Assembly: GCF_018780105.1 (NCBI RefSeq)
Contig: NZ_JADMKC010000022.1
Coordinates: 62,001 to 126,000 of the forward strand
Direction of reading: 5' to 3'
DNA length: 64,000 nucleotides
From: Thiobacillus sp.
GTDB lineage: Bacteria > Pseudomonadota > Gammaproteobacteria > Burkholderiales > Thiobacillaceae
Both the position numbers and the translations under genes were made by a program. Positions 1-64,000 of this stretch are shown piece after piece. The notes beneath the pieces are model-generated. The model worked only from the letters and a program-made list of their open reading frames with translations. It was not told the DNA's origin and made no database searches. The first letter of the stretch is position 1. Each line of letters starts with the position of its first letter.

Positions 1-51
1 CGCGCGCGTGATCGGCATGGCTGTTCGCTTCGTCCCTATGACGAAACGGTT

Positions 52-579
52 TCAGCGCGATGGCTTGCAGCGCTTGCCCTCGTACTCGAAACGGTTCAGC
101 GCATAAGCCTTGCCGTTCCAGCGTTGCACCGGAAAGCAGAACCCCGGGCCGCCGACCGAGAGGTCCGGCCAGCCATCCTTGCCTTTGGTTTTCAGGAACT
201 CGGGCATGCCGTTGTTGCCGGTGATCACTTTCCAGCTGCCATTGGCTTGCTTGCTCAGCAGCTGGAATCCCGTGCCGGCGTGGCCGTAGCAATACGTCCC
301 GCCGTCGCTGACCACTGCCTCGGGACGGCCGTCGCCATTGAGGTCGCGCACCGTATCGATGGTCGCGCCCGCGGACGCCGGTGAGCCGGAATCCGGTGGC
401 GGATCGCAGATCACCCAGATGCCCTTGCGCTGCACCGCGCCGGCGGCCTTGAACACTGCTGCCTTGTCCACCGCGCTGAGCGTCACGTCCGCGCTGTCCG
501 CTACGGCTTGCCCCATCGTCAACGCAAAGCCCAGCGCACCGATTCCACCCAGCGTCGCTATCCGAATCGTGTTCATCAT
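52..579 (-). CDS. Exported hypothetical protein, FG-GAP/VCBS-like
   Basis: Protein of 175 residues with no recognised function. The first 27 residues form a signal peptide (hydrophobic core, AVA cleavage motif), so the mature protein is probably periplasmic or secreted. The middle holds a DLNGDGRPEAVV stretch, which resembles the calcium-binding loop of FG-GAP/VCBS beta-propeller repeats, here as a single copy. Several cysteines in the mature part suggest disulfides. Two adjacent ATG codons (579 and 576) follow a purine-rich GAAGGGGACGG ribosome site; either could be used. It is divergent from the aminotransferase gene and stands alone. The reading frame is open with typical codon use, so the gene is likely real, but its role is not known. 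Confidence 0.75.
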   Translation of the reverse strand: MMNTIRIATLGGIGALGFALTMGQAVADSADVTLSAVDKAAVFKAAGAVQRKGIWVICDPPPDSGSPASAGATIDTVRDLNGDGRPEAVVSDGGTYCYGHAGTGFQLLSKQANGSWKVITGNNGMPEFLKTKGKDGWPDLSVGGPGFCFPVQRWNGKAYALNRFEYEGKRCKPSR

Positions 580-711
580 CCGTCCCCTTCGCTGTCGAAA
601 ACCTCACCATAGACGCTCGCGCGGCGATGCGGCAGGTTTCCCGGCCCGGCATTTATCCGTAGAATCAAGCCTTTGTTTTAATTAACCATTTCCACAAAGA
701 GAACAAGGTTT

Positions 712-1824
712 ATGACTGCTTCCTTCATTCCTCCCAAGCGCGTTCTCATGGGCCCCGGCCCGTCCGACGTGCCGCAGCGCATCCTCGACGCGATGGCGCG
801 TCCGACCATCGGCCACCTCGACCCTGCGTTCGTCGAGCTGATGGAACAGATCAAGTCCATGCTGCGGATGGCGTTCCAGACCGAAAACGCGCTGACCTTC
901 CCGGTCTCGGCGCCGGGCTCGGCGGGGATGGAAATGTGCTTCGTCAACTTGGTGGAACCGGGCGACAAGGTCATCGTCTGCAAGAACGGCGTGTTCGGCG
1001 GGCGCATGCTGGAAAACGTCAAGCGCACCGGCGGCGTGCCGGTGGTGGTGGAAGACGCCTGGGGCGCGCCGGTCGATCCGCAGAAGGTGCGCGATGCCTT
1101 CAAGGCCAACCCCGATGCCAAGGTGCTGGCGTTTGTTCACGCCGAAACGTCGACCGGCGCGCAGTCGGATGCGGAAACGCTCGGCAAGATCGCGCAGGAA
1201 TTCGGCGCGCTCACCATCATGGACTGCGTCACCAGCCTCGGCGGCACGCCGATCTACATGGACAAGTGGGGCATCGACGCAGTGTATTCCGGCAGCCAGA
1301 AGTGCCTGTCGTGCACACCGGGCCTGTCACCGGTGTCGTTCTCGGAAAAGGCCATCGCCCGCATCAAGGCGCGCACGACCACCGTGCAGAGCTGGTTCCT
1401 CGATCTCAACCTGGTACTCGGCTACTGGCAGTCCGCCGGCAAGCGCACCTACCACCACACCGCGCCGATCAATCCGATGTACGGCCTGCACGAGGCGCTG
1501 GTGATCCTCGAAGAAGAAGGTCTGGAAAACGCCTGGGCGCGCCATCGCGCGATGCACGACAAGCTCAAGGCCGGGCTCGAAGGTATGGGGCTGCGCTACG
1601 TGGTTGATGAAGCGGCGCGGCTGCCACAGCTCAACTCGATCTACGTGCCCGAAGGCGTCGACGAAGCGGCGGTTCGCGCCAAACTACTGAACGATTTCAA
1701 CCTCGAAATCGGCGCCGGCCTCGGCGACATGGCGGGCAAGATCTGGCGCATCGGCCTGATGGGCTATTCGGCCAAACAGGAAAACGTCGACTACTGCCTG
1801 AAGGCATTGAAGGCCAGTCTGTAA
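712..1824 (+). CDS. Alanine/serine-glyoxylate aminotransferase (class V, PLP)
   Basis: PLP-dependent class V aminotransferase of 370 residues, the normal length for the AGXT/SGAT family. It transfers an amino group from alanine or serine to glyoxylate, giving glycine. The N-terminus has the family GPGPSDVP motif, and the PLP Schiff-base lysine is K197 in SGSQKCLS. A weak AAGG ribosome site precedes the ATG. In an autotroph the enzyme would clear glyoxylate formed from 2-phosphoglycolate, a by-product of RuBisCO oxygenation; that role is inferred. Substrate choice (alanine or serine) cannot be read from sequence alone. A small DUF3846-like gene follows after 8 bases. Confidence 0.88.
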   Translation: MTASFIPPKRVLMGPGPSDVPQRILDAMARPTIGHLDPAFVELMEQIKSMLRMAFQTENALTFPVSAPGSAGMEMCFVNLVEPGDKVIVCKNGVFGGRMLENVKRTGGVPVVVEDAWGAPVDPQKVRDAFKANPDAKVLAFVHAETSTGAQSDAETLGKIAQEFGALTIMDCVTSLGGTPIYMDKWGIDAVYSGSQKCLSCTPGLSPVSFSEKAIARIKARTTTVQSWFLDLNLVLGYWQSAGKRTYHHTAPINPMYGLHEALVILEEEGLENAWARHRAMHDKLKAGLEGMGLRYVVDEAARLPQLNSIYVPEGVDEAAVRAKLLNDFNLEIGAGLGDMAGKIWRIGLMGYSAKQENVDYCLKALKASL

Positions 1825-1832
1825 CGATTGCC

Positions 1833-2138
1833 ATGAAAGCCTACCTGATCGACGCGAACTCCCACGCCGTCAGGGAAGTTGTCAGCGCCGGGCTCGACGG
1901 CATCAAGCAACCCATCGGCTACGACTCGGTTGATTCGGACGAAATCGACGCCAGTGGCGATCGGCTGCTTTTCGATGAAAGTTGTTTTTTACGCGACCAG
2001 ACCGGCAATGGGCGCTTCAAGCTCGACAACCTCATACCGGTTGCCAACAAGGCTGTGGTCGCCAACCCCGCCGGCGACGATGGCGTTCTGAAAAGCGCCA
2101 CTGTCGTGTTAGCGGCGTTACAACAACGTACCATCTAA
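1833..2138 (+). CDS. Small DUF3846-like hypothetical protein
   Basis: Acidic 101-residue protein starting MKAYLID, which looks like the DUF3846 family (short proteins that open with MKAYLI and carry a GDRL.FDE motif near residue 60). The function of the family is not known to me. No signal peptide or membrane segment is visible. It begins 8 bases after the aminotransferase stop without a clear ribosome site, so it may be translated by coupling to that gene. Base composition is lower in GC than in its neighbours, which might indicate later acquisition. Confidence 0.6.
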   Translation: MKAYLIDANSHAVREVVSAGLDGIKQPIGYDSVDSDEIDASGDRLLFDESCFLRDQTGNGRFKLDNLIPVANKAVVANPAGDDGVLKSATVVLAALQQRTI

Positions 2139-2230
2139 GTATAAATAGCATGCTTGCCCCCTGCTAGTTCACGCCCAACCAGGAACAATGGGCTATTTGG
2201 TCCCATGCGTTATCGCATATGAGCAGCCGC

Positions 2231-2260
2231 AAAAAAGCCCGCGCGATGCGGGCTTTTTCC
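2231..2260. terminator. Bidirectional rho-independent terminator
   Basis: GCCCGC and GCGGGC arms around a short loop, with an A run before and a T run after, so it can stop transcription from both sides: the aminotransferase pair (plus strand) and the carbonic anhydrase (minus strand). Confidence 0.85.
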
Positions 2261-2275
2261 TGAGCTCGATCGAGC

Positions 2276-2998
2276 TTATTTTTTGGGCATTGCCGGAGCT
2301 TGTTTGATCTTGGCGCCATCGGTTTCACCGTTGACATTGACCACCACCAAACGGCCATTGCCCTGCTTGTAGTCATTGCGGAAATCGTACACTGCGCCGA
2401 TCACCGTGAGCGTGCCCGCTTTGACTTCGGCATCGTATTTCTGCAGGGCAGACGTCACCTGATTATTCACATTGGCTTCCACGCTCGCCATGACTTCCTT
2501 GTCGTCCTTGGGGTTCTTGCCGGGGACTTGCAGGGTGTCAAGTTCCTTTTTGATTGCCGGTTCAATCCCCGCATAACCTCCCATGACAGCCTTCACCGCA
2601 CCGCAGGAACTATGGCCGATAAACATCAGAACCGGCGTATTCAAATGGCGCACGCCATATTCGATCGAGCCTTCGCCCGTCGCGTGCTGATTGCCAATCT
2701 CGCGAATCATGAACAAATCGCCATCCGGCGTCTTGTCCAGCGCATGCGTGTGAACGCGGGAATCAGAACACGTTACCACCGTGGCGCGCGGCTGCTGCCC
2801 TTTGACCATCGGGTCGAAATAACTGCCCTTGTGTGCTTTTATAAAAGCAGCATTGTCGACCAGTAGATTCTTGACGACAGCGCGAACCTGGGTAATTTCA
2901 TCGCCATGGGATTGATATTCGCTGCCGGCAACGGCGGGCGCGGCCAAAAGGCTGGTCAACAGGACAGGAATTAGTGTGCGTGAGATCATGGTTTTCAT
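2276..2998 (-). CDS. Periplasmic beta-class carbonic anhydrase
   Basis: Interconverts CO2 and bicarbonate. The protein has 240 residues from the ATG at 2998, chosen because AGAGAGAA lies just before it and because it opens a good signal peptide (MKTMISRTLIPVLL..., cleavage after AVAG near residue 25). The zinc-site motifs are present: CSDSR (C77, D79, R81) and HSSCG (H129, C132). Export of a beta-class enzyme places it in the periplasm, where it would set the CO2/bicarbonate balance outside the inner membrane, perhaps for carbon uptake. The longer frame upstream of 2998 encodes no plausible protein. The gene is monocistronic and shares a terminator with the convergent pair upstream in the window. 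Confidence 0.88.
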   Translation of the reverse strand: MKTMISRTLIPVLLTSLLAAPAVAGSEYQSHGDEITQVRAVVKNLLVDNAAFIKAHKGSYFDPMVKGQQPRATVVTCSDSRVHTHALDKTPDGDLFMIREIGNQHATGEGSIEYGVRHLNTPVLMFIGHSSCGAVKAVMGGYAGIEPAIKKELDTLQVPGKNPKDDKEVMASVEANVNNQVTSALQKYDAEVKAGTLTVIGAVYDFRNDYKQGNGRLVVVNVNGETDGAKIKQAPAMPKK

Positions 2999-3285
2999 AC
3001 GGGTTCTCTCTAGGTTTGTTTGTGATCGGATTTGAGGTGCGCTTCCTGACCTACAGACGCTCGCCCTCGTGAAGAGCGAAACATAGCAGGGCATTTTAAA
3101 ACAAAGATTAAACTGGTGACCATGCGGCAAGATGCCGCATATTCTTCCCGAATGGGCACAGCAAATTTGCCACGGAAACACAGCGGAAGACCAACGCAAA
3201 TGCGCTGTTTACCTGACGCCCGCAGTCAAATCCAAAGAGCGCTCCACCTCTCAACGCCCGGTCAAGCAGCGAACACCCCGCGTCG

Positions 3286-4116
3286 TCACAATCCCAACCG
3301 CTGCCAGAGGGTGGTGCTGGGCCCGGCCTGATTCATGGTGTAGAAATGCAGCCCCGGTGCGCCTCCGGCCAGCAGGCGCTCGCACTGGTCGGTGATGACG
3401 TCCAGCCCGAACGCCCGGATCGACGGCAGATCGTCGCCGTAGGTTTCCAGCTTTTTTCTGAGCCAGCGCGGGATTTCCGCGCCGCAGGCATCCGAAAACC
3501 GCGCCAGCTGCACGTAGTTGCCGATCGGCATGATGCCGGGAACGATGGGGATGTCGACCCCCAGCGAGCGGGCCTCGTCGACGAAACGAAAATACGCGTC
3601 GGCGTTGAAGAAATACTGGGTGATGGCGGAATCGGCCCCGGCATCGACCTTGCGCTTGAAGTTGGCCAGATCGTCCGTCCACGAACGTGCCTGCGGGTGG
3701 ATTTCAGGATAGGCGGCGACTTCGATTTCGAACCAGTCGCCGGTCTCCTTGCGGATGAAGCTGACCAGTTCGTTGGCGTAGTTGAATTCGCCCGCGTCCA
3801 TGGTGCCGGACGGCAGGTCGCCGCGCAGCGCAACCAGATGACGGATGCCCTGGCTTTTGTATTCGTTCAATATCTCGCGGATATTGTCCTCGGTGGAGCC
3901 GATGCACGACAGGTGCGGCGCGGCTTCGGAGCCGGAGGCCTGGATCTCGCGCACGGTTTCCAGCGTACGGTCGCGGGTGGAGCCGCCCGCGCCAAACGTC
4001 ACTGAAAAGAATTTGGGCTTGAGCTGCGCCAGCTGCGCACGGGTGGCGCGCAACTTTTCTGCGCCCTCCGCGGTTTTCGGCGGAAAAAACTCGAAGCTGA
4101 AAGTACGTTCACTCAT
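3286..4116 (-). CDS. metF: 5,10-methylenetetrahydrofolate reductase
   Basis: FAD enzyme that reduces 5,10-methylene-THF to 5-methyl-THF, the methyl donor for methionine synthesis. It has 276 residues, close to the usual 275-300. The N-terminal FSFEFFPPKT and the SVTFGAGGSTRDRT segment are family hallmarks. It is the last gene of the ahcY - holin-like - metF operon, starting 3 bases after the stop of the membrane gene, so the SAH riboswitch before ahcY probably controls it too. No obvious terminator follows within the 287 bases to the carbonic anhydrase start. Confidence 0.95.
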   Translation of the reverse strand: MSERTFSFEFFPPKTAEGAEKLRATRAQLAQLKPKFFSVTFGAGGSTRDRTLETVREIQASGSEAAPHLSCIGSTEDNIREILNEYKSQGIRHLVALRGDLPSGTMDAGEFNYANELVSFIRKETGDWFEIEVAAYPEIHPQARSWTDDLANFKRKVDAGADSAITQYFFNADAYFRFVDEARSLGVDIPIVPGIMPIGNYVQLARFSDACGAEIPRWLRKKLETYGDDLPSIRAFGLDVITDQCERLLAGGAPGLHFYTMNQAGPSTTLWQRLGL

Positions 4117-4119
4117 GGT

Positions 4120-4467
4120 TCAACCTTTTTTGCCGGGAACCAGCGCCGACAGCGCCCAAGCAATCACGCTGTACAGGATCGCGCCCAGCACGGCGGAAAC
4201 GAAACCGTGGACCTCGAAGCCGTCCAGCATATGCCCCGCCCACCAGAACAGCAGGCCGTTCAGCACGAAGTAGAACAGCCCCAGGGTCAACAACGTGACC
4301 GGCAGGGTTAGCAACACCAGCACCGGGCGCACCAGCGTATTGAGCAGGCCGATCACCAGCGCGGCCAGCATGGCCGAGCCGAAACTCGTCACCTCGATGC
4401 TGGGCATCAGATAGGCCACGCCCAGCAGGGCGACGGCGTTCAGCACCCAAATCAGCAAAATACGCAC
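4120..4467 (-). CDS. Phage holin family 4-type membrane protein (YvlD-like)
   Basis: Small inner-membrane protein of 115 residues with four predicted hydrophobic segments (about 4-22, 28-50, 55-77, 88-108). The LVIGLLNTLVRPVL segment is typical of the PF04020 'phage_holin_4_2'/YvlD family, which despite its name is mostly chromosomal and of unknown function. It sits between ahcY (15 bases upstream) and metF (3 bases downstream), an order common in betaproteobacteria from memory. It is co-transcribed with methyl-cycle genes, but nothing in the sequence shows a direct role in them. Confidence 0.85.
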   Translation of the reverse strand: MRILLIWVLNAVALLGVAYLMPSIEVTSFGSAMLAALVIGLLNTLVRPVLVLLTLPVTLLTLGLFYFVLNGLLFWWAGHMLDGFEVHGFVSAVLGAILYSVIAWALSALVPGKKG

Positions 4468-4482
4468 GGCGCGCTCCCCGAA

Positions 4483-5898
4483 TCAATAACGGTAATGGTC
4501 GGCCTTGTAGGGGCCGTTCTTGTCCACGCTGATGTAGTTGGCCTGGTAGTCGGTGAGCTCGGTCAGCTGGGCGTTGAGTTTCCTCAACTGCAGGCGCGCC
4601 ACTTTTTCGTCCAGGTGCTTGGGCAGGGTGTAGACGCCGACGGGGTACTTGCCCGAAGCGCGTTCCTGCCACAGCTCGATCTGCGCAATGGTCTGATTGG
4701 CGAAAGAAGAGGACATCACGTACGACGGGTGGCCGGTGGCGCAGCCGAGGTTCACCAGACGACCCTTGGCCAACATGATGATGCGCTTGCCGTCCGGGAA
4801 AATGATGTGGTCGACCTGCGGCTTGATCTCTTCCCACTGGTATTTTTCCACCCCGGCGACGTCGATTTCATTGTCGAAGTGACCGATGTTGCAGACGATG
4901 GCCTGGTCTTTCATTTTGGCCATGTGGTCGTGGGTGATGACATGGAAGTTGCCGGTGGCGGTGACGAAAATGTCGGCCTTGTCGGCGGCGTAATCCATGG
5001 TCACCACGCGGTAGCCTTCCATCGCCGCCTGCAGCGCGCAGATCGGGTCGATTTCGGTGACCCACACCTGGGCCGACAGCGCGCGCAGCGCCTGCGCCGA
5101 ACCCTTGCCCACGTCGCCGTAACCCGCGACGACCGCCACCTTGCCGGCGATCATCACGTCGGTCGCGCGCTTGATGCCGTCGACCAGCGACTCGCGGCAG
5201 CCGTAGAGGTTATCGAACTTGGATTTGGTCACCGAATCGTTGACGTTGATCGCGGGGAATTTGAGCTCGCCACGCGCGTGCATCTGGTACAGGCGATGCA
5301 CGCCGGTGGTGGTCTCCTCGGTCACACCCTTGATCGCAGCAAGCCGCACCGAATACCAGGTCGGGTCGACTGCCACTTTGGCCTTGATCGCGGCGTACAG
5401 CACCCGCTCTTCTTCGCTGGTCGGGTTGCCGACGACGCTGAGGTCTTTTTCGGCGCGCGCGCCCAGATGCAGCAACAGCGTGGCGTCGCCGCCGTCGTCG
5501 AGGATCATATTGGAATGGATGCCATCCGCCCAATCAAAGATGCGATGGGTGTAATCCCAGTAATCTTCCAGCGACTCGCCCTTGACCGCAAACACCGGGA
5601 CGCCCGTTGCGGCAATCGCCGCTGCGGCGTGGTCCTGGGTCGAAAAAATGTTGCACGACGCCCAGCGCACTTCAGCGCCCAACGCGGTCAGCGTTTCGAT
5701 CAGCACGGCGGTCTGGATGGTCATGTGCAACGAACCGGTAATGCGCGCGCCTTTCAGCGGCTTGCTCGCGGCGAACTCTTCGCGAATCGCCATCAGGCCC
5801 GGCATTTCGGTTTCGGCAATACGGATTTCCTTGCGGCCCCAGTCGGCGAGCGCGAGGTCGGCAATGATGTAATCGGCGGTGGAATTGGTGGCGTTCAT
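4483..5898 (-). CDS. ahcY: Adenosylhomocysteinase (SAH hydrolase)
   Basis: Splits S-adenosylhomocysteine into adenosine and homocysteine, removing the inhibitor left by methyltransferases. The protein has 471 residues from the ATG at 5898. That start follows AAGGAGG with good spacing; the frame also opens 7 codons earlier, but that part overlaps the leader. The NAD-binding [10 protein letters not shown] and the C-terminal KADHYRY are family signatures, and the length matches bacterial SahH with the extra insert segment. First gene of the operon with the holin-like protein and metF, directly downstream of an SAH riboswitch. Confidence 0.97.
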
Positions 5899-5929
5899 CA
5901 CGCCCTCCTTTCTATTCACAAAAAGAAAA

Positions 5930-5992
5930 CGTGAGCGCCGTTTGAAAGTTGCGTCCTGAGCCTGGCGGGTGAACCGTCGCAGCGCTCCTCAG
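5930..5992 (-). promoter_or_regulatory. SAH riboswitch
   Basis: The minus-strand leader of ahcY carries the conserved core of the SAH riboswitch: GAGGAGCGCUGCGACGG near the 5' end, GCCAGGCUCAGG in the middle and AACGGCGCUCACG at the 3' end. CUGAG (5992-5988) can pair with the CUCAG of the middle block. GAGCGC (5987-5982) pairs with GCGCUC (5938-5933), the expected pseudoknot. The ribosome site lies about 22 bases downstream of the aptamer. In the known class, SAH binding raises expression of the downstream gene, here ahcY, the holin-like gene and metF. Confidence 0.93.
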
Positions 5993-6127
5993 AACCGAGG
6001 CGGCATTCTAACCCCGGAAGTGCCTAATGCGGAAATGTCGGCATTCTTTACATCGCCCATACCAATATCTTTGCATCCGCAGCACAACCCATTGTTTTTA
6101 TTAATCGAAAAGGATTGGCGCATAAAC

Positions 6128-6143
6128 GGGAACATAAATTGCG
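6128..6143 (+). promoter_or_regulatory. Candidate sigma-54 promoter of PEP-CTERM gene
   Basis: GGGAACATAAATTGCG has GG and GC exactly 10 bases apart, as the -24/-12 elements of sigma-54 promoters require. It shares GGAAC...TTGC with the stronger site before the other PEP-CTERM gene (40519-40534). Match to consensus is partial (8 of 12 fixed positions), so this is a candidate only. It would start transcription about 65 bases before the gene. Confidence 0.4.
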
Positions 6144-6221
6144 TGTTAGCGCCAAGGTTGCGCTTGCAGGCCAACGCGAGCCCTCCAATCATACAAATCC
6201 AGAATACAGACGAGGGGAAAC

Positions 6222-6914
6222 ATGAAACACATCACAAAAACGCTGGCGGGCATTGCTTTGGGTTGCTGCATGGCAAGCAGCGTGGCGCAAGCGGCATCTA
6301 TTCAAAGCCTGACGATTGAAGAAATCAGTACGGCCTCTGGGGGATTGGGTACCTCTGCGCTTGCTGGCGGCGGAGGATGGGGAAACTGGCAAGATCAATT
6401 CGGGAATACAACTGCTGCGCCCGCTTACTTTACGAGCAATGGAATAGACAGCAGTATCAAGATGGGCTCCACCCAGGCAAGCGGTTCGATTTCTCAGACC
6501 ATTGTATGGTCTGGCAAACTCGGAAACATCAATACGCTTAACGGAGCGCCTAGTGGCTCAATATCCGGTGGCGTGATGAATCTGAATTTTGCTGGGTTGG
6601 TTACTGAATATTTTGCGCCAACTAACCTGGCGTTCAATATTTCTCCGGATTCCGGTTCGCTCATCACGCACGTCGCCATAATTGATGCCAGCCGCTATTA
6701 CTACACGGCAGATTGGACGCACGTAGCCAACAACGATGTCATCAATACAAGCAGCAACACGATCCATTCGGGATTCAATGGTTCGACGAGCATCATTCAC
6801 TTTGAAGGCATTGCAACATTAGCCCCCGTACCCGAAGCCGAAACCTACGCCATGATGCTGTCAGGCTTGGGACTGGTCGGCTTGATGGCATATCGCCGCC
6901 GCAAACTGATTTAA
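6222..6914 (+). CDS. PEP-CTERM sorting domain protein
   Basis: Exported 230-residue protein with an N-terminal signal peptide (cleavage near AQA, residue 25) and a C-terminal PEP-CTERM tail: VPEAE, a hydrophobic helix with GLGLVGL, then the basic YRRRK end. Such tails are recognised by exosortase (XrtA/EpsH), which anchors or releases the protein at the cell surface, often together with exopolysaccharide. The body is rich in Ser, Thr, Asn and Gly with no known domain. No exosortase gene is in the window. Ribosome site GAGGGGAAAC precedes the ATG. GC is lower than in the neighbours, usual for this protein class. Confidence 0.9.
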   Translation: MKHITKTLAGIALGCCMASSVAQAASIQSLTIEEISTASGGLGTSALAGGGGWGNWQDQFGNTTAAPAYFTSNGIDSSIKMGSTQASGSISQTIVWSGKLGNINTLNGAPSGSISGGVMNLNFAGLVTEYFAPTNLAFNISPDSGSLITHVAIIDASRYYYTADWTHVANNDVINTSSNTIHSGFNGSTSIIHFEGIATLAPVPEAETYAMMLSGLGLVGLMAYRRRKLI

Positions 6915-6933
6915 CCTGCAACCCGCATCAATG

Positions 6934-6959
6934 AAAAGAGCCGGTCAACCGGCTCTTTT
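6934..6959. terminator. Bidirectional terminator between PEP-CTERM gene and metK
   Basis: AAAAGAGCCGGT and ACCGGCTCTTTT form a near-perfect hairpin with A and T flanks, lying between the convergent ends of the PEP-CTERM gene and metK. Confidence 0.85.
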
Positions 6960-6988
6960 CATTTCCGAATCGCGGCGAAACGAACCGC

Positions 6989-8155
6989 TCAAATCCCCGC
7001 CGCCACCTTCAACGCCGCCGCCTTGTCCGTCACTTCCCAGGTGAAATCGGGCTCCTCGCGGCCAAAGTGGCCATAGCTCGCGGTCTCGGTGTAGATCGGG
7101 CGCAGCAGGTTAAGCATGTTGACGATGCCCTTGGGGCGCAGGTCGAAATGCGCGGCGATGAGTTCGGCGATCTTAGCTTCGGGGATTTTACCGGTGCCGA
7201 AGGTGTCGACCATCATCGAGGTGGGCCTGGCGACGCCGATGGCGTAGCTGATCTGCACCATGCACTTGTCGGCAAGGCCAGCGGCGACGATGTTCTTCGC
7301 CACGTAGCGGCCGGCGTAGGCGGCGCTGCGGTCGACCTTGGACGGATCCTTGCCGGAAAACGCGCCGCCGCCGTGGGGCGATGCACCGCCGTAGGTGTCG
7401 ACGATGATCTTGCGGCCGGTGAGGCCGGCGTCGCCCATCGGGCCGCCTACGACGAAGCGCCCAGTGGGGTTGACCAGGTAACGCGTGTCGGCGGTCAGCA
7501 TGGCTTTCGGCAGCACCGGCTTGATGATTTCCTCAATCACCGCTTCGGTGATCTGCGCCTGCGAAATTTCGGGGTTGTGCTGGGTGGACAGCACCACGGT
7601 GTCGATGGAGTGCGGCTTGCCGTCGACGTAGCGGATCGACACCTGCGACTTGGCGTCGGGGCGCAGCCACGGCAGGCGGCCGTCCTTGCGCAGTTCGGAC
7701 TGGCGCTGGGTCAAGCGGTGCGCGAGGTAGATCGGCATCGGCATCAACACCGGGGTTTCGTTGCAGGCGTAGCCGAACATCAGGCCCTGGTCGCCGGCAC
7801 CCTGGTCGAGGTAATCGTCGTGCGCGCGATCCACGCCCTGCGCGATGTCGGGCGACTGCTTGCCGACGGTGACGAGCACCGAGCAGGTGTTGTAGTCGAA
7901 GCCGATTTCGGAAGAGTCGTAGCCGATGCGCTTGATGGTCTGGCGCGCGATCTGGTTGTAGTCGATCACCGCCGAGGTGGTGATTTCGCCGGCGATGACG
8001 CACAGGCCGGTGGTCAGCAGCGTTTCGCAGGCGACGCGTGCATGTTTGTCCTGGGTTAGAATCGCGTCGAGTACCGCATCCGACACTTGGTCCGCCATCT
8101 TGTCGGGATGCCCTTCGGACACCGACTCAGACGTAAAAATGAAATCCTTTTGCAT
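6989..8155 (-). CDS. metK: S-adenosylmethionine synthetase
   Basis: Makes S-adenosylmethionine from methionine and ATP. The protein has 388 residues starting [19 protein letters not shown], the standard N-terminus of MetK. The ATG at 8155 has AGGAGC 6-11 bases upstream; the open frame before it lies in the leader. The [11 protein letters not shown] and GGGAFSGKD motifs mark the ATP and phosphate sites. Together with ahcY and metF it completes much of the methyl cycle. The 5' leader can fold into a stem next to the ribosome site (separate entry), so translation may be regulated. Confidence 0.97.
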
Positions 8156-8211
8156 GACAGCTCCTGTAGTCCCGGTTAACGTTTGCGTAAGCAACTCTCG
8201 GGACCTGCAGA
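8156..8211 (-). promoter_or_regulatory. Structured 5' leader of metK
   Basis: On the minus strand CUGCAGGUCCCG (8210-8199) can pair with CGGGACUACAG (8174-8164), enclosing a second small hairpin at 8195-8181 (GUUGC / GCAAAC). The ribosome site AGGAG (8165-8161) touches the 3' arm of the main stem. I do not recognise it as a SAM-I, SAM-II, SAM-IV, SAM-V or SAH riboswitch. It may be a regulatory element or only a stable hairpin. Confidence 0.4.
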
Positions 8212-8449
8212 GCGGCGACGCTTTAGCTGTATTTGTATCCCGCCCGCAAGTTGTCAAGATTAACGCGGCGGCTTCAGCTTGGGTGTTTCATCAATTGGCG
8301 CGTGCCCTCGCTGGTCTTTTATTTCGTATGGAAACTTTATTCAGTTGGGCGTATGAATCACTACGCCACGCCTTCACAAACTTCCCCTACGAAACAAAAT
8401 CCGGCGCGATCATCACGCGAATTGATGAAACACCCAAGCGCCGTGCATT

Positions 8450-9355
8450 GTGCCGCGCAAGTTTCCGTGGCGTCAAGCCCGCGTGATACACCTGCTCAAA
8501 CTGCTGGCGCGCCTGCCTTTGCCCGTGCTGCACGGCATCGGGATTGCGCTCGGCTGGCTGATCTACTGGGCCCCGGGCCGGCACTCGGCGCGCATGCGCA
8601 ACAATGTGCTCGACAGCGGCCTGTGCACGCCAGGGCGCAGTTGTAATCGCCTGCTGCGCCAGAGCATCAGCGAATCCGGTAAGGCCTTCGCTGAACTGCT
8701 GCCGATGTGGCTGCGTCCGGACAAGGTCGTGCTGCAACACGTGCGCGGCAGCAGCGGCTGGGAGGCGATCGACGCCGCCCGCGCAGCGGGCCGGGGCGTG
8801 ATCCTGATCGCGCCGCACATCGGCTGTTTCGAAATCATCGGCCAGTATTTCGGCGCGCGCCATCCCTTCACCATCATGTACAAACCCGCGCCCAGCCCCT
8901 TGCTGAATGCGCTGATGCTCGCCGGCCGCCAGCGCAGCCAGACGACGCTGGTGCCGACCGACATGTCGGGCGTGCGCGCCCTGCTGGCCGCGCTCAAACG
9001 CCATGAAGGCATCGGCATCCTGCCCGATCAGGTGGCCAGCAGCGGCGACGGCGTGTGGGCGCCGTTTCTCGGCCGTCCGGCCTACACGCCGACGCTGGTC
9101 GCCAGCCTGCAGCGCAAAACTGGCGCTGCAGCGTTTTTCGTCGCCGCCGAACGGCTGAGCTGGGGACGTGGTTATCACCTGCATGCGTATCCCCTGAACG
9201 ACGCCCTGCCGGATGACAAGACCGCGGCCGCGCTGCGCATCAACCAGGGGGTGGAAGCGGTAGTACGGCATTTTCCGGCGCAATATCAATGGCGCTACAA
9301 CCGCCACAAATGCCCGGGCGGCATCACCCGGCCGATCCATTCACCTGCCACATGA
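8450..9355 (+). CDS. LpxL/HtrB-family lipid acyltransferase, copy 1
   Basis: Membrane-bound acyltransferase of the lipid A biosynthesis family (PF03279), which moves an acyl chain from acyl-ACP to a lipid such as a lipid A precursor. The frame opens with GTG at 8450 (301 residues); a second GTG at 8483 matches the N-terminus of the neighbouring copy better and gives 290 residues. Neither has a clear ribosome site. An N-terminal hydrophobic helix ([21 protein letters not shown]) is followed by the catalytic H-x4-E motif HIGCFE. It is first of an eight-gene block and very similar to the next gene, from which it is separated by an ATGA overlap. Confidence 0.88.
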
Positions 9356-10233
9356 ACGCTGTTGTATTGACGCTGCTCAAACTGCTGGCGCGCCTGCCCT
9401 TGCCGGTGCTGCATGGCCTTGGCATCGCGCTGGGCTGGCTGGTCTACTGGGCGCCGGGGCGGCATTCGGCGCGCATGCGCAGCAATGTGTTCGACAGCGG
9501 CCTGTGCACGCCGGGCGCAGACTGCCGTCGCCTGTTGCGACTATCCGTCTCCGAATCCGGCAAAGCCATCATCGAGCTGCTGCCGGTCTGGCTGCGCCCG
9601 TATGAGCAGGTGCTGAAACTGGTCAAGGGCCGCAGCGGCTGGGAGGCGATCGATGCCGCGCGCGCAGCGGGCAAGGGCATCATCCTGATCGGCCCGCATA
9701 TCGGCTGTTTCGAACTGCTCAATCTGGATTACGCCGCGCGCCACCCGTTCACCGCCATGTACAAGCCGCCGCGCAAAGCGGTGCTGGCCGAGCTGATGCT
9801 GAACGGCCGCCAGCGCGGCCAGGCGACGCTGGTGCCGACCGACCTGTCCGGCGTGCGCGCGCAACTGGCCGCGCTCAAACGCCATGAAGCCATCGGCATC
9901 CTGCCCGACCAGGTGGCGACCGGCGGCGACGGCGTGTGGGCGCCGTTTCTGGGCCGCCCGGCCTACACGCCGACACTGGTCGCCAGCCTGCAGCGCAAGA
10001 CCGGCGCTGCGGCGTTTTTTGTCGCCGCCGAACGGCTGAGCTGGGGACGCGGCTATCACCTGCACGCCTTCCCGGTGCTCGATGCGCTGCCGGAGGACAA
10101 AGCCGCGGCCGCCCTGCGGATCAACCAGGGGGTGGAAGACGTGGTGCGCCGCTTTCCCGCGCAATACCTGTGGAGCTACAACCGCCACAAACGCCCGGGC
10201 GACGCGCCGCCCCCGGACGCAATGCCGACATGA
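9352..10233 (+). CDS. LpxL/HtrB-family lipid acyltransferase, copy 2
   Basis: Acyltransferase of 293 residues, a tandem duplicate of the preceding gene. The start ATG at 9352 overlaps the previous stop (ATGA). The catalytic motif is again HIGCFE. Similarity is very high in the C-terminal half (for example [20 protein letters not shown] and [14 protein letters not shown] in both). The two differ most just after the catalytic motif, in the region that begins [10 protein letters not shown] in copy 1 and PFTAMYKPPR in copy 2. Keeping both may allow two acyl specificities or positions, which is inference. Confidence 0.88.
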   Translation: MNAVVLTLLKLLARLPLPVLHGLGIALGWLVYWAPGRHSARMRSNVFDSGLCTPGADCRRLLRLSVSESGKAIIELLPVWLRPYEQVLKLVKGRSGWEAIDAARAAGKGIILIGPHIGCFELLNLDYAARHPFTAMYKPPRKAVLAELMLNGRQRGQATLVPTDLSGVRAQLAALKRHEAIGILPDQVATGGDGVWAPFLGRPAYTPTLVASLQRKTGAAAFFVAAERLSWGRGYHLHAFPVLDALPEDKAAAALRINQGVEDVVRRFPAQYLWSYNRHKRPGDAPPPDAMPT

Positions 10234-11141
10234 GTGCAGTACCCCGCACCCTGCTGCGCCCCGCGCTGCTGCCGGTCTGGCTCGGCGTCTTCGTACTGTG
10301 GCTGCTGCACTGGCTACCGCTGCCGCTGCAGGCGGCCATCGGCAACAGCCTCGGCTGGCTCGCCGCGCAGATTCCCTGCAAGCGACGCCGGGTCGGTGCC
10401 ACCAATCTAGCGCTGTGTTTTCCCGACGTGCCCGCCGCGCAGCGCCGCCGCTGGCTGCGGCAAACCTTTCAGGCCTCGATACGCGCCGCGCTGGAATACG
10501 GCATTCTGTGGTGGGGATCGGCCGCGCGGGTGCGCCGCCTGGTACGCATCGACAACCCCGAAGCCGCACGCGGCGACGGCGTGCGGCCGGTGATCTGGCT
10601 GGCGCCGCACTTTGTCGGCCTCGACATGGGCGGCATCCGCCTGACCATGGACCAGACCATCGTCTCGATGTATGCGCGCGCGCAGAACCCGGTCGCCGAC
10701 AAATACATGCGCCACGGCCGCACGCGTTTTTCGGACATCGTGCTGATCGAACGTCACGAAGGCATCAAGGCCACGCTCGCCGCGATCAAGCGCGGGCTAC
10801 CGTTCTACTACCTGCCGGACCAGGACCATGGCCGCCTCAACGCGGTGTTCGCGCCCTTCTTCGGCATCCCTGCCGCCACCGTGTCGGCGCTACCACGGCT
10901 GGTCAAGCTCACCGATGCGCAGGTCATCCCGGTAATCACCCGCCAGCTGTCGTGGGGGCGCGGCTATGCGCTGCGCTTTTATCCACCGTGGGAGAATTTT
11001 CCAAGCGGCGACCTCGATGCCGATGTCGCGCGCATGAACGCCTTCATCGAAGACCGTATCCGCGAAATGCCAGCGCAATATTTGTGGCTGCATCGCCGCT
11101 TCAAGACGCGCCCGATCGGCGAAGCCAGCCTGTATGACTGA
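10230..11141 (+). CDS. LpxL/HtrB-family lipid acyltransferase, diverged third copy
   Basis: Third acyltransferase of the same family, 303 residues, with ATGA overlap to copy 2. It is clearly more divergent: the catalytic motif is HFVGLD (H-x4-D), the membrane anchor is LLPVWLGVFVLWLLHWLPL, and the LSWGRGYALRFYPPW segment is shared in pattern with the other two. It more closely resembles the LpxL/HtrB that usually precedes dapF in betaproteobacteria, so copies 1 and 2 may be the additional ones. Acts at the inner membrane on lipid A or a related lipid. Confidence 0.88.
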   Translation: MSAVPRTLLRPALLPVWLGVFVLWLLHWLPLPLQAAIGNSLGWLAAQIPCKRRRVGATNLALCFPDVPAAQRRRWLRQTFQASIRAALEYGILWWGSAARVRRLVRIDNPEAARGDGVRPVIWLAPHFVGLDMGGIRLTMDQTIVSMYARAQNPVADKYMRHGRTRFSDIVLIERHEGIKATLAAIKRGLPFYYLPDQDHGRLNAVFAPFFGIPAATVSALPRLVKLTDAQVIPVITRQLSWGRGYALRFYPPWENFPSGDLDADVARMNAFIEDRIREMPAQYLWLHRRFKTRPIGEASLYD

Positions 11142-11661
11142 CATCCGCCCACTCGCGCCGGATGAGGTCGAAGCCGTCAGCGCGCTGGCGCGCGTGGTGT
11201 GGCAGGCCACCTACCCGGCGCTGATCTCCCAGGCGCAGATCGAATTCATGCTGGCCGACCGTTACGCCGCCGAACGCATCCGCGCGCAGCTCGGCGACCC
11301 CTGCCACGCCTGGTGGGGCGCGCATGCCGGTGAAATGCTCGCCGGTTTCGCCCATGCCTCACTGAGCGATTCCAAGCTGGATGACGCCAATTCAAAGCTG
11401 GGTGGCGCCGATGCCAAGCTCGACAAACTCTATGTCCATCCGGCCAGCCAGCGCCACGGGATCGGCAGCGCGTTGCTGGCCGCGGTGCAGGACTGGGCGC
11501 GCGCGCAGCATGCCCACCGTCTGTGGCTACAGGTCAATCGCGGCAATGCGCCGGCGATTGCTGCGTATCGCAAGCAGGGCTTTCGCGTGGTCGAGTCGCG
11601 CGTGTTCGACATCGGCAACGGCTTCGTGATGGACGACCACGTAATGGAGAAAACCCTGTGA
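11134..11661 (+). CDS. GNAT family N-acetyltransferase
   Basis: Acetyl-CoA-dependent N-acetyltransferase of 175 residues; substrate unknown. The acetyl-CoA motif is QRHGIGSALL (106-115), followed by NAPAIAAYRKQGF, the usual C-terminal GNAT signature. The start lies 8 bases inside the preceding gene. Residues 79-99 hold three copies of a 7-residue unit (SKLDDAN-like), encoded by a 21-base tandem repeat directly before strand 4; this looks like a recent in-frame expansion. Likely translated by coupling in the acyltransferase-xerC block. Confidence 0.9.
   Translation: MTDIRPLAPDEVEAVSALARVVWQATYPALISQAQIEFMLADRYAAERIRAQLGDPCHAWWGAHAGEMLAGFAHASLSDSKLDDANSKLGGADAKLDKLYVHPASQRHGIGSALLAAVQDWARAQHAHRLWLQVNRGNAPAIAAYRKQGFRVVESRVFDIGNGFVMDDHVMEKTL
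11368..11430 (+). repeat. Three tandem 21-base units inside GNAT gene
   Basis: Units at 11368-11388, 11389-11409 and 11410-11430 share the pattern GATTCCAAGCTGGATGACGCC with point differences. Being multiples of three, they preserve the frame and add about 14 residues if one unit is ancestral. Confidence 0.75.
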
Positions 11662-12077
11662 GCTTCAGCAATCCCGACGACGACGCCCTGCGCGCCCTGT
11701 TCGACCGCGTCCGCACCATTGCCGTAATCGGTCTTTCGCCGCAACCCGCGCGACCGAGCTTTCGCGTGGCGCAGGCGATGCAGCGCTACGGCTTTCGCAT
11801 CGTGCCGGTGCGGCCGCTGGTGGACGCGGTGTTGGGCGAAAAGGCCTATGCCAGCCTGGCCGACATCCCGTTTCCGATCGATCTGGTGGATGTGTTCCGC
11901 GCTGCCGAGCATGTGCCCGCTATCGTCGAGCAATGCCTGGCGCTACACTTGCCATCCATCTGGATCCAGGAAGGCATCGTCCATGACGCCGCCGCGCATC
12001 AGGCGCAAACGGGCGGCATGACGGTGGTGATGGACCGCTGCCTGCTCAAGGAATACGTGAGACTCAAAACCGCATGA
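11658..12077 (+). CDS. CoA-binding domain protein (YccU-like)
   Basis: Protein of 139 residues with a single Rossmann-type CoA-binding domain ([19 protein letters not shown] near the N-terminus, DLVDVFR in the middle, WIQEGI and a C-terminal DRCLLKEY). Proteins of this kind are widespread, and their role is unknown beyond CoA or nucleotide binding. The GTG start overlaps the GNAT stop (GTGA) and has GGAGA upstream. It lies directly before dapF, with another 4-base overlap. Confidence 0.88.
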
Positions 12078-12925
12078 ATACCCAACAGGGCAAGACTCTT
12101 CGCTTCACCAAAATGCACGGTCTCGGCAACGATTTCGTCGTGATCGACGGCATCAACCAGTCCGTCGCGCTCACGCCCGAACAATGCCGCCGCCTCGCCG
12201 ACCGCCATTTCGGCGTCGGCTGCGACCAGATCCTGCTGGTCGAAAAACCCAGCCGCGCAGACGTCGACTTCCGCTATCGCATCTTCAACGCCGATGGCGG
12301 CGAAGTGGAACAGTGCGGCAACGGCGCGCGCTGCTTCGTGCGTTTCGTGCACGACAAGGGGCTCACCGACAAGACCGCGATCCGGGTGGAAACCGCGTCC
12401 GGCGTGATCGAACCGCGTCTGCTCGACAACGGCCAGGTGACGGTGAACATGGGCGCGCCGCGTTTCGCGCCGGCCGACATCCCGTTTGCCGCGACCGCCG
12501 AAGCGCTGACCTATCCGCTCAAGGTCGGCACCCACACGCTCGAAATCGCCGCGCTCTCGATGGGCAACCCGCACGCGGTACTGCGGGTGAACGATCTGGA
12601 CAGCGCGCCGGTGGACATCCTCGGCGCGGCGGTCGAGGCGCACCAGCGCTTTCCGCAGCGCGTCAACGCCGGCTTCATGCAGGTGCTGACGCCGCACGAC
12701 ATCCGCCTGCGCGTGTTCGAGCGCGGCGCGGGCGAAACCCTGGCCTGCGGCACCGGGGCCTGCGCCGCCGCCGTGGCCGGCATCCGCCAGGACTGGCTGC
12801 AAAGCCCGGTCAGCGTCCACACCCGCGGCGGCGACCTGATCATTGAATGGGCGGGCAAAGACCAGCCGGTGTACATGACCGGCCCCGCCGTGACCGTATT
12901 CGAAGGAGCCATAGACATCCCATGA
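12074..12925 (+). CDS. dapF: Diaminopimelate epimerase
   Basis: Converts LL- to meso-diaminopimelate for lysine and peptidoglycan synthesis; PLP-independent. It has 283 residues, the usual size. Both active-site cysteines are present: C81 in QCGNGARC and C225 in [19 protein letters not shown] is the standard N-terminus. ATGA overlaps join it to the CoA-binding gene and to the DUF484 gene; dapF - DUF484 - xerC is a conserved order in beta- and gammaproteobacteria. Confidence 0.97.
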
Positions 12926-13611
12926 CCACATCCAGCGATACCCCAGCCAGCGCGACCAGCCCCCAGGCCGTCGCCGACTACCTGATCCAGCACCCGAATT
13001 TCTTCAACGATTTCCCCACCCTGCCGGCGGAATTGAACATTCCCCATCCGCACGGCACCCACGCCATTTCGATGAGCGAACGCCAGCTCATTTCAATGCG
13101 CGACAAGGTGCGGATGCTGGAAAGCAAGCTCGCCGAGCTGATCCAGTTCGGCGAGGAAAACGACGGTATTTCCGACAAGATGCAGGCGCTGGCACTGGCG
13201 CTGATGACCACGCGCACGCCGCAGGACATCCTGGTAGCGCTGACCCTGCACCTGCGCGAAGGCTTTGCGATACCGCACCACGCGCTGCGCGTGTGGAACC
13301 TGCCTGCCGACAGCGTACCCGGCCTGAGCGACCCGGTGTCCCCGGCCGCGCGCGACCAGATCTGCGCCATGGCGCAACCGGTGTGCGGCGTGCTGGCGGT
13401 GGACGAAGCGATCGACTGGTTCGGCGAAGTGTCGCCGCATCTGCGCGCGTTTGCCTGCATCCCGCTGCGGGTCGCCCCCAACAATGTCCCCGTCGGCCTG
13501 CTGGTGCTGGCCTCCGAAGAAGAAAAACGCTTCTACGCCGGCATGGGCACGCTCTATATTGAGCGCCTGGGCCAGTTGATCAGCGCCGCACTCGTGCGGA
13601 TGCAGGATTGA
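12922..13611 (+). CDS. DUF484 family protein
   Basis: Protein of 229 residues of the DUF484 family, with a GAF-like fold. The N-terminal [16 protein letters not shown] segment is the family signature, followed by a short coiled region (residues 50-80, [20 protein letters not shown] is typical) and a GAF-like domain. No catalytic residues are known. It overlaps dapF by ATGA and xerC by TTGA. The conserved link with xerC suggests a role near chromosome dimer resolution, though none is demonstrated. Confidence 0.93.
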
Positions 13612-14498
13612 CCCCGGTCGAAAGCTACCTGCAACACCTCGCCGCCGAACGGCGGCTGTCGCCGCATACCGTGGCAGCCTATCGGCGCGATCTGGTCCAA
13701 CTCGGCCAGCTGAGCGCCGGCAAACCGCTGGCCGAGCTCAGCGTCACCGACATCCGCGGCGCCATCGTCCGGCTGCGCGGCAAAAGCCTGTCGGCCGCCA
13801 GCGTGGCGCGGCACCTCTCCAGCTGGCGCGGCTTTTACGTCTTTGCCTGCCGCCGCCTCGGCTACACCCACAACCCCTGCCTCGGCCTGCGTCCGCCCAA
13901 AGCCGCCAAGGCCTTGCCACAGGTGCTGTCGCCCGACACCTGCACGCAACTGCTGAATGGCGCGCAACCCGCCACTGAAGACGACGCCCTGCAGGCGCGC
14001 GACCGCGCCATGTTCGAACTGTTCTATTCGTCCGGACTGCGCCTGTCGGAACTGGCCGATCTGGACCTGAACGACCTCGATCTGCAGTCCGGCGAAGCGG
14101 AAGTCACCGGCAAAGGCCGCAAAACCCGCATCGTACCGGTCGGGCAACAGGCGCTGAGTGCGCTGGCCGTCTGGCTGCAGCAGCGTGCAGCGCTGGCGCG
14201 CGACAACACCCCCGCGCTGTTTCTGAACCAGCGCGGCACGCGTCTGACGCCGCGCAGCATCCAGCTGCGCCTCAAGCGCTGGGCCTTGCAGGCCGGGCTG
14301 AACCAGCACGTCCACCCGCACCTGCTGCGCCACGCCTTCGCCACCCACGTGCTGCAATCGTCCGGCGACCTGCGCGCAGTGCAGGAAATGCTCGGCCACG
14401 CCAGCATCAGCACCACCCAGGTCTACACCCACCTCGACTGGCAGCACCTCGCCAAGGTCTACGACCAGGCGCACCCGCGCGCGCGCAAGAAGTCCTGA
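13608..14498 (+). CDS. xerC: Tyrosine recombinase XerC
   Basis: Site-specific recombinase that acts with XerD at dif to resolve chromosome dimers. It has 296 residues from a TTG start overlapping the DUF484 stop. All catalytic residues are visible: R145 (SGLRLSEL), K169, H238 and R241 (HPHLLRHAF), H264 (LGHAS) and Y273 (TTQVYTH). It is an ordinary XerC and lacks the extra internal domain of integron integrases, so it is not an IntI despite lying next to the cassette array. Last gene of the eight-gene block. Confidence 0.95.
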   Translation: MTPVESYLQHLAAERRLSPHTVAAYRRDLVQLGQLSAGKPLAELSVTDIRGAIVRLRGKSLSAASVARHLSSWRGFYVFACRRLGYTHNPCLGLRPPKAAKALPQVLSPDTCTQLLNGAQPATEDDALQARDRAMFELFYSSGLRLSELADLDLNDLDLQSGEAEVTGKGRKTRIVPVGQQALSALAVWLQQRAALARDNTPALFLNQRGTRLTPRSIQLRLKRWALQAGLNQHVHPHLLRHAFATHVLQSSGDLRAVQEMLGHASISTTQVYTHLDWQHLAKVYDQAHPRARKKS

Positions 14499-14612
14499 TT
14501 TTGCGGCTGGCGATCTGCGCTTGAAAGAGGGAGACAATAACGGGTGGGGGTTTGCTGGCCATGCCGTGAAATTGCGGCGTAGTCAGAGGGTGCAATTAGC
14601 GGCTTGCTGTTT

Positions 14613-14644
14613 GGGGCTTGAGGCAACAGGCAAGGTCTGGCCCT
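14613..14644. repeat. Inverted repeat, left copy, flanking cassette island
   Basis: This 32-base stretch matches the reverse complement of 16603-16634 at 29 of 32 positions. The pair brackets the integron-like region. It could be a border of the island or simply two copies of a dispersed genomic repeat. Confidence 0.7.
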
Positions 14645-14712
14645 AGCGTTCAAGGTCAGGGGCGCTGCGCGACGCTTTATCGCGCAGCGTCCCCTGCACT
14701 GAGATGTTAGGC
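14641..14712 (-). other. attC site of cassette 2, degenerate outer core
   Basis: On the minus strand the site opens with GCCTAAC (R'', 14712-14706). It continues into a long imperfect palindrome (TCGCGCAGCG against CGCTGCGCGA around an ATAAAGC loop, with one extra base in an arm). It ends with CTTGAACGCTAGGGC, where GTTRRRY would be expected. The outer core reads GCTAGGG, so the crossover GTT is mutated. The stop codon of the cassette gene lies inside R''. Confidence 0.72.
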
Positions 14713-15750
14713 CTTGGCATCCCGCATCCCTGCGCGGATGTGCGTTGCTAGTTCCGTCACTCGCTCCAAGTCAAATCCTGGGTGTTCATCGCACACCCTG
14801 TCAAAGTAGGAAGCGAGCCACTCATATTTGGCGTAAACGTCCTCGGGGCATGTTGAGTCTGCCGCTTTACTAAGGATCAGTTCACGTATTGGTGTTAATC
14901 GGTTCTGCCATAGTTTTTGATCTGTAAAAAACGGATTCCCCATGAAAGGGGGCAGAAAATTAAAAAATAGGTGCCCATCGTCGCTGGGAATCCATGGGGA
15001 GCTTCCGGTTATCTCCCGGCCTCCCCACTCAAGTGACAGTTCTTTGGAAAGAATCACGCGAGGAGTTGAAGCCACTTTACTCTCGAGTTCATATGCTTCA
15101 ATCAAAGCCGGTCCATATACCAGGCCAGAATCATGGAACAGGTGGCCTCGCGTGATGCCGCCGCGCAGGAGAAATCCAAATTGGATCAGGTTGGATGTAA
15201 GAATCAAAAGAGCATTTTGAAGAGTATCTCGGCCATGCGAATTGCTTTCGACACTAAAAACAAGGCAGTCCGAGAATTGCGTCATTACCGGATCCCCCGG
15301 CCATTTCTGGTCTTCAGGAAGCAGTTTTCTTAACGAGTTGAAGTGACTAGTAACGCCTTGCAATTGAGCGAGTGTCTTACCTAGCATCTTTACGACATGG
15401 TTGCCCTCGGAGAGAACCGCTTGCTTCCATCCCAAAATATCGAGGAATGCAACCACGCGGTTTTGATACTGGAGTGCGTCCTCGAATTTTCGAGCTTCAT
15501 CTGCTTGTCGTTCTGCCTCAATCTCTCTCTTGGGTGCGCCGGCTTCCCACTCAGCTTTTTGTAAATCTGCTTGAGCCTCTTCTTGGTCGGTGTACTCGAG
15601 GTAGTAAGTCTCGCCCGTTTGTACATTGCTCGTGAGGCTGTACCGTCGGCCGGCGTTTCTCACTGGTAAGCGAACCAACTTATCACCGTCCCGCTTAAAG
15701 ATTGGATATTCACCGGCAAGGTTTACGGTAATGCTCTGAGGCGTATTCAT
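14707..15750 (-). CDS. Integron-cassette protein with class III nucleotide-cyclase-like domain
   Basis: Protein of 347 residues with no assigned function. After a charged helical stretch (about 50-95) there is a domain with the layout of class III adenylyl/guanylyl cyclases. FLDILGW has a possible metal-binding D104, and FSDCLVFS has the second acidic residue D161. RGGITRG (196-202) and GPALIEAYELES (213-224) correspond to the usual G.AVN.AARL region, and PRVILS follows. It could make a cyclic nucleotide or be a non-catalytic relative. GC is clearly lower than in the neighbours. The start ATG lies 7 bases after the GTTAGGC core on the minus strand and the stop lies in the next attC, as in a typical gene cassette. 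Confidence 0.8.
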   Translation of the reverse strand: MNTPQSITVNLAGEYPIFKRDGDKLVRLPVRNAGRRYSLTSNVQTGETYYLEYTDQEEAQADLQKAEWEAGAPKREIEAERQADEARKFEDALQYQNRVVAFLDILGWKQAVLSEGNHVVKMLGKTLAQLQGVTSHFNSLRKLLPEDQKWPGDPVMTQFSDCLVFSVESNSHGRDTLQNALLILTSNLIQFGFLLRGGITRGHLFHDSGLVYGPALIEAYELESKVASTPRVILSKELSLEWGGREITGSSPWIPSDDGHLFFNFLPPFMGNPFFTDQKLWQNRLTPIRELILSKAADSTCPEDVYAKYEWLASYFDRVCDEHPGFDLERVTELATHIRAGMRDAKA

Positions 15751-15757
15751 GGGGGCG

Positions 15758-15835
15758 GCCTAACGTAGAGCTAACCGGCGGCGCTTTAGCGCCGTCCAGC
15801 GACCGGAGGGAGCGAGGTTGAGCGCCGGGTTAGAC
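15758..15835 (-). other. attC site of cassette 1
   Basis: Read on the minus strand: R'' GTCTAAC (15835-15829), then GCTCAACC, which pairs with GGTTAGC apart from one unpaired base, a central GGCGCTAAAGCGCC hairpin, and R' GTTAGGC (15764-15758). Order, consensus cores and the extrahelical base all fit an integron attC of 78 bases. R' marks the junction with cassette 2. Confidence 0.85.
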
Positions 15836-15899
15836 ATGGCGACCGAAAGCAAAAATCGGCGTTGGAGAGGCGGCATAAAAGAAGCAGTGGGCCAATGGA

Positions 15900-16076
15900 T
15901 CATGAGTAGATAACCGTAACGGCAACTGCTGCAGCAACAATAAGCCCAAGGATTAGATACTCCCCAATTGCCTGGGCTTTCTTTGGGAGAAGATCGAATG
16001 TGCGACCCACAACCAAGCCGGCTAGATAACCAGCGAGTTCTCCAAACGAAAGGGCGATTGCTTCAAGCAAGGGCAT
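15900..16076 (-). CDS. Small membrane protein in integron cassette 1
   Basis: Protein of 58 residues with an N-terminal amphipathic or membrane segment (LLEAIALSFGELAGYLAGLV) and a clear C-terminal transmembrane helix (YLILGLIVAAAVAVTVIY). No homologue is recognised. It starts ATG 10 bases after the GTTAGAC core (16092-16086) and ends 64 bases before its attC, the normal layout of a cassette gene. Moderate GC sets it apart from the core genome. It could be a membrane effector, a toxin or a structural peptide; the sequence does not decide. Confidence 0.65.
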   Translation of the reverse strand: MPLLEAIALSFGELAGYLAGLVVGRTFDLLPKKAQAIGEYLILGLIVAAAVAVTVIYS

Positions 16077-16085
16077 GGTTTGTCT

Positions 16086-16092
16086 GTCTAAC
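16086..16092 (-). other. Upstream recombination core of cassette array (attI- or attC-like)
   Basis: GTTAGAC on the minus strand is the junction before cassette 1 and the exact complement of that cassette's own R'' (GTCTAAC), as expected from insertion of a circular cassette. The sequence upstream (TATTTAAC) has no long attC palindrome, so this may be a relic attI. No integrase gene follows. Confidence 0.6.
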
Positions 16093-16304
16093 GTTAAATA
16101 GCCGTCCCGTGACGGAATAAAAGATTATTGGACATGTCCGGTAATCTCGTTTCGGGTGATCGGTTGAAGCGGTAGGGTCAGGCCTCGACTCTTGCTACTG
16201 CCTGAACAATTGGCTACCGAAACGGCTGTCTAAAGCCCAAATAGTAATCGCAAACGTCCCATCACCGCCGTCCTGGTTTTGACCTTCCTCCCCTCTCAGC
16301 CCCG
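16093..16304. other. Non-coding stretch beside cassette array
   Basis: No supportable gene. It contains a small hairpin (CCGTC CCGT GACGG, 16102-16115) and a GGACATGTCC palindrome. If the core at 16086-16092 is an attI, this is where a cassette promoter would lie, but I see no convincing one. Confidence 0.4.
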
Positions 16305-16429
16305 CCGGAAATTGAGCCTGCCGGGTGGATCAGCGGCAAAGGTGTTTGAGCCCCGCTCACAAAAATCAATCAAGCATTACAAAAGCGGGGCGAGTTCTTT
16401 GACGCCCACCCGGCAGGCTCGATTTCCGG
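16305..16429. repeat. 125-base nested inverted-repeat element
   Basis: The outer arms CCGGAAATTGAGCCTGCCGG... (16305-16328) and its complement at 16406-16429 match at 23 of 24 bases. Inside, GCCCCGCT and AGCGGGGC make a second inverted repeat. The whole can fold into one long hairpin. It resembles a MITE or a REP-type intergenic element. Confidence 0.75.
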
Positions 16430-16464
16430 GGTTTCGGGGATGTCGGGGTGCGTTTTCTTTGGTT

Positions 16465-16493
16465 ACTTTCTTTGTCGCATTGACAAAGAAAGT
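16465..16493. repeat. Perfect 12-base inverted repeat
   Basis: ACTTTCTTTGTC and GACAAAGAAAGT around GCATT form a perfect hairpin. With its GC-rich surroundings it looks like part of a dispersed intergenic repeat rather than a terminator of an identified gene. Confidence 0.6.
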
Positions 16494-16559
16494 GACTAGC
16501 CGCCGGGCTACCCCCGGCCAACGGGCAGTGGTCAAGCAACGTCCTCAAATCCCCCTCAA

Positions 16560-16580
16560 TCCCCCTTTTCCAAAGGGGGA
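16560..16580. repeat. Short inverted repeat TCCCCCTTT / AAAGGGGGA
   Basis: Perfect 9-base arms with a three-base loop, directly downstream of a CCCCTCAATCC stretch. Probably another piece of the composite intergenic repeat. Confidence 0.55.
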
Positions 16581-16602
16581 GGTCTGTTCACCCAGAGTCA
16601 CA

Positions 16603-16634
16603 AGGGCCAGGCCTTGCCTTTTGCCCCAAGCCCC
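16603..16634. repeat. Inverted repeat, right copy, flanking cassette island
   Basis: Partner of 14613-14644, in the opposite orientation with three mismatches in 32. It lies just before the end of the lipoprotein gene, so the cassette array and the hairpin elements are enclosed between the two copies. Confidence 0.7.
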
Positions 16635-16647
16635 TCATCCCCTTCCA

Positions 16648-17214
16648 TCACAGTCGCTCAACCGGCGGAATCAAACTGATCCACCCCCCAAGCGCACCGC
16701 GCATCTCATCCAGCGTGAGATGCCGCATCAGCCCCCGGTTACCGGGCGCCATCTGATCCCAGGCGCAGCGCAGGCTGCGCACGTCCGGCCGGGCGGGGTC
16801 ATGCAGGCGAAACGTGGTGATGTAATACAGAAAACTCGGGGTGCCATCGTCGTAGACATGGCGTGCCTTGAGTAGCGGCGATGAGGCTGCGGCCGTAATC
16901 GTGCTGATGCTGCGCGTGACCTGCGTCACCTCGAAGCGTCCCGGTTGCAGCAACTGCACCTGATCGCTCAGCGTGTTCACTTCCATGATGCAGAACGGAT
17001 CCTGTTCCTGCACGCCGTTACGCGGCACGATCTGGCCGTACTGCAAACGCACCGTCGCCGCGCCGGGATTGATCGGCAGCACCTGATTGAGCTGCACCGA
17101 CACGCCGGGTGGAAACGCGTAATTCGGCGACGCCGGATCGGGCGAGCCCAGGCTGCCACAGCCGCCGATTGCCACCATTCCAAACACTGCACTGACCCCT
17201 ATTCCGCTTCGCAT
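16648..17214 (-). CDS. Putative lipoprotein in RND operon
   Basis: Protein of 188 residues with a lipoprotein signal (hydrophobic stretch then AIGGC, lipidated Cys at residue 19). The mature part has no recognised domain. It starts 12 bases after the RND pump gene on the same strand, so it is likely co-transcribed with the pump and its membrane-fusion protein. It is too short and lacks the helical repeats to be a TolC-type outer-membrane factor. Function unknown. Confidence 0.8.
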   Translation of the reverse strand: MRSGIGVSAVFGMVAIGGCGSLGSPDPASPNYAFPPGVSVQLNQVLPINPGAATVRLQYGQIVPRNGVQEQDPFCIMEVNTLSDQVQLLQPGRFEVTQVTRSISTITAAASSPLLKARHVYDDGTPSFLYYITTFRLHDPARPDVRSLRCAWDQMAPGNRGLMRHLTLDEMRGALGGWISLIPPVERL

Positions 17215-17226
17215 ATCTGCCTCCTG

Positions 17227-20200
17227 TCACTCTGGCTGAATCCTGAACCATGCCGCATACAAAGCCGGCAGGAAAAACAGCGTGAGGAAAGTCGCCGCCA
17301 CTAGCCCACCCATCACGGCGAACGCCATCGGCCCCCAGAAGATCGAGCGCGACAGCGGAATCATCGCCAGCGCCGCGGCCGCTGCGGTGAGCGTAATCGG
17401 CCGCATCCGCCGCACGGTGGATTCGATGATCGCATCCCACTGCGACAGACCGCGGGCGACGTCCTGCTGGATCTGGTCGACCAGGATCACCGAGTTGCGC
17501 ATGATCATGCCGGCCAGCGAGATGATGCCGAGCAGGGCGACGAAGCCCATCGGCTGGCCGCTCGCGAGCAGGGCGATCGCCACGCCGATGATGCCGAGCG
17601 GCGCAGTCAGCACCACCAGCAGCGCGCGCGAGAAATTGCCGAGCTGCAGCATCAGCAGGGTGAAGGTGGTGATCAGGATCAGCGGCCACGAGGCGCCGAT
17701 GGCGGTGTTGGCCTTGGCGCTGCTTTCCACCGGGCCGCCGCTTTCCAGCCGGAAGCCCGGCGGCAGCTGCGCCTTGAACGCGTCGACCTGCGGCGCCAGG
17801 GCGGCGACGATGGTGGCGGGTTGCGTCTTGCCGACGGGATCGCCGCGCACCGCGATGGTCGGCAGGCGATCGCGCCGCCAGATCACGCCGTCCTCGAACA
17901 CTGGCTGGAGTTTGGCAATCTGCCCCAGCGTCACGCTCTGCCCATTGAAGTTGCCGATCGGCAGCGCGCGCAGCGCGTCGACATCGGTATGCTCGCTGCG
18001 CGGGGTGCGCAGCACCACGTCGATCAGCAGATCGTTTTCGCGAAACTGGGTGAGATTGACGCCGACCAGCTGCAAGGCCAGCACGCGCCCGACCTGTTCC
18101 GAGCTCAGGCCCAGCGCCTTGATCTTGTCCTGGTCCAGCTGCGCCTTCATGGTCAGCGACTGTTCGTTCCAGTCGAGGTTCACCGCCGTGACATCCGTTT
18201 GCGCGGCGACGATCTTGCGCAGTTTCTCCGCCTCGATCTTGAGTTGCGGGATATCGCTGCCGGAGAGCCGGTACTGCACCGGATAGCCAGCCGGCGGGCC
18301 ATATTCGAAGCGCACGGCGCGGCCCCGCACATTGGGGAAATCGGTTTCGAACAGCTGGCGGATGCGGGCAATTTCGCGCTCGCGCGCCGGCACGTCCTGC
18401 GCGATCACCACCAACTGCGCGAAGTTGCGGTTGTTCAGGCGCTGGTCCAGACTCAGCACGAAGCGCGGCGCGCCCTGGCCGATGTAGTTGAGGACATGCG
18501 CCACGTCCTTGTCCTGCCGCAACAGGGATTCGAGCCGGACCGCCTCAGCGCGGGTGGCGTCGATGGAGGCGCCTTCCGGCAGCCACATCTCGATCAGGAT
18601 TTCCTGGCGGTCGGACTGCGGAAAGAACTGCTTTTCCACCTTCTGCATCGCCGCCACGCCGACGACCAGCGCCAGCACCGTCAGCGCAATCACCGTGCGG
18701 CGATGCGTGACGCACCAGGTGACCACTGCGCGAAAGCGCCGGTAAAACGGCGTGTGATAGCTTGCGTCCTCGTCGGCGACCCGATGCGTCGGCTTCAACA
18801 GAACGTAGCCCAGATAGGGCGTGACCACCACCGCCACCAGCCAGGACGACAACAGCGCGATCGTCGTCACCGCGAAAATGGCGAAGGTGTATTCGCCCAC
18901 CATCGACTTGGCCAGCGCGATCGGCAGGAAGGCGGTGGCGGTCAGCAGCGTGCCGGTGAGCATCGGAAACGCGGTCGACTGGAAGGCATAGGTCGCCGCC
19001 TCGAAGCGTCCCCAGCCGGCTTCGAGCTTGTGCGCCATCATTTCGACCGCGATGATGGCATCGTCCACCAAGAGGCCGAGCGAGATGATGAGCGCGCCGG
19101 TGGAGATGCGGTGCAGGTCGATGTCGAACAGCCACATCACGCTGAAGGTGATCGCCAGCACCACCGGAATGCTCAGCGTCACCACCAGGCCCGCGCGCCA
19201 TTTCAGCGCCAGAAAAGTCACTGCCAGCACGATGGCGACGGCTTCCAGAAAGCTTTGCATGAACAGCTTGACCGCACGGCTGACGATGCTGGGTTGGTCG
19301 TGAATCTGGCGTATTTCAACGCCCACCGGCAGCGATTTTTGCAGTGCATCCACGGCCGCGGCGACGGCGCGGCCCATCACCACCACATCGCCGCCGTCCG
19401 CCAGCGACACCCCGAGCAGCACCGCCGCTTCGCCCTGCGAACGGATTTCGGTAGCGGGCGGATCTTCGTAGCGCCGCGTCACCTCGGCGATATCGCCCAG
19501 CCGCAGGCTGCGCCCCCCCACCTTGACGATGCCTTCGCGCAGGCGCTCGACATCGGAATACGGCCCCGACACGCGCAGCGGAATCGACAGCACGTCGTTT
19601 TCCACCCGGCCGTTGGCCACCACGCTGTTCTGTTCCTGCACCGCCTGGATCAGCTGTTGCGCGGTGATCCCGAGGGTGGCGAGTTTCTGCGTCTGCATCT
19701 CGATGTAGATTTTTTCCGGCACCACGCCGAACAGTTCGACCTTGCCGACGTTGGGCAGACGCCGCACCTCGCGCTGCGCGTCTTCGCCGATTTCTCTCAA
19801 ATCGGCGCGGGTGAAACCGTCGCCGGTGATGGCGTAGATCGAGCCGAAGGTGTCGCCGAATTCGTCGTTGAAAAACGGCCCCTGCACCCCGGCCGGCAGT
19901 TGCGGCTTGAGATCGCCGATTTTCTTGCGGATCTGGTACCACACCGCCGCCACGTCGCGCCCGCGCACGGTCTCCTTGATGTTGACGAACAGCGCGGTCT
20001 CGCCCGGTTTGGCGTAGCTCGCCACGTAGTCCAGCTCGGGCAGTTCCTGCAGCTTTTTCTCGATGCGCTCGGTCAGCTGCTCCGACACTTCCTGCGCCGT
20101 CGCCCCCGGCCACTGCGCCTGGATCAGCATGGTCTTGAAGGTAAACGGCGGATCTTCGGCCTGCCCCAGCTCAAGATAGGAACGTACGCCCACCAGCAGG

Positions 20201-20295
20201 ATCAGCACGATGAAGAAGCGCACCAGTGCCGGATGCTCGATCGCCCAGCGCGACAGGTTGCCGCGGCTGGGGGTGAACTGCGGTGCGCCGCTCAT
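17227..20295 (-). CDS. RND-family efflux transporter, inner-membrane pump
   Basis: Proton-driven exporter of 1022 residues, normal for AcrB-type pumps. The start is the ATG at 20295, overlapping the stop of the membrane-fusion gene (ATGA); the frame extends further upstream only as a shadow of that gene. Twelve transmembrane helices are expected. The proton-relay aspartates are in GLLVDDAIIAVEMM, and the N-terminal FFIVLILLVGVRSYLELGQAEDPPF helix with its periplasmic loop is typical. Substrate unknown. A membrane-fusion lipoprotein precedes it and a small lipoprotein follows; there is no local regulator and no outer-membrane factor. Confidence 0.93.
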   Translation of the reverse strand: MSGAPQFTPSRGNLSRWAIEHPALVRFFIVLILLVGVRSYLELGQAEDPPFTFKTMLIQAQWPGATAQEVSEQLTERIEKKLQELPELDYVASYAKPGETALFVNIKETVRGRDVAAVWYQIRKKIGDLKPQLPAGVQGPFFNDEFGDTFGSIYAITGDGFTRADLREIGEDAQREVRRLPNVGKVELFGVVPEKIYIEMQTQKLATLGITAQQLIQAVQEQNSVVANGRVENDVLSIPLRVSGPYSDVERLREGIVKVGGRSLRLGDIAEVTRRYEDPPATEIRSQGEAAVLLGVSLADGGDVVVMGRAVAAAVDALQKSLPVGVEIRQIHDQPSIVSRAVKLFMQSFLEAVAIVLAVTFLALKWRAGLVVTLSIPVVLAITFSVMWLFDIDLHRISTGALIISLGLLVDDAIIAVEMMAHKLEAGWGRFEAATYAFQSTAFPMLTGTLLTATAFLPIALAKSMVGEYTFAIFAVTTIALLSSWLVAVVVTPYLGYVLLKPTHRVADEDASYHTPFYRRFRAVVTWCVTHRRTVIALTVLALVVGVAAMQKVEKQFFPQSDRQEILIEMWLPEGASIDATRAEAVRLESLLRQDKDVAHVLNYIGQGAPRFVLSLDQRLNNRNFAQLVVIAQDVPAREREIARIRQLFETDFPNVRGRAVRFEYGPPAGYPVQYRLSGSDIPQLKIEAEKLRKIVAAQTDVTAVNLDWNEQSLTMKAQLDQDKIKALGLSSEQVGRVLALQLVGVNLTQFRENDLLIDVVLRTPRSEHTDVDALRALPIGNFNGQSVTLGQIAKLQPVFEDGVIWRRDRLPTIAVRGDPVGKTQPATIVAALAPQVDAFKAQLPPGFRLESGGPVESSAKANTAIGASWPLILITTFTLLMLQLGNFSRALLVVLTAPLGIIGVAIALLASGQPMGFVALLGIISLAGMIMRNSVILVDQIQQDVARGLSQWDAIIESTVRRMRPITLTAAAAALAMIPLSRSIFWGPMAFAVMGGLVAATFLTLFFLPALYAAWFRIQPE

Positions 20296-21368
20296 GACTG
20301 GCCGGGCGCCAGCACACGCACCTGCTGACCCGGCGCCAGCTTGTGCACGCCTGCGGTCACCACCCACTCGCCCGCGGTCAGGCCCGCCACGATCGATGCG
20401 CGGTCGCCCGTCAGTTCGCCGAGCCGGACGCTGCGCGCCGCCACCTTGCCGGTCTTGCGATCCACCACCCACACCTGCGGCTGGCCGCCGACCCTGAACA
20501 GCGCGCTCTGCGCCACCGACAGGCTCGCTGCCGCCTGCGTGTCAATCTCGACCGTCGCCGTCATGCCCAGCTTCACCACGGCATCGGGCTGCAGAATGCT
20601 GACCCGCGCGCGGTAAGTGCGGCTGGCGGCGTCGGCCATCGGCGACAGTTCGCGCAAACGGCCTGCATAGCTCACACCCGGCGTCGACCACAAGCCGATC
20701 CTGAGGGTGCGCGCCGCGCGCAACGCGTCGAGCGCATTCTCCGGCACGCTGATGCTCACCTCGCGCTCGCCGGTTCGGGCCAGTTGCGCCACCGGCTGAC
20801 CGGCCGCCACCACCTGCCCGGCTTCGACGGACAAGGCGGTGATCACCCCGGCATGTGGTGCATTCAAACGGGTGTACGCCTGCTGGTTGCCCTGGCGCTC
20901 GGCCTCGGCACGCAGCTGGCGCAGCCGCGCCTGGGCGGCGTCGGCCGTGGTCTGGCGGCGGTCGAGTTCGGCCTGGGCGATAAAGTTCTTGGCGCGCAGC
21001 TCGGTATAACGCTGCAAATCCTGCTGCGCCAGACGGGCTTCCGCCTCCGCAGCCACCCGCTGCGCCTGCGCGGCGCTCGACGCCAGGGCATAGTCAGCCG
21101 GGTCGAGCGTGGCGATCAGCTGCCCGGACTCGACCAGCGACCCCACCTCGACCGCCCGCGTTTGCACCCGGCCCGCCACCCGGAATGCCAGATCGGTCTC
21201 GTAGCGTGCATGCACTTCGCCGGTATAGCGCGTGCGGTTGTGCACCGACTGCAAACCGGCCTGTTCGGCCCGCACCGAGCGGATATCCGCAGGCGGGCCG
21301 GGTGGCGCGTCCTGGCCGCACGCGCTCAACAGGAATAAAAGGGACATTAAAGGAATGAAGGTTTTCAT
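20292..21368 (-). CDS. RND efflux membrane-fusion lipoprotein
   Basis: Periplasmic adaptor of 358 residues linking the RND pump to an outer-membrane channel. The start at 21368 gives a lipoprotein signal (LLFLLSAC, Cys at about residue 17). A lipoyl-like barrel part (RVAGRVQTRAVEVGSLVESGQL) is followed by an alpha-helical hairpin (about 90-150, rich in Ala, Gln, Arg), a second barrel part (LNAPHAGVITALSVEAGQVV) and the beta-barrel domains. It is the first gene of the operon. Confidence 0.92.
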   Translation of the reverse strand: MKTFIPLMSLLFLLSACGQDAPPGPPADIRSVRAEQAGLQSVHNRTRYTGEVHARYETDLAFRVAGRVQTRAVEVGSLVESGQLIATLDPADYALASSAAQAQRVAAEAEARLAQQDLQRYTELRAKNFIAQAELDRRQTTADAAQARLRQLRAEAERQGNQQAYTRLNAPHAGVITALSVEAGQVVAAGQPVAQLARTGEREVSISVPENALDALRAARTLRIGLWSTPGVSYAGRLRELSPMADAASRTYRARVSILQPDAVVKLGMTATVEIDTQAAASLSVAQSALFRVGGQPQVWVVDRKTGKVAARSVRLGELTGDRASIVAGLTAGEWVVTAGVHKLAPGQQVRVLAPGQS

Positions 21369-21561
21369 CCGCAAATTATCCTCCAATCCATCCGGCGCCT
21401 GCCTCCCGCCGCCCTGTCGGCAATCCGGATTGCGGCTGGCAAGGTTCACCCGAGTGGGGTTATGATGGCAGACGCGCAAGACCGCAGCCGGATCCTCCGG
21501 CTGTCCGCAGGGCCGCCATCCGGCCAAGTACCTTTACCGTTTTAGATGTCTGGAGTTTTTG

Positions 21562-21981
21562 ATGCCTGCCTCGCCCAAACTGCTTACCGAAGCCCAGCTG
21601 CTGAAAATGCCGGCCTCCGCCTACATGAACACCGAGCAACTGGCGTTTTTTCGCGCCCGCCTCGAAGCGCTGCGCGATGAAATGCTTGCCAATGCGGCCG
21701 ATACCGGCGAACACCTGAAGGAAAACGAAAACTTCGCCGACCCCAACGACCGCGCTACCGTCGAAGAAGAGCACATGCTGGAACAGCGCGTGCGCGACCG
21801 TGAGCGCAAGCTGCTGAAAAAGATCCAGTCCGCGCTGGTACGCCTCGATTCCGGCGATTTCGGCTACTGCAAGGAAACCGGCGACCCCATCGGCCTGCCG
21901 CGCATGCTGGCGCGCCCCACCGCCGAGTACTCGATCGAGGCGCAGGAACGCCACGAGCGCAAGGAAAAGCTGCACGCCTGA
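21562..21981 (+). CDS. dksA: RNA polymerase-binding factor DksA, zinc-finger-poor type
   Basis: Binds the RNA polymerase secondary channel and, with ppGpp, adjusts transcription, notably of ribosomal genes. The protein has 139 residues from the ATG at 21562 (GGAG 6 bases upstream; a TTG one codon before is less likely). The coiled-coil tip ADPNDRATVEEE with its key acidic residues is intact. Of the four zinc-finger cysteines only C103 remains; the others read T106, S124 and A127. This variant occurs in alpha- and betaproteobacteria and needs no zinc. It lies upstream of the zinc cluster, followed by a terminator. Confidence 0.95.
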   Translation: MPASPKLLTEAQLLKMPASAYMNTEQLAFFRARLEALRDEMLANAADTGEHLKENENFADPNDRATVEEEHMLEQRVRDRERKLLKKIQSALVRLDSGDFGYCKETGDPIGLPRMLARPTAEYSIEAQERHERKEKLHA

Positions 21982-21988
21982 GCCCGCG

Positions 21989-22014
21989 AACCCGCCCTCG
22001 ACCGGCGGGTTTTT
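21989..22014 (+). terminator. Terminator after dksA
   Basis: AACCCGCC and GGCGGGTT arms with a 7-base loop, followed by a T run. Confidence 0.88.
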
Positions 22015-22036
22015 CATGCCGCTGGATGCAACTGGG

Positions 22037-22066
22037 TTGCACGGGCGGCCTGCCGTCACCTAGAAT
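22037..22066 (+). promoter_or_regulatory. Candidate sigma-70 promoter of zur-like gene
   Basis: TTGCAC (22037-22042) and TAGAAT (22061-22066) separated by 18 bases. Transcription would begin at about 22073-22074, i.e. at the likely start codon, so the message may be leaderless. Confidence 0.5.
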
Positions 22067-22073
22067 GCCGGCT

Positions 22074-22526
22074 ATGCCCGCCCTCGCCGCCCTCCATGAC
22101 AACTCCATCCGCCTGATCCGGGAACGCGGCGCCAGCGCGACGGCCGCCCGCGTGCAGGTGTTGCGGTTGCTGCTGGCGACACACGCCACCGTTTCGCACC
22201 AAAGCCTGACGCAAGCCGCCCTCGACGAAGGCCGGCCGCTCGACAAGGTCACGCTTTACCGCGTGCTCGACTGGCTGGTTGCGCAGGGTCTGGCGCACAG
22301 CGTGACCGGGCAGGACCGGGTGCGCCGCTTCGGCATTGCCGATGTCCACCACGGCCACGCGCATTTCGAGTGCGACGCCTGCGGCCGGCTGTTTTGCCTG
22401 CCCGAACGCGCCAGCCTGCCGATGCCGGCAGCGCCCGACGGTTTCGAAGCGTGCCGGGTCGACATCACGGTTCACGGCCGTTGCGCGGAATGCGCACAGA
22501 TAGCCCGCTCAAACGTCTTGACCTGA
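22074..22526 (+). CDS. zur: Fur-family regulator, probably Zur
   Basis: Metal-sensing repressor of 150 residues. The N-terminal winged-helix DNA-binding part (VTLYRVLDWLVAQGLAH) is followed by a metal-binding dimer domain with HHGHAHFECDACG and two CxxC pairs (C100/C103, C137/C140) that hold structural zinc. The neighbouring COG0523 GTPase, ZnuA/ZnuB-like genes and outer-membrane protein point to Zur rather than Fur. Start chosen at the second of two nearby ATGs (22065 and 22074) because of the short protein-like N-terminus and promoter position. It is followed by the GTPase gene after 16 bases. I see no obvious Zur box. Confidence 0.85.
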   Translation: MPALAALHDNSIRLIRERGASATAARVQVLRLLLATHATVSHQSLTQAALDEGRPLDKVTLYRVLDWLVAQGLAHSVTGQDRVRRFGIADVHHGHAHFECDACGRLFCLPERASLPMPAAPDGFEACRVDITVHGRCAECAQIARSNVLT

Positions 22527-22542
22527 ATCGCAGACGCTTGCC

Positions 22543-23643
22543 ATGACCGACCACCCCCTCCCCATCACCCTGCTCACCGGATTTCTCGGCAGCGGCAAAA
22601 CCACGGTGCTCAACCACATCGTGCGCACGCTGCCGCGCACGGCGATCCTGATGAACGAGTTCGGCGCCGTCGCGCTCGACCATCAACTGCTGCAAAAAAT
22701 GGAGGGACCGATGGCGCTGCTGTCGGGCGGCTGCGTCTGCTGCACGATATCCGGCAGCCTGTCGCCGACGCTGAAAAACCTGTGGATGGCGCGGCAGAAG
22801 GGCGACATCCCGCCGTTCGAGCGCGTCATCATCGAAACCACCGGCATCGCCGACCCGGCCCCGGTGCTCGACAACCTGCTGCACGACAACTGGGTGCGCG
22901 CGCGCTTCCGTCTCGACGGCGTGGTGACCACGGTCGATGCCGTTTTCGGCATGGGCCAGCTCGACGCACACTTCGAGGCGGTCAAGCAGGTGGCGGTGGC
23001 CGACCGGCTGCTGCTGACCAAGACCGATCTCGCGTCACCTGAAATGCTGGCCGCGCTGCGCGCGCGACTGGCCGCGCTGAACCCGGCGGCCGATCTCATC
23101 ACCGTACTTAACGGCGAAGTCGACCCGGCAGCAATCCAGAACCTGGGGCTGTGGAACGCCGAGACAAAAGCGCTGGAACTGACGCGCTGGCTCAAACCGC
23201 AGCGCTACCAGCCCGCCCGCGCCGCCGCACTGGGCGGCAAGCCGACGCTGCAGGACGCGCCAGCCGAATTGCACGACACGCGCATCCAGTCCTTCTCGGT
23301 GGTGCTCGACGCGCCGCTGGATCGCTACGGCCTGCAGTCGGCGCTGTCCATGCTGACCTCGTTTCGCGCCGAAAACCTGCTGCGCTTCAAGGCGCTGGTC
23401 AATTTGCAGGGCGAAACGCAGCCGGTGGTGCTGCATGGCGTGCAGCATGTGCTGTATCCCGAGGTGAAGCTCGACGCCTGGCCGGACGACGACGCCGGGT
23501 CCAATCAAACCCGGGCAAGCCGCTTCGTCTTCATCGTGCGCGACCTCGACCCCGAATTCGTCGCCAAACTGTTGTCCGACTTCACCGGCGCAGCGCTGGG
23601 CCATGACGCTGCGGCACGCGGCCAAGGCGGAGGCGCCGCATGA
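22543..23643 (+). CDS. COG0523 (CobW/YeiR-type) metal-chaperone GTPase
   Basis: GTPase of 366 residues of the COG0523 family, which delivers metal, here probably zinc, to client proteins. Walker A is GFLGSGKT (13-20), the metal-binding CxCC motif is C64-V-C66-C67 ([10 protein letters not shown]), and ETTGIADP and TKTD are the other G motifs. A C-terminal CobW_C domain with histidines follows. Position directly after zur and before the transport genes suggests zinc-limited expression. The stop overlaps the yidD start by 4 bases. Confidence 0.92.
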
Positions 23644-23876
23644 ATCTGGCGCAAAAAATGCTCGTCGGCACGATCCGCGTCTACCAGCTGGCGCTGTCGC
23701 CCTGGCTCGGTCGCCAGTGCCGCTACCTGCCCACCTGCTCGGAATACGGCAAGGAAGCCATCGAAAAACATGGCGCGTGGAAGGGCAGCTGGCTCGCTGC
23801 CAAGCGCATCGGCCGCTGCCGCCCGGGCTGCGATCATGGCTACGATCCGGTGCCGCCGGTCGAGCCGAAACCGTAA
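23640..23876 (+). CDS. yidD: Membrane protein insertion efficiency factor YidD
   Basis: Small membrane-associated protein of 78 residues that helps insert proteins via YidC. It shows the family features: N-terminal amphipathic helix, [22 protein letters not shown] and the C-terminal GYDPVP. It is usually found between rnpA and yidC near oriC; here it sits in a zinc operon, overlapping the GTPase stop by ATGA. It may be a relocated or second copy. The start has no separate promoter, so expression would follow the operon. Confidence 0.9.
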
Positions 23877-23886
23877 AATTCCGGCC

Positions 23887-24183
23887 ATGCTGCCACGCCG
23901 CCTGCTTCCCTGGCTGTTTGCGCTGACCCTGCTGTTCGGTCAGGCGGCGGCGTTCGCGCATGCGCTGACGCACCTGCATGCCAGCGATGCCGGCTTGCCC
24001 GAGCAGAGCTGCGAACTCTGCGTCGCGCAGGCGCAGCTGGGGGCGGCGATGCCGTCCACGCCGCCCGCGTTGTGGATTCCGCCCGCAACGCATTTTCTCG
24101 CCGTCGCTGTCGCACCCTGCTGCGTCGACCTCGCGCCCCGTCCCGCCTGCGCCCGCGCGCCACCCGGTTCCGTACACGCCTGA
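23887..24183 (+). CDS. Small exported Cys/His protein of zinc cluster
   Basis: Protein of 98 residues with a signal peptide (cleavage near AFA, residue 24) and a mature part carrying HALTHLHAS, CELC and CC motifs, suggesting metal binding in the periplasm. No family is assigned with confidence. The ATG at 23887 comes 10 bases after yidD and 7 bases after a TAAAAT hexamer, so it might also have its own promoter. The longer frame opening upstream overlaps yidD and is not used. Function unknown, probably zinc-related by context. Confidence 0.65.
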   Translation: MLPRRLLPWLFALTLLFGQAAAFAHALTHLHASDAGLPEQSCELCVAQAQLGAAMPSTPPALWIPPATHFLAVAVAPCCVDLAPRPACARAPPGSVHA

Positions 24184-24206
24184 GAAACATCTAGCCATCC
24201 CATTCG

Positions 24207-24229
24207 GCCTGCGCAGGTTTTGCGCAGGC
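24207..24229 (+). other. Stem-loop between small exported protein and outer-membrane gene
   Basis: GCCTGCGCA and TGCGCAGGC form a perfect 9-base stem with a GGTTT loop. No T run follows, so it may be a weak terminator, an RNA stability element or an operator. Confidence 0.55.
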
Positions 24230-24257
24230 GTGTGTCATTCGTTTACGGAGTTGAACC

Positions 24258-25622
24258 ATGTTACGTCCCACCCTCCTGGTGGCCGCGCTTGCGGCTGCCT
24301 TTCCGGCTGTTGCCGATGCCGATCTCGATGCCTTGCGCGCCGAACTGAAAGAAATGAAATCCAGCTACGAGGCGCGTATCCAGTCGCTGGAAAAACGTCT
24401 GCAGCAAGCCGAGGCGCAGCCGGCCGCTACGCCCGCGCCTGCGGACACGGCCCCTGCCACCGTTGCGCCCGCGCCGCAACCGGAAACCGCCAGCAACCAT
24501 TTCAACCCGGACATCTCGCTGATCCTGCAAGGCCAGTATGCCAACCTTGACGACATCGAGCACCGCCACATCACCGGCTTTTTCCCGGCCGGGCATGACC
24601 ACGTCGCGGAGCGTGGCTTCTCGCTCGAACACACCGAACTGGTGATGAGTGCCAGCATCGATCCGTATTTCAGCGGCTACATGAACCTGGCCCTGCTCGA
24701 CGCGGAAGTTTCAATCGAGGAGGCCTGGTTCCAGACCACCGGCCTTGGCAACGGCCTGACGCTGCGCGGCGGCCGCTTCCTGTCCGGGCTCGGCTACCAG
24801 AACACGCAGCATCCGCACGCCTGGGACTTCGCCGACAACAACCTGATGTACCGCGCGCTGTTCGGCGAAGCCTACGGCAACGACGGCCTGCAGCTGAAAT
24901 GGGTGGCGCCGACCGAACTGTTCATGGAGTTCGGCGCCGAAGCCGGACGCGGTGCCAACTTCCCCGGCACCGACCGCAACAAGAACGGCGCCGGCAGCAC
25001 GGTGCTGTTCGGCCACCTTGGCGGCGACGTTGGCGTATCGCACAGCTGGCGCGCAGGCGTGTCCTACCTGCAAACCCGCGCCAGCGATCGCGACAGCGAG
25101 ATCGACGATCTCAACGACGTGGCAGCCGAAACCCTGTTCTCCGGCAGCAGCAAGGCCTGGATCGCGGACTTCGTGTGGAAATGGGCGCCCGAGGGCAACG
25201 CGACCGAGCAGAACTTCAAGTTCGCGACCGAGTATTTCAGCCGCAAGGAAGACGGCGATCTGCTGTGCGTGGACAACACGGCCGACGGCGGCGCGTGCAC
25301 GGACGCGACGGACCGCTACAAAGCGACCCAGTCGGGCTTCTATGCGCAAGGCGTCTACCAGTTCATGCCGCGCTGGCGCACCGGCTATCGTTACGACCGT
25401 CTCGATTCCGGCTCGGTCGATTTCGGCCTCAACAACGCCTTCCTGCCGGTAACGGACTACGCGCCGACGCGCCATTCGCTGATGCTCGATTACTCGCCGT
25501 CGGAGTTCTCGCGCTTCCGTCTGCAATATTCGCAGGACAAATCGATGGAAAGCGTGAGCGAGAACCAGTGGTTCGTGCAATACATCCACAGTCTGGGCAG
25601 CCACGGCGCCCACAGCTTCTAG
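24258..25622 (+). CDS. Outer-membrane porin-like protein of zinc cluster
   Basis: Protein of 454 residues with a signal peptide (cleavage near VADA, residue 21), a short coiled coil (about 24-56, ELKEMKSSYEARIQSLEK), a proline/alanine linker and then a long beta-barrel with alternating aromatic strands ending in a short HSF tail. The layout resembles phosphate-type porins with an N-terminal coiled coil. Context with zur and the ZnuA/ZnuB-like genes suggests a channel for zinc or a zinc complex. It is not a TonB-dependent receptor: no plug domain or TonB box is seen. Confidence 0.8.
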   Translation: MLRPTLLVAALAAAFPAVADADLDALRAELKEMKSSYEARIQSLEKRLQQAEAQPAATPAPADTAPATVAPAPQPETASNHFNPDISLILQGQYANLDDIEHRHITGFFPAGHDHVAERGFSLEHTELVMSASIDPYFSGYMNLALLDAEVSIEEAWFQTTGLGNGLTLRGGRFLSGLGYQNTQHPHAWDFADNNLMYRALFGEAYGNDGLQLKWVAPTELFMEFGAEAGRGANFPGTDRNKNGAGSTVLFGHLGGDVGVSHSWRAGVSYLQTRASDRDSEIDDLNDVAAETLFSGSSKAWIADFVWKWAPEGNATEQNFKFATEYFSRKEDGDLLCVDNTADGGACTDATDRYKATQSGFYAQGVYQFMPRWRTGYRYDRLDSGSVDFGLNNAFLPVTDYAPTRHSLMLDYSPSEFSRFRLQYSQDKSMESVSENQWFVQYIHSLGSHGAHSF

Positions 25623-25632
25623 GGAGAACGCG

Positions 25633-26526
25633 ATGAAACAGTTTTTTGCTGCCGTGTTGTTGTGGCTGCCCTTGAGCGTCCACGCCGCGCTCAACGTGTT
25701 TGCCTGCGAACCCGAATGGGGCGCGCTGGCGCGTGAAATTGGCGGCGACGACGTCAAGGTCTACAACGCCACCACTGCGATGCAGGACCCCCACCGCATC
25801 GAGGCGCGCCCCAGCCTGATCGCGCAGACCCGGCGCGCCGGGCTGCTGGTCTGTACCGGTGCCGATCTGGAAGTGGGCTGGCTGCCCCTGCTGCTGCGCG
25901 AATCCGGCAACGCCGCGGTGCAGCCCGGGCGCCCCGGTTATTTCGAAGCCGCGCGCCATGTGCCGATGCTGGACAAACCCGCGCGGGTCGACCGCTCGCA
26001 GGGCGATGTGCATGCAGCGGGCAATCCGCATATCCAGACCGACCCGCGCAATCTCGCGCGTGTCGGCGCAGCGCTGGCGCAACGTCTGAGTGAGGTCGAC
26101 CCCGCCCACGCCGCCGCCTACCAGGCGCGCTGGAAGGATTTTTCCAGTCGCTGGGAGACCGCGATCACACGCTGGCAGCAGCAGGCCGCACCGCTCAAGG
26201 GCATGCCGGTGGCGGTGCAGCACAAATCCTTCAGCTATCTCATCAACTGGCTGGGCCTGCGCGAAGTCGCCACCCTCGAACCCAAACCCGGGGTCGAACC
26301 TTCGCTGGGCTACCTGGCCGAAGTCGCGGCGCGTCTCAAAACCAGTCCTGCCAAGATGGTGCTGCGCGCCGCTTACCAGAGTCCGCGCGCATCGGAATGG
26401 CTGGCAGAACGCGCGGACATCCCCGCCGTTGCGCTGCCGTTTACCGTAGGCGGCGCGCCGGGTACCGACGACCTGTTCGGCCTGTTCGACGTGACGCTGG
26501 CCGAGCTGCTGAAAGGCGCGAAATGA
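25633..26526 (+). CDS. Zinc/manganese-type ABC transporter substrate-binding protein (ZnuA-like)
   Basis: Periplasmic metal-binding protein of 297 residues of the TroA/ZnuA family, with a signal peptide (cleavage near VHA, residue 18). The expected ligands are H54 (DPHRIE), H133 (NPHIQTDP), H197 (QHKSFSY) and D279/D280 (GTDD). The histidine-rich loop of many ZnuA proteins is missing, though VRPG-type linkers remain. It delivers metal to the permease encoded next (ATGA overlap). Zur in the same cluster makes zinc the likely substrate. Confidence 0.92.
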   Translation: MKQFFAAVLLWLPLSVHAALNVFACEPEWGALAREIGGDDVKVYNATTAMQDPHRIEARPSLIAQTRRAGLLVCTGADLEVGWLPLLLRESGNAAVQPGRPGYFEAARHVPMLDKPARVDRSQGDVHAAGNPHIQTDPRNLARVGAALAQRLSEVDPAHAAAYQARWKDFSSRWETAITRWQQQAAPLKGMPVAVQHKSFSYLINWLGLREVATLEPKPGVEPSLGYLAEVAARLKTSPAKMVLRAAYQSPRASEWLAERADIPAVALPFTVGGAPGTDDLFGLFDVTLAELLKGAK

Positions 26527-27299
26527 ACGCCAACCTGGCCGCGCTCGAGCCTTCGCTGCTGCTGCCGCCGCTGATCGCCGGCTGGCTGGTGCTGGCCACC
26601 CACGTGCCGCTGGGGCGACGGGTGCTGGCGCGCGGCATCATTTTTCTCGATCTCGCCATCGCGCAGATCGCGGTGCTGGGGGTGATCGCAGCGCACGCGT
26701 TCGCGCTGGCCGACGACGGCTGGCCGACCCAGCTTGCCGCCGCCGCGGCGGCGCTGGCGGGCGCGGCGCTGCTGGCCGGGTGCGAGCGCCGCTGGCCGGA
26801 CATTCAGGAAGCGCTGATCGGCTCGACCTTCGTGGTGGCGGCCAGCCTCGGCGTGCTACTGTTGGCGGGCGACCCGCACGGCGGCGAGCATTTGTCGGAG
26901 CTGCTGACCGGCCAGATCCTCTGGGTAGGAACTTCCCAGATCGTGCAGATTGCGCTGCTGTATGCGGTGCTGCTCGGCCTCTGGTGGCTGCGCGGCAGCC
27001 GGCTCGGTGCGCTTGGCTTCTATCTGATCTTCGCGCTGGCGATCACTGCTTCGGTGCAGCTGGTCGGCGTCTATCTGGTGTTCGCCAGCCTGATCCTGCC
27101 CGCGCTGGCGGTGCGTGCCTGGCCGGCGCGCAGCGGCGTAATCGTCGGCTGGCTACTCGGCGCGCTGGCCTACGCCGGCGGACTGATCGCCTCGGCGCTG
27201 TTCGACCTGCCCGCAGGCCCGGCCATCGTCATCGCGCTGGCTGCCGTCGCCCTGTTCGGCGGCCCGGTTTTACGATCCATTCACCGGTGCAAAAACTGA
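26523..27299 (+). CDS. Metal ABC transporter permease (ZnuB-like)
   Basis: Inner-membrane permease of 258 residues of the ABC-3 family (PF00950), with about eight hydrophobic segments and the HLSELLTGQILWVG segment typical of ZnuB/TroC. The ATG at 26523 overlaps the ZnuA-like stop. No ATP-binding subunit is encoded here or nearby, which is unusual: ZnuC is normally between or beside these genes, so the ATPase must lie elsewhere or the cluster has lost it. Confidence 0.9.
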   Translation: MNANLAALEPSLLLPPLIAGWLVLATHVPLGRRVLARGIIFLDLAIAQIAVLGVIAAHAFALADDGWPTQLAAAAAALAGAALLAGCERRWPDIQEALIGSTFVVAASLGVLLLAGDPHGGEHLSELLTGQILWVGTSQIVQIALLYAVLLGLWWLRGSRLGALGFYLIFALAITASVQLVGVYLVFASLILPALAVRAWPARSGVIVGWLLGALAYAGGLIASALFDLPAGPAIVIALAAVALFGGPVLRSIHRCKN

Positions 27300-27342
27300 G
27301 CACATAGCCAAACGGGCGGACGAATCTGCGACACTTCCGGCC

Positions 27343-27750
27343 GTGCAAAAACTTCCGCAGCCCCGCCTGGCTTTCAAACTGCTCTCTGCCCTGGCCGCCT
27401 TCGTGCTGTGGGGCGGCTGGGCCTATTACATCAATGGCGGCAACACCAATCCGGCCGGCCTGACAGCCGCCGGGGTGCAGGGCAGCGCGAGTTTCATCAT
27501 CACCTTGCTGATGGTGCGGGCGATCACCTGGCTGCATGGGCGCGTGCCATCCGGCACGCAGCAAGTATGGCTGCCGAGCGTCATCACCCTGAGCAGCACC
27601 GGATCCCTCCTGATCGCAGCCCACTGGCTGGCCGGCACGCCGCAGATTCTGCCGACCATCGCGCCCGCGCTGCTGGTCGGCGGGCTGTTTTGCCTGTTCA
27701 CCAGCCACACACTTCTTCAATCGGAAACCCAACATGGACAAGCTGGATAA
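27343..27750 (+). CDS. Hypothetical four-helix membrane protein
   Basis: Protein of 135 residues with four predicted transmembrane helices (about 10-28, 45-64, 78-95, 103-122). The GTG start has no strong ribosome site. Its 3' end overlaps the CDP-alcohol transferase gene by 17 bases, so it is probably the first gene of the phospholipid operon. No family recognised; a helper of lipid synthesis or an independent membrane protein are both possible. Confidence 0.7.
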   Translation: MQKLPQPRLAFKLLSALAAFVLWGGWAYYINGGNTNPAGLTAAGVQGSASFIITLLMVRAITWLHGRVPSGTQQVWLPSVITLSSTGSLLIAAHWLAGTPQILPTIAPALLVGGLFCLFTSHTLLQSETQHGQAG

Positions 27751-28396
27751 CCGCCGCCCGCTCGCAGTACGCGAACGCGGCCTGGCCAAAAAAACCGCGC
27801 ACTGGCTGAGCCAGCAAGCCATCACGCCGAATCAGATTTCGATCGCCAGCGTGTTCTTCGCAGCCGCGGCTGCGGCCTGCCTGCTGTGGAGCCCCCATGC
27901 CGCAGCCGGCACGGGCTGGGTCATGCCGCTGCTCGCGGCGGCTTTCATCCAGCTGCGCCTGCTGTGCAATCTGTTCGACGGCATGGTGGCGGTCGAGGGC
28001 GGCAAGAAAACCCGATCGGGCGAACTGTTCAACGATATCCCCGACCGCATCGCCGACCCGCTGATCCTGGTGGCGGCCGGCTACGCCAGCACGGCCATCG
28101 GCTGGGGCGATGCGCTGGGCTGGTGCGCCGGCCTGCTCGCCGTGCTGACCGCCTACGTCCGCACGCTGAGCGCCAGCGCCGGTGCGCCGGTCGATTTTCG
28201 CGGGCCGATGGCGAAGCAGCATCGCATGGCGCTGATGACCGGCGCCTGCATCATCGCCGCCATCGAGGCGGCCTTCGGCCAAACCGCCTATGCCCTGCCG
28301 CTGGCCCTGGCGCTGGTCATTCTCGGCGCCCTCGTCACGGTTTACCGTCGCACCATGGCGGCCTACCGCTATCTGGAAAGCACCCCGCATGTTTGA
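27734..28396 (+). CDS. CDP-alcohol phosphatidyltransferase family protein
   Basis: Membrane enzyme of 220 residues that joins an alcohol to a CDP-activated lipid (PF01066). The signature region NLFDGMVAVEGG...SGELFNDIPD corresponds to the family motif D-x2-DG-x2-AR-x8-G-x3-D-x3-D, but the first Asp is N79 and the Arg is replaced by Val. From memory a subfamily found in such clusters shares the NxxDGMVAVE form. Six transmembrane helices are likely. The actual alcohol (glycerol phosphate, inositol, ethanolamine or other) is unknown. The next gene, CdsA-like, overlaps it by 8 bases. Confidence 0.85.
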   Translation: MDKLDNRRPLAVRERGLAKKTAHWLSQQAITPNQISIASVFFAAAAAACLLWSPHAAAGTGWVMPLLAAAFIQLRLLCNLFDGMVAVEGGKKTRSGELFNDIPDRIADPLILVAAGYASTAIGWGDALGWCAGLLAVLTAYVRTLSASAGAPVDFRGPMAKQHRMALMTGACIIAAIEAAFGQTAYALPLALALVILGALVTVYRRTMAAYRYLESTPHV

Positions 28397-29321
28397 TCTC
28401 CCCGCACATTCCGCTTACGCCATGGCGGCGGTACTCGGCCTGCTGGTCATCGCCAGCTTCATCCGTCTTGTCTTGCGCAAGCGCAACCCGGACAAGGACT
28501 ACACCGAACTGCGCCAGCGCATCCAGTCATGGTGGTGGATGGTGGGCGTGCTGTTCGTGGTGCTGGCGGCGAACAAGAACCTCGCCATCGCATTTTTCGG
28601 ATTCCTCAGCTTCCTCGCGCTCAAGGAGTTCCTGTCCATCCTCAGCGTGCGCCAGGCCGACCGGCGCGCCGTGTTCTGGGCATATGTCGCCATTCCACTC
28701 CAGTATTACTGGGTAAGCATCGGCTGGTACGGCATGTTCATCGTTTTCGTCCCGGTATTCGTGTTCCTGTTTTTGCCCATGCGCATGGTGCTGATCGGCG
28801 AAACCAAAGGCTTCATCCGCTCGGCCGGCACCTTGCACTGGGCCGTGATGCTGACCGTGTTCAGCATCAGCCATATCGCCTATCTGCTCACCCTGCCGGT
28901 CAAGAATCTGGATGCGGGCGCGCTCGGGCTGGTGCTGTTCATCCTGTTCATGACGCAATTCAATGATGTCTGCCAGTACGTATGGGGAAAAATGCTGGGC
29001 AGGCACAAGATCATTCCCAAAGTCAGCCCCAACAAGACCTGGGAAGGTTTCATCGGCGGGGTCGGCACGATTACGCTGTGCGCCGGATTCGCCGCGCCGC
29101 TGCTGACCCCCCTGACATTCAACCAGGGGCTTGGCGCCGGGCTGCTGATCGGCATCGGCGGCTTCATTGGCGACGTGGTGATTTCATCGGTCAAACGCGA
29201 TTTGCAGATCAAGGACACCGGCACCCTGATCCCCGGCCATGGCGGCATCCTCGACCGCATCGACAGCCTGCTCTACACCGCACCGCTGTTTTTTCATTAC
29301 CTGTATTACGTCGCCTACTGA
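28389..29321 (+). CDS. Phosphatidate cytidylyltransferase, second-set CdsA-like
   Basis: Makes CDP-diacylglycerol from phosphatidic acid and CTP. It has 310 residues from the ATG at 28389, with eight or so transmembrane helices. The C-terminal signature S-x-KR-x2-KD-x4-PGHGG-x-DR is present at about 267-290. A main housekeeping cdsA usually lies beside frr and dxr, so this would be a second copy dedicated to the local pathway. The stop overlaps the acyltransferase start by one base. Confidence 0.9.
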   Translation: MFDLPAHSAYAMAAVLGLLVIASFIRLVLRKRNPDKDYTELRQRIQSWWWMVGVLFVVLAANKNLAIAFFGFLSFLALKEFLSILSVRQADRRAVFWAYVAIPLQYYWVSIGWYGMFIVFVPVFVFLFLPMRMVLIGETKGFIRSAGTLHWAVMLTVFSISHIAYLLTLPVKNLDAGALGLVLFILFMTQFNDVCQYVWGKMLGRHKIIPKVSPNKTWEGFIGGVGTITLCAGFAAPLLTPLTFNQGLGAGLLIGIGGFIGDVVISSVKRDLQIKDTGTLIPGHGGILDRIDSLLYTAPLFFHYLYYVAY

Positions 29322-29965
29322 TGCAGCGCCTCGCGAAAGTGGTGTTTTTCGGCCTGCTGGTCAAACCGCTGGTGCTGATCGTGCTCGGCCTGAACGTCCG
29401 CGGACGCGAGCGCCTGCCCCGCCGCGGCCCCGCCGTCATCGCCGCCAATCACAACAGCCACCTCGATGTGCTGGTGCTGATGAGCCTGTTTCCGTTGCGC
29501 CAGCTGCACCGGGTGCGCCCGGTGGCGGCAGCGGACTACTTCCTGCGCAACCCGCTCATCAGCTGGTTTTCGCGCACCTGCATCAGCATCATCCCGATCG
29601 ACCGCAGCGGCCACGCCGAGCAGGACGCGCTGTTCAGCGACTGCCAGCAGGCGCTCGACCAGAACGCGATCCTGATCATTTTTCCCGAGGGCAGCCGCGG
29701 CGATCCGGAGAAGATCGGCAAAATCCGCAAAGGCATTTTCTATCTGCTGAAAGAGCGGCTCGACACCCCCATCGTTCCGGTTGTCATGCACGGTCTCGGG
29801 CGCGCCCTGCCGCGAGGCGAGGCGCTGCTGGTGCCGTTCAATTGCGATGTCGTCGTCGGCGAACCGCTGCCGCGACCGGAAAGCGCCGCCCAGCTGACCC
29901 GGCAGCTGGGCGAGGCATTCACCGCCCAGCTGGAACAGTGCGTAACCCGCCAGGAGGTGGACTGA
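29321..29965 (+). CDS. PlsC-like 1-acylglycerol-3-phosphate acyltransferase
   Basis: Acyltransferase of 214 residues of the PlsC family, probably converting lysophosphatidate to phosphatidate for the CdsA-like enzyme. The motif I NHNSHLD (H44-x4-D49) and motif III FPEGSRG are present, with an N-terminal membrane helix. The ATG shares its first base with the CdsA-like stop. Together the three genes could form a self-contained CDP-diacylglycerol and phospholipid head-group pathway. Confidence 0.9.
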   Translation: MQRLAKVVFFGLLVKPLVLIVLGLNVRGRERLPRRGPAVIAANHNSHLDVLVLMSLFPLRQLHRVRPVAAADYFLRNPLISWFSRTCISIIPIDRSGHAEQDALFSDCQQALDQNAILIIFPEGSRGDPEKIGKIRKGIFYLLKERLDTPIVPVVMHGLGRALPRGEALLVPFNCDVVVGEPLPRPESAAQLTRQLGEAFTAQLEQCVTRQEVD

Positions 29966-30095
29966 TCCCCGGCTTCGCCCCCCAGCCGGCCTGACCGGCA
30001 GGATTACGATACGGTAACAAAGCCGTCCGGCGAGCCGCCGGGTGACACAATGGGACGCTTCCCGAATCCGGTCAGGCTGATCCAGCCATCGCCCC

Positions 30096-32054
30096 ATGAC
30101 GCCTCTCCGCGTACGTCTCGCCACCCTGCCGTTTCTGCCCTACGTCCTGTTGTTTCTCGGCGTCGCCAGCCTGACCCGCCTGGCGCTCGCGCTCCACACC
30201 GGCGTGGACAAGGTGCCGCTGATGCTGTGGCCCGGCGTACTGCTGCAGGGGATCAGCTTCGATCTGGCCACGCTCGCCTGGCTGCTCGCCCCCATGCTGA
30301 TGTGGGCAGCGCTGTGGCCGGCGCGCTGGCGCAATACGCGCTGGCAGGGCGGGCTGCGGCTGGTGCTGTTCTTCCTGATGGCGCTGATGCTGCTGTTCGG
30401 CGCGCTGTCGGAATGGACCTTCTGGGAGGAATTCGCCACCCGCTTCAACTTCATCGCGGTCGACTATCTGGTCTACACCCACGAAGTGATCGGCAACATC
30501 GTCGAGTCCTACCCGGTTGTGCCCCTGCTGGGCGGCGTGGCGGCGCTCGCGGCCGGGCTGACCTGGCTGTTGCGTGCACGCCTGCGCGCAGCCGCCGCGC
30601 CGTCGACCCGCCCTGGCTGGCGGCTGCTGTATGCCGTGCTGGCGCTGGCGCTGCCGTGGAGCGCCAGTCAGCTGCGCGATATCGACCAGATGCAGTTTTC
30701 CGCCAACGCCTACGCCAATGAACTCGCCGGCAATGGCCTGATGACCTTCTTTGCCGCTTACCAGCGCAACGAGCTCGATTACGACCGCTTCTACGCCACC
30801 CTGCCGCCTGAGCAGGCCGCGCGCATCCTCGGCGAACTCGGCGTCGAACGCGAGCCGCTGTCGCACGCCCTGTACCCGGAGGAGAACGCAAGCGAAGCCT
30901 TCGACCCGGCGCGCTCGCCGTTCAAGCGACCGCCGCGCAACATCGTGCTGATTACGGTGGAAAGCCTGTCGGCCAAGTTTCTCGGCAGCTTCGGCAACCC
31001 CGACGGCCTGACGCCGCGCCTCGACGCGCTGGCCAAAGAAGGCCTGCTGTTCACCCAGCTCTACGCTACCGGAACCCGCACCGTGCGCGGCCTCGAAGCG
31101 CTGTCGCTCGGCACCCCGCCGATTCCCGGCCAGGCCATCGTGCGCCGCCCCCACAATGAACATCTGGCCACGGTCGGCGAAATCCTCAAACGCCAGGGCT
31201 ATGCGACCTTCTTTCTGTATGGCGGATACGGCTATTTTGACAACATGAATGCCTACTTCGCCGGCAACGACTATCGCGTGGTCGATCGCACCGACTTCCC
31301 CCCGGCCTCGGTCGGCTTTGCTAACGTGTGGGGCGTGGCCGACGAGTTCCTGTTCGACAACAGCCTGACCCAGCTCGACAAAACCCACGCCGCCGGCAAG
31401 CCTTTTCTGGCGCAGATCATGACCACGTCCAACCACCGGCCCTTCACCTACCCGGAGGGCCGCATCGACATTGCGTCGCCGGGCAAGCGCGAAGGCGGCG
31501 TGAAATACACCGACTACGCCATCGGCCGCTTCATCGACCAGGCGCGCAGCAAACCCTGGTTCAAGGACACCCTGTTCGTCATCGTCGCCGACCATTGCGC
31601 ATCGGCTGCGGGCAAGACCTCGCTGCCGCTGGAGGGCTACCGCATTCCGCTGATTCTGTATGCGCCGGCGCTGTTGAAACCAGGACGCAACGACATGCTG
31701 GCCAGCCAGATCGACATCCCCCCCACCCTGCTCGATGCGATGGGCTTGCCCGGCGACGACCATTTCTTCGGGGTATCGCTGTTCGAGGAAAAAACGCCCG
31801 GCCGCCCGCAAAACCGCCGCGCCTTCATCAGCAACTATCAGGAACTGGGTTATCTGAAAGACGGCAAGCTGGTGGTGCTGGGGCCCAAACAGCGCGTTGA
31901 CACCTTCCGGATCGATGCCAACGGCGACGCCACTCCCACCGCCACGGTGCCGCGTTTGCGCGATGAAGCGATCGCTTACTATCAGAGCGCCTACCAGGCA
32001 TTCAGGGATGGCGCGCTGAAACTGGGCGTCCAAGACCCCATTGGCCACCCTTAG
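30096..32054 (+). CDS. LTA synthase family phosphoglycerol transferase (sulfatase fold)
   Basis: Membrane protein of 652 residues: five N-terminal transmembrane helices (about 10-30, 45-70, 86-105, 140-160, 176-190) and a periplasmic sulfatase-fold domain. Catalytic residues: E289 (ITVES), the threonine nucleophile T329 in TGTRTVRG, and ADHC in the C-terminal half. Such enzymes move glycerol-phosphate or ethanolamine-phosphate from a phospholipid to a polymer or glucan; OpgB/MdoB and LtaS are relatives. The gene follows the phospholipid set after 130 bases and may use its product. The acceptor is unknown. Confidence 0.9.
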   Translation: MTPLRVRLATLPFLPYVLLFLGVASLTRLALALHTGVDKVPLMLWPGVLLQGISFDLATLAWLLAPMLMWAALWPARWRNTRWQGGLRLVLFFLMALMLLFGALSEWTFWEEFATRFNFIAVDYLVYTHEVIGNIVESYPVVPLLGGVAALAAGLTWLLRARLRAAAAPSTRPGWRLLYAVLALALPWSASQLRDIDQMQFSANAYANELAGNGLMTFFAAYQRNELDYDRFYATLPPEQAARILGELGVEREPLSHALYPEENASEAFDPARSPFKRPPRNIVLITVESLSAKFLGSFGNPDGLTPRLDALAKEGLLFTQLYATGTRTVRGLEALSLGTPPIPGQAIVRRPHNEHLATVGEILKRQGYATFFLYGGYGYFDNMNAYFAGNDYRVVDRTDFPPASVGFANVWGVADEFLFDNSLTQLDKTHAAGKPFLAQIMTTSNHRPFTYPEGRIDIASPGKREGGVKYTDYAIGRFIDQARSKPWFKDTLFVIVADHCASAAGKTSLPLEGYRIPLILYAPALLKPGRNDMLASQIDIPPTLLDAMGLPGDDHFFGVSLFEEKTPGRPQNRRAFISNYQELGYLKDGKLVVLGPKQRVDTFRIDANGDATPTATVPRLRDEAIAYYQSAYQAFRDGALKLGVQDPIGHP

Positions 32055-32070
32055 ATAAGGTCGACTTGCA

Positions 32071-32102
32071 GGCAAGCTGCCGCAAAACGGCAGTTGCTTG
32101 CC
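32071..32102 (+). terminator. Strong stem-loop after LTA-synthase-like gene
   Basis: GGCAAGCTGCCG and CGGCAGTTGCTTGCC form a stem with a CAAAA loop. The T run is lacking, so it may be a terminator of limited strength or an mRNA end stabiliser. Confidence 0.6.
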
Positions 32103-32161
32103 GCAAACGGTCGACAGCGCTAGTATCCAAGCCTAACTGTTGATTCAAGCACGTCTATTCC

Positions 32162-33280
32162 GTGGCTCTCTCGTTCTTCAAGAAAAACAAGGACAAACCG
32201 TCCGGCTCGGACAACCAGCCGGCGGCGACGCCTGCGCCCGCGATGGACGACATGTCCACCGAGACCTTGTTGACCATGAATATGTCCAGCAGCGGGATCG
32301 TGGTGGAAGAAACCAGCGGCGCACCGCAGTCCCCGGTTGACGAAGCCGCCATCCTGTACGCCAGCGGCCAAGCCGACATGACCGAAAGTCTTCTGAAAGG
32401 CGTGCTCGCCACCGGCGATCGCCGTGCCTGGTACATGCTGTTCGACCTGTACGACATCCAGAATCGCGAAAAAGACTTCGAGCAGCTGGCACTGGACTTT
32501 GCCGTGCGCTTTGAAACCTCGCCGCCTGTGTGGCAAAAAGCCGGCAACGGTGCCGCCGCCGCGCCCAAGCAGGATCAGGCGACCAGCCTCGAACTGCCCG
32601 GCCTGCTCGACAAGACCGCCGCCGCCGCGCTGCGCGAGTGCATCGATAACGCGGCCAAAACCGCGGTCATCCACATCGATTTTTCGCACATCGAAATGGT
32701 CGACGAAGCCGGCGCCAGTGAATGCGCCAAAATCCTCAACAGCGCGACCCGCGCCAAGCGCAAGCTGCAGGTCAGCGGCGTCGACCGCTTCATTGCGTTG
32801 CTGCAGGATCTGAACCGCGCCACCCACAGCCGCGCCGTACACTGGCTGCTGCTGCTGGAGCTGTACCAGACGCTGGGCCAGGAAGAAAACTTCGAAAACC
32901 TGGCGGTGGATTATGCGGTGCGCTTTGAAGTCTCGCCGCCCTCCTGGAGCCAGGTGCAGGCTGCCGTGGTGGTGCAGGCCGAGCCGGCCGCGCCACGCGA
33001 CGACGCCCTGCAGCTGAGCGGCGAAATCACCCCGGCCAACGACAGCGCGCTGCAGGAAGTCGGTACCTATGCCGCCACGCATGAAGAAGTGCTGGTCGAC
33101 CTGGCGCAAGTCACCCGCGTCGATTACGGCAGCGTCAGCCAGTTCATCAGCGTGCTGATGCAATGTCTGGGCAGCGGCAAATCCATCACCCTGCGCGGCC
33201 ACAACGCGCTGATTCACGAACTCTTCCGCGTCATGGGCATCGACCAGCTGGCGCACCTCGTTCCGCTCCACCCCGCCTGA
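32162..33280 (+). CDS. Duplicated-module STAS-domain protein upstream of hslVU
   Basis: Soluble protein of 372 residues (GTG start) with two copies of a module. Each copy is a 30-residue helical segment (96-124 and 233-262, sharing FE.LA.D.AVRFE.SPP.W) next to a STAS domain (about 142-225 and 281-368). STAS domains usually regulate by binding partners. The phospho-acceptor serine of anti-sigma antagonists is not in place (DEAG and DYGS), so signalling by phosphorylation is doubtful. Conserved position before hslVU suggests a stress role; this is inference. The N-terminus is low-complexity. Confidence 0.85.
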
Positions 33281-33334
33281 GCGCCGCCGCGCGGATACGG
33301 CCCTCGCCGCGCACGCCCGAACTGGCGCCTCCCT

Positions 33335-33340
33335 TATAAT
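33335..33340 (+). promoter_or_regulatory. Candidate -10 element of hslV
   Basis: A perfect TATAAT sits 7 bases before the hslV ATG, with no good -35 and no ribosome site, so transcription might start at the start codon. No clear heat-shock sigma-32 promoter is visible. Confidence 0.4.
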
Positions 33341-33347
33341 CGCCCGC

Positions 33348-33914
33348 ATGGAACAATATCGCGGCACCACCATACTCTCCGTCCGTCGGGGCGCCGACGT
33401 TGCCCTCGGCGGCGACGGTCAGGTCACGCTCGGCAATATCGTCATCAAAGCCACTGCGCGCAAGGTGCGGCGTCTGTATCAGGAAAAGGTGCTGGCGGGT
33501 TTCGCTGGCGGCACCGCCGACGCCTTCACCCTGTTCGAGCGCTTCGAAGCCAAACTGGAAAAGCATCAGGGGCACCTGCTGCGCAGCGCGGTCGATCTGG
33601 CCAAGGACTGGCGCACCGACCGCATGCTGCGGCGGCTCGAAGCCATGCTGGCGGTGGCCGACCGCGAATACTCGTTGATCATCACTGGCAACGGCGACGT
33701 GCTCGAACCCGAACTGGGCATCGCCGCCATCGGCTCGGGCGGCGCTTTCGCCCAGTCCGCCGCGGTGGCGCTGTTGCAGAACACCGATCTGCCCCCGCTT
33801 GAAATCGTCAGGAAGAGCCTCACCATCGCTGGGGACATCTGCATCTATTCGAACCAGAATCACGTGATTGAGGTTTTAGGGGACAGGGATCAGGATTCAG
33901 GGGTCAGGGGATGA
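33348..33914 (+). CDS. hslV: ATP-dependent protease peptidase subunit HslV
   Basis: Threonine peptidase of the HslVU (ClpQY) protease; it forms a double ring that HslU feeds with unfolded protein. The N-terminus MEQYRG must be removed to expose the catalytic Thr of [18 protein letters not shown] and [13 protein letters not shown] match the family closely. At 188 residues it has about ten extra C-terminal residues after HVIEVLG, because the reading frame runs into a palindromic repeat (33878 onward) before reaching a stop. The extra tail probably does not stop function. Confidence 0.95.
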
Positions 33915-33991
33915 GCGGCCTGTGGCCGCCCTTCTTTTGAAACCGCGAAGCGACACCCCCCCCTGATCCCTGGCCCCTGAATCCTGACCCC
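33878..33991. repeat. Palindromic intergenic repeat between hslV and hslU
   Basis: The left arm (33878-33910, GGGACAGGGATCAGGATTCAGG...) and right arm (33954-33991, CCCCTGATCCC...GAATCCTGACCCC) are inverted copies around a central 43 bases. Such CAGGATTCAGGGG-type repeats are dispersed in many proteobacteria. It supplies the last codons of hslV and lies directly before the hslU start. Confidence 0.8.
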
Positions 33992-33992
33992 T

Positions 33993-35315
33993 ATGACGCC
34001 CAAAGAAATCGTCCACGAACTCGACAAGCACATCGTCGGCCAGGCCGCGGCCAAGCGCGCGGTAGCGGTCGCCCTGCGCAACCGCTGGCGGCGCCAGCAG
34101 GTGGGCGAGCCCTTGCGGCAGGAAATCACGCCGAAGAACATCCTGATGATCGGCCCTACCGGCGTCGGCAAGACCGAGATTGCGCGGCGGCTGGCGCGGC
34201 TCGCCAACGCGCCCTTCATCAAGATCGAGGCGACCAAGTTCACCGAAGTCGGCTACGTCGGACGCGACGTCGACACCATCATCCGCGACCTGATGGAAAC
34301 CGCGATCAAGGACCTGCGCGCACAGGCGACGCAGAAGGTGAAATTCCGCGCCGAGGAAGCCGCCGAGGAACGCATACTCGACGTACTGCTGCCACCGCCG
34401 CGCAACGTCGGGTTCGGCGAACCCGCAGCGCCACGCGAAGAAGGCGCGGCACGCCAGCGCTTCCGCAAGATGCTGCGCGAGGGCGAACTCGACAGCAAGG
34501 AAATCGAAATCGAACTGGCGGCGCTCAGCCCCGGCATGGAAATCTTCACCCCGCCGGGGATGGAAGACCTGTCGCAGCAGCTGCAGGGCATGTTCGCCAA
34601 CCTCGGGCAAAGCCGTCGCCAAACTCGCAAGCTGAACGTGCGCGAAGCCTTCAAACTGCTGACGGAGGAAGAGGCCGCCCGCCTGATCGGCGACGAGGAC
34701 ATCAAGCAGCAGGCGCTGGATGCGGTCGAACAGAACGGCATCGTATTCCTCGACGAGATCGACAAGATCGCCACCCGCAGCGACGCCCATGGCAGCGATG
34801 TGTCGCGCCAGGGCGTGCAGCGCGATCTGCTGCCGCTGATCGAGGGCACCACCGTGTCGACCAAGCACGGCATGGTGAAAACCGATCACATCCTGTTCAT
34901 CGCCAGCGGCGCGTTCCACCTGTCCAAACCGTCCGACCTCATCCCCGAACTGCAGGGCCGGCTGCCGATCCGCGTCGAACTGCAGGCCTTGAGCGTGGAA
35001 GATTTCGAACGCATCCTGACCGGCACCGACGCCTGCCTGACGCGGCAGTACGAAGCGCTGCTGGCAACCGAGGGCGTCCAGCTCAAGTTCACTGAAGACG
35101 GCATCCGCCGCCTCGCCGAAATTGCTTTCGAGGTCAACGAGCGCACCGAAAACATCGGCGCCCGCCGTCTGCATACCGTGATGGAAAAACTGCTCGAGGA
35201 TATTTCCTTCGACGCCGGGAACGTCACCGGCGAATATGTGGTCGATGCCGATGCCGTCAGCCTGCGGCTGGCTGCGCTCGCGGCACGCGAGGATCTCGCA
35301 CGCTACGTCCTGTAA
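33993..35315 (+). CDS. hslU: ATPase subunit HslU of HslVU protease
   Basis: AAA+ unfoldase of 440 residues, usual length. Walker A is GPTGVGKTE, Walker B is FLDEIDKIA, and the I-domain lies between them. The C-terminal ARYVL tail matches the peptide that inserts into HslV. It starts right after the palindromic repeat, so translation of hslU may depend on how that RNA folds, since one arm ends 2 bases before the ATG. Confidence 0.96.
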
Positions 35316-35379
35316 CCCTGTCCCGATATCCTGCCCGCCGTTTTCCCCTCACCGTTCTCCGTCTACTGCTCACCCAACC

Positions 35380-35913
35380 ATGAAACCCCCAAGCAACCAT
35401 CCCATCAGCGCCAGCAACAAAGTCCTTTCCTCCGTCCTGTTCGGCAGCCGCTGGCTGCAGGTACCGCTCTACCTCGGCCTGATCATCGCCCAGCTGGTGT
35501 ATGTGGTGCATTTCATGGTCGAGCTGGAACATCTGGTGTTCGGCACCTTCACGCTCACCGAAGAAAAAATCATGCTGATCGTGCTGGGTTTGATCGATGT
35601 GGTGATGATCTCCAACCTGCTCATCATGGTCATTGTCGGCGGCTACGAAACCTTCGTTTCGCGCCTCAACCTCGAAGGCCACCCCGACGAACCCGAGTGG
35701 CTGTCGCACGTCAACGCCAACGTGCTGAAGGTCAAGCTCGCCACCGCCATCATCGGTATCTCGTCGATCCATCTGCTCAAATCCTTCATCAACGCGCCCA
35801 ATCTGACCAATGACGTGCTGCTGTGGCAAACTGTCATCCATACGGCTTTCATCGCATCTGCAATTTCGATTGCCTACATCGACCGGCTGATGACCTACCC
35901 TGGCAAACATTAA
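35380..35913 (+). CDS. UPF0114 family membrane protein (YqhA-like)
   Basis: Membrane protein of 177 residues of the UPF0114 family, with four predicted helices; MVIVGGYETFVSRL is the family signature. Function is not established. The start at 35380 was chosen because the frame before it is unlike protein and overlaps hslU. It lies 64 bases after hslU and 6 bases before the GGDEF gene, so it may be co-transcribed with the latter. Confidence 0.9.
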   Translation: MKPPSNHPISASNKVLSSVLFGSRWLQVPLYLGLIIAQLVYVVHFMVELEHLVFGTFTLTEEKIMLIVLGLIDVVMISNLLIMVIVGGYETFVSRLNLEGHPDEPEWLSHVNANVLKVKLATAIIGISSIHLLKSFINAPNLTNDVLLWQTVIHTAFIASAISIAYIDRLMTYPGKH

Positions 35914-35919
35914 ACCGCC

Positions 35920-36942
35920 ATGAAGTATCCGCATAGCAAAGAGGAAAGCTCGGAATTCCTGCGTCTGGCGCTGCCCTTGATGGCGCAGCAGGATGCTGCG
36001 CTGCATCCCGTCAGCTATGCGGTCTGGTACGAGTATGTTGCGGGCATCAACCATACGCTGACGATCGCTACCGATACCCTGCTGGCCAAGGGTGCGCCGC
36101 TCGCCGAAGATGACATCAAGATGCTGTTCGAGCGGCATGTGGCCGACGTCTGCAACGAGGCCGCCAGCGCAATCGTTGCGGGATTTCAGCGGGTGCTCGG
36201 CGACATCAGCCAGTCGACCGAGGTGGCCGCGAAGGAGGCCGACGTGTTCGGCGTGACTTTGCAACGCATCGCACAGGACGGGACGAATCCGGGGGCGACG
36301 CTGGACCTGCAGGCGCTGCTTGATGGCACCCAGACCATGCAGGCTTCGGTTGCCACGCTGAAGACCCAGCTGAACGCAAGCCGGCAGGAAATCGAGCGCC
36401 TGCGCGAAGAAGTCAACCGCGCCCGCGACGCCTCGCTGACGGACAGCCTGACCGGGCTGGTCAACCGCAAGGGTTTCGATCAGGCGCTGGCCAACTGCCT
36501 GTCGGGTGTCGACGCCGAATGTACGGCCGAAGGTCCCTGCCTGCTGATGGGCGACATCGATCATTTCAAGACCATCAACGACACCTACGGCCACCTGTTC
36601 GGCGACAAGGTCATCCGCGCCGTCGCCAGCGTGATCAAGGGCCATGTCAAGGGACGCGACACGGCAGCACGCTATGGCGGCGAAGAATTTGTCATCCTGC
36701 TGCCCGACACCCCGCTGCATGGCGCGCAGGCGCTCGCTGAGCACATCCGCCATTCGATCGAGAATGGCCGCATCAAGCGCAGCGGCAGCCAGGAGGCCGT
36801 GGCCCAGGTCACGCTCTCGCTCGGCGTGGCGCATTACCACCTCGGCGAATCGGCCACCGCGTTCATCGAGCGCGCCGACCGCGCCCTGTATCTGTCGAAG
36901 CGCGACGGCCGCAACCGGGTCAGCACAGCCACCGCACACTGA
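35920..36942 (+). CDS. Cytoplasmic diguanylate cyclase (GGDEF)
   Basis: Protein of 340 residues that likely makes cyclic di-GMP. The N-terminal 140 residues are a helical sensor-like region without membrane segments, followed by a coiled linker (about 140-170) and a GGDEF domain with DSLTGLVNR and an intact GGEEF (253-257). The inhibitory I-site reads KGRD instead of RxxD, so product inhibition may be weak. Neighbours: UPF0114 gene 6 bases upstream, YqiA downstream. Confidence 0.92.
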   Translation: MKYPHSKEESSEFLRLALPLMAQQDAALHPVSYAVWYEYVAGINHTLTIATDTLLAKGAPLAEDDIKMLFERHVADVCNEAASAIVAGFQRVLGDISQSTEVAAKEADVFGVTLQRIAQDGTNPGATLDLQALLDGTQTMQASVATLKTQLNASRQEIERLREEVNRARDASLTDSLTGLVNRKGFDQALANCLSGVDAECTAEGPCLLMGDIDHFKTINDTYGHLFGDKVIRAVASVIKGHVKGRDTAARYGGEEFVILLPDTPLHGAQALAEHIRHSIENGRIKRSGSQEAVAQVTLSLGVAHYHLGESATAFIERADRALYLSKRDGRNRVSTATAH

Positions 36943-37033
36943 AATCCCGCCGCATCCTGCCTGTTGACATGCGGACGGGCGGATGGCGTGCCACCCTGGG
37001 GTGAACGGCCTGTTGCACTGGTAAAATCCACAG

Positions 37034-37591
37034 ATGATCGTCTATCTCCACGGCTTCAACTCTTCCCCGGCATCCGGCAAGGCCCGGCTTCTGGGCGAAT
37101 ACATGGCAAGCATCGGCCGCCAGGCCGACTACATTTGTCCGGCTCTGCCCAACAGCCCGCGCGCAGCGATTGCCGCGGTAGAAGCCCTCCTGGCGCAGGC
37201 CGCCCCCGCTGCGGTCACGTTGATCGGCAGTTCGCTGGGCGGGTTTTACGCCACCTGGCTGGCAGAACAGCATGGCTGCAAAGCGGTGCTGGTCAACCCG
37301 GCGGTGCATGCCCATCTTTTGCTGCGCGGTGCGCTCGGCCCCCAGACCAACTGGCACAGCGGCGAAAAATGGGTGCTGACCGAGGCGCATCTGGCAGAAC
37401 TGGCCGCGCTCGATGTCGCGCGCATCAGCCGCCCCGAACGCTATCTTCTACTGGCGCAAAGCGGCGACGAGGTGCTGGATTACCGCGATGCGGTGGCCTA
37501 TTACGCCGGCGCGCGGCAGATCATCGAGGATGGCGGCAATCACGGTTTTGCCGGATTCGAACGCCACTACCCTACCCTTCTGGATTTCTGA
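37034..37591 (+). CDS. YqiA/YcfP-type alpha/beta-hydrolase esterase
   Basis: Small esterase of 185 residues. MIVYLHGFNSSP opens the fold, GSSLGG gives the nucleophile S67, and SGDEVLDY and GGNHGF supply the acid and histidine. In enteric bacteria YqiA is an esterase of unknown physiological role. A TAAAAT hexamer (37022-37027) lies 6 bases before the ATG, suggesting a leaderless message. The RNase gene follows after 6 bases. Confidence 0.88.
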   Translation: MIVYLHGFNSSPASGKARLLGEYMASIGRQADYICPALPNSPRAAIAAVEALLAQAAPAAVTLIGSSLGGFYATWLAEQHGCKAVLVNPAVHAHLLLRGALGPQTNWHSGEKWVLTEAHLAELAALDVARISRPERYLLLAQSGDEVLDYRDAVAYYAGARQIIEDGGNHGFAGFERHYPTLLDF

Positions 37592-37597
37592 GCTTTC

Positions 37598-39478
37598 ATG
37601 CATCTCATTTTTGAAGAAGACGGCCATTTCAAGGCCGGTTCGATCCTGTCCGAATCCGACGCCACGGCACAGGTGGAAACCGCATCGGGCAAGCGCAGCA
37701 AGATCAAGGCAGCCAATATCCTGTTGCGCTTTGCTGCGCCCGCGCCGAGCGAGGTGATGACCGAAGCGGAAACGCTGACGACCGAACTCGACGCCGATTT
37801 TTTATGGGAAGCGGCTGGCACCGACGAATTCGGCTTCGAAGCGCTGACGCAGGAATATTACGGCCACGCGCCGCGCCCGGCCGAATCGGTGGCGCTGCTG
37901 ATGAAACTGCACACCTCGCCGATCTATTTCCACAAAAAGGGCAAGGGCCGCTATCGCCCCGCCCCTGCCGAGACGCTGGCTGCGGCCAAGGCCGGGCTGG
38001 AAAAGAAGCGCCTGCTGGCCGAGCGGCAGGCGCATCTGGCGGCCGAGCTGGCCGCGTTCCGCCTGCCGCCCGAATACGTCTCGCTGATTCCGCGCATTCT
38101 CATCGCGCCGGACAAGAACACACTGGAATACAAGGCGCTGGAAGACGCCGCTGCCGCCAGCGGGCTGTCGCAGTTGAGGCTGATCGAGCGTTGCGGCGCC
38201 ATACCCTCCACGCTCGACTTCCATCTGGCGAGCTTCCTGCTCGAATACTTTCCGCGCGGCACCGGCTTTGCGCCGACGAGCGAACCGCTCGACCCCCCCG
38301 AGTTGCCCAAAAGCCATGTGCGCGCATTCTCGATGGACGACGAGGCGACCACCGAAATCGACGATGCGCTCTCGGTCGAATGGCGCGACGACGGCAGCAT
38401 CCGCGTCGGCATCCATATCGCCGCGCCGGCGCTCGGCATCGCGCCCGGCTCGGAGCTCGACAAGCTCGCGCGCGAGCGGCTGTCGACCGTTTACTACCCC
38501 GGCGACAAAATCACCATGCTGCCGGAGGCGCTGATCCACCATTACACCCTGGGCGAAACCCACGATTGCCCCGCGCTCTCGCTCTACGTCGATGTGGCAT
38601 CCGACCTGCGCGTGCTCGGCACCGAGACCCGGCTCGAAATGGTCCACATCGCAGACAACCTGCGCCACGAAACGCTGGAAGTGCTGTTCAACGACACGAC
38701 CCTGCGCAACCCGGACACGCCCGATTACCCCTACCGCCGCGAACTGGAATGGCTGCGCGACTTTGCCGCCGTGCTGGAAGCGGGACGCGGCAAAGCCGAC
38801 ACGGTGGATCGCCTCGATTACAACTTCAAGGTCGATGGCGAGCGCATCAGCATCGTGCCGCGCAAGCGCGGCAGTCCGATCGACAAGGTGGTGTCCGAGC
38901 TGATGATTTTTGCCAACGCGCACTGGGGCGGCTGGCTGGCCGAAAACCGCGTCCCCGGCATTTACCGTGCGCAATCGGGCGGCAAAACGCGCATGACCAC
39001 TTCGCCCGATCCGCACGTCGGCCTCGGCGTCGACCAATACGCGTGGTCGTCGTCGCCGCTGCGGCGCTATGTCGACCTGGTCAACCAGCGCCAGCTGATT
39101 TCGCTGGTGCAGCAGACCGACCCGGTCTACCCGCCGCGTAGCGAGCAGCTGTTCTCGGTGGTGCGCGAATTCGAGCTGGCGTACGACGCCTACAATGAAT
39201 TCCAGCGCAAACTCGAGCGCTACTGGATGCTGCGCTGGCTGCAGCAGGAAGCCATCAGCGAAGCCACCGCCAGCGTGATCCGCGAAGATCTGGTGCGCTT
39301 CGACTGCCTGCCGCTGGTGACGCGCGCGCCCTCGGTGATGGGCAACCCGCCCGGCACCTTGGTGCGGCTGGCGATTTCCCGCATCGACCTGCTCGACATC
39401 AGCTTCCACGCCGAACTGCTCGAAGTGCTTACGCCCGCGCCGGCCGCGCCACCTGACAGCGACGCGGCCGTCTCGTAA
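37598..39478 (+). CDS. RNase II family (RNB-domain) exoribonuclease
   Basis: 3'-to-5' exoribonuclease-like protein of 626 residues. The catalytic acidic cluster DDEATTEIDDALSVE is in the RNB domain. The N-terminus (HLIFEEDGHFKAGSILSESD) differs from that of E. coli RNase II but is shared by betaproteobacterial relatives. It is followed by tonB, as in other betaproteobacteria. The stop codon forms part of a TAAAAT sequence (39476-39481) that may serve as promoter for tonB. Confidence 0.93.
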   Translation: MHLIFEEDGHFKAGSILSESDATAQVETASGKRSKIKAANILLRFAAPAPSEVMTEAETLTTELDADFLWEAAGTDEFGFEALTQEYYGHAPRPAESVALLMKLHTSPIYFHKKGKGRYRPAPAETLAAAKAGLEKKRLLAERQAHLAAELAAFRLPPEYVSLIPRILIAPDKNTLEYKALEDAAAASGLSQLRLIERCGAIPSTLDFHLASFLLEYFPRGTGFAPTSEPLDPPELPKSHVRAFSMDDEATTEIDDALSVEWRDDGSIRVGIHIAAPALGIAPGSELDKLARERLSTVYYPGDKITMLPEALIHHYTLGETHDCPALSLYVDVASDLRVLGTETRLEMVHIADNLRHETLEVLFNDTTLRNPDTPDYPYRRELEWLRDFAAVLEAGRGKADTVDRLDYNFKVDGERISIVPRKRGSPIDKVVSELMIFANAHWGGWLAENRVPGIYRAQSGGKTRMTTSPDPHVGLGVDQYAWSSSPLRRYVDLVNQRQLISLVQQTDPVYPPRSEQLFSVVREFELAYDAYNEFQRKLERYWMLRWLQQEAISEATASVIREDLVRFDCLPLVTRAPSVMGNPPGTLVRLAISRIDLLDISFHAELLEVLTPAPAAPPDSDAAVS

Positions 39479-39499
39479 AATCCGGACTGCCCCCCACTT

Positions 39500-40399
39500 T
39501 TGACCCCGACGGTGCCCAATCCACCCCCCACTCTCGCCGAACCCTCCAGGCAAGGCACGCGCATGGCGCTGGCCATGCTGGCGTCGGCCGCGGTGCACGG
39601 TATGGTGCTGTCGACCCAGTTCGTGCAGGTCAACCCGCGCCTGTTCGAAGACCCCAACCTGCCGATGGACGTGGTGCTGGTCAACGCCAAAAGCCTGGAG
39701 TCTCCGCTCAACCCCGACGCGCTGGCGCAGGTGAACCTGGCCGGCGGCGGCAACACCGACGACGACCGGCGGCTGAAAAGCCCGCTGCCCGCCAGCCCGC
39801 AAACCCAGACCGGCGAAGAAGAAGCCGCCATGCAGACCCGCGTGACCGAGTTGGAGCAGCAGGCGCGCGCGCTGCTCAGCCAGCTGAAAACGGACGCGCC
39901 CCTGCAGCGCAACACCCCCGCCCCCGCGCCGCGCCCCGAGCAACCCGCCATCGATGCCAGCCAGCTCAACCAGCAGGCGCGCGAAATGGCGCAATTGCAG
40001 GCCAGCATCTCGCAGCAGTGGGACAGCTACCAAAAGCGCCCGAAACGTACTTTTGTCGGCGCGAACGTCAGGGAATACGCGTTTGCGCGGTATGTGGAAG
40101 ACTGGGTCGCCAAGGTCGAGCGCGTCGGCAACGTCAACTATCCGGAAGCGGCACGGCGGCAGGGCGTTTACGGCAGCCTCAAGCTCACCGTATCGATCCG
40201 CGCCGATGGCACGCTCGAAGGCGTCGAAATCGACCGTTCTTCCGGCTCCAAGATTCTCGACGCCGCCGCCGTCAAGATTGTCGAACTTGCAACACCTTAT
40301 GCGGCATTTCCCGATGACATGCGGAAAAAAACCGACATCCTGTCGATCACCCGTACCTGGACCTTCACCCGATCCGACCAACTGGTCGGCACCGACTAA
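39500..40399 (+). CDS. TonB family energy transducer
   Basis: Inner-membrane protein that passes proton-motive force to outer-membrane receptors. It has 299 residues: a membrane helix near 24-41, a Pro/Ala/Gln-rich linker with a coiled part (about 115-175) and a C-terminal TonB domain (YPEAARRQGVYG...). Starts are uncertain: TTG at 39500, GTG at 39512 and ATG at 39563 are all in frame; none has a clear ribosome site. No ExbB/ExbD gene is nearby. Confidence 0.88.
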   Translation: MTPTVPNPPPTLAEPSRQGTRMALAMLASAAVHGMVLSTQFVQVNPRLFEDPNLPMDVVLVNAKSLESPLNPDALAQVNLAGGGNTDDDRRLKSPLPASPQTQTGEEEAAMQTRVTELEQQARALLSQLKTDAPLQRNTPAPAPRPEQPAIDASQLNQQAREMAQLQASISQQWDSYQKRPKRTFVGANVREYAFARYVEDWVAKVERVGNVNYPEAARRQGVYGSLKLTVSIRADGTLEGVEIDRSSGSKILDAAAVKIVELATPYAAFPDDMRKKTDILSITRTWTFTRSDQLVGTD

Positions 40400-40518
40400 G
40401 CCGCACGCCAAAAATATCCAATTGATTCAAATGGATGCGATCAACCCCGGTTCGCACATCCAGAGCTGAGCGTCCGCCCTCGCTTAAACCGCCGATTCGA
40501 ACCCGACCCCCCCCGATC

Positions 40519-40534
40519 TGGAACGCGACTTGCA
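40519..40534 (+). promoter_or_regulatory. Sigma-54 promoter of PEP-CTERM gene
   Basis: TGGAACGCGACTTGCA matches the consensus TGGCACGNNNNTTGCW at 11 of 12 fixed positions with the required spacing. It lies 54 bases before the PEP-CTERM start. From published work, PEP-CTERM genes with exosortase systems are often controlled by sigma-54 and PrsK/PrsR. Confidence 0.75.
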
Positions 40535-40587
40535 TCTATCGATGCAGATGCCCGTAAGGCATCCCGTTTCATTTAACTGGAGTTGTC

Positions 40588-41277
40588 ATGTCATCCACGC
40601 TGCGTTCCGTCCTGCTTGCAAGCGCCCTGCTCTCTACCCAGGCGGCTGCAACCGAGTTTTCCTTCATTTCCGGCAACCCGGCTGACGCGTTCGGCAACAG
40701 TTATTCCCAAACCGTGGGCGGCCTGACCATCACGGCGAGCGCGTGGTCCACCACCGGCCACGGCAACCGATACCAGACGGCTGAACTGGAGATTTTCAGC
40801 GGCTACGGCATGGGCGTATGCAACCGCGACGAAGGGCTCGACTGCTCGAGTTCCGGCAACAAGCACGCGCTCGACAACAGCGGGGCCGCCGATCTCATCC
40901 TGTTCAGCTTTTCCAGCGCAGTACAGCTCGGCCAGTTGAGCCTGCAGCAATTCGGCGGCGACTCCGACCTCAGCCTGTGGGCCGGCAGCGGCAGTCTGAA
41001 TCTTGAAGGACAGAAAACCAACGATCTCGGCTGGGCCATGGCGGTCACCAACACCAGCCGCGTCGACAACATCAAAACCGTGAATTTATCGGGATTTTCC
41101 GGCACCTACGACTGGCTTGCGGTATCGGCCCGCGTCAGCCAACTCAACGACTTCGCCAAGCTGCGCGCATTGCAGGTCGAAGCCGTCACCTCGCCGGTGC
41201 CCGAAGCCGACAACTGGGCCATGTTACTGGCCGGTCTGGGACTGGTCGGCTTCGCAGTGCGCCGCCGTATCCGATAA
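40588..41277 (+). CDS. PEP-CTERM sorting domain protein
   Basis: Exported protein of 229 residues, with a signal peptide (cleavage near AAA/T, residue 21) and a C-terminal sorting tail [16 protein letters not shown] and RRRIR. The mature part ([21 protein letters not shown]) resembles PEP-CTERM surface proteins with a jelly-roll fold; one Cys pair lies near residues 78-86 ([11 protein letters not shown]). Exosortase processing and surface display are expected. Ribosome site CTGGAG is 7 bases upstream. Confidence 0.9.
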
Positions 41278-41311
41278 GCCCGAATCGGCAACGCCGATCT
41301 GCCCGGCTCCC

Positions 41312-41338
41312 AAAACCCGCCCATTGGCGGGTTTTTTT
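41312..41338 (+). terminator. Terminator after PEP-CTERM gene
   Basis: AAAACCCGCC and GGCGGGTTTTTTT with an ATT loop. Confidence 0.9.
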
Positions 41339-41377
41339 GTGCCGGAAGTACCGTCTGACCGTGATGGATCGACTGTC

Positions 41378-41393
41378 TTTATCACGTGATAAA
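41378..41393. promoter_or_regulatory. Perfect palindrome in fbp promoter region
   Basis: TTTATCACGTGATAAA is a perfect 16-base palindrome overlapping a TAAAAT -10-like hexamer (41390-41395), 55 bases before fbp. It is a good candidate operator; the regulator is not known. Confidence 0.6.
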
Positions 41394-41447
41394 ATATTCG
41401 ATTACTTGAATATTCCTACTTACTTTATCCACTTTTTGGAGTTTGCC

Positions 41448-42461
41448 ATGCATATCGGTACCACCCTTACCCAGTTCATTATCGAAGAACAACGCCGCAC
41501 CGCTGGTGCAACCGGCGATTTCACCTCGCTGCTGAACGACGTCGTCATCGCCTGCAAGGCCATTTCCAACGCCGTCAACAAAGGCGCATTGCTGGGCGTG
41601 ATGGGCTCGCTCGATTCCGAAAACGTGCAGGGCGAAACCCAGAAGAAGCTCGACGTCATCACCAACGAAATCATGATCGGCGCCAACGAATGGGCGGGCC
41701 ACCTGGCCGGCATGGCGTCCGAAGAGATGGACGACTGCTACGCGATCCCCAGCCAGTACCCGCTCGGCAAATACCTGCTGGTATTCGATCCGCTCGACGG
41801 TTCCAGCAACGTCGACGTGAACATCTCCGTCGGCACCATCTTCTCGATCCTGAAAGCGCCGGTCGCCGGCCGCGCCGCCACCACCGAAGACTTCCTGCAA
41901 CCGGGCGTCAAGCAGGTCTGCGCCGGCTATGCGATCTACGGTTCGTCGACCATGCTGGTGCTGACGTTCGGCCACGGCACCAACGGCTTCACGCTCGACC
42001 GCGACGTCGGCGAATTCGTGCTGACCCACCCCAGCATGAAAATCCCCACCGAAACCAAAGAGTTCGCAATCAACGCGTCGAACATGCGTTTCTGGGAAAA
42101 GCCGGTACAGCGCTACGTTGACGAGTGTCTGGCTGGCAAGACCGGCCCGCGCGGCAAGGACTTCAACATGCGCTGGGTCGCCTCGATGGTGGCCGAAGTG
42201 CACCGCATCCTCACCCGCGGCGGCATCTTCATGTACCCCAAGGACACCAAGGATCCCGCCAAAGCCGGCAAGCTGCGCCTGCTGTACGAAGCCAACCCGA
42301 TGGCTTTCATCGTCGAGCAGGCCGGCGGTGCAGCCACCACCGGCCGCGAGCGCATCCTCGACCTGAGCCCGGAAGGCCTGCACCAGCGCGTGCCGGTGAT
42401 TCTCGGTTCGAAGACCGAAGTGGATACCGTCACCGGTTACCACCACGAAAAGGCTGCGTAA
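41448..42461 (+). CDS. fbp: Fructose-1,6-bisphosphatase class I
   Basis: Hydrolyses fructose-1,6-bisphosphate in gluconeogenesis and, in autotrophs, in the Calvin cycle. The protein has 337 residues from ATG 41448, with GGAG at 41438-41441. Metal and substrate motifs include [13 protein letters not shown] and the C-terminal [17 protein letters not shown]. The gene is alone between two terminators and has a 16-base palindrome in its promoter, so it is likely regulated individually. Confidence 0.96.
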
Positions 42462-42478
42462 GCAGGCCTGCACAGTCG

Positions 42479-42506
42479 AAAAAGCCGGGCGTTGCCCGGC
42501 TTTTTT
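42479..42506 (+). terminator. Terminator after fbp
   Basis: AAAAAGCCGGGC and GCCCGGCTTTTTT with a short GTT loop. Confidence 0.9.
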
Positions 42507-42567
42507 CATTCGGCACGACAGCAGGAATCGGGTGGCCGCCACACTCCCCACGCAGTAGAGTTCCCTC

Positions 42568-43410
42568 ATGACGAAGCTGCCTGCCGATTCCAGCCGCGAC
42601 TATGCCCGCATCGCCGAGGCCATTGCCTGGCTGCACGCGCACCGCCGCGAGCAGCCAGAACTCGCCGCGCTGGCACGGCAGCTGAATCTCAGCGAGCCGC
42701 ATCTGCAGCGCCTGTTCATGCGCTGGGCGGGGATCAGCCCGAAACGGTTCCTGCAAAGCCTGACGCTGGAATACGCGCGTACCCAACTTGCCGCAACGCG
42801 CGACGTACTGAGCCTGAGTCTGGCGGCCGGGCTGTCCGGGCCGGGGCGCTTGCACGATTTGTTCGTCACGCTCGACGCGGTGTCGCCGGGCGAGGCGAAA
42901 TCCGGCGGTCTGGGGCTGACGATACGGTATGGCGTGCATCCGACGCCGTTCGGCGAGGCGCTCATCGCCGCCAGCGCACGCGGGATCTGCAAGCTGCATT
43001 TTCTGGCCGACGGAGACGATCCCGAATCGCTGCTGCGTGCCGACTGGCCGTTCGCCACCTTGCATGCGGATGCGGCTGCCACGGCTCCGCTGATCGCAAC
43101 GATCTTCCACGCCGCCCGTCCGACTGCGCCGCTGGCGCTGTGGGTCAAGGGCAGCAATTTCCAGTTTCAGGTGTGGCGTGCGCTGCTGGCGATTCCGCCA
43201 GGCGGACTGACGACGTATCGCACGCTGGCCGAAACCATCGGTCATCCGCGCGCGGCACGCGCGGTGGGCAACGCGGTCGCCGCCAACCCGCTGGCGTATC
43301 TCATCCCCTGCCATCGCGTGATCCGCGAATCCGGTGCGCTGGGCGGCTATCGCTGGGGGCTGGTCCGAAAAAACGCGATTCAGGGCTGGGAGTCGGGCGG
43401 CGACGGATGA
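42568..43410 (+). CDS. Ada-type protein: AraC helix-turn-helix plus O6-methylguanine-DNA methyltransferase
   Basis: Protein of 280 residues that removes methyl groups from O6-methylguanine onto its own cysteine. An AraC-type DNA-binding domain (about 14-110, LNLSEPHLQRLFMRWAGISPKRF) is followed by the repair domain with active-site C248 in IPCHRV. The N-terminal zinc domain of E. coli Ada, which repairs phosphotriesters and switches on the regulator, is missing. It may therefore bind DNA without that switch. The 3' end overlaps the convergent RND gene by 31 bases. Confidence 0.92.
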   Translation: MTKLPADSSRDYARIAEAIAWLHAHRREQPELAALARQLNLSEPHLQRLFMRWAGISPKRFLQSLTLEYARTQLAATRDVLSLSLAAGLSGPGRLHDLFVTLDAVSPGEAKSGGLGLTIRYGVHPTPFGEALIAASARGICKLHFLADGDDPESLLRADWPFATLHADAAATAPLIATIFHAARPTAPLALWVKGSNFQFQVWRALLAIPPGGLTTYRTLAETIGHPRAARAVGNAVAANPLAYLIPCHRVIRESGALGGYRWGLVRKNAIQGWESGGDG

Positions 43411-46400
43411 TGCGACGGTAGATGCGCGTTCGCGTTGTGCCCCCGATGCGGATGCGCATCGATTTCTTCCGCCTTTGCCTGCAAGCGCTTGTCGCTCACC
43501 CAGTGATAGAACAACGGGATGAAGAACACGGCGAGGAAAGTGGCGGCCAGCATGCCGCCGACCACACCGGTACCGACGGCATGCCGTGCCCCGGCGCCGG
43601 CGCCCGATGAAATCGCCAGCGGGGCGACGCCGAGGATGAAGGCCAGCGAGGTCATCAGGATGGGGCGGAAGCGCAGGCGTGCCGCCTCCAGCGCAGCGGC
43701 CACGCTGGTGTAGCCCTCCTCTTTTTTCAGCACGGCATATTCGACGATCAGGATCGCGTTTTTCGCCGCCAGGCCCAGCAGCGTGACGAGACCGATCTGG
43801 AAGTACACGTCGTTGCTTTGTCCGCGCAGCCACACAGCGGCGAGCGCGCCAAAGGTACCGAAGGGCAAGGCCATCAGCACCGCAAACGGCAGCGACCATT
43901 TCTCGTACTGCGCGGCGAGGATCAGGAACACCATCAGCACCGCAAGGCCGAGCGCCAGACCCGACGCGCCGGACGAGCGCTTTTCCTGGAACGATGCGCT
44001 GGTCCATTCGTAGCTGAAATCCGGCGGCAGGGTTTTCTTCGCGATCTCGTCGACGATGGCGAGCGCCTGGCCCGAGCTGATGCCCGGTACCGCGCCGCCC
44101 ATGATCTTGACCGCCTGATAATTGTTATAGCGGTCGAGCGTTTCCGGACCGGACGAGAAACTCACGCGCGCCAATGCCGACATCGGCACCATGTCGCCCT
44201 TCGCATTGGGCACGTAGAGCGCGGACACGTCCTGCGGCGTTTTGCGCGCGCCCGGCTCGGCGGACATCAACACCTGCCAGGTGCGACCGTACTTGTTGAA
44301 GTCGTTGACATAGTAGCTGCCGAGCGTGGCCGACAGCGTGTTGAACACGTCGTCGATCTTGACGCCGAGCATCTTGGCTTTTTCGCGATCGACATCGACA
44401 TACAGCTGCGGCACGTGCGGCCGCCACAGCGTCAGCACCTGCGCCAGCCGCTTGTCCGCGCGCGCCGCGGCGAGGAAGGCGTCGGCCACCTGAGAGAGCT
44501 TTTCCGGCCCCGCGTCGCCCTTGTTCTGGATGTAGAACTCGAAGCCGCCCGCGTTGCCAAGGCCAAAGATCGGCGGCGGCGCGAACGCAAGCACCAGCGC
44601 TTCCTTGATGTGGCTGGTCGAGCCCATGATTTCGCCGACCATCTGGTTGATGGTTTTGTCGCGTTCGTCCCAGTGACGGGCGGCGACGAAGATGGTTGCC
44701 GCGCTGTTGCGGAAACCGCCACCGAGGAAATCGAGTCCGGCAAACGCGACGACGTGTTCGACCGCCGGGTCCTGGCGTGCGATGGCATCGATCTGCTTGA
44801 CCACCGCCGTGGTGCGCGCGAGTGTCGCGCCGTCGGGCAGATAGGCGGCGCTGATGTAGTAGCCCTGGTCTTCGTCGGGCACCAGGCTGCCGGGCGTGGC
44901 TTGCCACAGCGTGAACGCGGCGGCGATCATCAGGCCGTAGATCGTGAGCGCGAGCAGCGCGCGCCGCATCAGGAATTTCACGCCGCCCTGATAGTGGCGC
45001 GTCATGCCCGCGAAGCCGCGGTTGAAGGCGCGGAAAAAACGTCCCGGTTCGTGCGGCTTTTCACCTTTGAGCAGCGCCACGCACAGGGCCGGCGTCAGCG
45101 TCAGCGCGACGATGCCGGAGATGACGACGGCAATGGAAATGGTGACGGCGAACTGGCGATACAACTCGCCGGTGAGTCCGCCCAAAAACGCGATCGGGAT
45201 GAACACCGCGCACAACACCAGCACGATGGCGATCACCGGACCGGTGACTTCGCGCATCGCCAGCAGTGCCGCTTCACGCGGCGTTTTGTTCTCTTCGTGA
45301 ATGATGCGCTCGATGTTTTCCAGCACCACGATGGCATCGTCGACCACGATGCCGATGGCGAGCACCATGCCGAACAGCGTGAGCGTGTTGATCGAATAGC
45401 CGAGCAGCAGCAGGCCGACGAAGGTACCGAGCAGCGACACCGGTACGGCGAGGATGGGAATGAGCGTCGCGCGCCAGTTCTGCAAAAAGACGAACACCAC
45501 CAGCACCACCAGCAGGATCGCCTCGCCCAGCGTTTTCACCACTTCGCGGATCGAGACTTCGACAAAGCGCGTCGTGTCGTAAGGGATCGCGTAATCGAGA
45601 CCCTGCGGGAAGGATTTTTTCATCTCCTCGACGGTGCGCTTGACTTCGTCACCCACGTCCAGCGCATTCGCCCCGGGCTGCAGAAAGATGCCGACCAGCG
45701 TCGCCGGTTTGCCGTTGTAGAGACCATTGAAGTCGTAATCCTTCGATCCCAGTTCGACGCGGGCGACATCACGCAGCTTCAGCAACGAGCCATCCGCGTT
45801 CGCCCGCACGACGATGTTCTCGAATTCCGTCGGATCGGCGAGCCGGCCTTTGGCGGTCAGTGAGTACACCAGCGACTGGCCCTGGTCGATGGGCGGCTGA
45901 CCGATTTTCCCCGGCGCGGGCTGGGCGTTCTGTTCGCCGATGGCGTTGGAAATATCCGTCACCGTCACGCCGAGCTGCGCCATGCGGTCCGGCTTGAGCC
46001 AGACGCGCATCGCATAGTCCTTGGCGCCGAAAATCTGCACGTTGGTCGTGCCGGGGATGCGCTTCAAGCGATCCAGCACGTTGAGCGTGACGTAGTTACT
46101 GGTGTACAGATCGTCGAAGCGGCCGTCAGGCGAGAGAAAAGCCAGCACCTGCAGGAAGGCCGACGAGCCCTTTTCCACCGTCACGCCCTGCCGCCGCACT
46201 TCCTCCGGCAGCCGCGCTTCGGCCTGCTTGACGCGGTTGTTGACGTTGAGTGCAGCCTGGTCGACGTCCGATCCGATCTCGAACGTGACCTGGATTTCGA
46301 GCACGCCGTTGGACGCCGAGGTCGACGACATGTACATCATGTCTTCGATGCCGTTGATCGCGTTTTCCAGCGGCGCAGCGACGGTCTGTTCCAGCACCCC

Positions 46401-46565
46401 GGCAGACGCCCCGGGGTAGATCGCACGCACGGTGACAACCGGCGGCGCGATCTCCGGGTACTGCGCAATCGGCAGCACGCGCATCGCCAGCAGACCGGCG
46501 AGCACGACGAGGATGGACAGCACCGTTGAAAAAATCGGCCGGTCGATAAAGTAGCGCGAGAGCAT
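43380..46565 (-). CDS. RND-family multidrug efflux pump (AcrB/HAE1 type)
   Basis: Proton antiporter of 1061 residues of the HAE1 group, which exports hydrophobic drugs. The N-terminus MLSRYFIDRPIFSTVLSIL and RVLPIAQYPEIAPP are typical of AcrB/MexB, and the proton-relay aspartates are in GIVVDDAIVVLENIE. The C-terminus carries a His-rich tail (HPHRGHN and similar). It follows its membrane-fusion gene by 15 bases and is controlled by the divergent TetR gene. No outer-membrane factor gene is in the operon, so a TolC-like protein from elsewhere is expected. Confidence 0.95.
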   Translation of the reverse strand: MLSRYFIDRPIFSTVLSILVVLAGLLAMRVLPIAQYPEIAPPVVTVRAIYPGASAGVLEQTVAAPLENAINGIEDMMYMSSTSASNGVLEIQVTFEIGSDVDQAALNVNNRVKQAEARLPEEVRRQGVTVEKGSSAFLQVLAFLSPDGRFDDLYTSNYVTLNVLDRLKRIPGTTNVQIFGAKDYAMRVWLKPDRMAQLGVTVTDISNAIGEQNAQPAPGKIGQPPIDQGQSLVYSLTAKGRLADPTEFENIVVRANADGSLLKLRDVARVELGSKDYDFNGLYNGKPATLVGIFLQPGANALDVGDEVKRTVEEMKKSFPQGLDYAIPYDTTRFVEVSIREVVKTLGEAILLVVLVVFVFLQNWRATLIPILAVPVSLLGTFVGLLLLGYSINTLTLFGMVLAIGIVVDDAIVVLENIERIIHEENKTPREAALLAMREVTGPVIAIVLVLCAVFIPIAFLGGLTGELYRQFAVTISIAVVISGIVALTLTPALCVALLKGEKPHEPGRFFRAFNRGFAGMTRHYQGGVKFLMRRALLALTIYGLMIAAAFTLWQATPGSLVPDEDQGYYISAAYLPDGATLARTTAVVKQIDAIARQDPAVEHVVAFAGLDFLGGGFRNSAATIFVAARHWDERDKTINQMVGEIMGSTSHIKEALVLAFAPPPIFGLGNAGGFEFYIQNKGDAGPEKLSQVADAFLAAARADKRLAQVLTLWRPHVPQLYVDVDREKAKMLGVKIDDVFNTLSATLGSYYVNDFNKYGRTWQVLMSAEPGARKTPQDVSALYVPNAKGDMVPMSALARVSFSSGPETLDRYNNYQAVKIMGGAVPGISSGQALAIVDEIAKKTLPPDFSYEWTSASFQEKRSSGASGLALGLAVLMVFLILAAQYEKWSLPFAVLMALPFGTFGALAAVWLRGQSNDVYFQIGLVTLLGLAAKNAILIVEYAVLKKEEGYTSVAAALEAARLRFRPILMTSLAFILGVAPLAISSGAGAGARHAVGTGVVGGMLAATFLAVFFIPLFYHWVSDKRLQAKAEEIDAHPHRGHNANAHLPSHHPSPPDSQP

Positions 46566-46580
46566 GATGGCGGCCCTGGA

Positions 46581-47771
46581 TTATTTTGTCGCCGGCGCGG
46601 CGGGCGTCTTGGGCGCCGCGCCGGCTTCGCTGGCGGCGACCGGCATGCCAGGGAAGAAAATCCGCGCCATGCCGTCGACGATCACACGGTCGCCCGCTTT
46701 CAGCCCCGTCCTGATGACCCAGCGACCCGTACGCTGGCTGGGCTCGCCACCCGTCCATGCCCCTACTTCCACGGGTCGCGGCAGCGCGAGCGTCATGCCC
46801 TTGTCGCCTGGCGTAGCCACGTATACGAACTTGCCGGTCGGACCGTCCTGCACGGCCGATTGCGGCACGGTGACCGCGTCGGGCAGCGTGCCGCCCTCGA
46901 CGAGCACGCGCACGAACTGCCCCGGTTTCAGCTGGCTGTCGGCATTGGCAAATTCGGCGCGCATGTCGAACGCGCCGGTATCCGGGTTGGCCTTGTAGTC
47001 GCTGAAGTTGAGTTTGCCCGCCGTGTCCACACGGCTGCCGTCGGCCAGCACCAGGCCGATTTTCTGCGTGCCTGTTTGCAATGCGCCTTCGTCGATTTGT
47101 TTCTCCAGAGCGAGCCGTTCGTCTTCGCCGATGGAAAAACGCGCGTAGATCGGATGAATCTGCGCCAGCGTGGTGAGCGCAGGCCCAGTGGAGCTGACCA
47201 GTGCGCCTTCGACCTGCAGGGCTCGCCCCATCACGCCGCTCAGCGGCGCACGGATTTCCGCGTAGCCGCGACTGATGCGCGCGTCGGCCAGATTGGCCTC
47301 TGCCGATTTCACCCCCGCATGCGTGACGTCCACCGCCGCTTGCGTGGCATCGAGCGCGCGCTGGCTCAAAAAGCCTTGCGCCGCCAGGGACTGGTTGCGC
47401 GCAAGTTCGATCTGCGCTTCCTTGAACAGCGCCTGGCGATTGGCTACCTCGGCCTGGGCGACGCGCATTTGCGCGGCGAGACTCGCGCTATCCAGCGTGT
47501 AGAGCAATGCGCCCGCCTTCACCGGCGCACCTTCCTCGAAGTGGCGGCGTTCGATGAGCGCCGCCACGCGCGGCCGGATTTCCACCTCGCGCGAGGCCTC
47601 CAGACGGCCCACATATTCAAAGCTCACCGACACGCGGCCTGGCACGACCGTCTCGACGGTGACCGCAGCGGGTGGCGGCATGCCGCCACCCGCTGCGGTG
47701 GCCCCCTGCTTGCCGCACGCAGCGAGCAAAACGGCAAAACTCAATACGATGAACGTAGCAAAGCGATGCAT
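46581..47771 (-). CDS. RND efflux membrane-fusion lipoprotein (AcrA type)
   Basis: Adaptor lipoprotein of 396 residues. The ATG at 47771 follows AGGGGAG and opens a lipoprotein signal ending LLAAC. Barrel, lipoyl (RPRVAALIERRHFEEGAPVKAG), helical hairpin (about 95-160) and membrane-proximal domains are in the usual order; the tail is Ala/Pro/Lys rich. First gene of the pump operon, with an AcrR-like palindrome 46 bases upstream of the start codon. Confidence 0.93.
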   Translation of the reverse strand: MHRFATFIVLSFAVLLAACGKQGATAAGGGMPPPAAVTVETVVPGRVSVSFEYVGRLEASREVEIRPRVAALIERRHFEEGAPVKAGALLYTLDSASLAAQMRVAQAEVANRQALFKEAQIELARNQSLAAQGFLSQRALDATQAAVDVTHAGVKSAEANLADARISRGYAEIRAPLSGVMGRALQVEGALVSSTGPALTTLAQIHPIYARFSIGEDERLALEKQIDEGALQTGTQKIGLVLADGSRVDTAGKLNFSDYKANPDTGAFDMRAEFANADSQLKPGQFVRVLVEGGTLPDAVTVPQSAVQDGPTGKFVYVATPGDKGMTLALPRPVEVGAWTGGEPSQRTGRWVIRTGLKAGDRVIVDGMARIFFPGMPVAASEAGAAPKTPAAPATK

Positions 47772-47816
47772 GTCGCTCCCCTGGATTGCTGTTGGATAGC
47801 GGCTATGATAATCACA

Positions 47817-47832
47817 TACATTCATGAATGTA
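47817..47832. promoter_or_regulatory. AcrR-like operator between TetR gene and efflux operon
   Basis: TACATTCATGAATGTA is a perfect palindrome in an ACATACATT...AATGTAAATT context. This closely resembles the E. coli AcrR operator (TACATACATT...AATGTATGTA). It lies in the 83-base gap between the divergent genes, as expected for a TetR repressor controlling both. Confidence 0.75.
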
Positions 47833-47854
47833 AATTGATTCACCCACAGTTTTT

Positions 47855-48514
47855 ATGGACAATCCCCCCATGGTCAAGAAAACCCGTGAAGACGCCCTCG
47901 CCACGCGCGATGCCCTGCTGACCGCTGCGTTGCAGGTATTCCGCGAACGCGGCGTGGCCCATACGCGGCTGTCGGACGTGGCCGAACGCGCCGGCGTGAC
48001 GCGCGGCGCGATCTACTGGCATTTCAGGGACAAGGCCGAACTGTTCGCCGCCGTATGCGAGCGCGGCACGATGCCGGTGGAAGCGCTGCTTGCCGAAGCC
48101 AGCCGTAGCGCGCAGTGCGACCCGCTCGCCACGGTGAAGCAACTGGCGCTGATGGCCCTCACCCAATTAGCCGAACACGCCGACACCCAGGCGATGTTCG
48201 ATGTGATTTTCCACAAATGCGAATTCACCGACGATCTCGCGTCGGTCGTCGCCAAGAACGACGCCGACCGTGCGTCCTGCCTGTCGCAGGTGCAAGGACT
48301 GTTCGATCAGGCCGTGGCCGCCGGCCAGTTGCCACCCCACGCCGATACCTATCTCGCCACGCAGGGCCTGCATGCCTACATGGTGGGCCTGATGCACGAA
48401 TGGGTGCTGAACCCGGCCAGTTACGATCTCGCCGCCTGCGCCGAGCCGCTGCTCGACTGCTACCTCGCGGGGCTCACGCTGCGTCCGCCGGTGTGCGCTC
48501 CCCTCGCGACTTGA
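47855..48514 (+). CDS. TetR-family repressor of efflux pump (AcrR-like)
   Basis: Repressor of 219 residues. The N-terminal helix-turn-helix is TRLSDVAERAGVTRGAIYWHF, a TetR hallmark close to AcrR/TtgR. The C-terminal half binds the inducer. Starts are possible at 47855 and at the second ATG, 47870 (MVKKTREDAL). Divergent from the efflux operon with a shared palindrome. The end overlaps the convergent photolyase gene by 41 bases. Confidence 0.92.
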   Translation: MDNPPMVKKTREDALATRDALLTAALQVFRERGVAHTRLSDVAERAGVTRGAIYWHFRDKAELFAAVCERGTMPVEALLAEASRSAQCDPLATVKQLALMALTQLAEHADTQAMFDVIFHKCEFTDDLASVVAKNDADRASCLSQVQGLFDQAVAAGQLPPHADTYLATQGLHAYMVGLMHEWVLNPASYDLAACAEPLLDCYLAGLTLRPPVCAPLAT

Positions 48515-49919
48515 ACAGCGCCAGCGCCTGCACGCGCTGCACCGCGTGGTCAACGATGGGCGCGGGATATTCACTGCCAACCCCCACACCAATTCGCTTT
48601 TGCTCGGCGGCAGCCAGCGTCCATGGCGCGTGGATGAACTTGTCCGGCAAAGCAGCCAGTTCGGGCAGGTAGCGGCGGATGAACTTGCCCTGCGGGTCGA
48701 ACCGTTCGGACTGTGTCACCGGGTTGAAGATGCGGAACCACGGTTGCGCATCGCAGCCGACCGACGCCGCCCACTGCCAGCCGCCGCTGTTGGCAGCGAG
48801 GTCGAAATCGATCAGCTTGTCGGCGAAATAGCGCTCGCCGAGCCGCCAGTCGACCAGCAAATCCTTGGTCAGAAAACTCGCCGTCACCATTCTCAAGCGG
48901 TTGTGCATGTAGCCGGTCTGATTCAATTGCCGCATGGCAGCATCGACCAGCGGGTAGCCGGTGCGCGCTTCGCACCACGCTTCGAAATGCCCCGGCGGGT
49001 TGGGCCACGGCAGGGCGTCGAGTGCCGGTTTGTAGGTATGGCCCGCGGCGACATCAGGACGGTGCCACAGGATCTGGTGATAAAAGTCGCGCCAGATCAG
49101 TTCCGACAGCCAGGTCTGCGCGCCGCGGCCGCCCTGCTGCCAGGCCACCGCGGCGAGCTGGCGGATGGAGACGGTGCCAAAGCGCAGGTGCACCGACAGG
49201 TACGACACGCCCTTGACCGCCGGGAAGTCGCGCGCCTCCTGATAGTGCTCGATCCTGTGCAGAAAATCCTCGAGCAATTGCGCCCCGCCCGCCATGCCGG
49301 TGGGCAGCTTCAGCGCACCCAGGTTTGTGGGCACGAAACCCAAGGCCTGTAAATCCGGAACCGGCGTCGACACGTCTGCCAGCTGGTGGGTATACGCATC
49401 GACCGGATAGGCGCGCAGGTCATACGGCGTCAGCCGCTTGAGCCAGGCATTTTTGTAAGGCGTAAAAACGCTGAAGGGCGTCTTGCCGAGGGTGAGCACT
49501 TCCTCACGCTCGAAAATCACCGTGTCCTTGTAATGGTGGACGGCAATGGCGCGGCCACGCAACGCGGCCTCGACCGCAGCATCGCGCGCCTGCGCCGCCG
49601 GGTCGTCGTCGTGATTGAAGAAAACCGCGCCGGCCTGCAACTCGACCGCCAGTTGCACGATTTCGTCGCGCGCCACCCCATGCCGGACCACCAGTCCACC
49701 GCCCTGCGCCTGCAGGGCCTGCTGCAATTCGCCGACGCTGGCATGGATAAACTCGACGCGGCGGTCGGCGGGGTCGGGCAGCGCATCCAGGATTTCCCGA
49801 TCGAAAACAAAGGCGCATACGACTTCGCGCGCCTGTTTCAACGCATGGTAAAGCGCGGCGTGGTCAAAGTTGCGCAGGTCGCGGCGAAACCAGACGAGGG
49901 CGCGGGCGTATTCAGGCAT
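48474..49919 (-). CDS. phrB: Deoxyribodipyrimidine photolyase
   Basis: Blue-light enzyme that splits cyclobutane pyrimidine dimers, with FAD and an antenna cofactor. It has 481 residues. ALVWFRRDLRNFDH opens the antenna domain. The FAD domain includes WSELIW-type segments (LSELIWRDFYHQIL), GYPLVDAAMRQL and the GGWQWAASVGCDAQPWFRIF region. Its gene is convergent with and overlaps the TetR gene. Suggests at least some light exposure of the organism's habitat. Confidence 0.94.
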   Translation of the reverse strand: MPEYARALVWFRRDLRNFDHAALYHALKQAREVVCAFVFDREILDALPDPADRRVEFIHASVGELQQALQAQGGGLVVRHGVARDEIVQLAVELQAGAVFFNHDDDPAAQARDAAVEAALRGRAIAVHHYKDTVIFEREEVLTLGKTPFSVFTPYKNAWLKRLTPYDLRAYPVDAYTHQLADVSTPVPDLQALGFVPTNLGALKLPTGMAGGAQLLEDFLHRIEHYQEARDFPAVKGVSYLSVHLRFGTVSIRQLAAVAWQQGGRGAQTWLSELIWRDFYHQILWHRPDVAAGHTYKPALDALPWPNPPGHFEAWCEARTGYPLVDAAMRQLNQTGYMHNRLRMVTASFLTKDLLVDWRLGERYFADKLIDFDLAANSGGWQWAASVGCDAQPWFRIFNPVTQSERFDPQGKFIRRYLPELAALPDKFIHAPWTLAAAEQKRIGVGVGSEYPAPIVDHAVQRVQALALFKSRGERTPADAA

Positions 49920-50003
49920 GGCTTGTGCTGGTCGCTATAGTGGGAGAACAGTGTGCAAAAAGAGGTGTTTGCCGGATTTGAGGCAGATTACAATGGAGGC
50001 GTC

Positions 50004-50564
50004 ATGATGGATACCGTCAATCTCACCCACCACTTCCTGATCGCCATGCCCAATATGGTCGATCCGAATTTTCATGGCTCCTTGACCTACATCTGCGAGC
50101 ACAACGAACAAGGTGCGCTTGGCGTGGTCGTCAACCGGCCGATCGAGCTGGATCTATCGACCCTGTTCGAGCAGATCGGCCTGTCGCTGCCCGAGCGCCT
50201 GCACAGTGACATCGTGTATTTCGGCGGACCGGTACAGACCGAGCGCGGGTTTGTCCTGCACACCCCGCCGCTGACCTTCAGTTCCACGCTGACGGTCAGC
50301 GACGCCATCAGCCTGACCACGTCGAAAGATGTGCTCGAAGCCGTCAGCAAGGGCGAGGGACCGGAAAAATTCATGGTATCGCTCGGCTACGCCGGCTGGT
50401 CGCCCGGCCAGCTGGAAGAAGAACTCAAGCAGAACGCCTGGTTGTCGGTTGCAGCCGACCCGCAGGTGATTTTCGATCTGCCGCCGGAAACCCGCCTGAA
50501 TGCCGCGATGAAGCTGCTCGGCATCGATTTCGCCAGCCTGTCCGACGAAGCCGGGCACGCTTGA
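50004..50564 (+). CDS. yqgE: YqgE/AlgH family protein (UPF0301)
   Basis: Protein of 186 residues of the YqgE/AlgH family, whose function is not settled. Start at 50004 (or the next codon pair at 50007) follows GGAGG. Family motifs: [20 protein letters not shown] and the GGPV and GYAGW segments. First of the operon with ruvX, pyrR, pyrB and pyrX, an order found in many beta- and gammaproteobacteria. A divergent promoter region of 84 bases separates it from the photolyase. Confidence 0.93.
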
Positions 50565-51010
50565 ACGCGGACGTGGACTACGCCGATACCCACGGCACGG
50601 TGCTGGCCTTCGATCTGGGCCTGAAACGAACCGGCGTCGCCTCGGGCGAGCTGTCGATCGGCGTGGCGCATCCACTCACCGTGATCCAGGCCGAATCCAC
50701 CGATGCGCGCCTCGCCGCCATCGGCAAACTGATCGCAGAATGGCAACCGGTCCTGCTGGTGCTGGGGCTGCCGACCCATGGCGACGGCAGCGAACATGAA
50801 ATGACACGGGTAGCGAAAAACTTCGCACGCAAACTAGAATCCAGTTTCAAGCTGCCGGTGTTCTGGGTAGACGAGCGCCATACCAGCACCGCGGCCGAAT
50901 CCGAACTCCACGCCCGCGGCATCCACGGCAAGAAAAACAAGGCGCTGGTCGACGCAGTGGCTGCCCAACTCATATTGCAAGGTTTTTTCGATGCACGCCT
51001 CATTGCCTGA
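50561..51010 (+). CDS. ruvX: Putative pre-16S rRNA nuclease / Holliday junction resolvase-like RuvX (YqgF)
   Basis: RNase H-fold nuclease of 149 residues. Catalytic acidic residues are in [13 protein letters not shown] (Asp) and the C-terminal [12 protein letters not shown] (Asp). Shown in E. coli to take part in 16S rRNA 5' maturation; the Holliday junction role is older and less certain. TTG start overlaps the yqgE stop by 4 bases; the 3' end overlaps pyrR by 20 bases. Confidence 0.93.
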
Positions 51011-51485
51011 CGCCACCACCCTGATTGGCCGGCTCGCCGAAGCCATCGCTCCCACGCTTACCGCGGACACCTACATCGTCGGCATCCACACCGGCGGCGT
51101 GTGGGTCGCCGAACGCCTGCATGCGCTGCTGAAATGCACCCAACCGCTCGGCACGCTCGACATCTCGTTCTACCGCGACGACTTTTCGCGCATCGGCCTG
51201 CATCCCCAGGTCAAGCCGTCCAACCTACCGTTCGACCTGGAAGGCCGCAGCATCCTGCTGGTGGACGACGTGCTGCACAGCGGCCGCACGGTCCGCGCGG
51301 CGATGAACGAACTGTTCGACTACGGTCGTCCGGCGGCCATCCGGCTGGCGGTGCTGATCGACCGCGGCGGCCACGAACTGCCTATCCGTCCGGATTTCGC
51401 CGGCCATGTAGTCGATATACCCAAACACCAGAACATCATTCTTTCCCGCCTCGACGACGGCCACCTCACGCTCTCACTTGCATGA
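50991..51485 (+). CDS. pyrR: PyrR bifunctional regulator / uracil phosphoribosyltransferase
   Basis: Phosphoribosyltransferase-fold protein of 164 residues. The PRPP-binding motif [16 protein letters not shown] is intact. In Gram-positive bacteria PyrR binds pyr mRNA to attenuate transcription; here no typical pyr attenuator is visible, so the role may be enzymatic or regulatory by another route. Overlaps ruvX (20 bases) and pyrB (ATGA). Confidence 0.93.
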
Positions 51486-52432
51486 ACCTACAACTTACAG
51501 AAGACGGCAAACTGCATCATCTCCTCACCCTGGATGGCCTGCCCCGCGCCATCCTGACGCAAATTCTCGACACCGCCGAATCCTTCATGGACGTGGGCGA
51601 GCGCGAAGTCAAAAAGGTGCCGTTGCTGCGCGGCAAGAGCATTTTCAACCTGTTCTTCGAGCCGTCGACGCGCACCCGCACCACCTTTGAAATCGCCGCC
51701 AAGCGCCTGTCTGCCGATGTGGTCAACCTGAACATTTCCACTTCCAGCCAGAGCAAGGGTGAAGCCATCCTCGACACCGTCGACAACCTGTCCGCGATGC
51801 ATGCCGACATGTTCATCGTGCGCCACAGCCAGTCGGGGGCGGCGCACTTCATCGCGCGCCACGTGGCGCCACACATTTCGGTGGTCAACGCCGGCGACGG
51901 CCGCCATGCGCATCCGACGCAGGGCCTGCTCGACATGTTCACCATCCGCCGCTACAAGGGCGCGTTCCACAACCTGACGGTCGCCATCGTCGGCGACGTG
52001 CTGCACTCGCGGGTTGCCCGCTCGCAGATCCACGCGCTGACCACGCTGGGGGTGCCCGAGGTGCGGGTGATCGGACCGAAAACCCTGCTGCCGACCGGCA
52101 TCGAACAGATGGGCGTCAAGGTGTTTCACGACATGGAAGCCGGCCTCAAGGGCTGCGACGTCGTCATCATGCTGCGCCTGCAGAACGAACGGATGAAAAG
52201 CGCACGGCTGCCTTCCTCGCAGGAATACTTCAAGTTCTTTGGCCTCACGCCGGAGAAACTGGCGCTGGCCAAGCCCGACGCGATCGTGATGCACCCCGGC
52301 CCGATGAATCGCGGCGTCGAGATCGACTCGGCCGTGGCCGACGGTCCGCAGTCGGTGATCCTGCCGCAGGTGACTTACGGCATCGCCGTGCGCATGGCGG
52401 TGATGGCGATGCTGGCAGGGGGAACGGCATGA
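51482..52432 (+). CDS. pyrB: Aspartate carbamoyltransferase catalytic chain
   Basis: First committed step of pyrimidine synthesis: carbamoyl phosphate and aspartate to carbamoyl aspartate. It has 316 residues from ATG 51482, overlapping the pyrR stop. The carbamoyl-phosphate site [12 protein letters not shown] (59-70) and the HPTQGLLD motif are intact. In this gene arrangement the enzyme belongs to the class that associates with a non-catalytic dihydroorotase-like subunit, encoded by the next gene (ATGA overlap). There is no PyrI. Confidence 0.96.
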
Positions 52433-53709
52433 AAATCCATATCCAGAATGGCCGCGTGATCGACCCGATGAACGCACGCGACGAAGTGACCGACCTCTTT
52501 ATCGCCGCCGGCAAGATCGTCGGTATCGGCCAGCCGCCGGCCGACTTCCATGCCAACCGCACGCTCGATGCCAGCGGCCTGATCGTCTGCCCCGGCCTCA
52601 TCGACCTATCGGTGCGGCTGCGCGAGCCGGGCTACGAATACAAGGCCACGCTCGAATCCGAAATGCTCGCCGCTGCGGCAGGCGGTATCACTTCGCTGGC
52701 CTGCCCGCCCGACACCGATCCGCCGCTGGACGAGCCCGGTCTGGTCGAGATGCTGAAATTCCGCGCCAAGAATCTGCCGGGCCCGCGCGTCTACCCGCTC
52801 GGCGCGCTGACGCAAAAACTCGAAGGCAAGCAGATCACGGAAATGGCCGAGCTGACCGAAGCCGGCTGCCGCGCCTTCACCCAGGCCGATGCCCCGATGA
52901 CGGACACCAATGTGCTGCTGCGCGCGATGGAATACGCGGCCACCTTTGGTTTCAGCCTGTGGCTGCGGCCGCAGGATGTGTCGCTGGCGCACGGCGGCGT
53001 GGCGCACGACGGCGCGGTGGCCTCGCGCCTTGGCTTGCCCGGGATTCCCGCGCTGGCCGAAACGGTGGCGCTCGCCACCATCCTGCAACTGGCACGCGAA
53101 ACCGGCGCCCGCATTCACCTGATGCGCCTGTCCACGCGCGACGGCATTGCAATGGTGCGCGCGGCCAAGGCGCAGGGGCTGGCGGTGAGCTGCGACGTCG
53201 CCGCCACCCACGTCCACCTGTCTGAAAACGATCTGGTCGGTTTCGATTCCAACCTGCATCTGTGTCCCCCGCTGCGCAGCCTGCGCGACCGCGACGCCAT
53301 CCGCGAGGCACTGCGCGACGGCTCCATCGATGCGCTGTGCTCCGACCACACCCCGGTCGACGAGGACGAAAAGCAGGTGCCTTTCGGCGAATCCGCCCCG
53401 GGTGCGTCCGGCGTCGAACTGCTGCTGCCGTTGACGCTGAAATGGGCGCGCGAGATGGGCGTGCCCCTGATGCGGGCGCTCGACCTGATTTCGTGGAAAC
53501 CGGCGCAGATTCTCGGCGTGGTGGGCGGCAATCTGTCGCTCGGCAGCTGCGCCGATATCTGCATCTTCGACGAGCACGCCGACTGGGTGGTGACGTCCAA
53601 ATCACTCTACAGCCAGAGCGACAACACACCCTTCCTCAACCATCCGATGCAAGGCCGGGTGCGCTACACCGTGATCGACGGCCATCTCGATTTTGAGTCG
53701 GCGCGCTGA
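52429..53709 (+). CDS. pyrX: Dihydroorotase-like subunit without zinc ligands (PyrX/PyrC')
   Basis: Protein of 426 residues with the dihydroorotase fold but probably inactive. The metal-binding HxH is replaced: [13 protein letters not shown] carries S61 and R63. Another ligand region reads RPQD instead of HCED, and the third reads HLMRLST in place of a second His. DALCSDHTP is kept. In Pseudomonas such PyrC' proteins are needed for assembly of active aspartate carbamoyltransferase, and a separate PyrC does the chemistry. A true pyrC should exist elsewhere in the genome. Confidence 0.9.
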
Positions 53710-53732
53710 TCGTCCCGGCCCCGGTTCCAGGC

Positions 53733-55253
53733 ATGGCGGGTAAATTCTCCGCCATGCGTCGCGCGTCCTTGCTGTTACCGCTTGTCGCCCTGCTGGCCGG
53801 TGCGCTCGCCGTCGGCGGCTTCGCCCCACTCAACCTGTGGCCGCTGCCGCTGCTGAGTCTGGCGCTGCTGTTCGGCATGCTGCTGCGCGTTTCGACGCGG
53901 CGCGCCGGGTTCGTCATTGGCTTTGCCTGGGGGTTGGGACTCTTCCTCGCCGGAGTAAGCTGGATCTACATCAGCCTGTCGGTCTACGGCGGCATGGCCA
54001 TGTGGCTGGCGGGGCTGGCGACGCTGTTGTTCTGCAGCGTGCTGGCGCTGTTTCCTGCGCTGGTGGGTGCGCTGCAGGCCGGCTGGGCGCTTCCCGCTAC
54101 GCCCAGGCTGGTGCTTGCGCTGCCGCTGCTGTGGGGACTGTCCGAATGGCTGCGCGGTTGGGTGCTGACCGGCTTCCCCTGGCTCAGCCTCGGCTATTCG
54201 CAGGTGCCGGCCAGCCCGCTGGCCGGCTATGCGCCGGTGCTGGGGGTGTATGGCGTGTCGTTCATCCTGGCGCTGATCGCCGCCCTGCTGGCGTGGAGCG
54301 CCACTCCGCGGCGACCGCCCGCGTTGCGGATCTGGGCGCTCAGCGCAGCCTTGGCGCTCGGCGTCGGCGGTCAGGCCTTGCGCGGCGTTGTCTGGACATC
54401 GCCGGTGGGCGCACCGACCTCGGTTGCTTTGCTGCAGGGCAATATTCCGCAAGACATGAAATGGCAGGCCGACAAAACCCGCGCCACGCTCAATGATTAT
54501 GCGCAGATGGCCGCCGCCGTGCCCGCGCAACTCATCGTCCTGCCGGAAACCGCCCTGCCGCTGTTCGAGTCTGCACTGCCGGAGGCCTATCGCGCGCAGC
54601 TGACCGCCATTGGAAAACAGCAGGGCGGTGACCTCCTCGCCGGCCTGCCGACTGGCTCGCCGGATGCGGCTTACTACAACAGCGTCATCAGCCTGGGCAG
54701 CGCGCCCAGCCAACGCTATAGCAAGGTTCACCTGGTGCCGTTCGGCGAATACATTCCGCTCAAATCGCTATGGGGTTGGGTGATCAGCGTGCTGCACATC
54801 CCGCTGTCGGATTTTGCGCGCGGCGCGCCGGACCAGCGCCCGCTCGCCATCGGCGGCCAGCAGGTGGCCGTCAATATTTGTTACGAGGATGTCTTTGGCG
54901 AGGAAATCATCCGCCAGCTGCCCGCCGCGACAGTGCTGGTCAATGTCAGCAATCTGGCTTGGTTCGGCAATTCGTTCGCGCCCTGGCAGCACGCGCAGAT
55001 GTCGCAGATGCGCGCGCTGGAAAGTGGCCGCATGATGCTGCGCGCCACCAATACCGGGCTCACCGCCATCATCGATCCACAGGGCCGGCTGCTCGCCACC
55101 CTGCCGCCGTTCACCCGTGGCAGCCTCGGCGGATCGATCCAGGGCTACGCCGGCAGCACACCCTATGTGCGCTGGGGCAATGCCGCGATATTGGCGGTGT
55201 GGGGAATGTTGGGTCTGGGATTGTGGCGCGCCGGGTTTAAGCGGCGGCCCTGA
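53733..55253 (+). CDS. lnt: Apolipoprotein N-acyltransferase
   Basis: Adds the third acyl chain to lipoproteins in the inner membrane. It has 506 residues from 53733 (or 499 from ATG 53754, with TAAATT 7 bases upstream). Six to eight transmembrane helices precede the nitrilase-like domain with the catalytic triad E272 (LPETALP), K331 (KVHLVPFGEY) and C383 (NICYEDVF), numbered from 53733. It begins 23 bases after pyrX. The 3' end overlaps the convergent GGDEF gene by 17 bases. Confidence 0.94.
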   Translation: MAGKFSAMRRASLLLPLVALLAGALAVGGFAPLNLWPLPLLSLALLFGMLLRVSTRRAGFVIGFAWGLGLFLAGVSWIYISLSVYGGMAMWLAGLATLLFCSVLALFPALVGALQAGWALPATPRLVLALPLLWGLSEWLRGWVLTGFPWLSLGYSQVPASPLAGYAPVLGVYGVSFILALIAALLAWSATPRRPPALRIWALSAALALGVGGQALRGVVWTSPVGAPTSVALLQGNIPQDMKWQADKTRATLNDYAQMAAAVPAQLIVLPETALPLFESALPEAYRAQLTAIGKQQGGDLLAGLPTGSPDAAYYNSVISLGSAPSQRYSKVHLVPFGEYIPLKSLWGWVISVLHIPLSDFARGAPDQRPLAIGGQQVAVNICYEDVFGEEIIRQLPAATVLVNVSNLAWFGNSFAPWQHAQMSQMRALESGRMMLRATNTGLTAIIDPQGRLLATLPPFTRGSLGGSIQGYAGSTPYVRWGNAAILAVWGMLGLGLWRAGFKRRP

Positions 55254-56679
55254 TCCGCGTCACGTTGCGGCCGCTGCGCTTGGCTTCCAGCAAGGCCGCG
55301 TCGGCGCGTGCCAGCGCCTCGTTTTCTTCCTTGTCGTCGCGACTGTATTCGGACAGGCCGCCGCTCCATGACAGCCGCTGCGTCACGCCCTTGATCAGCT
55401 CCACGCTTTCCGGCATGTTGGCACGCAGCCGTTCAGCCAGCTCCTGCGCACGCTCCAGCGGCGTGAAAGGGAACAGCACGCAAAATTCGTCGCCGCCGAG
55501 GCGCGCGATGAAGTCGCTGTTGCGCAGGGTGATTTTCAGCGCCTCGCCGAATTTGATGATCAGTTGATCGCCCGCTTCGTGACCGAAGGTGTCGTTGACC
55601 TGCTTGAAGTTATCGATATCCATGATCAGCAGGCTGTGCGACCAGCCGTCCTTCATGCTGGCGAACAACTCCTTCTGTTTCTCGTCGAAACTGCGCCGGT
55701 TGTTGACTTGCGACAGGTGGTCGAGGCGCGCCTGCGACGTCACTTCCTTTTGCTTGCCGAGCATGATCTTGCCGATTTTCAGCATGGTCTCGATCGGCGA
55801 GATGAATTCTTCCAGGCTCACCGGGTAATCCGCGCGCAGGCGCTGTTGCCGCAAATCATTGGTGAAGCGCACCAGCATGCGCAGGCTGTCGCCGACGCGA
55901 TTGCGCACCGTCAGCGTAAACGCCATCACCAGCACGGCAATCAGCAGGCTGGCCAACAACCATCCCAGGAAATACGGCGCGACGCGTTCGATCACCGGCT
56001 TTTCGTAACGCCACACGGCGATCGTCCACGGCGTACCCGCCAACGCGATCCAGTTCGGCGCATTGCGCGATTTGATGGCCTGATTGCCGCGCCGCATCAG
56101 CACGCTGGCCGTACCTTCGCCCTGTTTTTGCTGCAATTCGGCGTAAGCCGCCGCATCCGGCAGCGGCAGGGTGTCAAACAAGGCCTGCAATTGCGGCATG
56201 CTCTGTTCAACGATGACGACGCCCAGACGCTTGCCCTCGGCGCTCACCACCGGATGCGAGATCGACAGGCTGAAGCTGGCGGATGCGCTCTCGCCGCCGC
56301 GTCCAGCCGTGGCGATCAGCTGCCGCGTGTCGCCGGGCAAAAAGCCGGGTAACAACTGATTCTGCCCAGCCGTGACAAACAATACGGTTGCATCCTGATT
56401 CAACGCGTGCAGGTTGGCGGCCTGCGCCTGGCACACGGCCGGAGCCGCCGTGGCAAAACATTCCAGGGTTTGCGGGTGGGTGGCGATCCGCGCTGCAGTG
56501 CGCTGCATCGCGGTGGCCAGAAACTCGATCTGCGTGGCCATCACCGGTTTGTCGAGTTCGTCCATCACCACCGAGGCCTCTGGCCGCGTCAGGTAAATCG
56601 CGGCCGTGACCAGCCCGGTCAGCAGCACGAGGGCTGCAACCAGGCTCAGGCCAAACCGCAATATGGACGAAGGACGCAT
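55237..56679 (-). CDS. Membrane sensor diguanylate cyclase (GGDEF)
   Basis: Protein of 480 residues: transmembrane helix at about 8-30, a periplasmic sensing part of around 200 residues (dCACHE-like), a second helix near 237-257, and a GGDEF domain with GGDEF intact and an RNSD inhibitory site five residues before it. It therefore should make cyclic di-GMP with product inhibition. ATG 56679 was chosen because it opens the first helix; a TTG 17 codons upstream is possible. No clear ribosome site. Alone, convergent with lnt. Confidence 0.9.
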   Translation of the reverse strand: MRPSSILRFGLSLVAALVLLTGLVTAAIYLTRPEASVVMDELDKPVMATQIEFLATAMQRTAARIATHPQTLECFATAAPAVCQAQAANLHALNQDATVLFVTAGQNQLLPGFLPGDTRQLIATAGRGGESASASFSLSISHPVVSAEGKRLGVVIVEQSMPQLQALFDTLPLPDAAAYAELQQKQGEGTASVLMRRGNQAIKSRNAPNWIALAGTPWTIAVWRYEKPVIERVAPYFLGWLLASLLIAVLVMAFTLTVRNRVGDSLRMLVRFTNDLRQQRLRADYPVSLEEFISPIETMLKIGKIMLGKQKEVTSQARLDHLSQVNNRRSFDEKQKELFASMKDGWSHSLLIMDIDNFKQVNDTFGHEAGDQLIIKFGEALKITLRNSDFIARLGGDEFCVLFPFTPLERAQELAERLRANMPESVELIKGVTQRLSWSGGLSEYSRDDKEENEALARADAALLEAKRSGRNVTRIRAAA

Positions 56680-56856
56680 AAAATTTAAAGCAACAAGCTC
56701 CAGACGTTTGAGGGTTACGTTTGTTCGCAATCACAGGCAACGCGTTTCCGGATGCCTGCAGACACACAGTTCAGCAAAATCCATGCCCCGATACGAACAC
56801 ACCCGGCAGGCTGGCCTGTCGGGTGTGTGGATTGTTCAATGTAAAAAATTTCGACT

Positions 56857-57303
56857 TTATTGCCTGCCGGTGCTGCCGAAGCCCGCTTCGCCGCGTTGAC
56901 TTCCCTCAAATTCGTCCACCAGATTGAACTCGGCCTGCACCACCGGCACGATCACCAGTTGCGCCAGCCGCTCCAGCGGCGCCAGCTCGAACGGCTGCTG
57001 GCTGCGGTTCCACGCCGACACCATGAGCTGGCCTTGATAATCCGAATCGATCAGGCCCACCAGATTGCCCAGCACGATGCCGTGCTTGTGGCCCAGGCCC
57101 GAGCGCGGCAGGATCAGCGCAGCGTAGCCGGGGTCGGCCAGATGGACGGCCATGCCGGTCGGAATCAAGCGGGTTTCGCCCGGAACCAGTACGATCGTAC
57201 TATCGATGCATGCCCGTAAATCGAGTCCGGCCGCCCCCGCAGTGGCGTAATGCGGCAGCTGTTCGCGCAGGCGAGCGTCGAGAATCTTCACATCCATCTT
57301 CAT
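56857..57303 (-). CDS. dut: dUTP diphosphatase
   Basis: Trimeric enzyme of 148 residues that hydrolyses dUTP to dUMP, keeping uracil out of DNA. All five family motifs are visible, including [30 protein letters not shown] and the C-terminal GFGSTG. Two starts (57303 and 57297) are possible. It follows coaBC by 16 bases, the conserved coaBC-dut order. Confidence 0.96.
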
Positions 57304-57319
57304 ATTCGTCGGAATTTCG

Positions 57320-58498
57320 TCAGTTAAGCAGGGTTACGAGATGGCGTACCAGAAGGCGCGCCTGGGTCAATTTATCGGCATGCGGCAGCGGATGCTGCCC
57401 CTGGGCGTCGAACAGCACCAGCTCGGCGGCATCCTGACCCAGCGTGTCCTGCGCCAGATTTCCCACCAGCAGCGGCAGCTTTTTGCGCAGGCGCTTGGCC
57501 TCGGCGTATTCGGCCAGACGCTCGGTCTCGGCGGCAAAGCCCACGCAAAACGGCGCATCGGGCAGGGCCGCCACTTCGGCCAGGATGTCGGGGTTGGCGA
57601 TCAGTTGCAGGGTGAACGGATCGGTGCTTTTCTTGATTTTTTGCGTGGCAGCGCCATCCACCCGGTAATCGGCCACGGCCGCCACCGCGATGAATACGTC
57701 GCCCGGTAGCTCGGCCAGCACGGCCGCGCGCATCTCGGCCGCGCTTTCCACCGCAATGCGGCGCACCCCCGCGGGCGGCGTAAGGCAGGTGGGGCCTGAC
57801 ACCAGGATCACTTCGGCCCCCGCCTCGGCCGCGGCTTGCGCCACCGCATAGCCCATCTTGCCGGAGCTGCGGTTGGTCAGCCCGCGCACCGGGTCGATCG
57901 CCTCGAACGTCGGTCCTGCGGTCATCACGATCCGCTTGCCTGCCAGCGGCCCGGCGGACAGCAAACCGCTCAGGGCGGCTGCAATCTCGCTGGCTTCCAG
58001 CATGCGTCCCAGTCCAGTTTCGCCACACGCCTGCTCGCCCGCAGCCGGGCCCAGCACGGTCACGTCGTCTGCGACGAGTTGTTCGAGATTGCGGCGGGTT
58101 GCCAACGCCGCCCACATTTCGCGGTTCATTGCCGGCGCCACCACCAGCCGACAGGAGCGCGCCAGACACAGGGTGGACAGCAGATCGTCTGCGCGGCCGT
58201 GGGCGAGTTTGGCCAGAAAATCCGCGGAAGCCGGTGCCACCAGCACAAGATCGGCCGTACGCGACAGATGGATATGTTCCATCCCGTCGCCACTGGCGGC
58301 ATCCCACAGCGAAGTCAGCACCGGTTGACCGGACAGGGCTTGAAAGGTCAGCGGCGCGACAAACTGCTGGGCCGCAGCCGTCATCACCACCCGCACCTCG
58401 GCCCCCGCCTTGACCAGCAACCGGCACAGCTCGGCTGCCTTATAGGCAGCAATGCCGCCCGTCACGCCCAAAATGATTTTTTTATGTGTCAGTGACAC
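57320..58498 (-). CDS. coaBC: Phosphopantothenoylcysteine decarboxylase/phosphopantothenate-cysteine ligase
   Basis: Bifunctional coenzyme A enzyme of 392 residues from a GTG start at 58498 with GGAG just upstream. The N-terminal flavin CoaC domain ([23 protein letters not shown]) decarboxylates; the C-terminal CoaB domain ([26 protein letters not shown]) ligates cysteine. Earlier frame start regions upstream belong to the radC promoter region. Followed by dut. Confidence 0.95.
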
Positions 58499-58556
58499 GA
58501 CTCCGCTTCCCAGCGCACACTTCCATGACAATACCGGCATTCTAACAGGGGTGAAT

Positions 58557-59231
58557 ATGGCGATTTGCGACTGGCCACTGGACACACGTCCGCGCGAGAA
58601 ACTGCTCAAACAGGGCGCAGCTGCGCTCACCGACGCCGAGTTGGTCGCGGTATTCCTGCGCACCGGGGTGGTCGGCAAGAGCGCCGTCGATCTGGGGCGC
58701 GAACTGATCGAACGGTTTGGCGGCCTCGGCGGTTTGTGCCGCGCCGACAGGCAGGCGGCCTGCGCCGCACCCGGCGTCGGCGAAGCCAAATACGCCTTGC
58801 TGCAAGCGGTGATGGAAATGGCACGGCGCACGCTGGCCGAGGACATGCAGGCAGGCGATGCGCTGAGTTCACCCCACGCCGTACGCGACTACCTGCGGCT
58901 GATCCTGCGCGGCAAGGAATACGAGGTGTTCTGCTGCGTCTTTCTCGATGCGCAAAACCGGGTGATCGCGGTGGAAGAACTGTTTCGCGGCACGCTGACG
59001 CAAACCAGCGTCTACCCGCGCGAGATCGTCAAGCGCGCTTTGGCGCATAACGCAGCCGCGCTGATCCTGGCGCACAACCACCCAAGCGGCGTGGCCGAAC
59101 CCAGCCAGGCCGACCGCATCCTCACCCGCAAACTAGCGGAAGCCCTGGCGCTGGTGGACGTCCGCGTGCTCGATCATTTCATCGTCGCAGGCGCGTCCTC
59201 ATTGTCGTTCATGGAGTCGGGCCAACTTTGA
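58557..59231 (+). CDS. radC: DNA repair-associated protein RadC (MPN/JAB1 fold)
   Basis: Protein of 224 residues: helix-hairpin-helix-like N-terminus ([21 protein letters not shown]) and an MPN domain with the zinc motif HNHPSG-x4-SQAD. Despite its name, a repair function is not established. Start at 58557 with AGGGGTGA upstream; a GTG two codons before is an alternative. Divergent from coaBC with 58 bases between, a common arrangement. Confidence 0.92.
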
Positions 59232-59244
59232 ACCCGGCCCGGAC

Positions 59245-59274
59245 TTGCCTCATTGCGAAAGGCTGTGGTATAAA
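59245..59274 (+). promoter_or_regulatory. Sigma-70 promoter of rpmB-rpmG
   Basis: TTGCCT (59245-59250) and TATAAA (59269-59274) with an 18-base spacer; the first transcribed bases would lie near 59281, about 60 bases before rpmB. Confidence 0.65.
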
Positions 59275-59342
59275 TCGCGGTTCTCGGGTTTGCCTCTACC
59301 GGCTCACCCCAACCAGTTAACCCTCAATTTTGGAGCAGCATC

Positions 59343-59579
59343 ATGGCTCGCGTATGTGTCGTAACGGGCAAGAAGCCCATGGTTGGAAACAACGTTTCCC
59401 ACGCCAACAATAGAACCAAGCGTCGTTTCTTGCCCAACCTGCAATACCGCCGGTTCTGGGTTGAAAGCGAAAACCGCTGGATTCGCCTGCGTCTGTCCAC
59501 GGCTGCCCTGCGCACCATCGACAAGAACGGCATCGAAACCGTTCTGGCTGACCTGCGCGCCAACGGCGTAGCTGTTTAA
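59343..59579 (+). CDS. rpmB: 50S ribosomal protein L28
   Basis: Ribosomal protein of 78 residues. The sequence [21 protein letters not shown] is the standard start. Only one of the cysteines of the zinc-ribbon form is present, so it is the zinc-independent type. The gene pair with rpmG is conserved. Confidence 0.98.
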
Positions 59580-59590
59580 GGAGACCCACC

Positions 59591-59758
59591 ATGGCTAAAG
59601 GCGGACGCGAAAAGATCAAGCTGGAGTCCACTGCGGGCACCGGTCACTTCTACACCACCACCAAGAACAAAAAGACCATGCCGGAGAAAATGGAGATCAG
59701 CAAGTTCGATCCCAAGGCTCGCAAGCATGTGATGTACAAGGAAACCAAGCTGAAATAA
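59591..59758 (+). CDS. rpmG: 50S ribosomal protein L33
   Basis: Ribosomal protein of 55 residues ([16 protein letters not shown]...). Cysteines of the zinc-binding form are absent. It starts 11 bases after rpmB with GGAG upstream and ends in front of a strong palindromic terminator. Confidence 0.97.
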
Positions 59759-59766
59759 GCTGGCTT

Positions 59767-59812
59767 CCGCCCAACAAAAAACCCGCCAGTTGGCGGGTTT
59801 TTTGTTGGGCGG
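59767..59812. terminator. 46-base perfect palindrome terminator
   Basis: Two 22-base arms, perfectly complementary, around GT. The inner CCCGCCA/TGGCGGG stem with A and T runs serves rpmG on one strand and the convergent desaturase on the other; the outer CCGCCCAAC arm extends it. Confidence 0.92.
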
Positions 59813-59886
59813 AATGTGTGTGCCTCAAACATGGGACACCCGTACGGGGGCGGATCACCGTCGGCACGGGGCCGGTTACGTCCGCG

Positions 59887-61074
59887 TCAGGCGTAGCAGC
59901 GCAGACGCACCGAAAAATCCTTCAACGACTCCACACCGCTTTCTTCGGCGCGCTTGCACCAGGCTTGCAACTGCTCCAGCAATTGCTCGCGGCTGGCAGT
60001 CGAACGCCCCCAAATGGCCGCCAGTTCCTGACGCATGCGGTAAACCGTTTGCAGGCGCTCGCTTTTGCCCAATAGCGTGTCAAGCTCGGCCTTGTCGGCT
60101 GCGGCCAGTTCAGTCGGATCCTTGTACAGCCAGCCGCGGAAACTATCGAGATTCCAGTTTTGCGGCAGGTTCGAGCCCGCTTTCAGTTTGGCAATTTCGG
60201 CCGCGCTGTCATCACGCACGCTTTTCACAAAGCGCGTCATCACGTCGTAACGATGCGTGATCACGGCTTGCAGCGTATCGAAATCGCACAAGGGTTTGGC
60301 GGGCAGCCACTTCACGGTTGGCGCCAGTTTGCGCACGGTGGCAAGCCCAGCATAAGTCATCAGCTTGATATACAGCCAGCCAATGTCGAATTCGTACCAC
60401 TTGTTCGACAGGCGTGCCGAGGTGCCATAGGCATGGTGGTTGTTGTGCAGTTCTTCGCCACCGATCAGGATGCCCCACGGCGAAATATTGGTGCTGGCGT
60501 CTTCGCAGGCAAAGTTGCGGTAGCCCCAGTAATGGCCCGCGCCATTGATGATGCCCGCCGCCATGATCGGCATCCATGCCATCTGCACTGCCCAGATGGT
60601 CAGGCCGATCGGGCCGAACACGGCGAGGTTGATGATCATCATCAACGCAACGCCCATGGCCGAATGACGGCTGTAAACATTCCGTTCCATCCAGTCATCG
60701 GGCGAGCCGTGGCCGTATTTTTCCAGGGTTTCCGCCACTTTGGCTTCAGCGCGATACAGCTCAGCGCCTTCCAGCAGCACTTTCATGATGCCCCGCGTTT
60801 GCGGGCTGTGCGGATCTTCGACCGTTTCACATTTGGCGTGGTGCTTGCGGTGAATCGCAACCCATTCCTTGGTCACGACGCCCGAGGTGAGCCACAACCA
60901 GAAACGGAAAAAATGGCTGACGATGGGGTGCAGGTCGACCGCGCGGTGTGCCTGTGAGCGATGCAGAAAAATGGTGATGGCTGCGATGGAAACATGGGTC
61001 AGCGCCAGGGTAATCAGCACGTACTGCCACCATTGCAGGTTCCAACCCGGTAAAGCCAACAGGCTTGACAGCAT
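59887..61074 (-). CDS. Membrane fatty-acid desaturase (delta-9 type)
   Basis: Diiron membrane enzyme of 395 residues that introduces a double bond into acyl chains of lipid or acyl-CoA. The three histidine boxes are HRSQAH, HRKHH and HNNHH. About four transmembrane helices. The C-terminal 150 residues, helical and charged (KWLPAKPLCDFDTLQAVITH onward), extend beyond the minimal desaturase. Clear promoter with a possible operator upstream. The neighbouring fadL and acyl-CoA synthetase genes also handle fatty acids. Confidence 0.93.
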   Translation of the reverse strand: MLSSLLALPGWNLQWWQYVLITLALTHVSIAAITIFLHRSQAHRAVDLHPIVSHFFRFWLWLTSGVVTKEWVAIHRKHHAKCETVEDPHSPQTRGIMKVLLEGAELYRAEAKVAETLEKYGHGSPDDWMERNVYSRHSAMGVALMMIINLAVFGPIGLTIWAVQMAWMPIMAAGIINGAGHYWGYRNFACEDASTNISPWGILIGGEELHNNHHAYGTSARLSNKWYEFDIGWLYIKLMTYAGLATVRKLAPTVKWLPAKPLCDFDTLQAVITHRYDVMTRFVKSVRDDSAAEIAKLKAGSNLPQNWNLDSFRGWLYKDPTELAAADKAELDTLLGKSERLQTVYRMRQELAAIWGRSTASREQLLEQLQAWCKRAEESGVESLKDFSVRLRCYA

Positions 61075-61095
61075 AGTCTTGAACTCCAGTAATTA

Positions 61096-61141
61096 AGACA
61101 AATTAGTCTGATATTATACGGAGAATTTCCATAAAAATCAA
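61096..61141 (-). promoter_or_regulatory. Promoter and candidate operator of desaturase
   Basis: TTGATT (61141-61136) and TATAAT (61118-61113), 17 bases apart on the minus strand, nearly ideal sigma-70. AGACTAATTTGTCT, an imperfect palindrome (61109-61096), overlaps the start of transcription and may bind a regulator of fatty-acid desaturation. Confidence 0.75.
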
Positions 61142-61144
61142 TGA

Positions 61145-62443
61145 CTACTTATTGATTGCCGGGGCCAGCGCTCCGCTCAAATGGATCACGCGTTGCGGGA
61201 AAGGAATTTCGATGCCGGCAGCCTTGAATCCGCGCCAGATGGCCCAGTTGATATCCGAACGCAGATTGCCCTGGCCTTCGTTGGCGTCGCGTATCCACAC
61301 CCCCAGCTCCATCTGGATGCCGTTGTCGGCAAAATCCCGCAGAAACACCTTGGGCAGATACTCGGTTTCATCCTGTATCACCCGCTCCTGCGCGCGCGCG
61401 GCATCCAGCATGAGTTCCCTGGCCAACTCCAGATCCGCGTCATAGGACACCTGCACCGGGATCCCGATCCGCACATTGGGTTTGGATAGGGAATGATTGA
61501 TCACGCTCTGAGTAATCAGAGTCTCGTTCGGCACGATAGTTTCAGTGCCGTCCAGCCCTTTCAGCAGGGTATAGCGCGTGTTGATCTGGCTGACTTCGCC
61601 ATATTTGTTGTCCACCGTCACCAGATCGCCGATGCGCACCGAGCGGTCGAGCAGGATGATGAACCCGGAGATGTAGTTGCTGGCCACCTTTTGCAGGCCA
61701 AAGCCGATCCCGACGCCGATCGCACCGCCCAGCACCGACAGCACGGTGAGATCGATACCCACTGTGGGCAGGGCCACCAGGACCGCCACGATCAGCAGGA
61801 CCGTACGCGCCGCTTTCGACAAAGCCATCCGCAGCGACAGGTTCATGTCGGTGAGGCCCATCAGGCGACGTTCGAGCAAGCGCGCCAGCGTGAGGGCCAG
61901 AATGATCGCCACCACAATCACCACCGCCGCCTGCCCCAGCAACCACAGGGAGAAACGGTGGTTGCCCGACTGGAACGACAGCGCCTCCATGGCCGCGTGG
62001 ATACGTGGCAGCAATCCCGTCAGGTGCAGGGCAAACGCGCCCCAGATCAGCCAGACCGCCAGACGCTCCCAGGTTTTCAGGGACTCACGCGGCTCGAACA
62101 CATAGCGCAGCGAGAACACCACGGCACGCACCAGCACCAGCGACAACAGCAGCGGAACGGCCACGTCGAGCAGCGGCGTCGAACGCAGACCAAGCTCCGC
62201 CGCCTCGCGACCGACCAGCAAGGCCAGCAAAAACAGCAGCGGAAAACCGATGCGCTTTAACCCTTCGTGCCCGGCGGAACGGGCAAACTCAGATTCATCC
62301 AGCCACGTACGCGCCTGCCGCCGCACCCCCCACGCCGCCAGCGCGCACACCACCAGCACGCCGACCTGCCACAGCAACCGGTAATCGTGGCTGTCGGCGA
62401 TCAGCCGGCTGATCAGGTTATCGAGCGGGATGGTCTGCAGCAT
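61145..62443 (-). CDS. Mechanosensitive channel of the MscS family
   Basis: Membrane protein of 432 residues, longer than E. coli MscS (286), with extra N-terminal helices. The pore helix and beta domain are typical: LSVLGGAIGVGIGFGLQKVASN then ISGFIILLDRSVRIGD. It releases solutes on osmotic downshock. It lies just after the desaturase promoter and 2 bases from the fadL stop, so it may be transcribed with fadL. Confidence 0.93.
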   Translation of the reverse strand: MLQTIPLDNLISRLIADSHDYRLLWQVGVLVVCALAAWGVRRQARTWLDESEFARSAGHEGLKRIGFPLLFLLALLVGREAAELGLRSTPLLDVAVPLLLSLVLVRAVVFSLRYVFEPRESLKTWERLAVWLIWGAFALHLTGLLPRIHAAMEALSFQSGNHRFSLWLLGQAAVVIVVAIILALTLARLLERRLMGLTDMNLSLRMALSKAARTVLLIVAVLVALPTVGIDLTVLSVLGGAIGVGIGFGLQKVASNYISGFIILLDRSVRIGDLVTVDNKYGEVSQINTRYTLLKGLDGTETIVPNETLITQSVINHSLSKPNVRIGIPVQVSYDADLELARELMLDAARAQERVIQDETEYLPKVFLRDFADNGIQMELGVWIRDANEGQGNLRSDINWAIWRGFKAAGIEIPFPQRVIHLSGALAPAINK

Positions 62444-62445
62444 GC

Positions 62446-63654
62446 TCAGAAGTTCAACGTCAATTGCGCGGACAGAATGTCGACCGAGCCTTCATAAGTT
62501 CCGCTCAACGTCGCTCCATTTTCAACTTTGTTGATGCGCGCGTCATCAATGAAGAGATGCGCATAACCGACATCAAGAATACTCGTGTCCGACAGGCGGT
62601 ACTGCGCACCGAATGCCAGCCAGGTACGGCTTTCGTCGGGGATGCGCGCGGTTCGATAGGCATCGGACACCGGCGTTTCGTCATATGCCACACCGCCGCG
62701 CAGGGTCAGCTTGTCGTCAAAATGATAGTTCGCCCCGACCGAATAGCGATAGCTGTCATCCCAGTTTTCAATTGTCGGCGTTCCGAGCACAGCGCCGCTT
62801 TCTCTCACGATGCGCAATTCGTAAAAATTACTCCAGCCGGTCCAAGTAACATCTGCCAGCACGTCCCAACGTGCGCCCAGCTTGTGAAAAATGCTCAACG
62901 AAGCGGAGTCCGGCAGAGAGAGGCTTGCGCTCACCGGACCGTTGAGCGCCGGCATCCCGCTAAAAGTGGCATCGCCTTCCAGCGTCTGATCGACTTCTGA
63001 ATGATAAGCAAAACCGATCCGCGTAGCTTCGCTCATCTGCCACAAGGCCCCCAAATTGAAGCCCCATCCATAGTTATCGCCCTCGACAGTCACCAGACCG
63101 GCCGGACTGCTGTTCGTAAGCGTCGCCTCGGCATACTGGATGCTGACGCCCGCACCCAGCGACAGCGTCTCGCTCGCCTGCCAGGCAATCGCAGGATTGA
63201 GGTTGATTGTCTTCAGCTCGGACTTGATCGCCTGGGTACGCCCCATCCAGCTGCTGTCGTATTCGGTTTTCAAGCCGAACGGTGCATACAGGCCCACGCC
63301 CAGCCGCACATCCGGCGACAGGCGATAAGCGAAATAGGCGTTCGGCACAAAGGCCAGATCGCCCGCATCGCCGCCATCGCCGCCGCCGATTGCGGGGCTC
63401 ACCGTACCAGCGAATTCTGCATGCGGACTGATCAGGCTGCCTGCCAGCACCAGCTGGCTATCCGGCAACAGCGTCATCCCGGCCGGGTTGAAATAGATCG
63501 TGCTGGCATCCTGCGCGCTGGCAGCCTGGCCGGCATAGGCGTTGCCGAGGCCGCTGGCGTTCTGCTCGATCAGCGCAAATCCTGCTGCGTGCGCGAGGCT
63601 GCCGCAACCGGCCAAAGCCAGGCCGAGTGCGAGGCGGTTGAAACGAATCTTCAT
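62446..63654 (-). CDS. FadL-type long-chain fatty-acid outer-membrane transporter
   Basis: Beta-barrel of 402 residues with signal peptide (cleavage near AHA, residue 23) and the FadL N-terminal hatch (AGFALIEQNASGLGNAYAG), and NPAGMTLL. Barrel strands end with LNF. Imports long-chain fatty acids or other hydrophobic molecules. ATG 63654 is preferred over the longer frame, which would have an unlikely N-terminus. The acyl-CoA synthetase upstream fits the same pathway. Confidence 0.92.
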   Translation of the reverse strand: MKIRFNRLALGLALAGCGSLAHAAGFALIEQNASGLGNAYAGQAASAQDASTIYFNPAGMTLLPDSQLVLAGSLISPHAEFAGTVSPAIGGGDGGDAGDLAFVPNAYFAYRLSPDVRLGVGLYAPFGLKTEYDSSWMGRTQAIKSELKTINLNPAIAWQASETLSLGAGVSIQYAEATLTNSSPAGLVTVEGDNYGWGFNLGALWQMSEATRIGFAYHSEVDQTLEGDATFSGMPALNGPVSASLSLPDSASLSIFHKLGARWDVLADVTWTGWSNFYELRIVRESGAVLGTPTIENWDDSYRYSVGANYHFDDKLTLRGGVAYDETPVSDAYRTARIPDESRTWLAFGAQYRLSDTSILDVGYAHLFIDDARINKVENGATLSGTYEGSVDILSAQLTLNF

Positions 63655-63679
63655 GCAATGCTCCCTTGTTGTGCTTGTT

Positions 63680-64000
63680 TCAGGTGCGCGCGAAATCAGC
63701 ATACATGGCCTCGACCGCCGGGCGGTAACGCTCAAGGATCAGGCTGCGCTTGATTTTGAGCGTCGGGGTTAGCAAACCATTGTCGACCGTCCACGGCGTA
63801 AGCTCGGGGTGCAGGCGGCGGATCTGCGCGTAACCCGGAAAATGTTTGAGGTGCGACGCCACCCGCCGGGTCAGCGCCTTGAGCACCCGCGGGTCGCTCA
63901 GTGCGGTCGGCTGGGTGGGGTCGATGTCGAGACTGGCAGCGAAGCGTTGCCAGTGATCCTCGTTCAGCACCGTCAGCGCGGCCAGATAAGGCTTGCCTTC
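63680..64000 (-). CDS. Long-chain acyl-CoA synthetase, C-terminal end (partial)
   Basis: The last 106 codons of an AMP-binding enzyme whose beginning lies outside the window. The segment has NEDHWQRFA, a GLLTPTLKIKRS loop with the catalytic Lys of the C-terminal subdomain and a short final helix. It matches the C-terminal domain of FadD-like long-chain acyl-CoA synthetases. Same strand as fadL, 25 bases upstream of it. Confidence 0.88.
   Translation of the reverse strand, partial: EGKPYLAALTVLNEDHWQRFAASLDIDPTQPTALSDPRVLKALTRRVASHLKHFPGYAQIRRLHPELTPWTVDNGLLTPTLKIKRSLILERYRPAVEAMYADFART

Follow-up and report, generated by a model that had tools for sequence, protein, structure and literature searches.

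A putative orphan attI heads a two-cassette array near xerC in Thiobacillus and has counterparts dispersed over the genus

The DNA analysed here, hereafter the window, is a stretch of 64,000 nucleotides (C9:62001-126000) of a 62-contig draft genome of Thiobacillus sp., labelled G000. Its minus strand carries a small integron array in the order core, small ORF, attC, ORF and attC, as had been claimed in a previous sequence-only reading. The core GTTAGAC (16086..16092, minus strand) is followed on the same strand by the 58-aa ORF of cassette 1 (15900..16076), attC1 (15758..15835), the 347-aa ORF of cassette 2 (14707..15750) and attC2 (14641..14712), which ends in GCTAGGG. The array is flanked by the convergent xerC (13608..14498, plus strand; TIGR02224, 357.9 bits, above the cut-off) and, upstream, by a gene of 188 aa (16648..17214, minus strand) that is co-directional with the cassettes, has no Pfam or NCBIfam family match and has homologues in all the 24 other genomes of the genus that were searched. 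An efflux-type gene of the AcrB family points the same way as the cassettes. The insertion had been placed after xerC, and xerC does flank it, but the cassettes run against xerC and along the direction of the efflux-type and the 188-aa genes.

Both attC sites were found with a covariance model (R3) trained on 22 attC sites from elsewhere in the genome, the two window sites being excluded. attC1 scored 58.7 bits (E 4.2e-12) and attC2 49.7 bits (E 6.4e-10), which bears out the covariance check that had been proposed; the only third match up to E 10 in the 64-kb window reached 14.1 bits (E 0.31), 35 bits below the weaker attC. Another covariance model, R1, agrees on both sites, which its training set contains by construction. 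The complementarity of each R'' to its own upstream core, the main argument of the earlier reading, holds for 7/7 letters at both junctions, GTTAGAC being the exact complement of the R'' of cassette 1. The final R', GCTAGGG, differs by two letters from what would complement its own R'', a deviation that is expected of a boundary belonging to the target. Near-identical relatives of attC1 occur elsewhere in the genome, on contigs C24 (two), C53 and C56. A pairing rule based on IUPAC patterns only gave 82 forward against 34 reversed-control matches and was used for leads only. With Rfam at gathering thresholds, the sole match in the window is an SAH riboswitch at 5926-5996 on the minus strand (59 bits, gathering 37).

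The array is headed by an attI of the type designated here as class 1 (16090..16160, minus strand), with the crossover in the GTT at 16092-16090. It shares 66/71 nt with the attI next to intI in G048, a sister Thiobacillus, and 64/71 nt with the intI-side attI of G008, while comparison with four further genomes gave 52-69 identities across 58-78 nt. Two imperfect palindromes lie inside it, at 16123-16146 and 16102-16115. This class of attI is located 136-138 bp from a divergent IntI match in six genomes and beside a partial intI in a seventh, and it also occurs upstream of the first core at C37:72.9 kb in the window's own genome. At the window site the intI-side region is reduced to about 71-78 nt, and a tblastn search with three IntI types recovered no intI remnant in 14600-17300 (best E 1.7). 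Thus, of the components of a complete integron, the attI at the head and the cassettes at the core are present and the intI beside the attI is absent. As GTTAGAC is the crossover end of an intI-associated attI class, the array possesses an attI and lacks intI only; judged by its sequence, the window pair is an orphan attI with two cassettes and no random off-target insertion. The array had been described as one without an integrase, which is right for its neighbourhood, but its own attI had been missed. The CALIN label given to it agrees with the definition used by IntegronFinder, two or more attC sites without a neighbouring integrase, as worded in the accessible part of the source (PMC9024848).

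Neither cassette product has a match in Pfam, NCBIfam or PADLOC. The 58-aa product of cassette 1, probably a small membrane protein as judged by eye, has 13 homologues, all of them hypothetical or without a reliable name. The product of cassette 2 has 114 homologues, the best at 90% identity, and its AlphaFold2 model (pLDDT 88.6, pTM 0.73) has as its top Foldseek match the guanylyl cyclase Cya2 (E 2.1e-5, TM (target) 0.51, rmsd 6.8). The best solved structures are class III nucleotidyl cyclases, with a uridylate cyclase at rank 26, and a fold like that of class III nucleotidyl cyclases is predicted for the C-terminal part. D104 and D161 are invariant among 31 aligned sequences and are inferred to bind metal.

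The slot between xerC and the 188-aa gene is occupied differently in relatives. A PPK2-family gene (PF03976, tested on L044) lies there in five loci (L042, L043, L044, L046 and L050) and is missing from the window slot (14499-16647). The empty site that had been expected downstream of xerC was sought in relatives and not found, most of them carrying the PPK2-family gene or other DNA there; an empty site was found at another orphan site, described below. No orthologue of the window's orphan site was found in relatives, and so neither cassette exchange nor an empty allele was seen at this place. L044 shares a repeat near the array, but its sequence departs from that of the window some 140 nt ahead of the attI and some 50 nt ahead of the last core. 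In the nearest relative, L041, the contig stops within a repeat, with xerC and its flank not recovered from that genome. The cassette pair is bracketed by a 33-nt inverted repeat, of which one copy ends in the last core on the xerC side (14613..14645, plus strand) and its inverted partner lies on the other side (16602..16634, minus strand). One further near match occurs in the genome and a copy adjoins the 188-aa gene in L041; the repeat was considered as a pair of transposon ends and rejected, with that one near match and no other support. L044 also carries, at 9407-9568 beside the intact gene, a second, partial copy of the xerC C-terminus with 94% identity to the window xerC over 54 residues.

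The absence of intI from the window, as claimed, was borne out, since the only window match in the search of the genome was xerC, below the cut-off. The genome does have an intI on another contig (C37:3269-4210, 494.5 bits against a cut-off of 265), the sole integrase above the cut-off, which is a different allele with a different attI. tadA lies downstream of it on the same strand (NF008113, 225 bits, cut-off 150), and attC sites lie on the side opposite tadA. The IntI cognate to the attI class of the window, IntI-A, is 66% identical to this resident IntI. R1, whose training included 14 attC sites of this genome, gave 34 attC candidates genome-wide, 31 of them at E < 0.01. Groups of attC sites far from intI are located on C9, C14 (two places), C21, C29 and C37 (at 41 and 71 kb), and the stretches near contig ends may belong to one broken array. 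Two sequences recur ahead of the first cores of such groups, one of them being the class-1 attI. Eleven orphan attI copies, four of class 1 and seven of class 2, were identified in this draft genome. In the resident array, a transposase-like ORF, IS110-like by eye, breaks the cassette/attC region at about 530-1930 of L006 (G000:C37), and the attC at 1919-1998 is without its R'.

Class-1 attI and intI stand beside tadA matches of 156-157 aa in G048, G043, G052 and G016, while in G008 and G021 the tadA match beside them is only partial. Many Thiobacillus genomes carry before tadA intI alleles that are about 59-96% identical to the resident one and have different attI. The integron platform at tadA seems to have been replaced in place.

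The distribution of the two attI classes was examined in 56 Thiobacillus genomes, mostly drafts or MAGs. The class-1 pattern (up to three mismatches) gave 21 copies in 15 genomes and the class-2 pattern (up to one mismatch) 65 copies in 32, while reversed patterns gave no match in any genome for either class. The surroundings were read for 81 of the 86 copies, comprising all 21 of class 1 and 60 of the 65 of class 2 (left out were G058:C77, G068:C108, G021:C19, G001:C66 and G070:C8). Eleven of these adjoin an intI match (8 full, 3 partial) and the other 70 are orphans. In the same sample, attC is present in at least 54 genomes and intI above the cut-off in 38. Contig G021:C39 (L289/L297) carries a pair of class-1 attI copies on the same strand with 1.6 kb between them, of which one adjoins intI and the other lies beyond it.

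An attC follows on the same strand in 51 of the 70 orphans, at a median distance of 579 nt; it is absent downstream at 19, for 15 of which at least 1.2 kb were read. Five weak attC matches (E 0.01 to 0.056) of 136 were excluded from the analysis of these loci. The first R'' matches the complement of the attI core without a mismatch in 36 of the 51 and with at most one in 45, compared to a mean of 4.1 exact fits and a maximum of 13 in 5000 shuffled pairings. The fit is exact in 7/7 in the window's own genome, on whose sites the attC model was trained. Outside it, attC sites were found for 44 of 59 orphans, with 29/44 exact and 38/44 within one letter. Cores at least two mismatches off occur in six orphans, three of which resemble register shifts. 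Orientation relative to the upstream gene was scored with a crude longest-ORF rule for 62 of 69 sites (7 were too short, and one tandem site was excluded), and of the 42 clear cases 30 are co-directional and 12 opposed; as this rule calls the window site opposed although its annotated upstream gene is co-directional, co-orientation is only a hint.

Three orphan sites are orthologous between genomes and hold differing cassettes. In each, an identity of 76-92% over 1.1-2.0 kb stops +1 to +10 past the GTT, after which the cassettes differ. G018 and G043 are 91.5% identical over 1121 nt until +2, then differ, and align again at 88.8% beyond the cassettes; a partial third copy in the window's genome (G000:C34) has both flanks and the attI core region in common with this site and its own content. 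G041 and G005 are 91.4% identical over 2020 columns until +2, and the flank returns at 96.7%. At the third site (G052, G057, G068 and G006), an identity of 76-83% extends over about 1.5 kb until +1 to +10, and the far flank resumes among G052, G057 and G068. A fourth pair (G016/G041, L208/L259) was considered as an example of turnover and rejected, its cassettes being related. No intI match was found around the three shared sites in the DNA fetched there. Service in trans predicts that cassettes differ, that homology breaks off at the crossover and that the common upstream DNA lacks intI, as is observed here, and this pattern suggests cassette turnover at some orphan sites other than that of the window. 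Homologous recombination that exchanged entire loci could also account for the cassette differences. For G005 and G006, both near complete, a search at E 1e-60 gave no intI match, and exchange there would thus need an integrase that has since been lost or is not assembled.

The third of these sites has empty alleles in G044, G005, G016, G071, G055 and G019, which are without attI and cassettes. Here the stop codon of the upstream gene is directly followed by a hairpin and then by a superoxide-dismutase-like gene. Filled alleles have attI, cassettes and attC placed between the same stop codon and the hairpin, which by eye resembles a terminator. The cassettes, being placed between the stop codon and a terminator-like hairpin, could therefore be read from the promoter of the upstream gene.

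Many class-2 orphans start with one of two conserved left termini, found (with up to two errors, at -330 to -200) in 19/53 class-2 orphans against 3/408 control stretches further upstream. An inverted right terminus lies 42-55 nt past the last attC in 14/44 loci, against 1/44 for the forward word. In the four class-2 loci that bear intI, the left terminus is located on the far side of intI (-1284 to -1317). At one class-2 site (G056:C45, L278), the last 26 intI codons survive at 2373-2450, upstream of the class-2 attI, with 92% identity; this locus is an internal deletion of intI caught midway. For part of class 2, this pattern points to a transposon-like unit with copies that have lost intI. 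Neither a transposase nor, in a search by eye around the termini, a target duplication was identified for these units. The left ends of class-1 orphans, that of the window among them, are ragged, falling between about -45 and about -193, and termini of the class-2 kind are absent.

These data bear on how the window array came about. It is quite probable that it is an orphan integron, with an attI, two cassettes and no intI in cis, and that it is one of many dispersed attI sites served in trans. A different history, in which a former integron at this place lost its intI by deletion and the site is now inert, would explain why only the short intI-side region is left with no intI remnant around it, and the ragged upstream ends of the class-1 orphans fit such plain decay, as does the class-2 site at which intI codons persist. 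This frozen relic is nevertheless the less favoured and rather doubtful, as other class-1 orphan sites common to several species hold different cassettes; moreover, the window has exact complementarity at both junctions and its attC1 belongs to a family common in the genome, for which reasons the insertion does not look very old.

Three other origins have far less to commend them. Off-target insertion of cassettes at a random attG site is the usual account of small CALINs and one of three routes proposed for them, as far as the accessible text goes (PMC8618304), and the intI elsewhere in the genome could be its source; the target here, however, is an attI of the class found beside intI in sister species, which makes such an insertion extremely unlikely. 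A transposon-like unit bounded by inverted termini could have delivered attI and cassettes, as holds for part of class 2. This origin gains some appeal from the short inverted repeat bracketing the window region and is still very unlikely, given that the window attI is of class 1, that the right terminus occurs in 0/12 class-1 loci and that a left terminus of the class-2 type was not found at the window site. The window repeat is, moreover, a different sequence, one copy of which lies near the 188-aa gene in a relative as well. As for chance palindromes that are no attC at all, nothing speaks in their favour, and with both sites recovered by R3 so far above the next match in the window they are scarcely conceivable.

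The reading of the window as an orphan integron may be extended to a distributed integron, a proposal that appears evenly poised between right and wrong. IntI produced from one place would serve many scattered attI sites, some of which would have been dispersed as units that have lost intI and end in inverted termini, and others of which would lie between a host stop codon and a terminator, the window being a leftover of an earlier IntI allele of the tadA locus. In this scheme, an IntI encoded elsewhere in the cell would insert and remove cassettes at orphan attI in trans, the folded bottom strand of attC recombining with attI as double strand, the crossover lying between G and TT, and cassettes behind host genes would be read from the host promoter. 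The class-1 orphans would derive from the earlier allele at tadA, and the resident IntI, which is a different allele, may still act on them or may have ceased to do so. The attI of the window may likewise be a putative substrate that an IntI still recombines.

Some known systems resemble parts of this arrangement. Cassettes landing outside the integron platform have reportedly been described by Loot et al. (2024) as attG insertions; attG is unlike attI and attC, and the window site is an attI. Class 1 integrons that are flanked by MITEs or lack intI are said to have been described by Gillings (2009), and integron mobilization units are pieces of integrons moved as a non-autonomous unit. The class-2 units are comparable to these, as far as such units are described, in that integron pieces moved non-autonomously. 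They differ in having other termini and in being chromosomal, multi-copy and furnished with attI, and the window copy is no such unit. The sedentary chromosomal integron at tadA in Thiobacillus has intact class-1 attI copies, whereas the copy in the window is at xerC and without intI.

Three origins are proposed for CALINs in the accessible parts of two sources, two of them being intI loss and insertion off target (PMC9024848, PMC8618304). The window likewise has two attC sites and no intI in its neighbourhood, but differs in that its cluster has an attI of its own, of a class that intact integrons also carry, and belongs to a numerous set of such sites. A CALIN of the Shewanella prophage M16-3 also has its own attI; it is a single pair in a prophage, and the accessible part of that source describes neither genus-wide dispersal nor differing cassettes at orthologous sites (PMC9892861). 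In Xanthomonas, roughly half of the genomes have non-ilvD CALINs, which sit at a small number of conserved loci distant from intI, and no attI is described at those loci in the accessible text, where the pattern is interpreted as ancestral integron activity (PMC12444791). CALINs, off-target insertion and the in-trans mobilisation of CALIN cassettes are thus already in print, to judge from the accessible parts of three sources (PMC8618304, PMC9668308, PMC12444791). Within the open-licence literature, covered by titles and the beginnings of abstracts and with subscription papers mostly outside it, no description was found of attI dispersed over a genus with differing cassettes at orthologous sites, and in that scope the genus-wide dispersal of attI with cassettes differing at orthologous sites is new.

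Integrons are usually described as one platform consisting of intI, an adjoining attI and one array. If the present proposal is true, a single integrase would be able to write at many positions that differ in their expression context, and a part of the CALINs would be functional docking sites instead of debris. Exchange at dispersed attI can be tested directly in Thiobacillus, where filled and empty alleles of orthologous sites exist.
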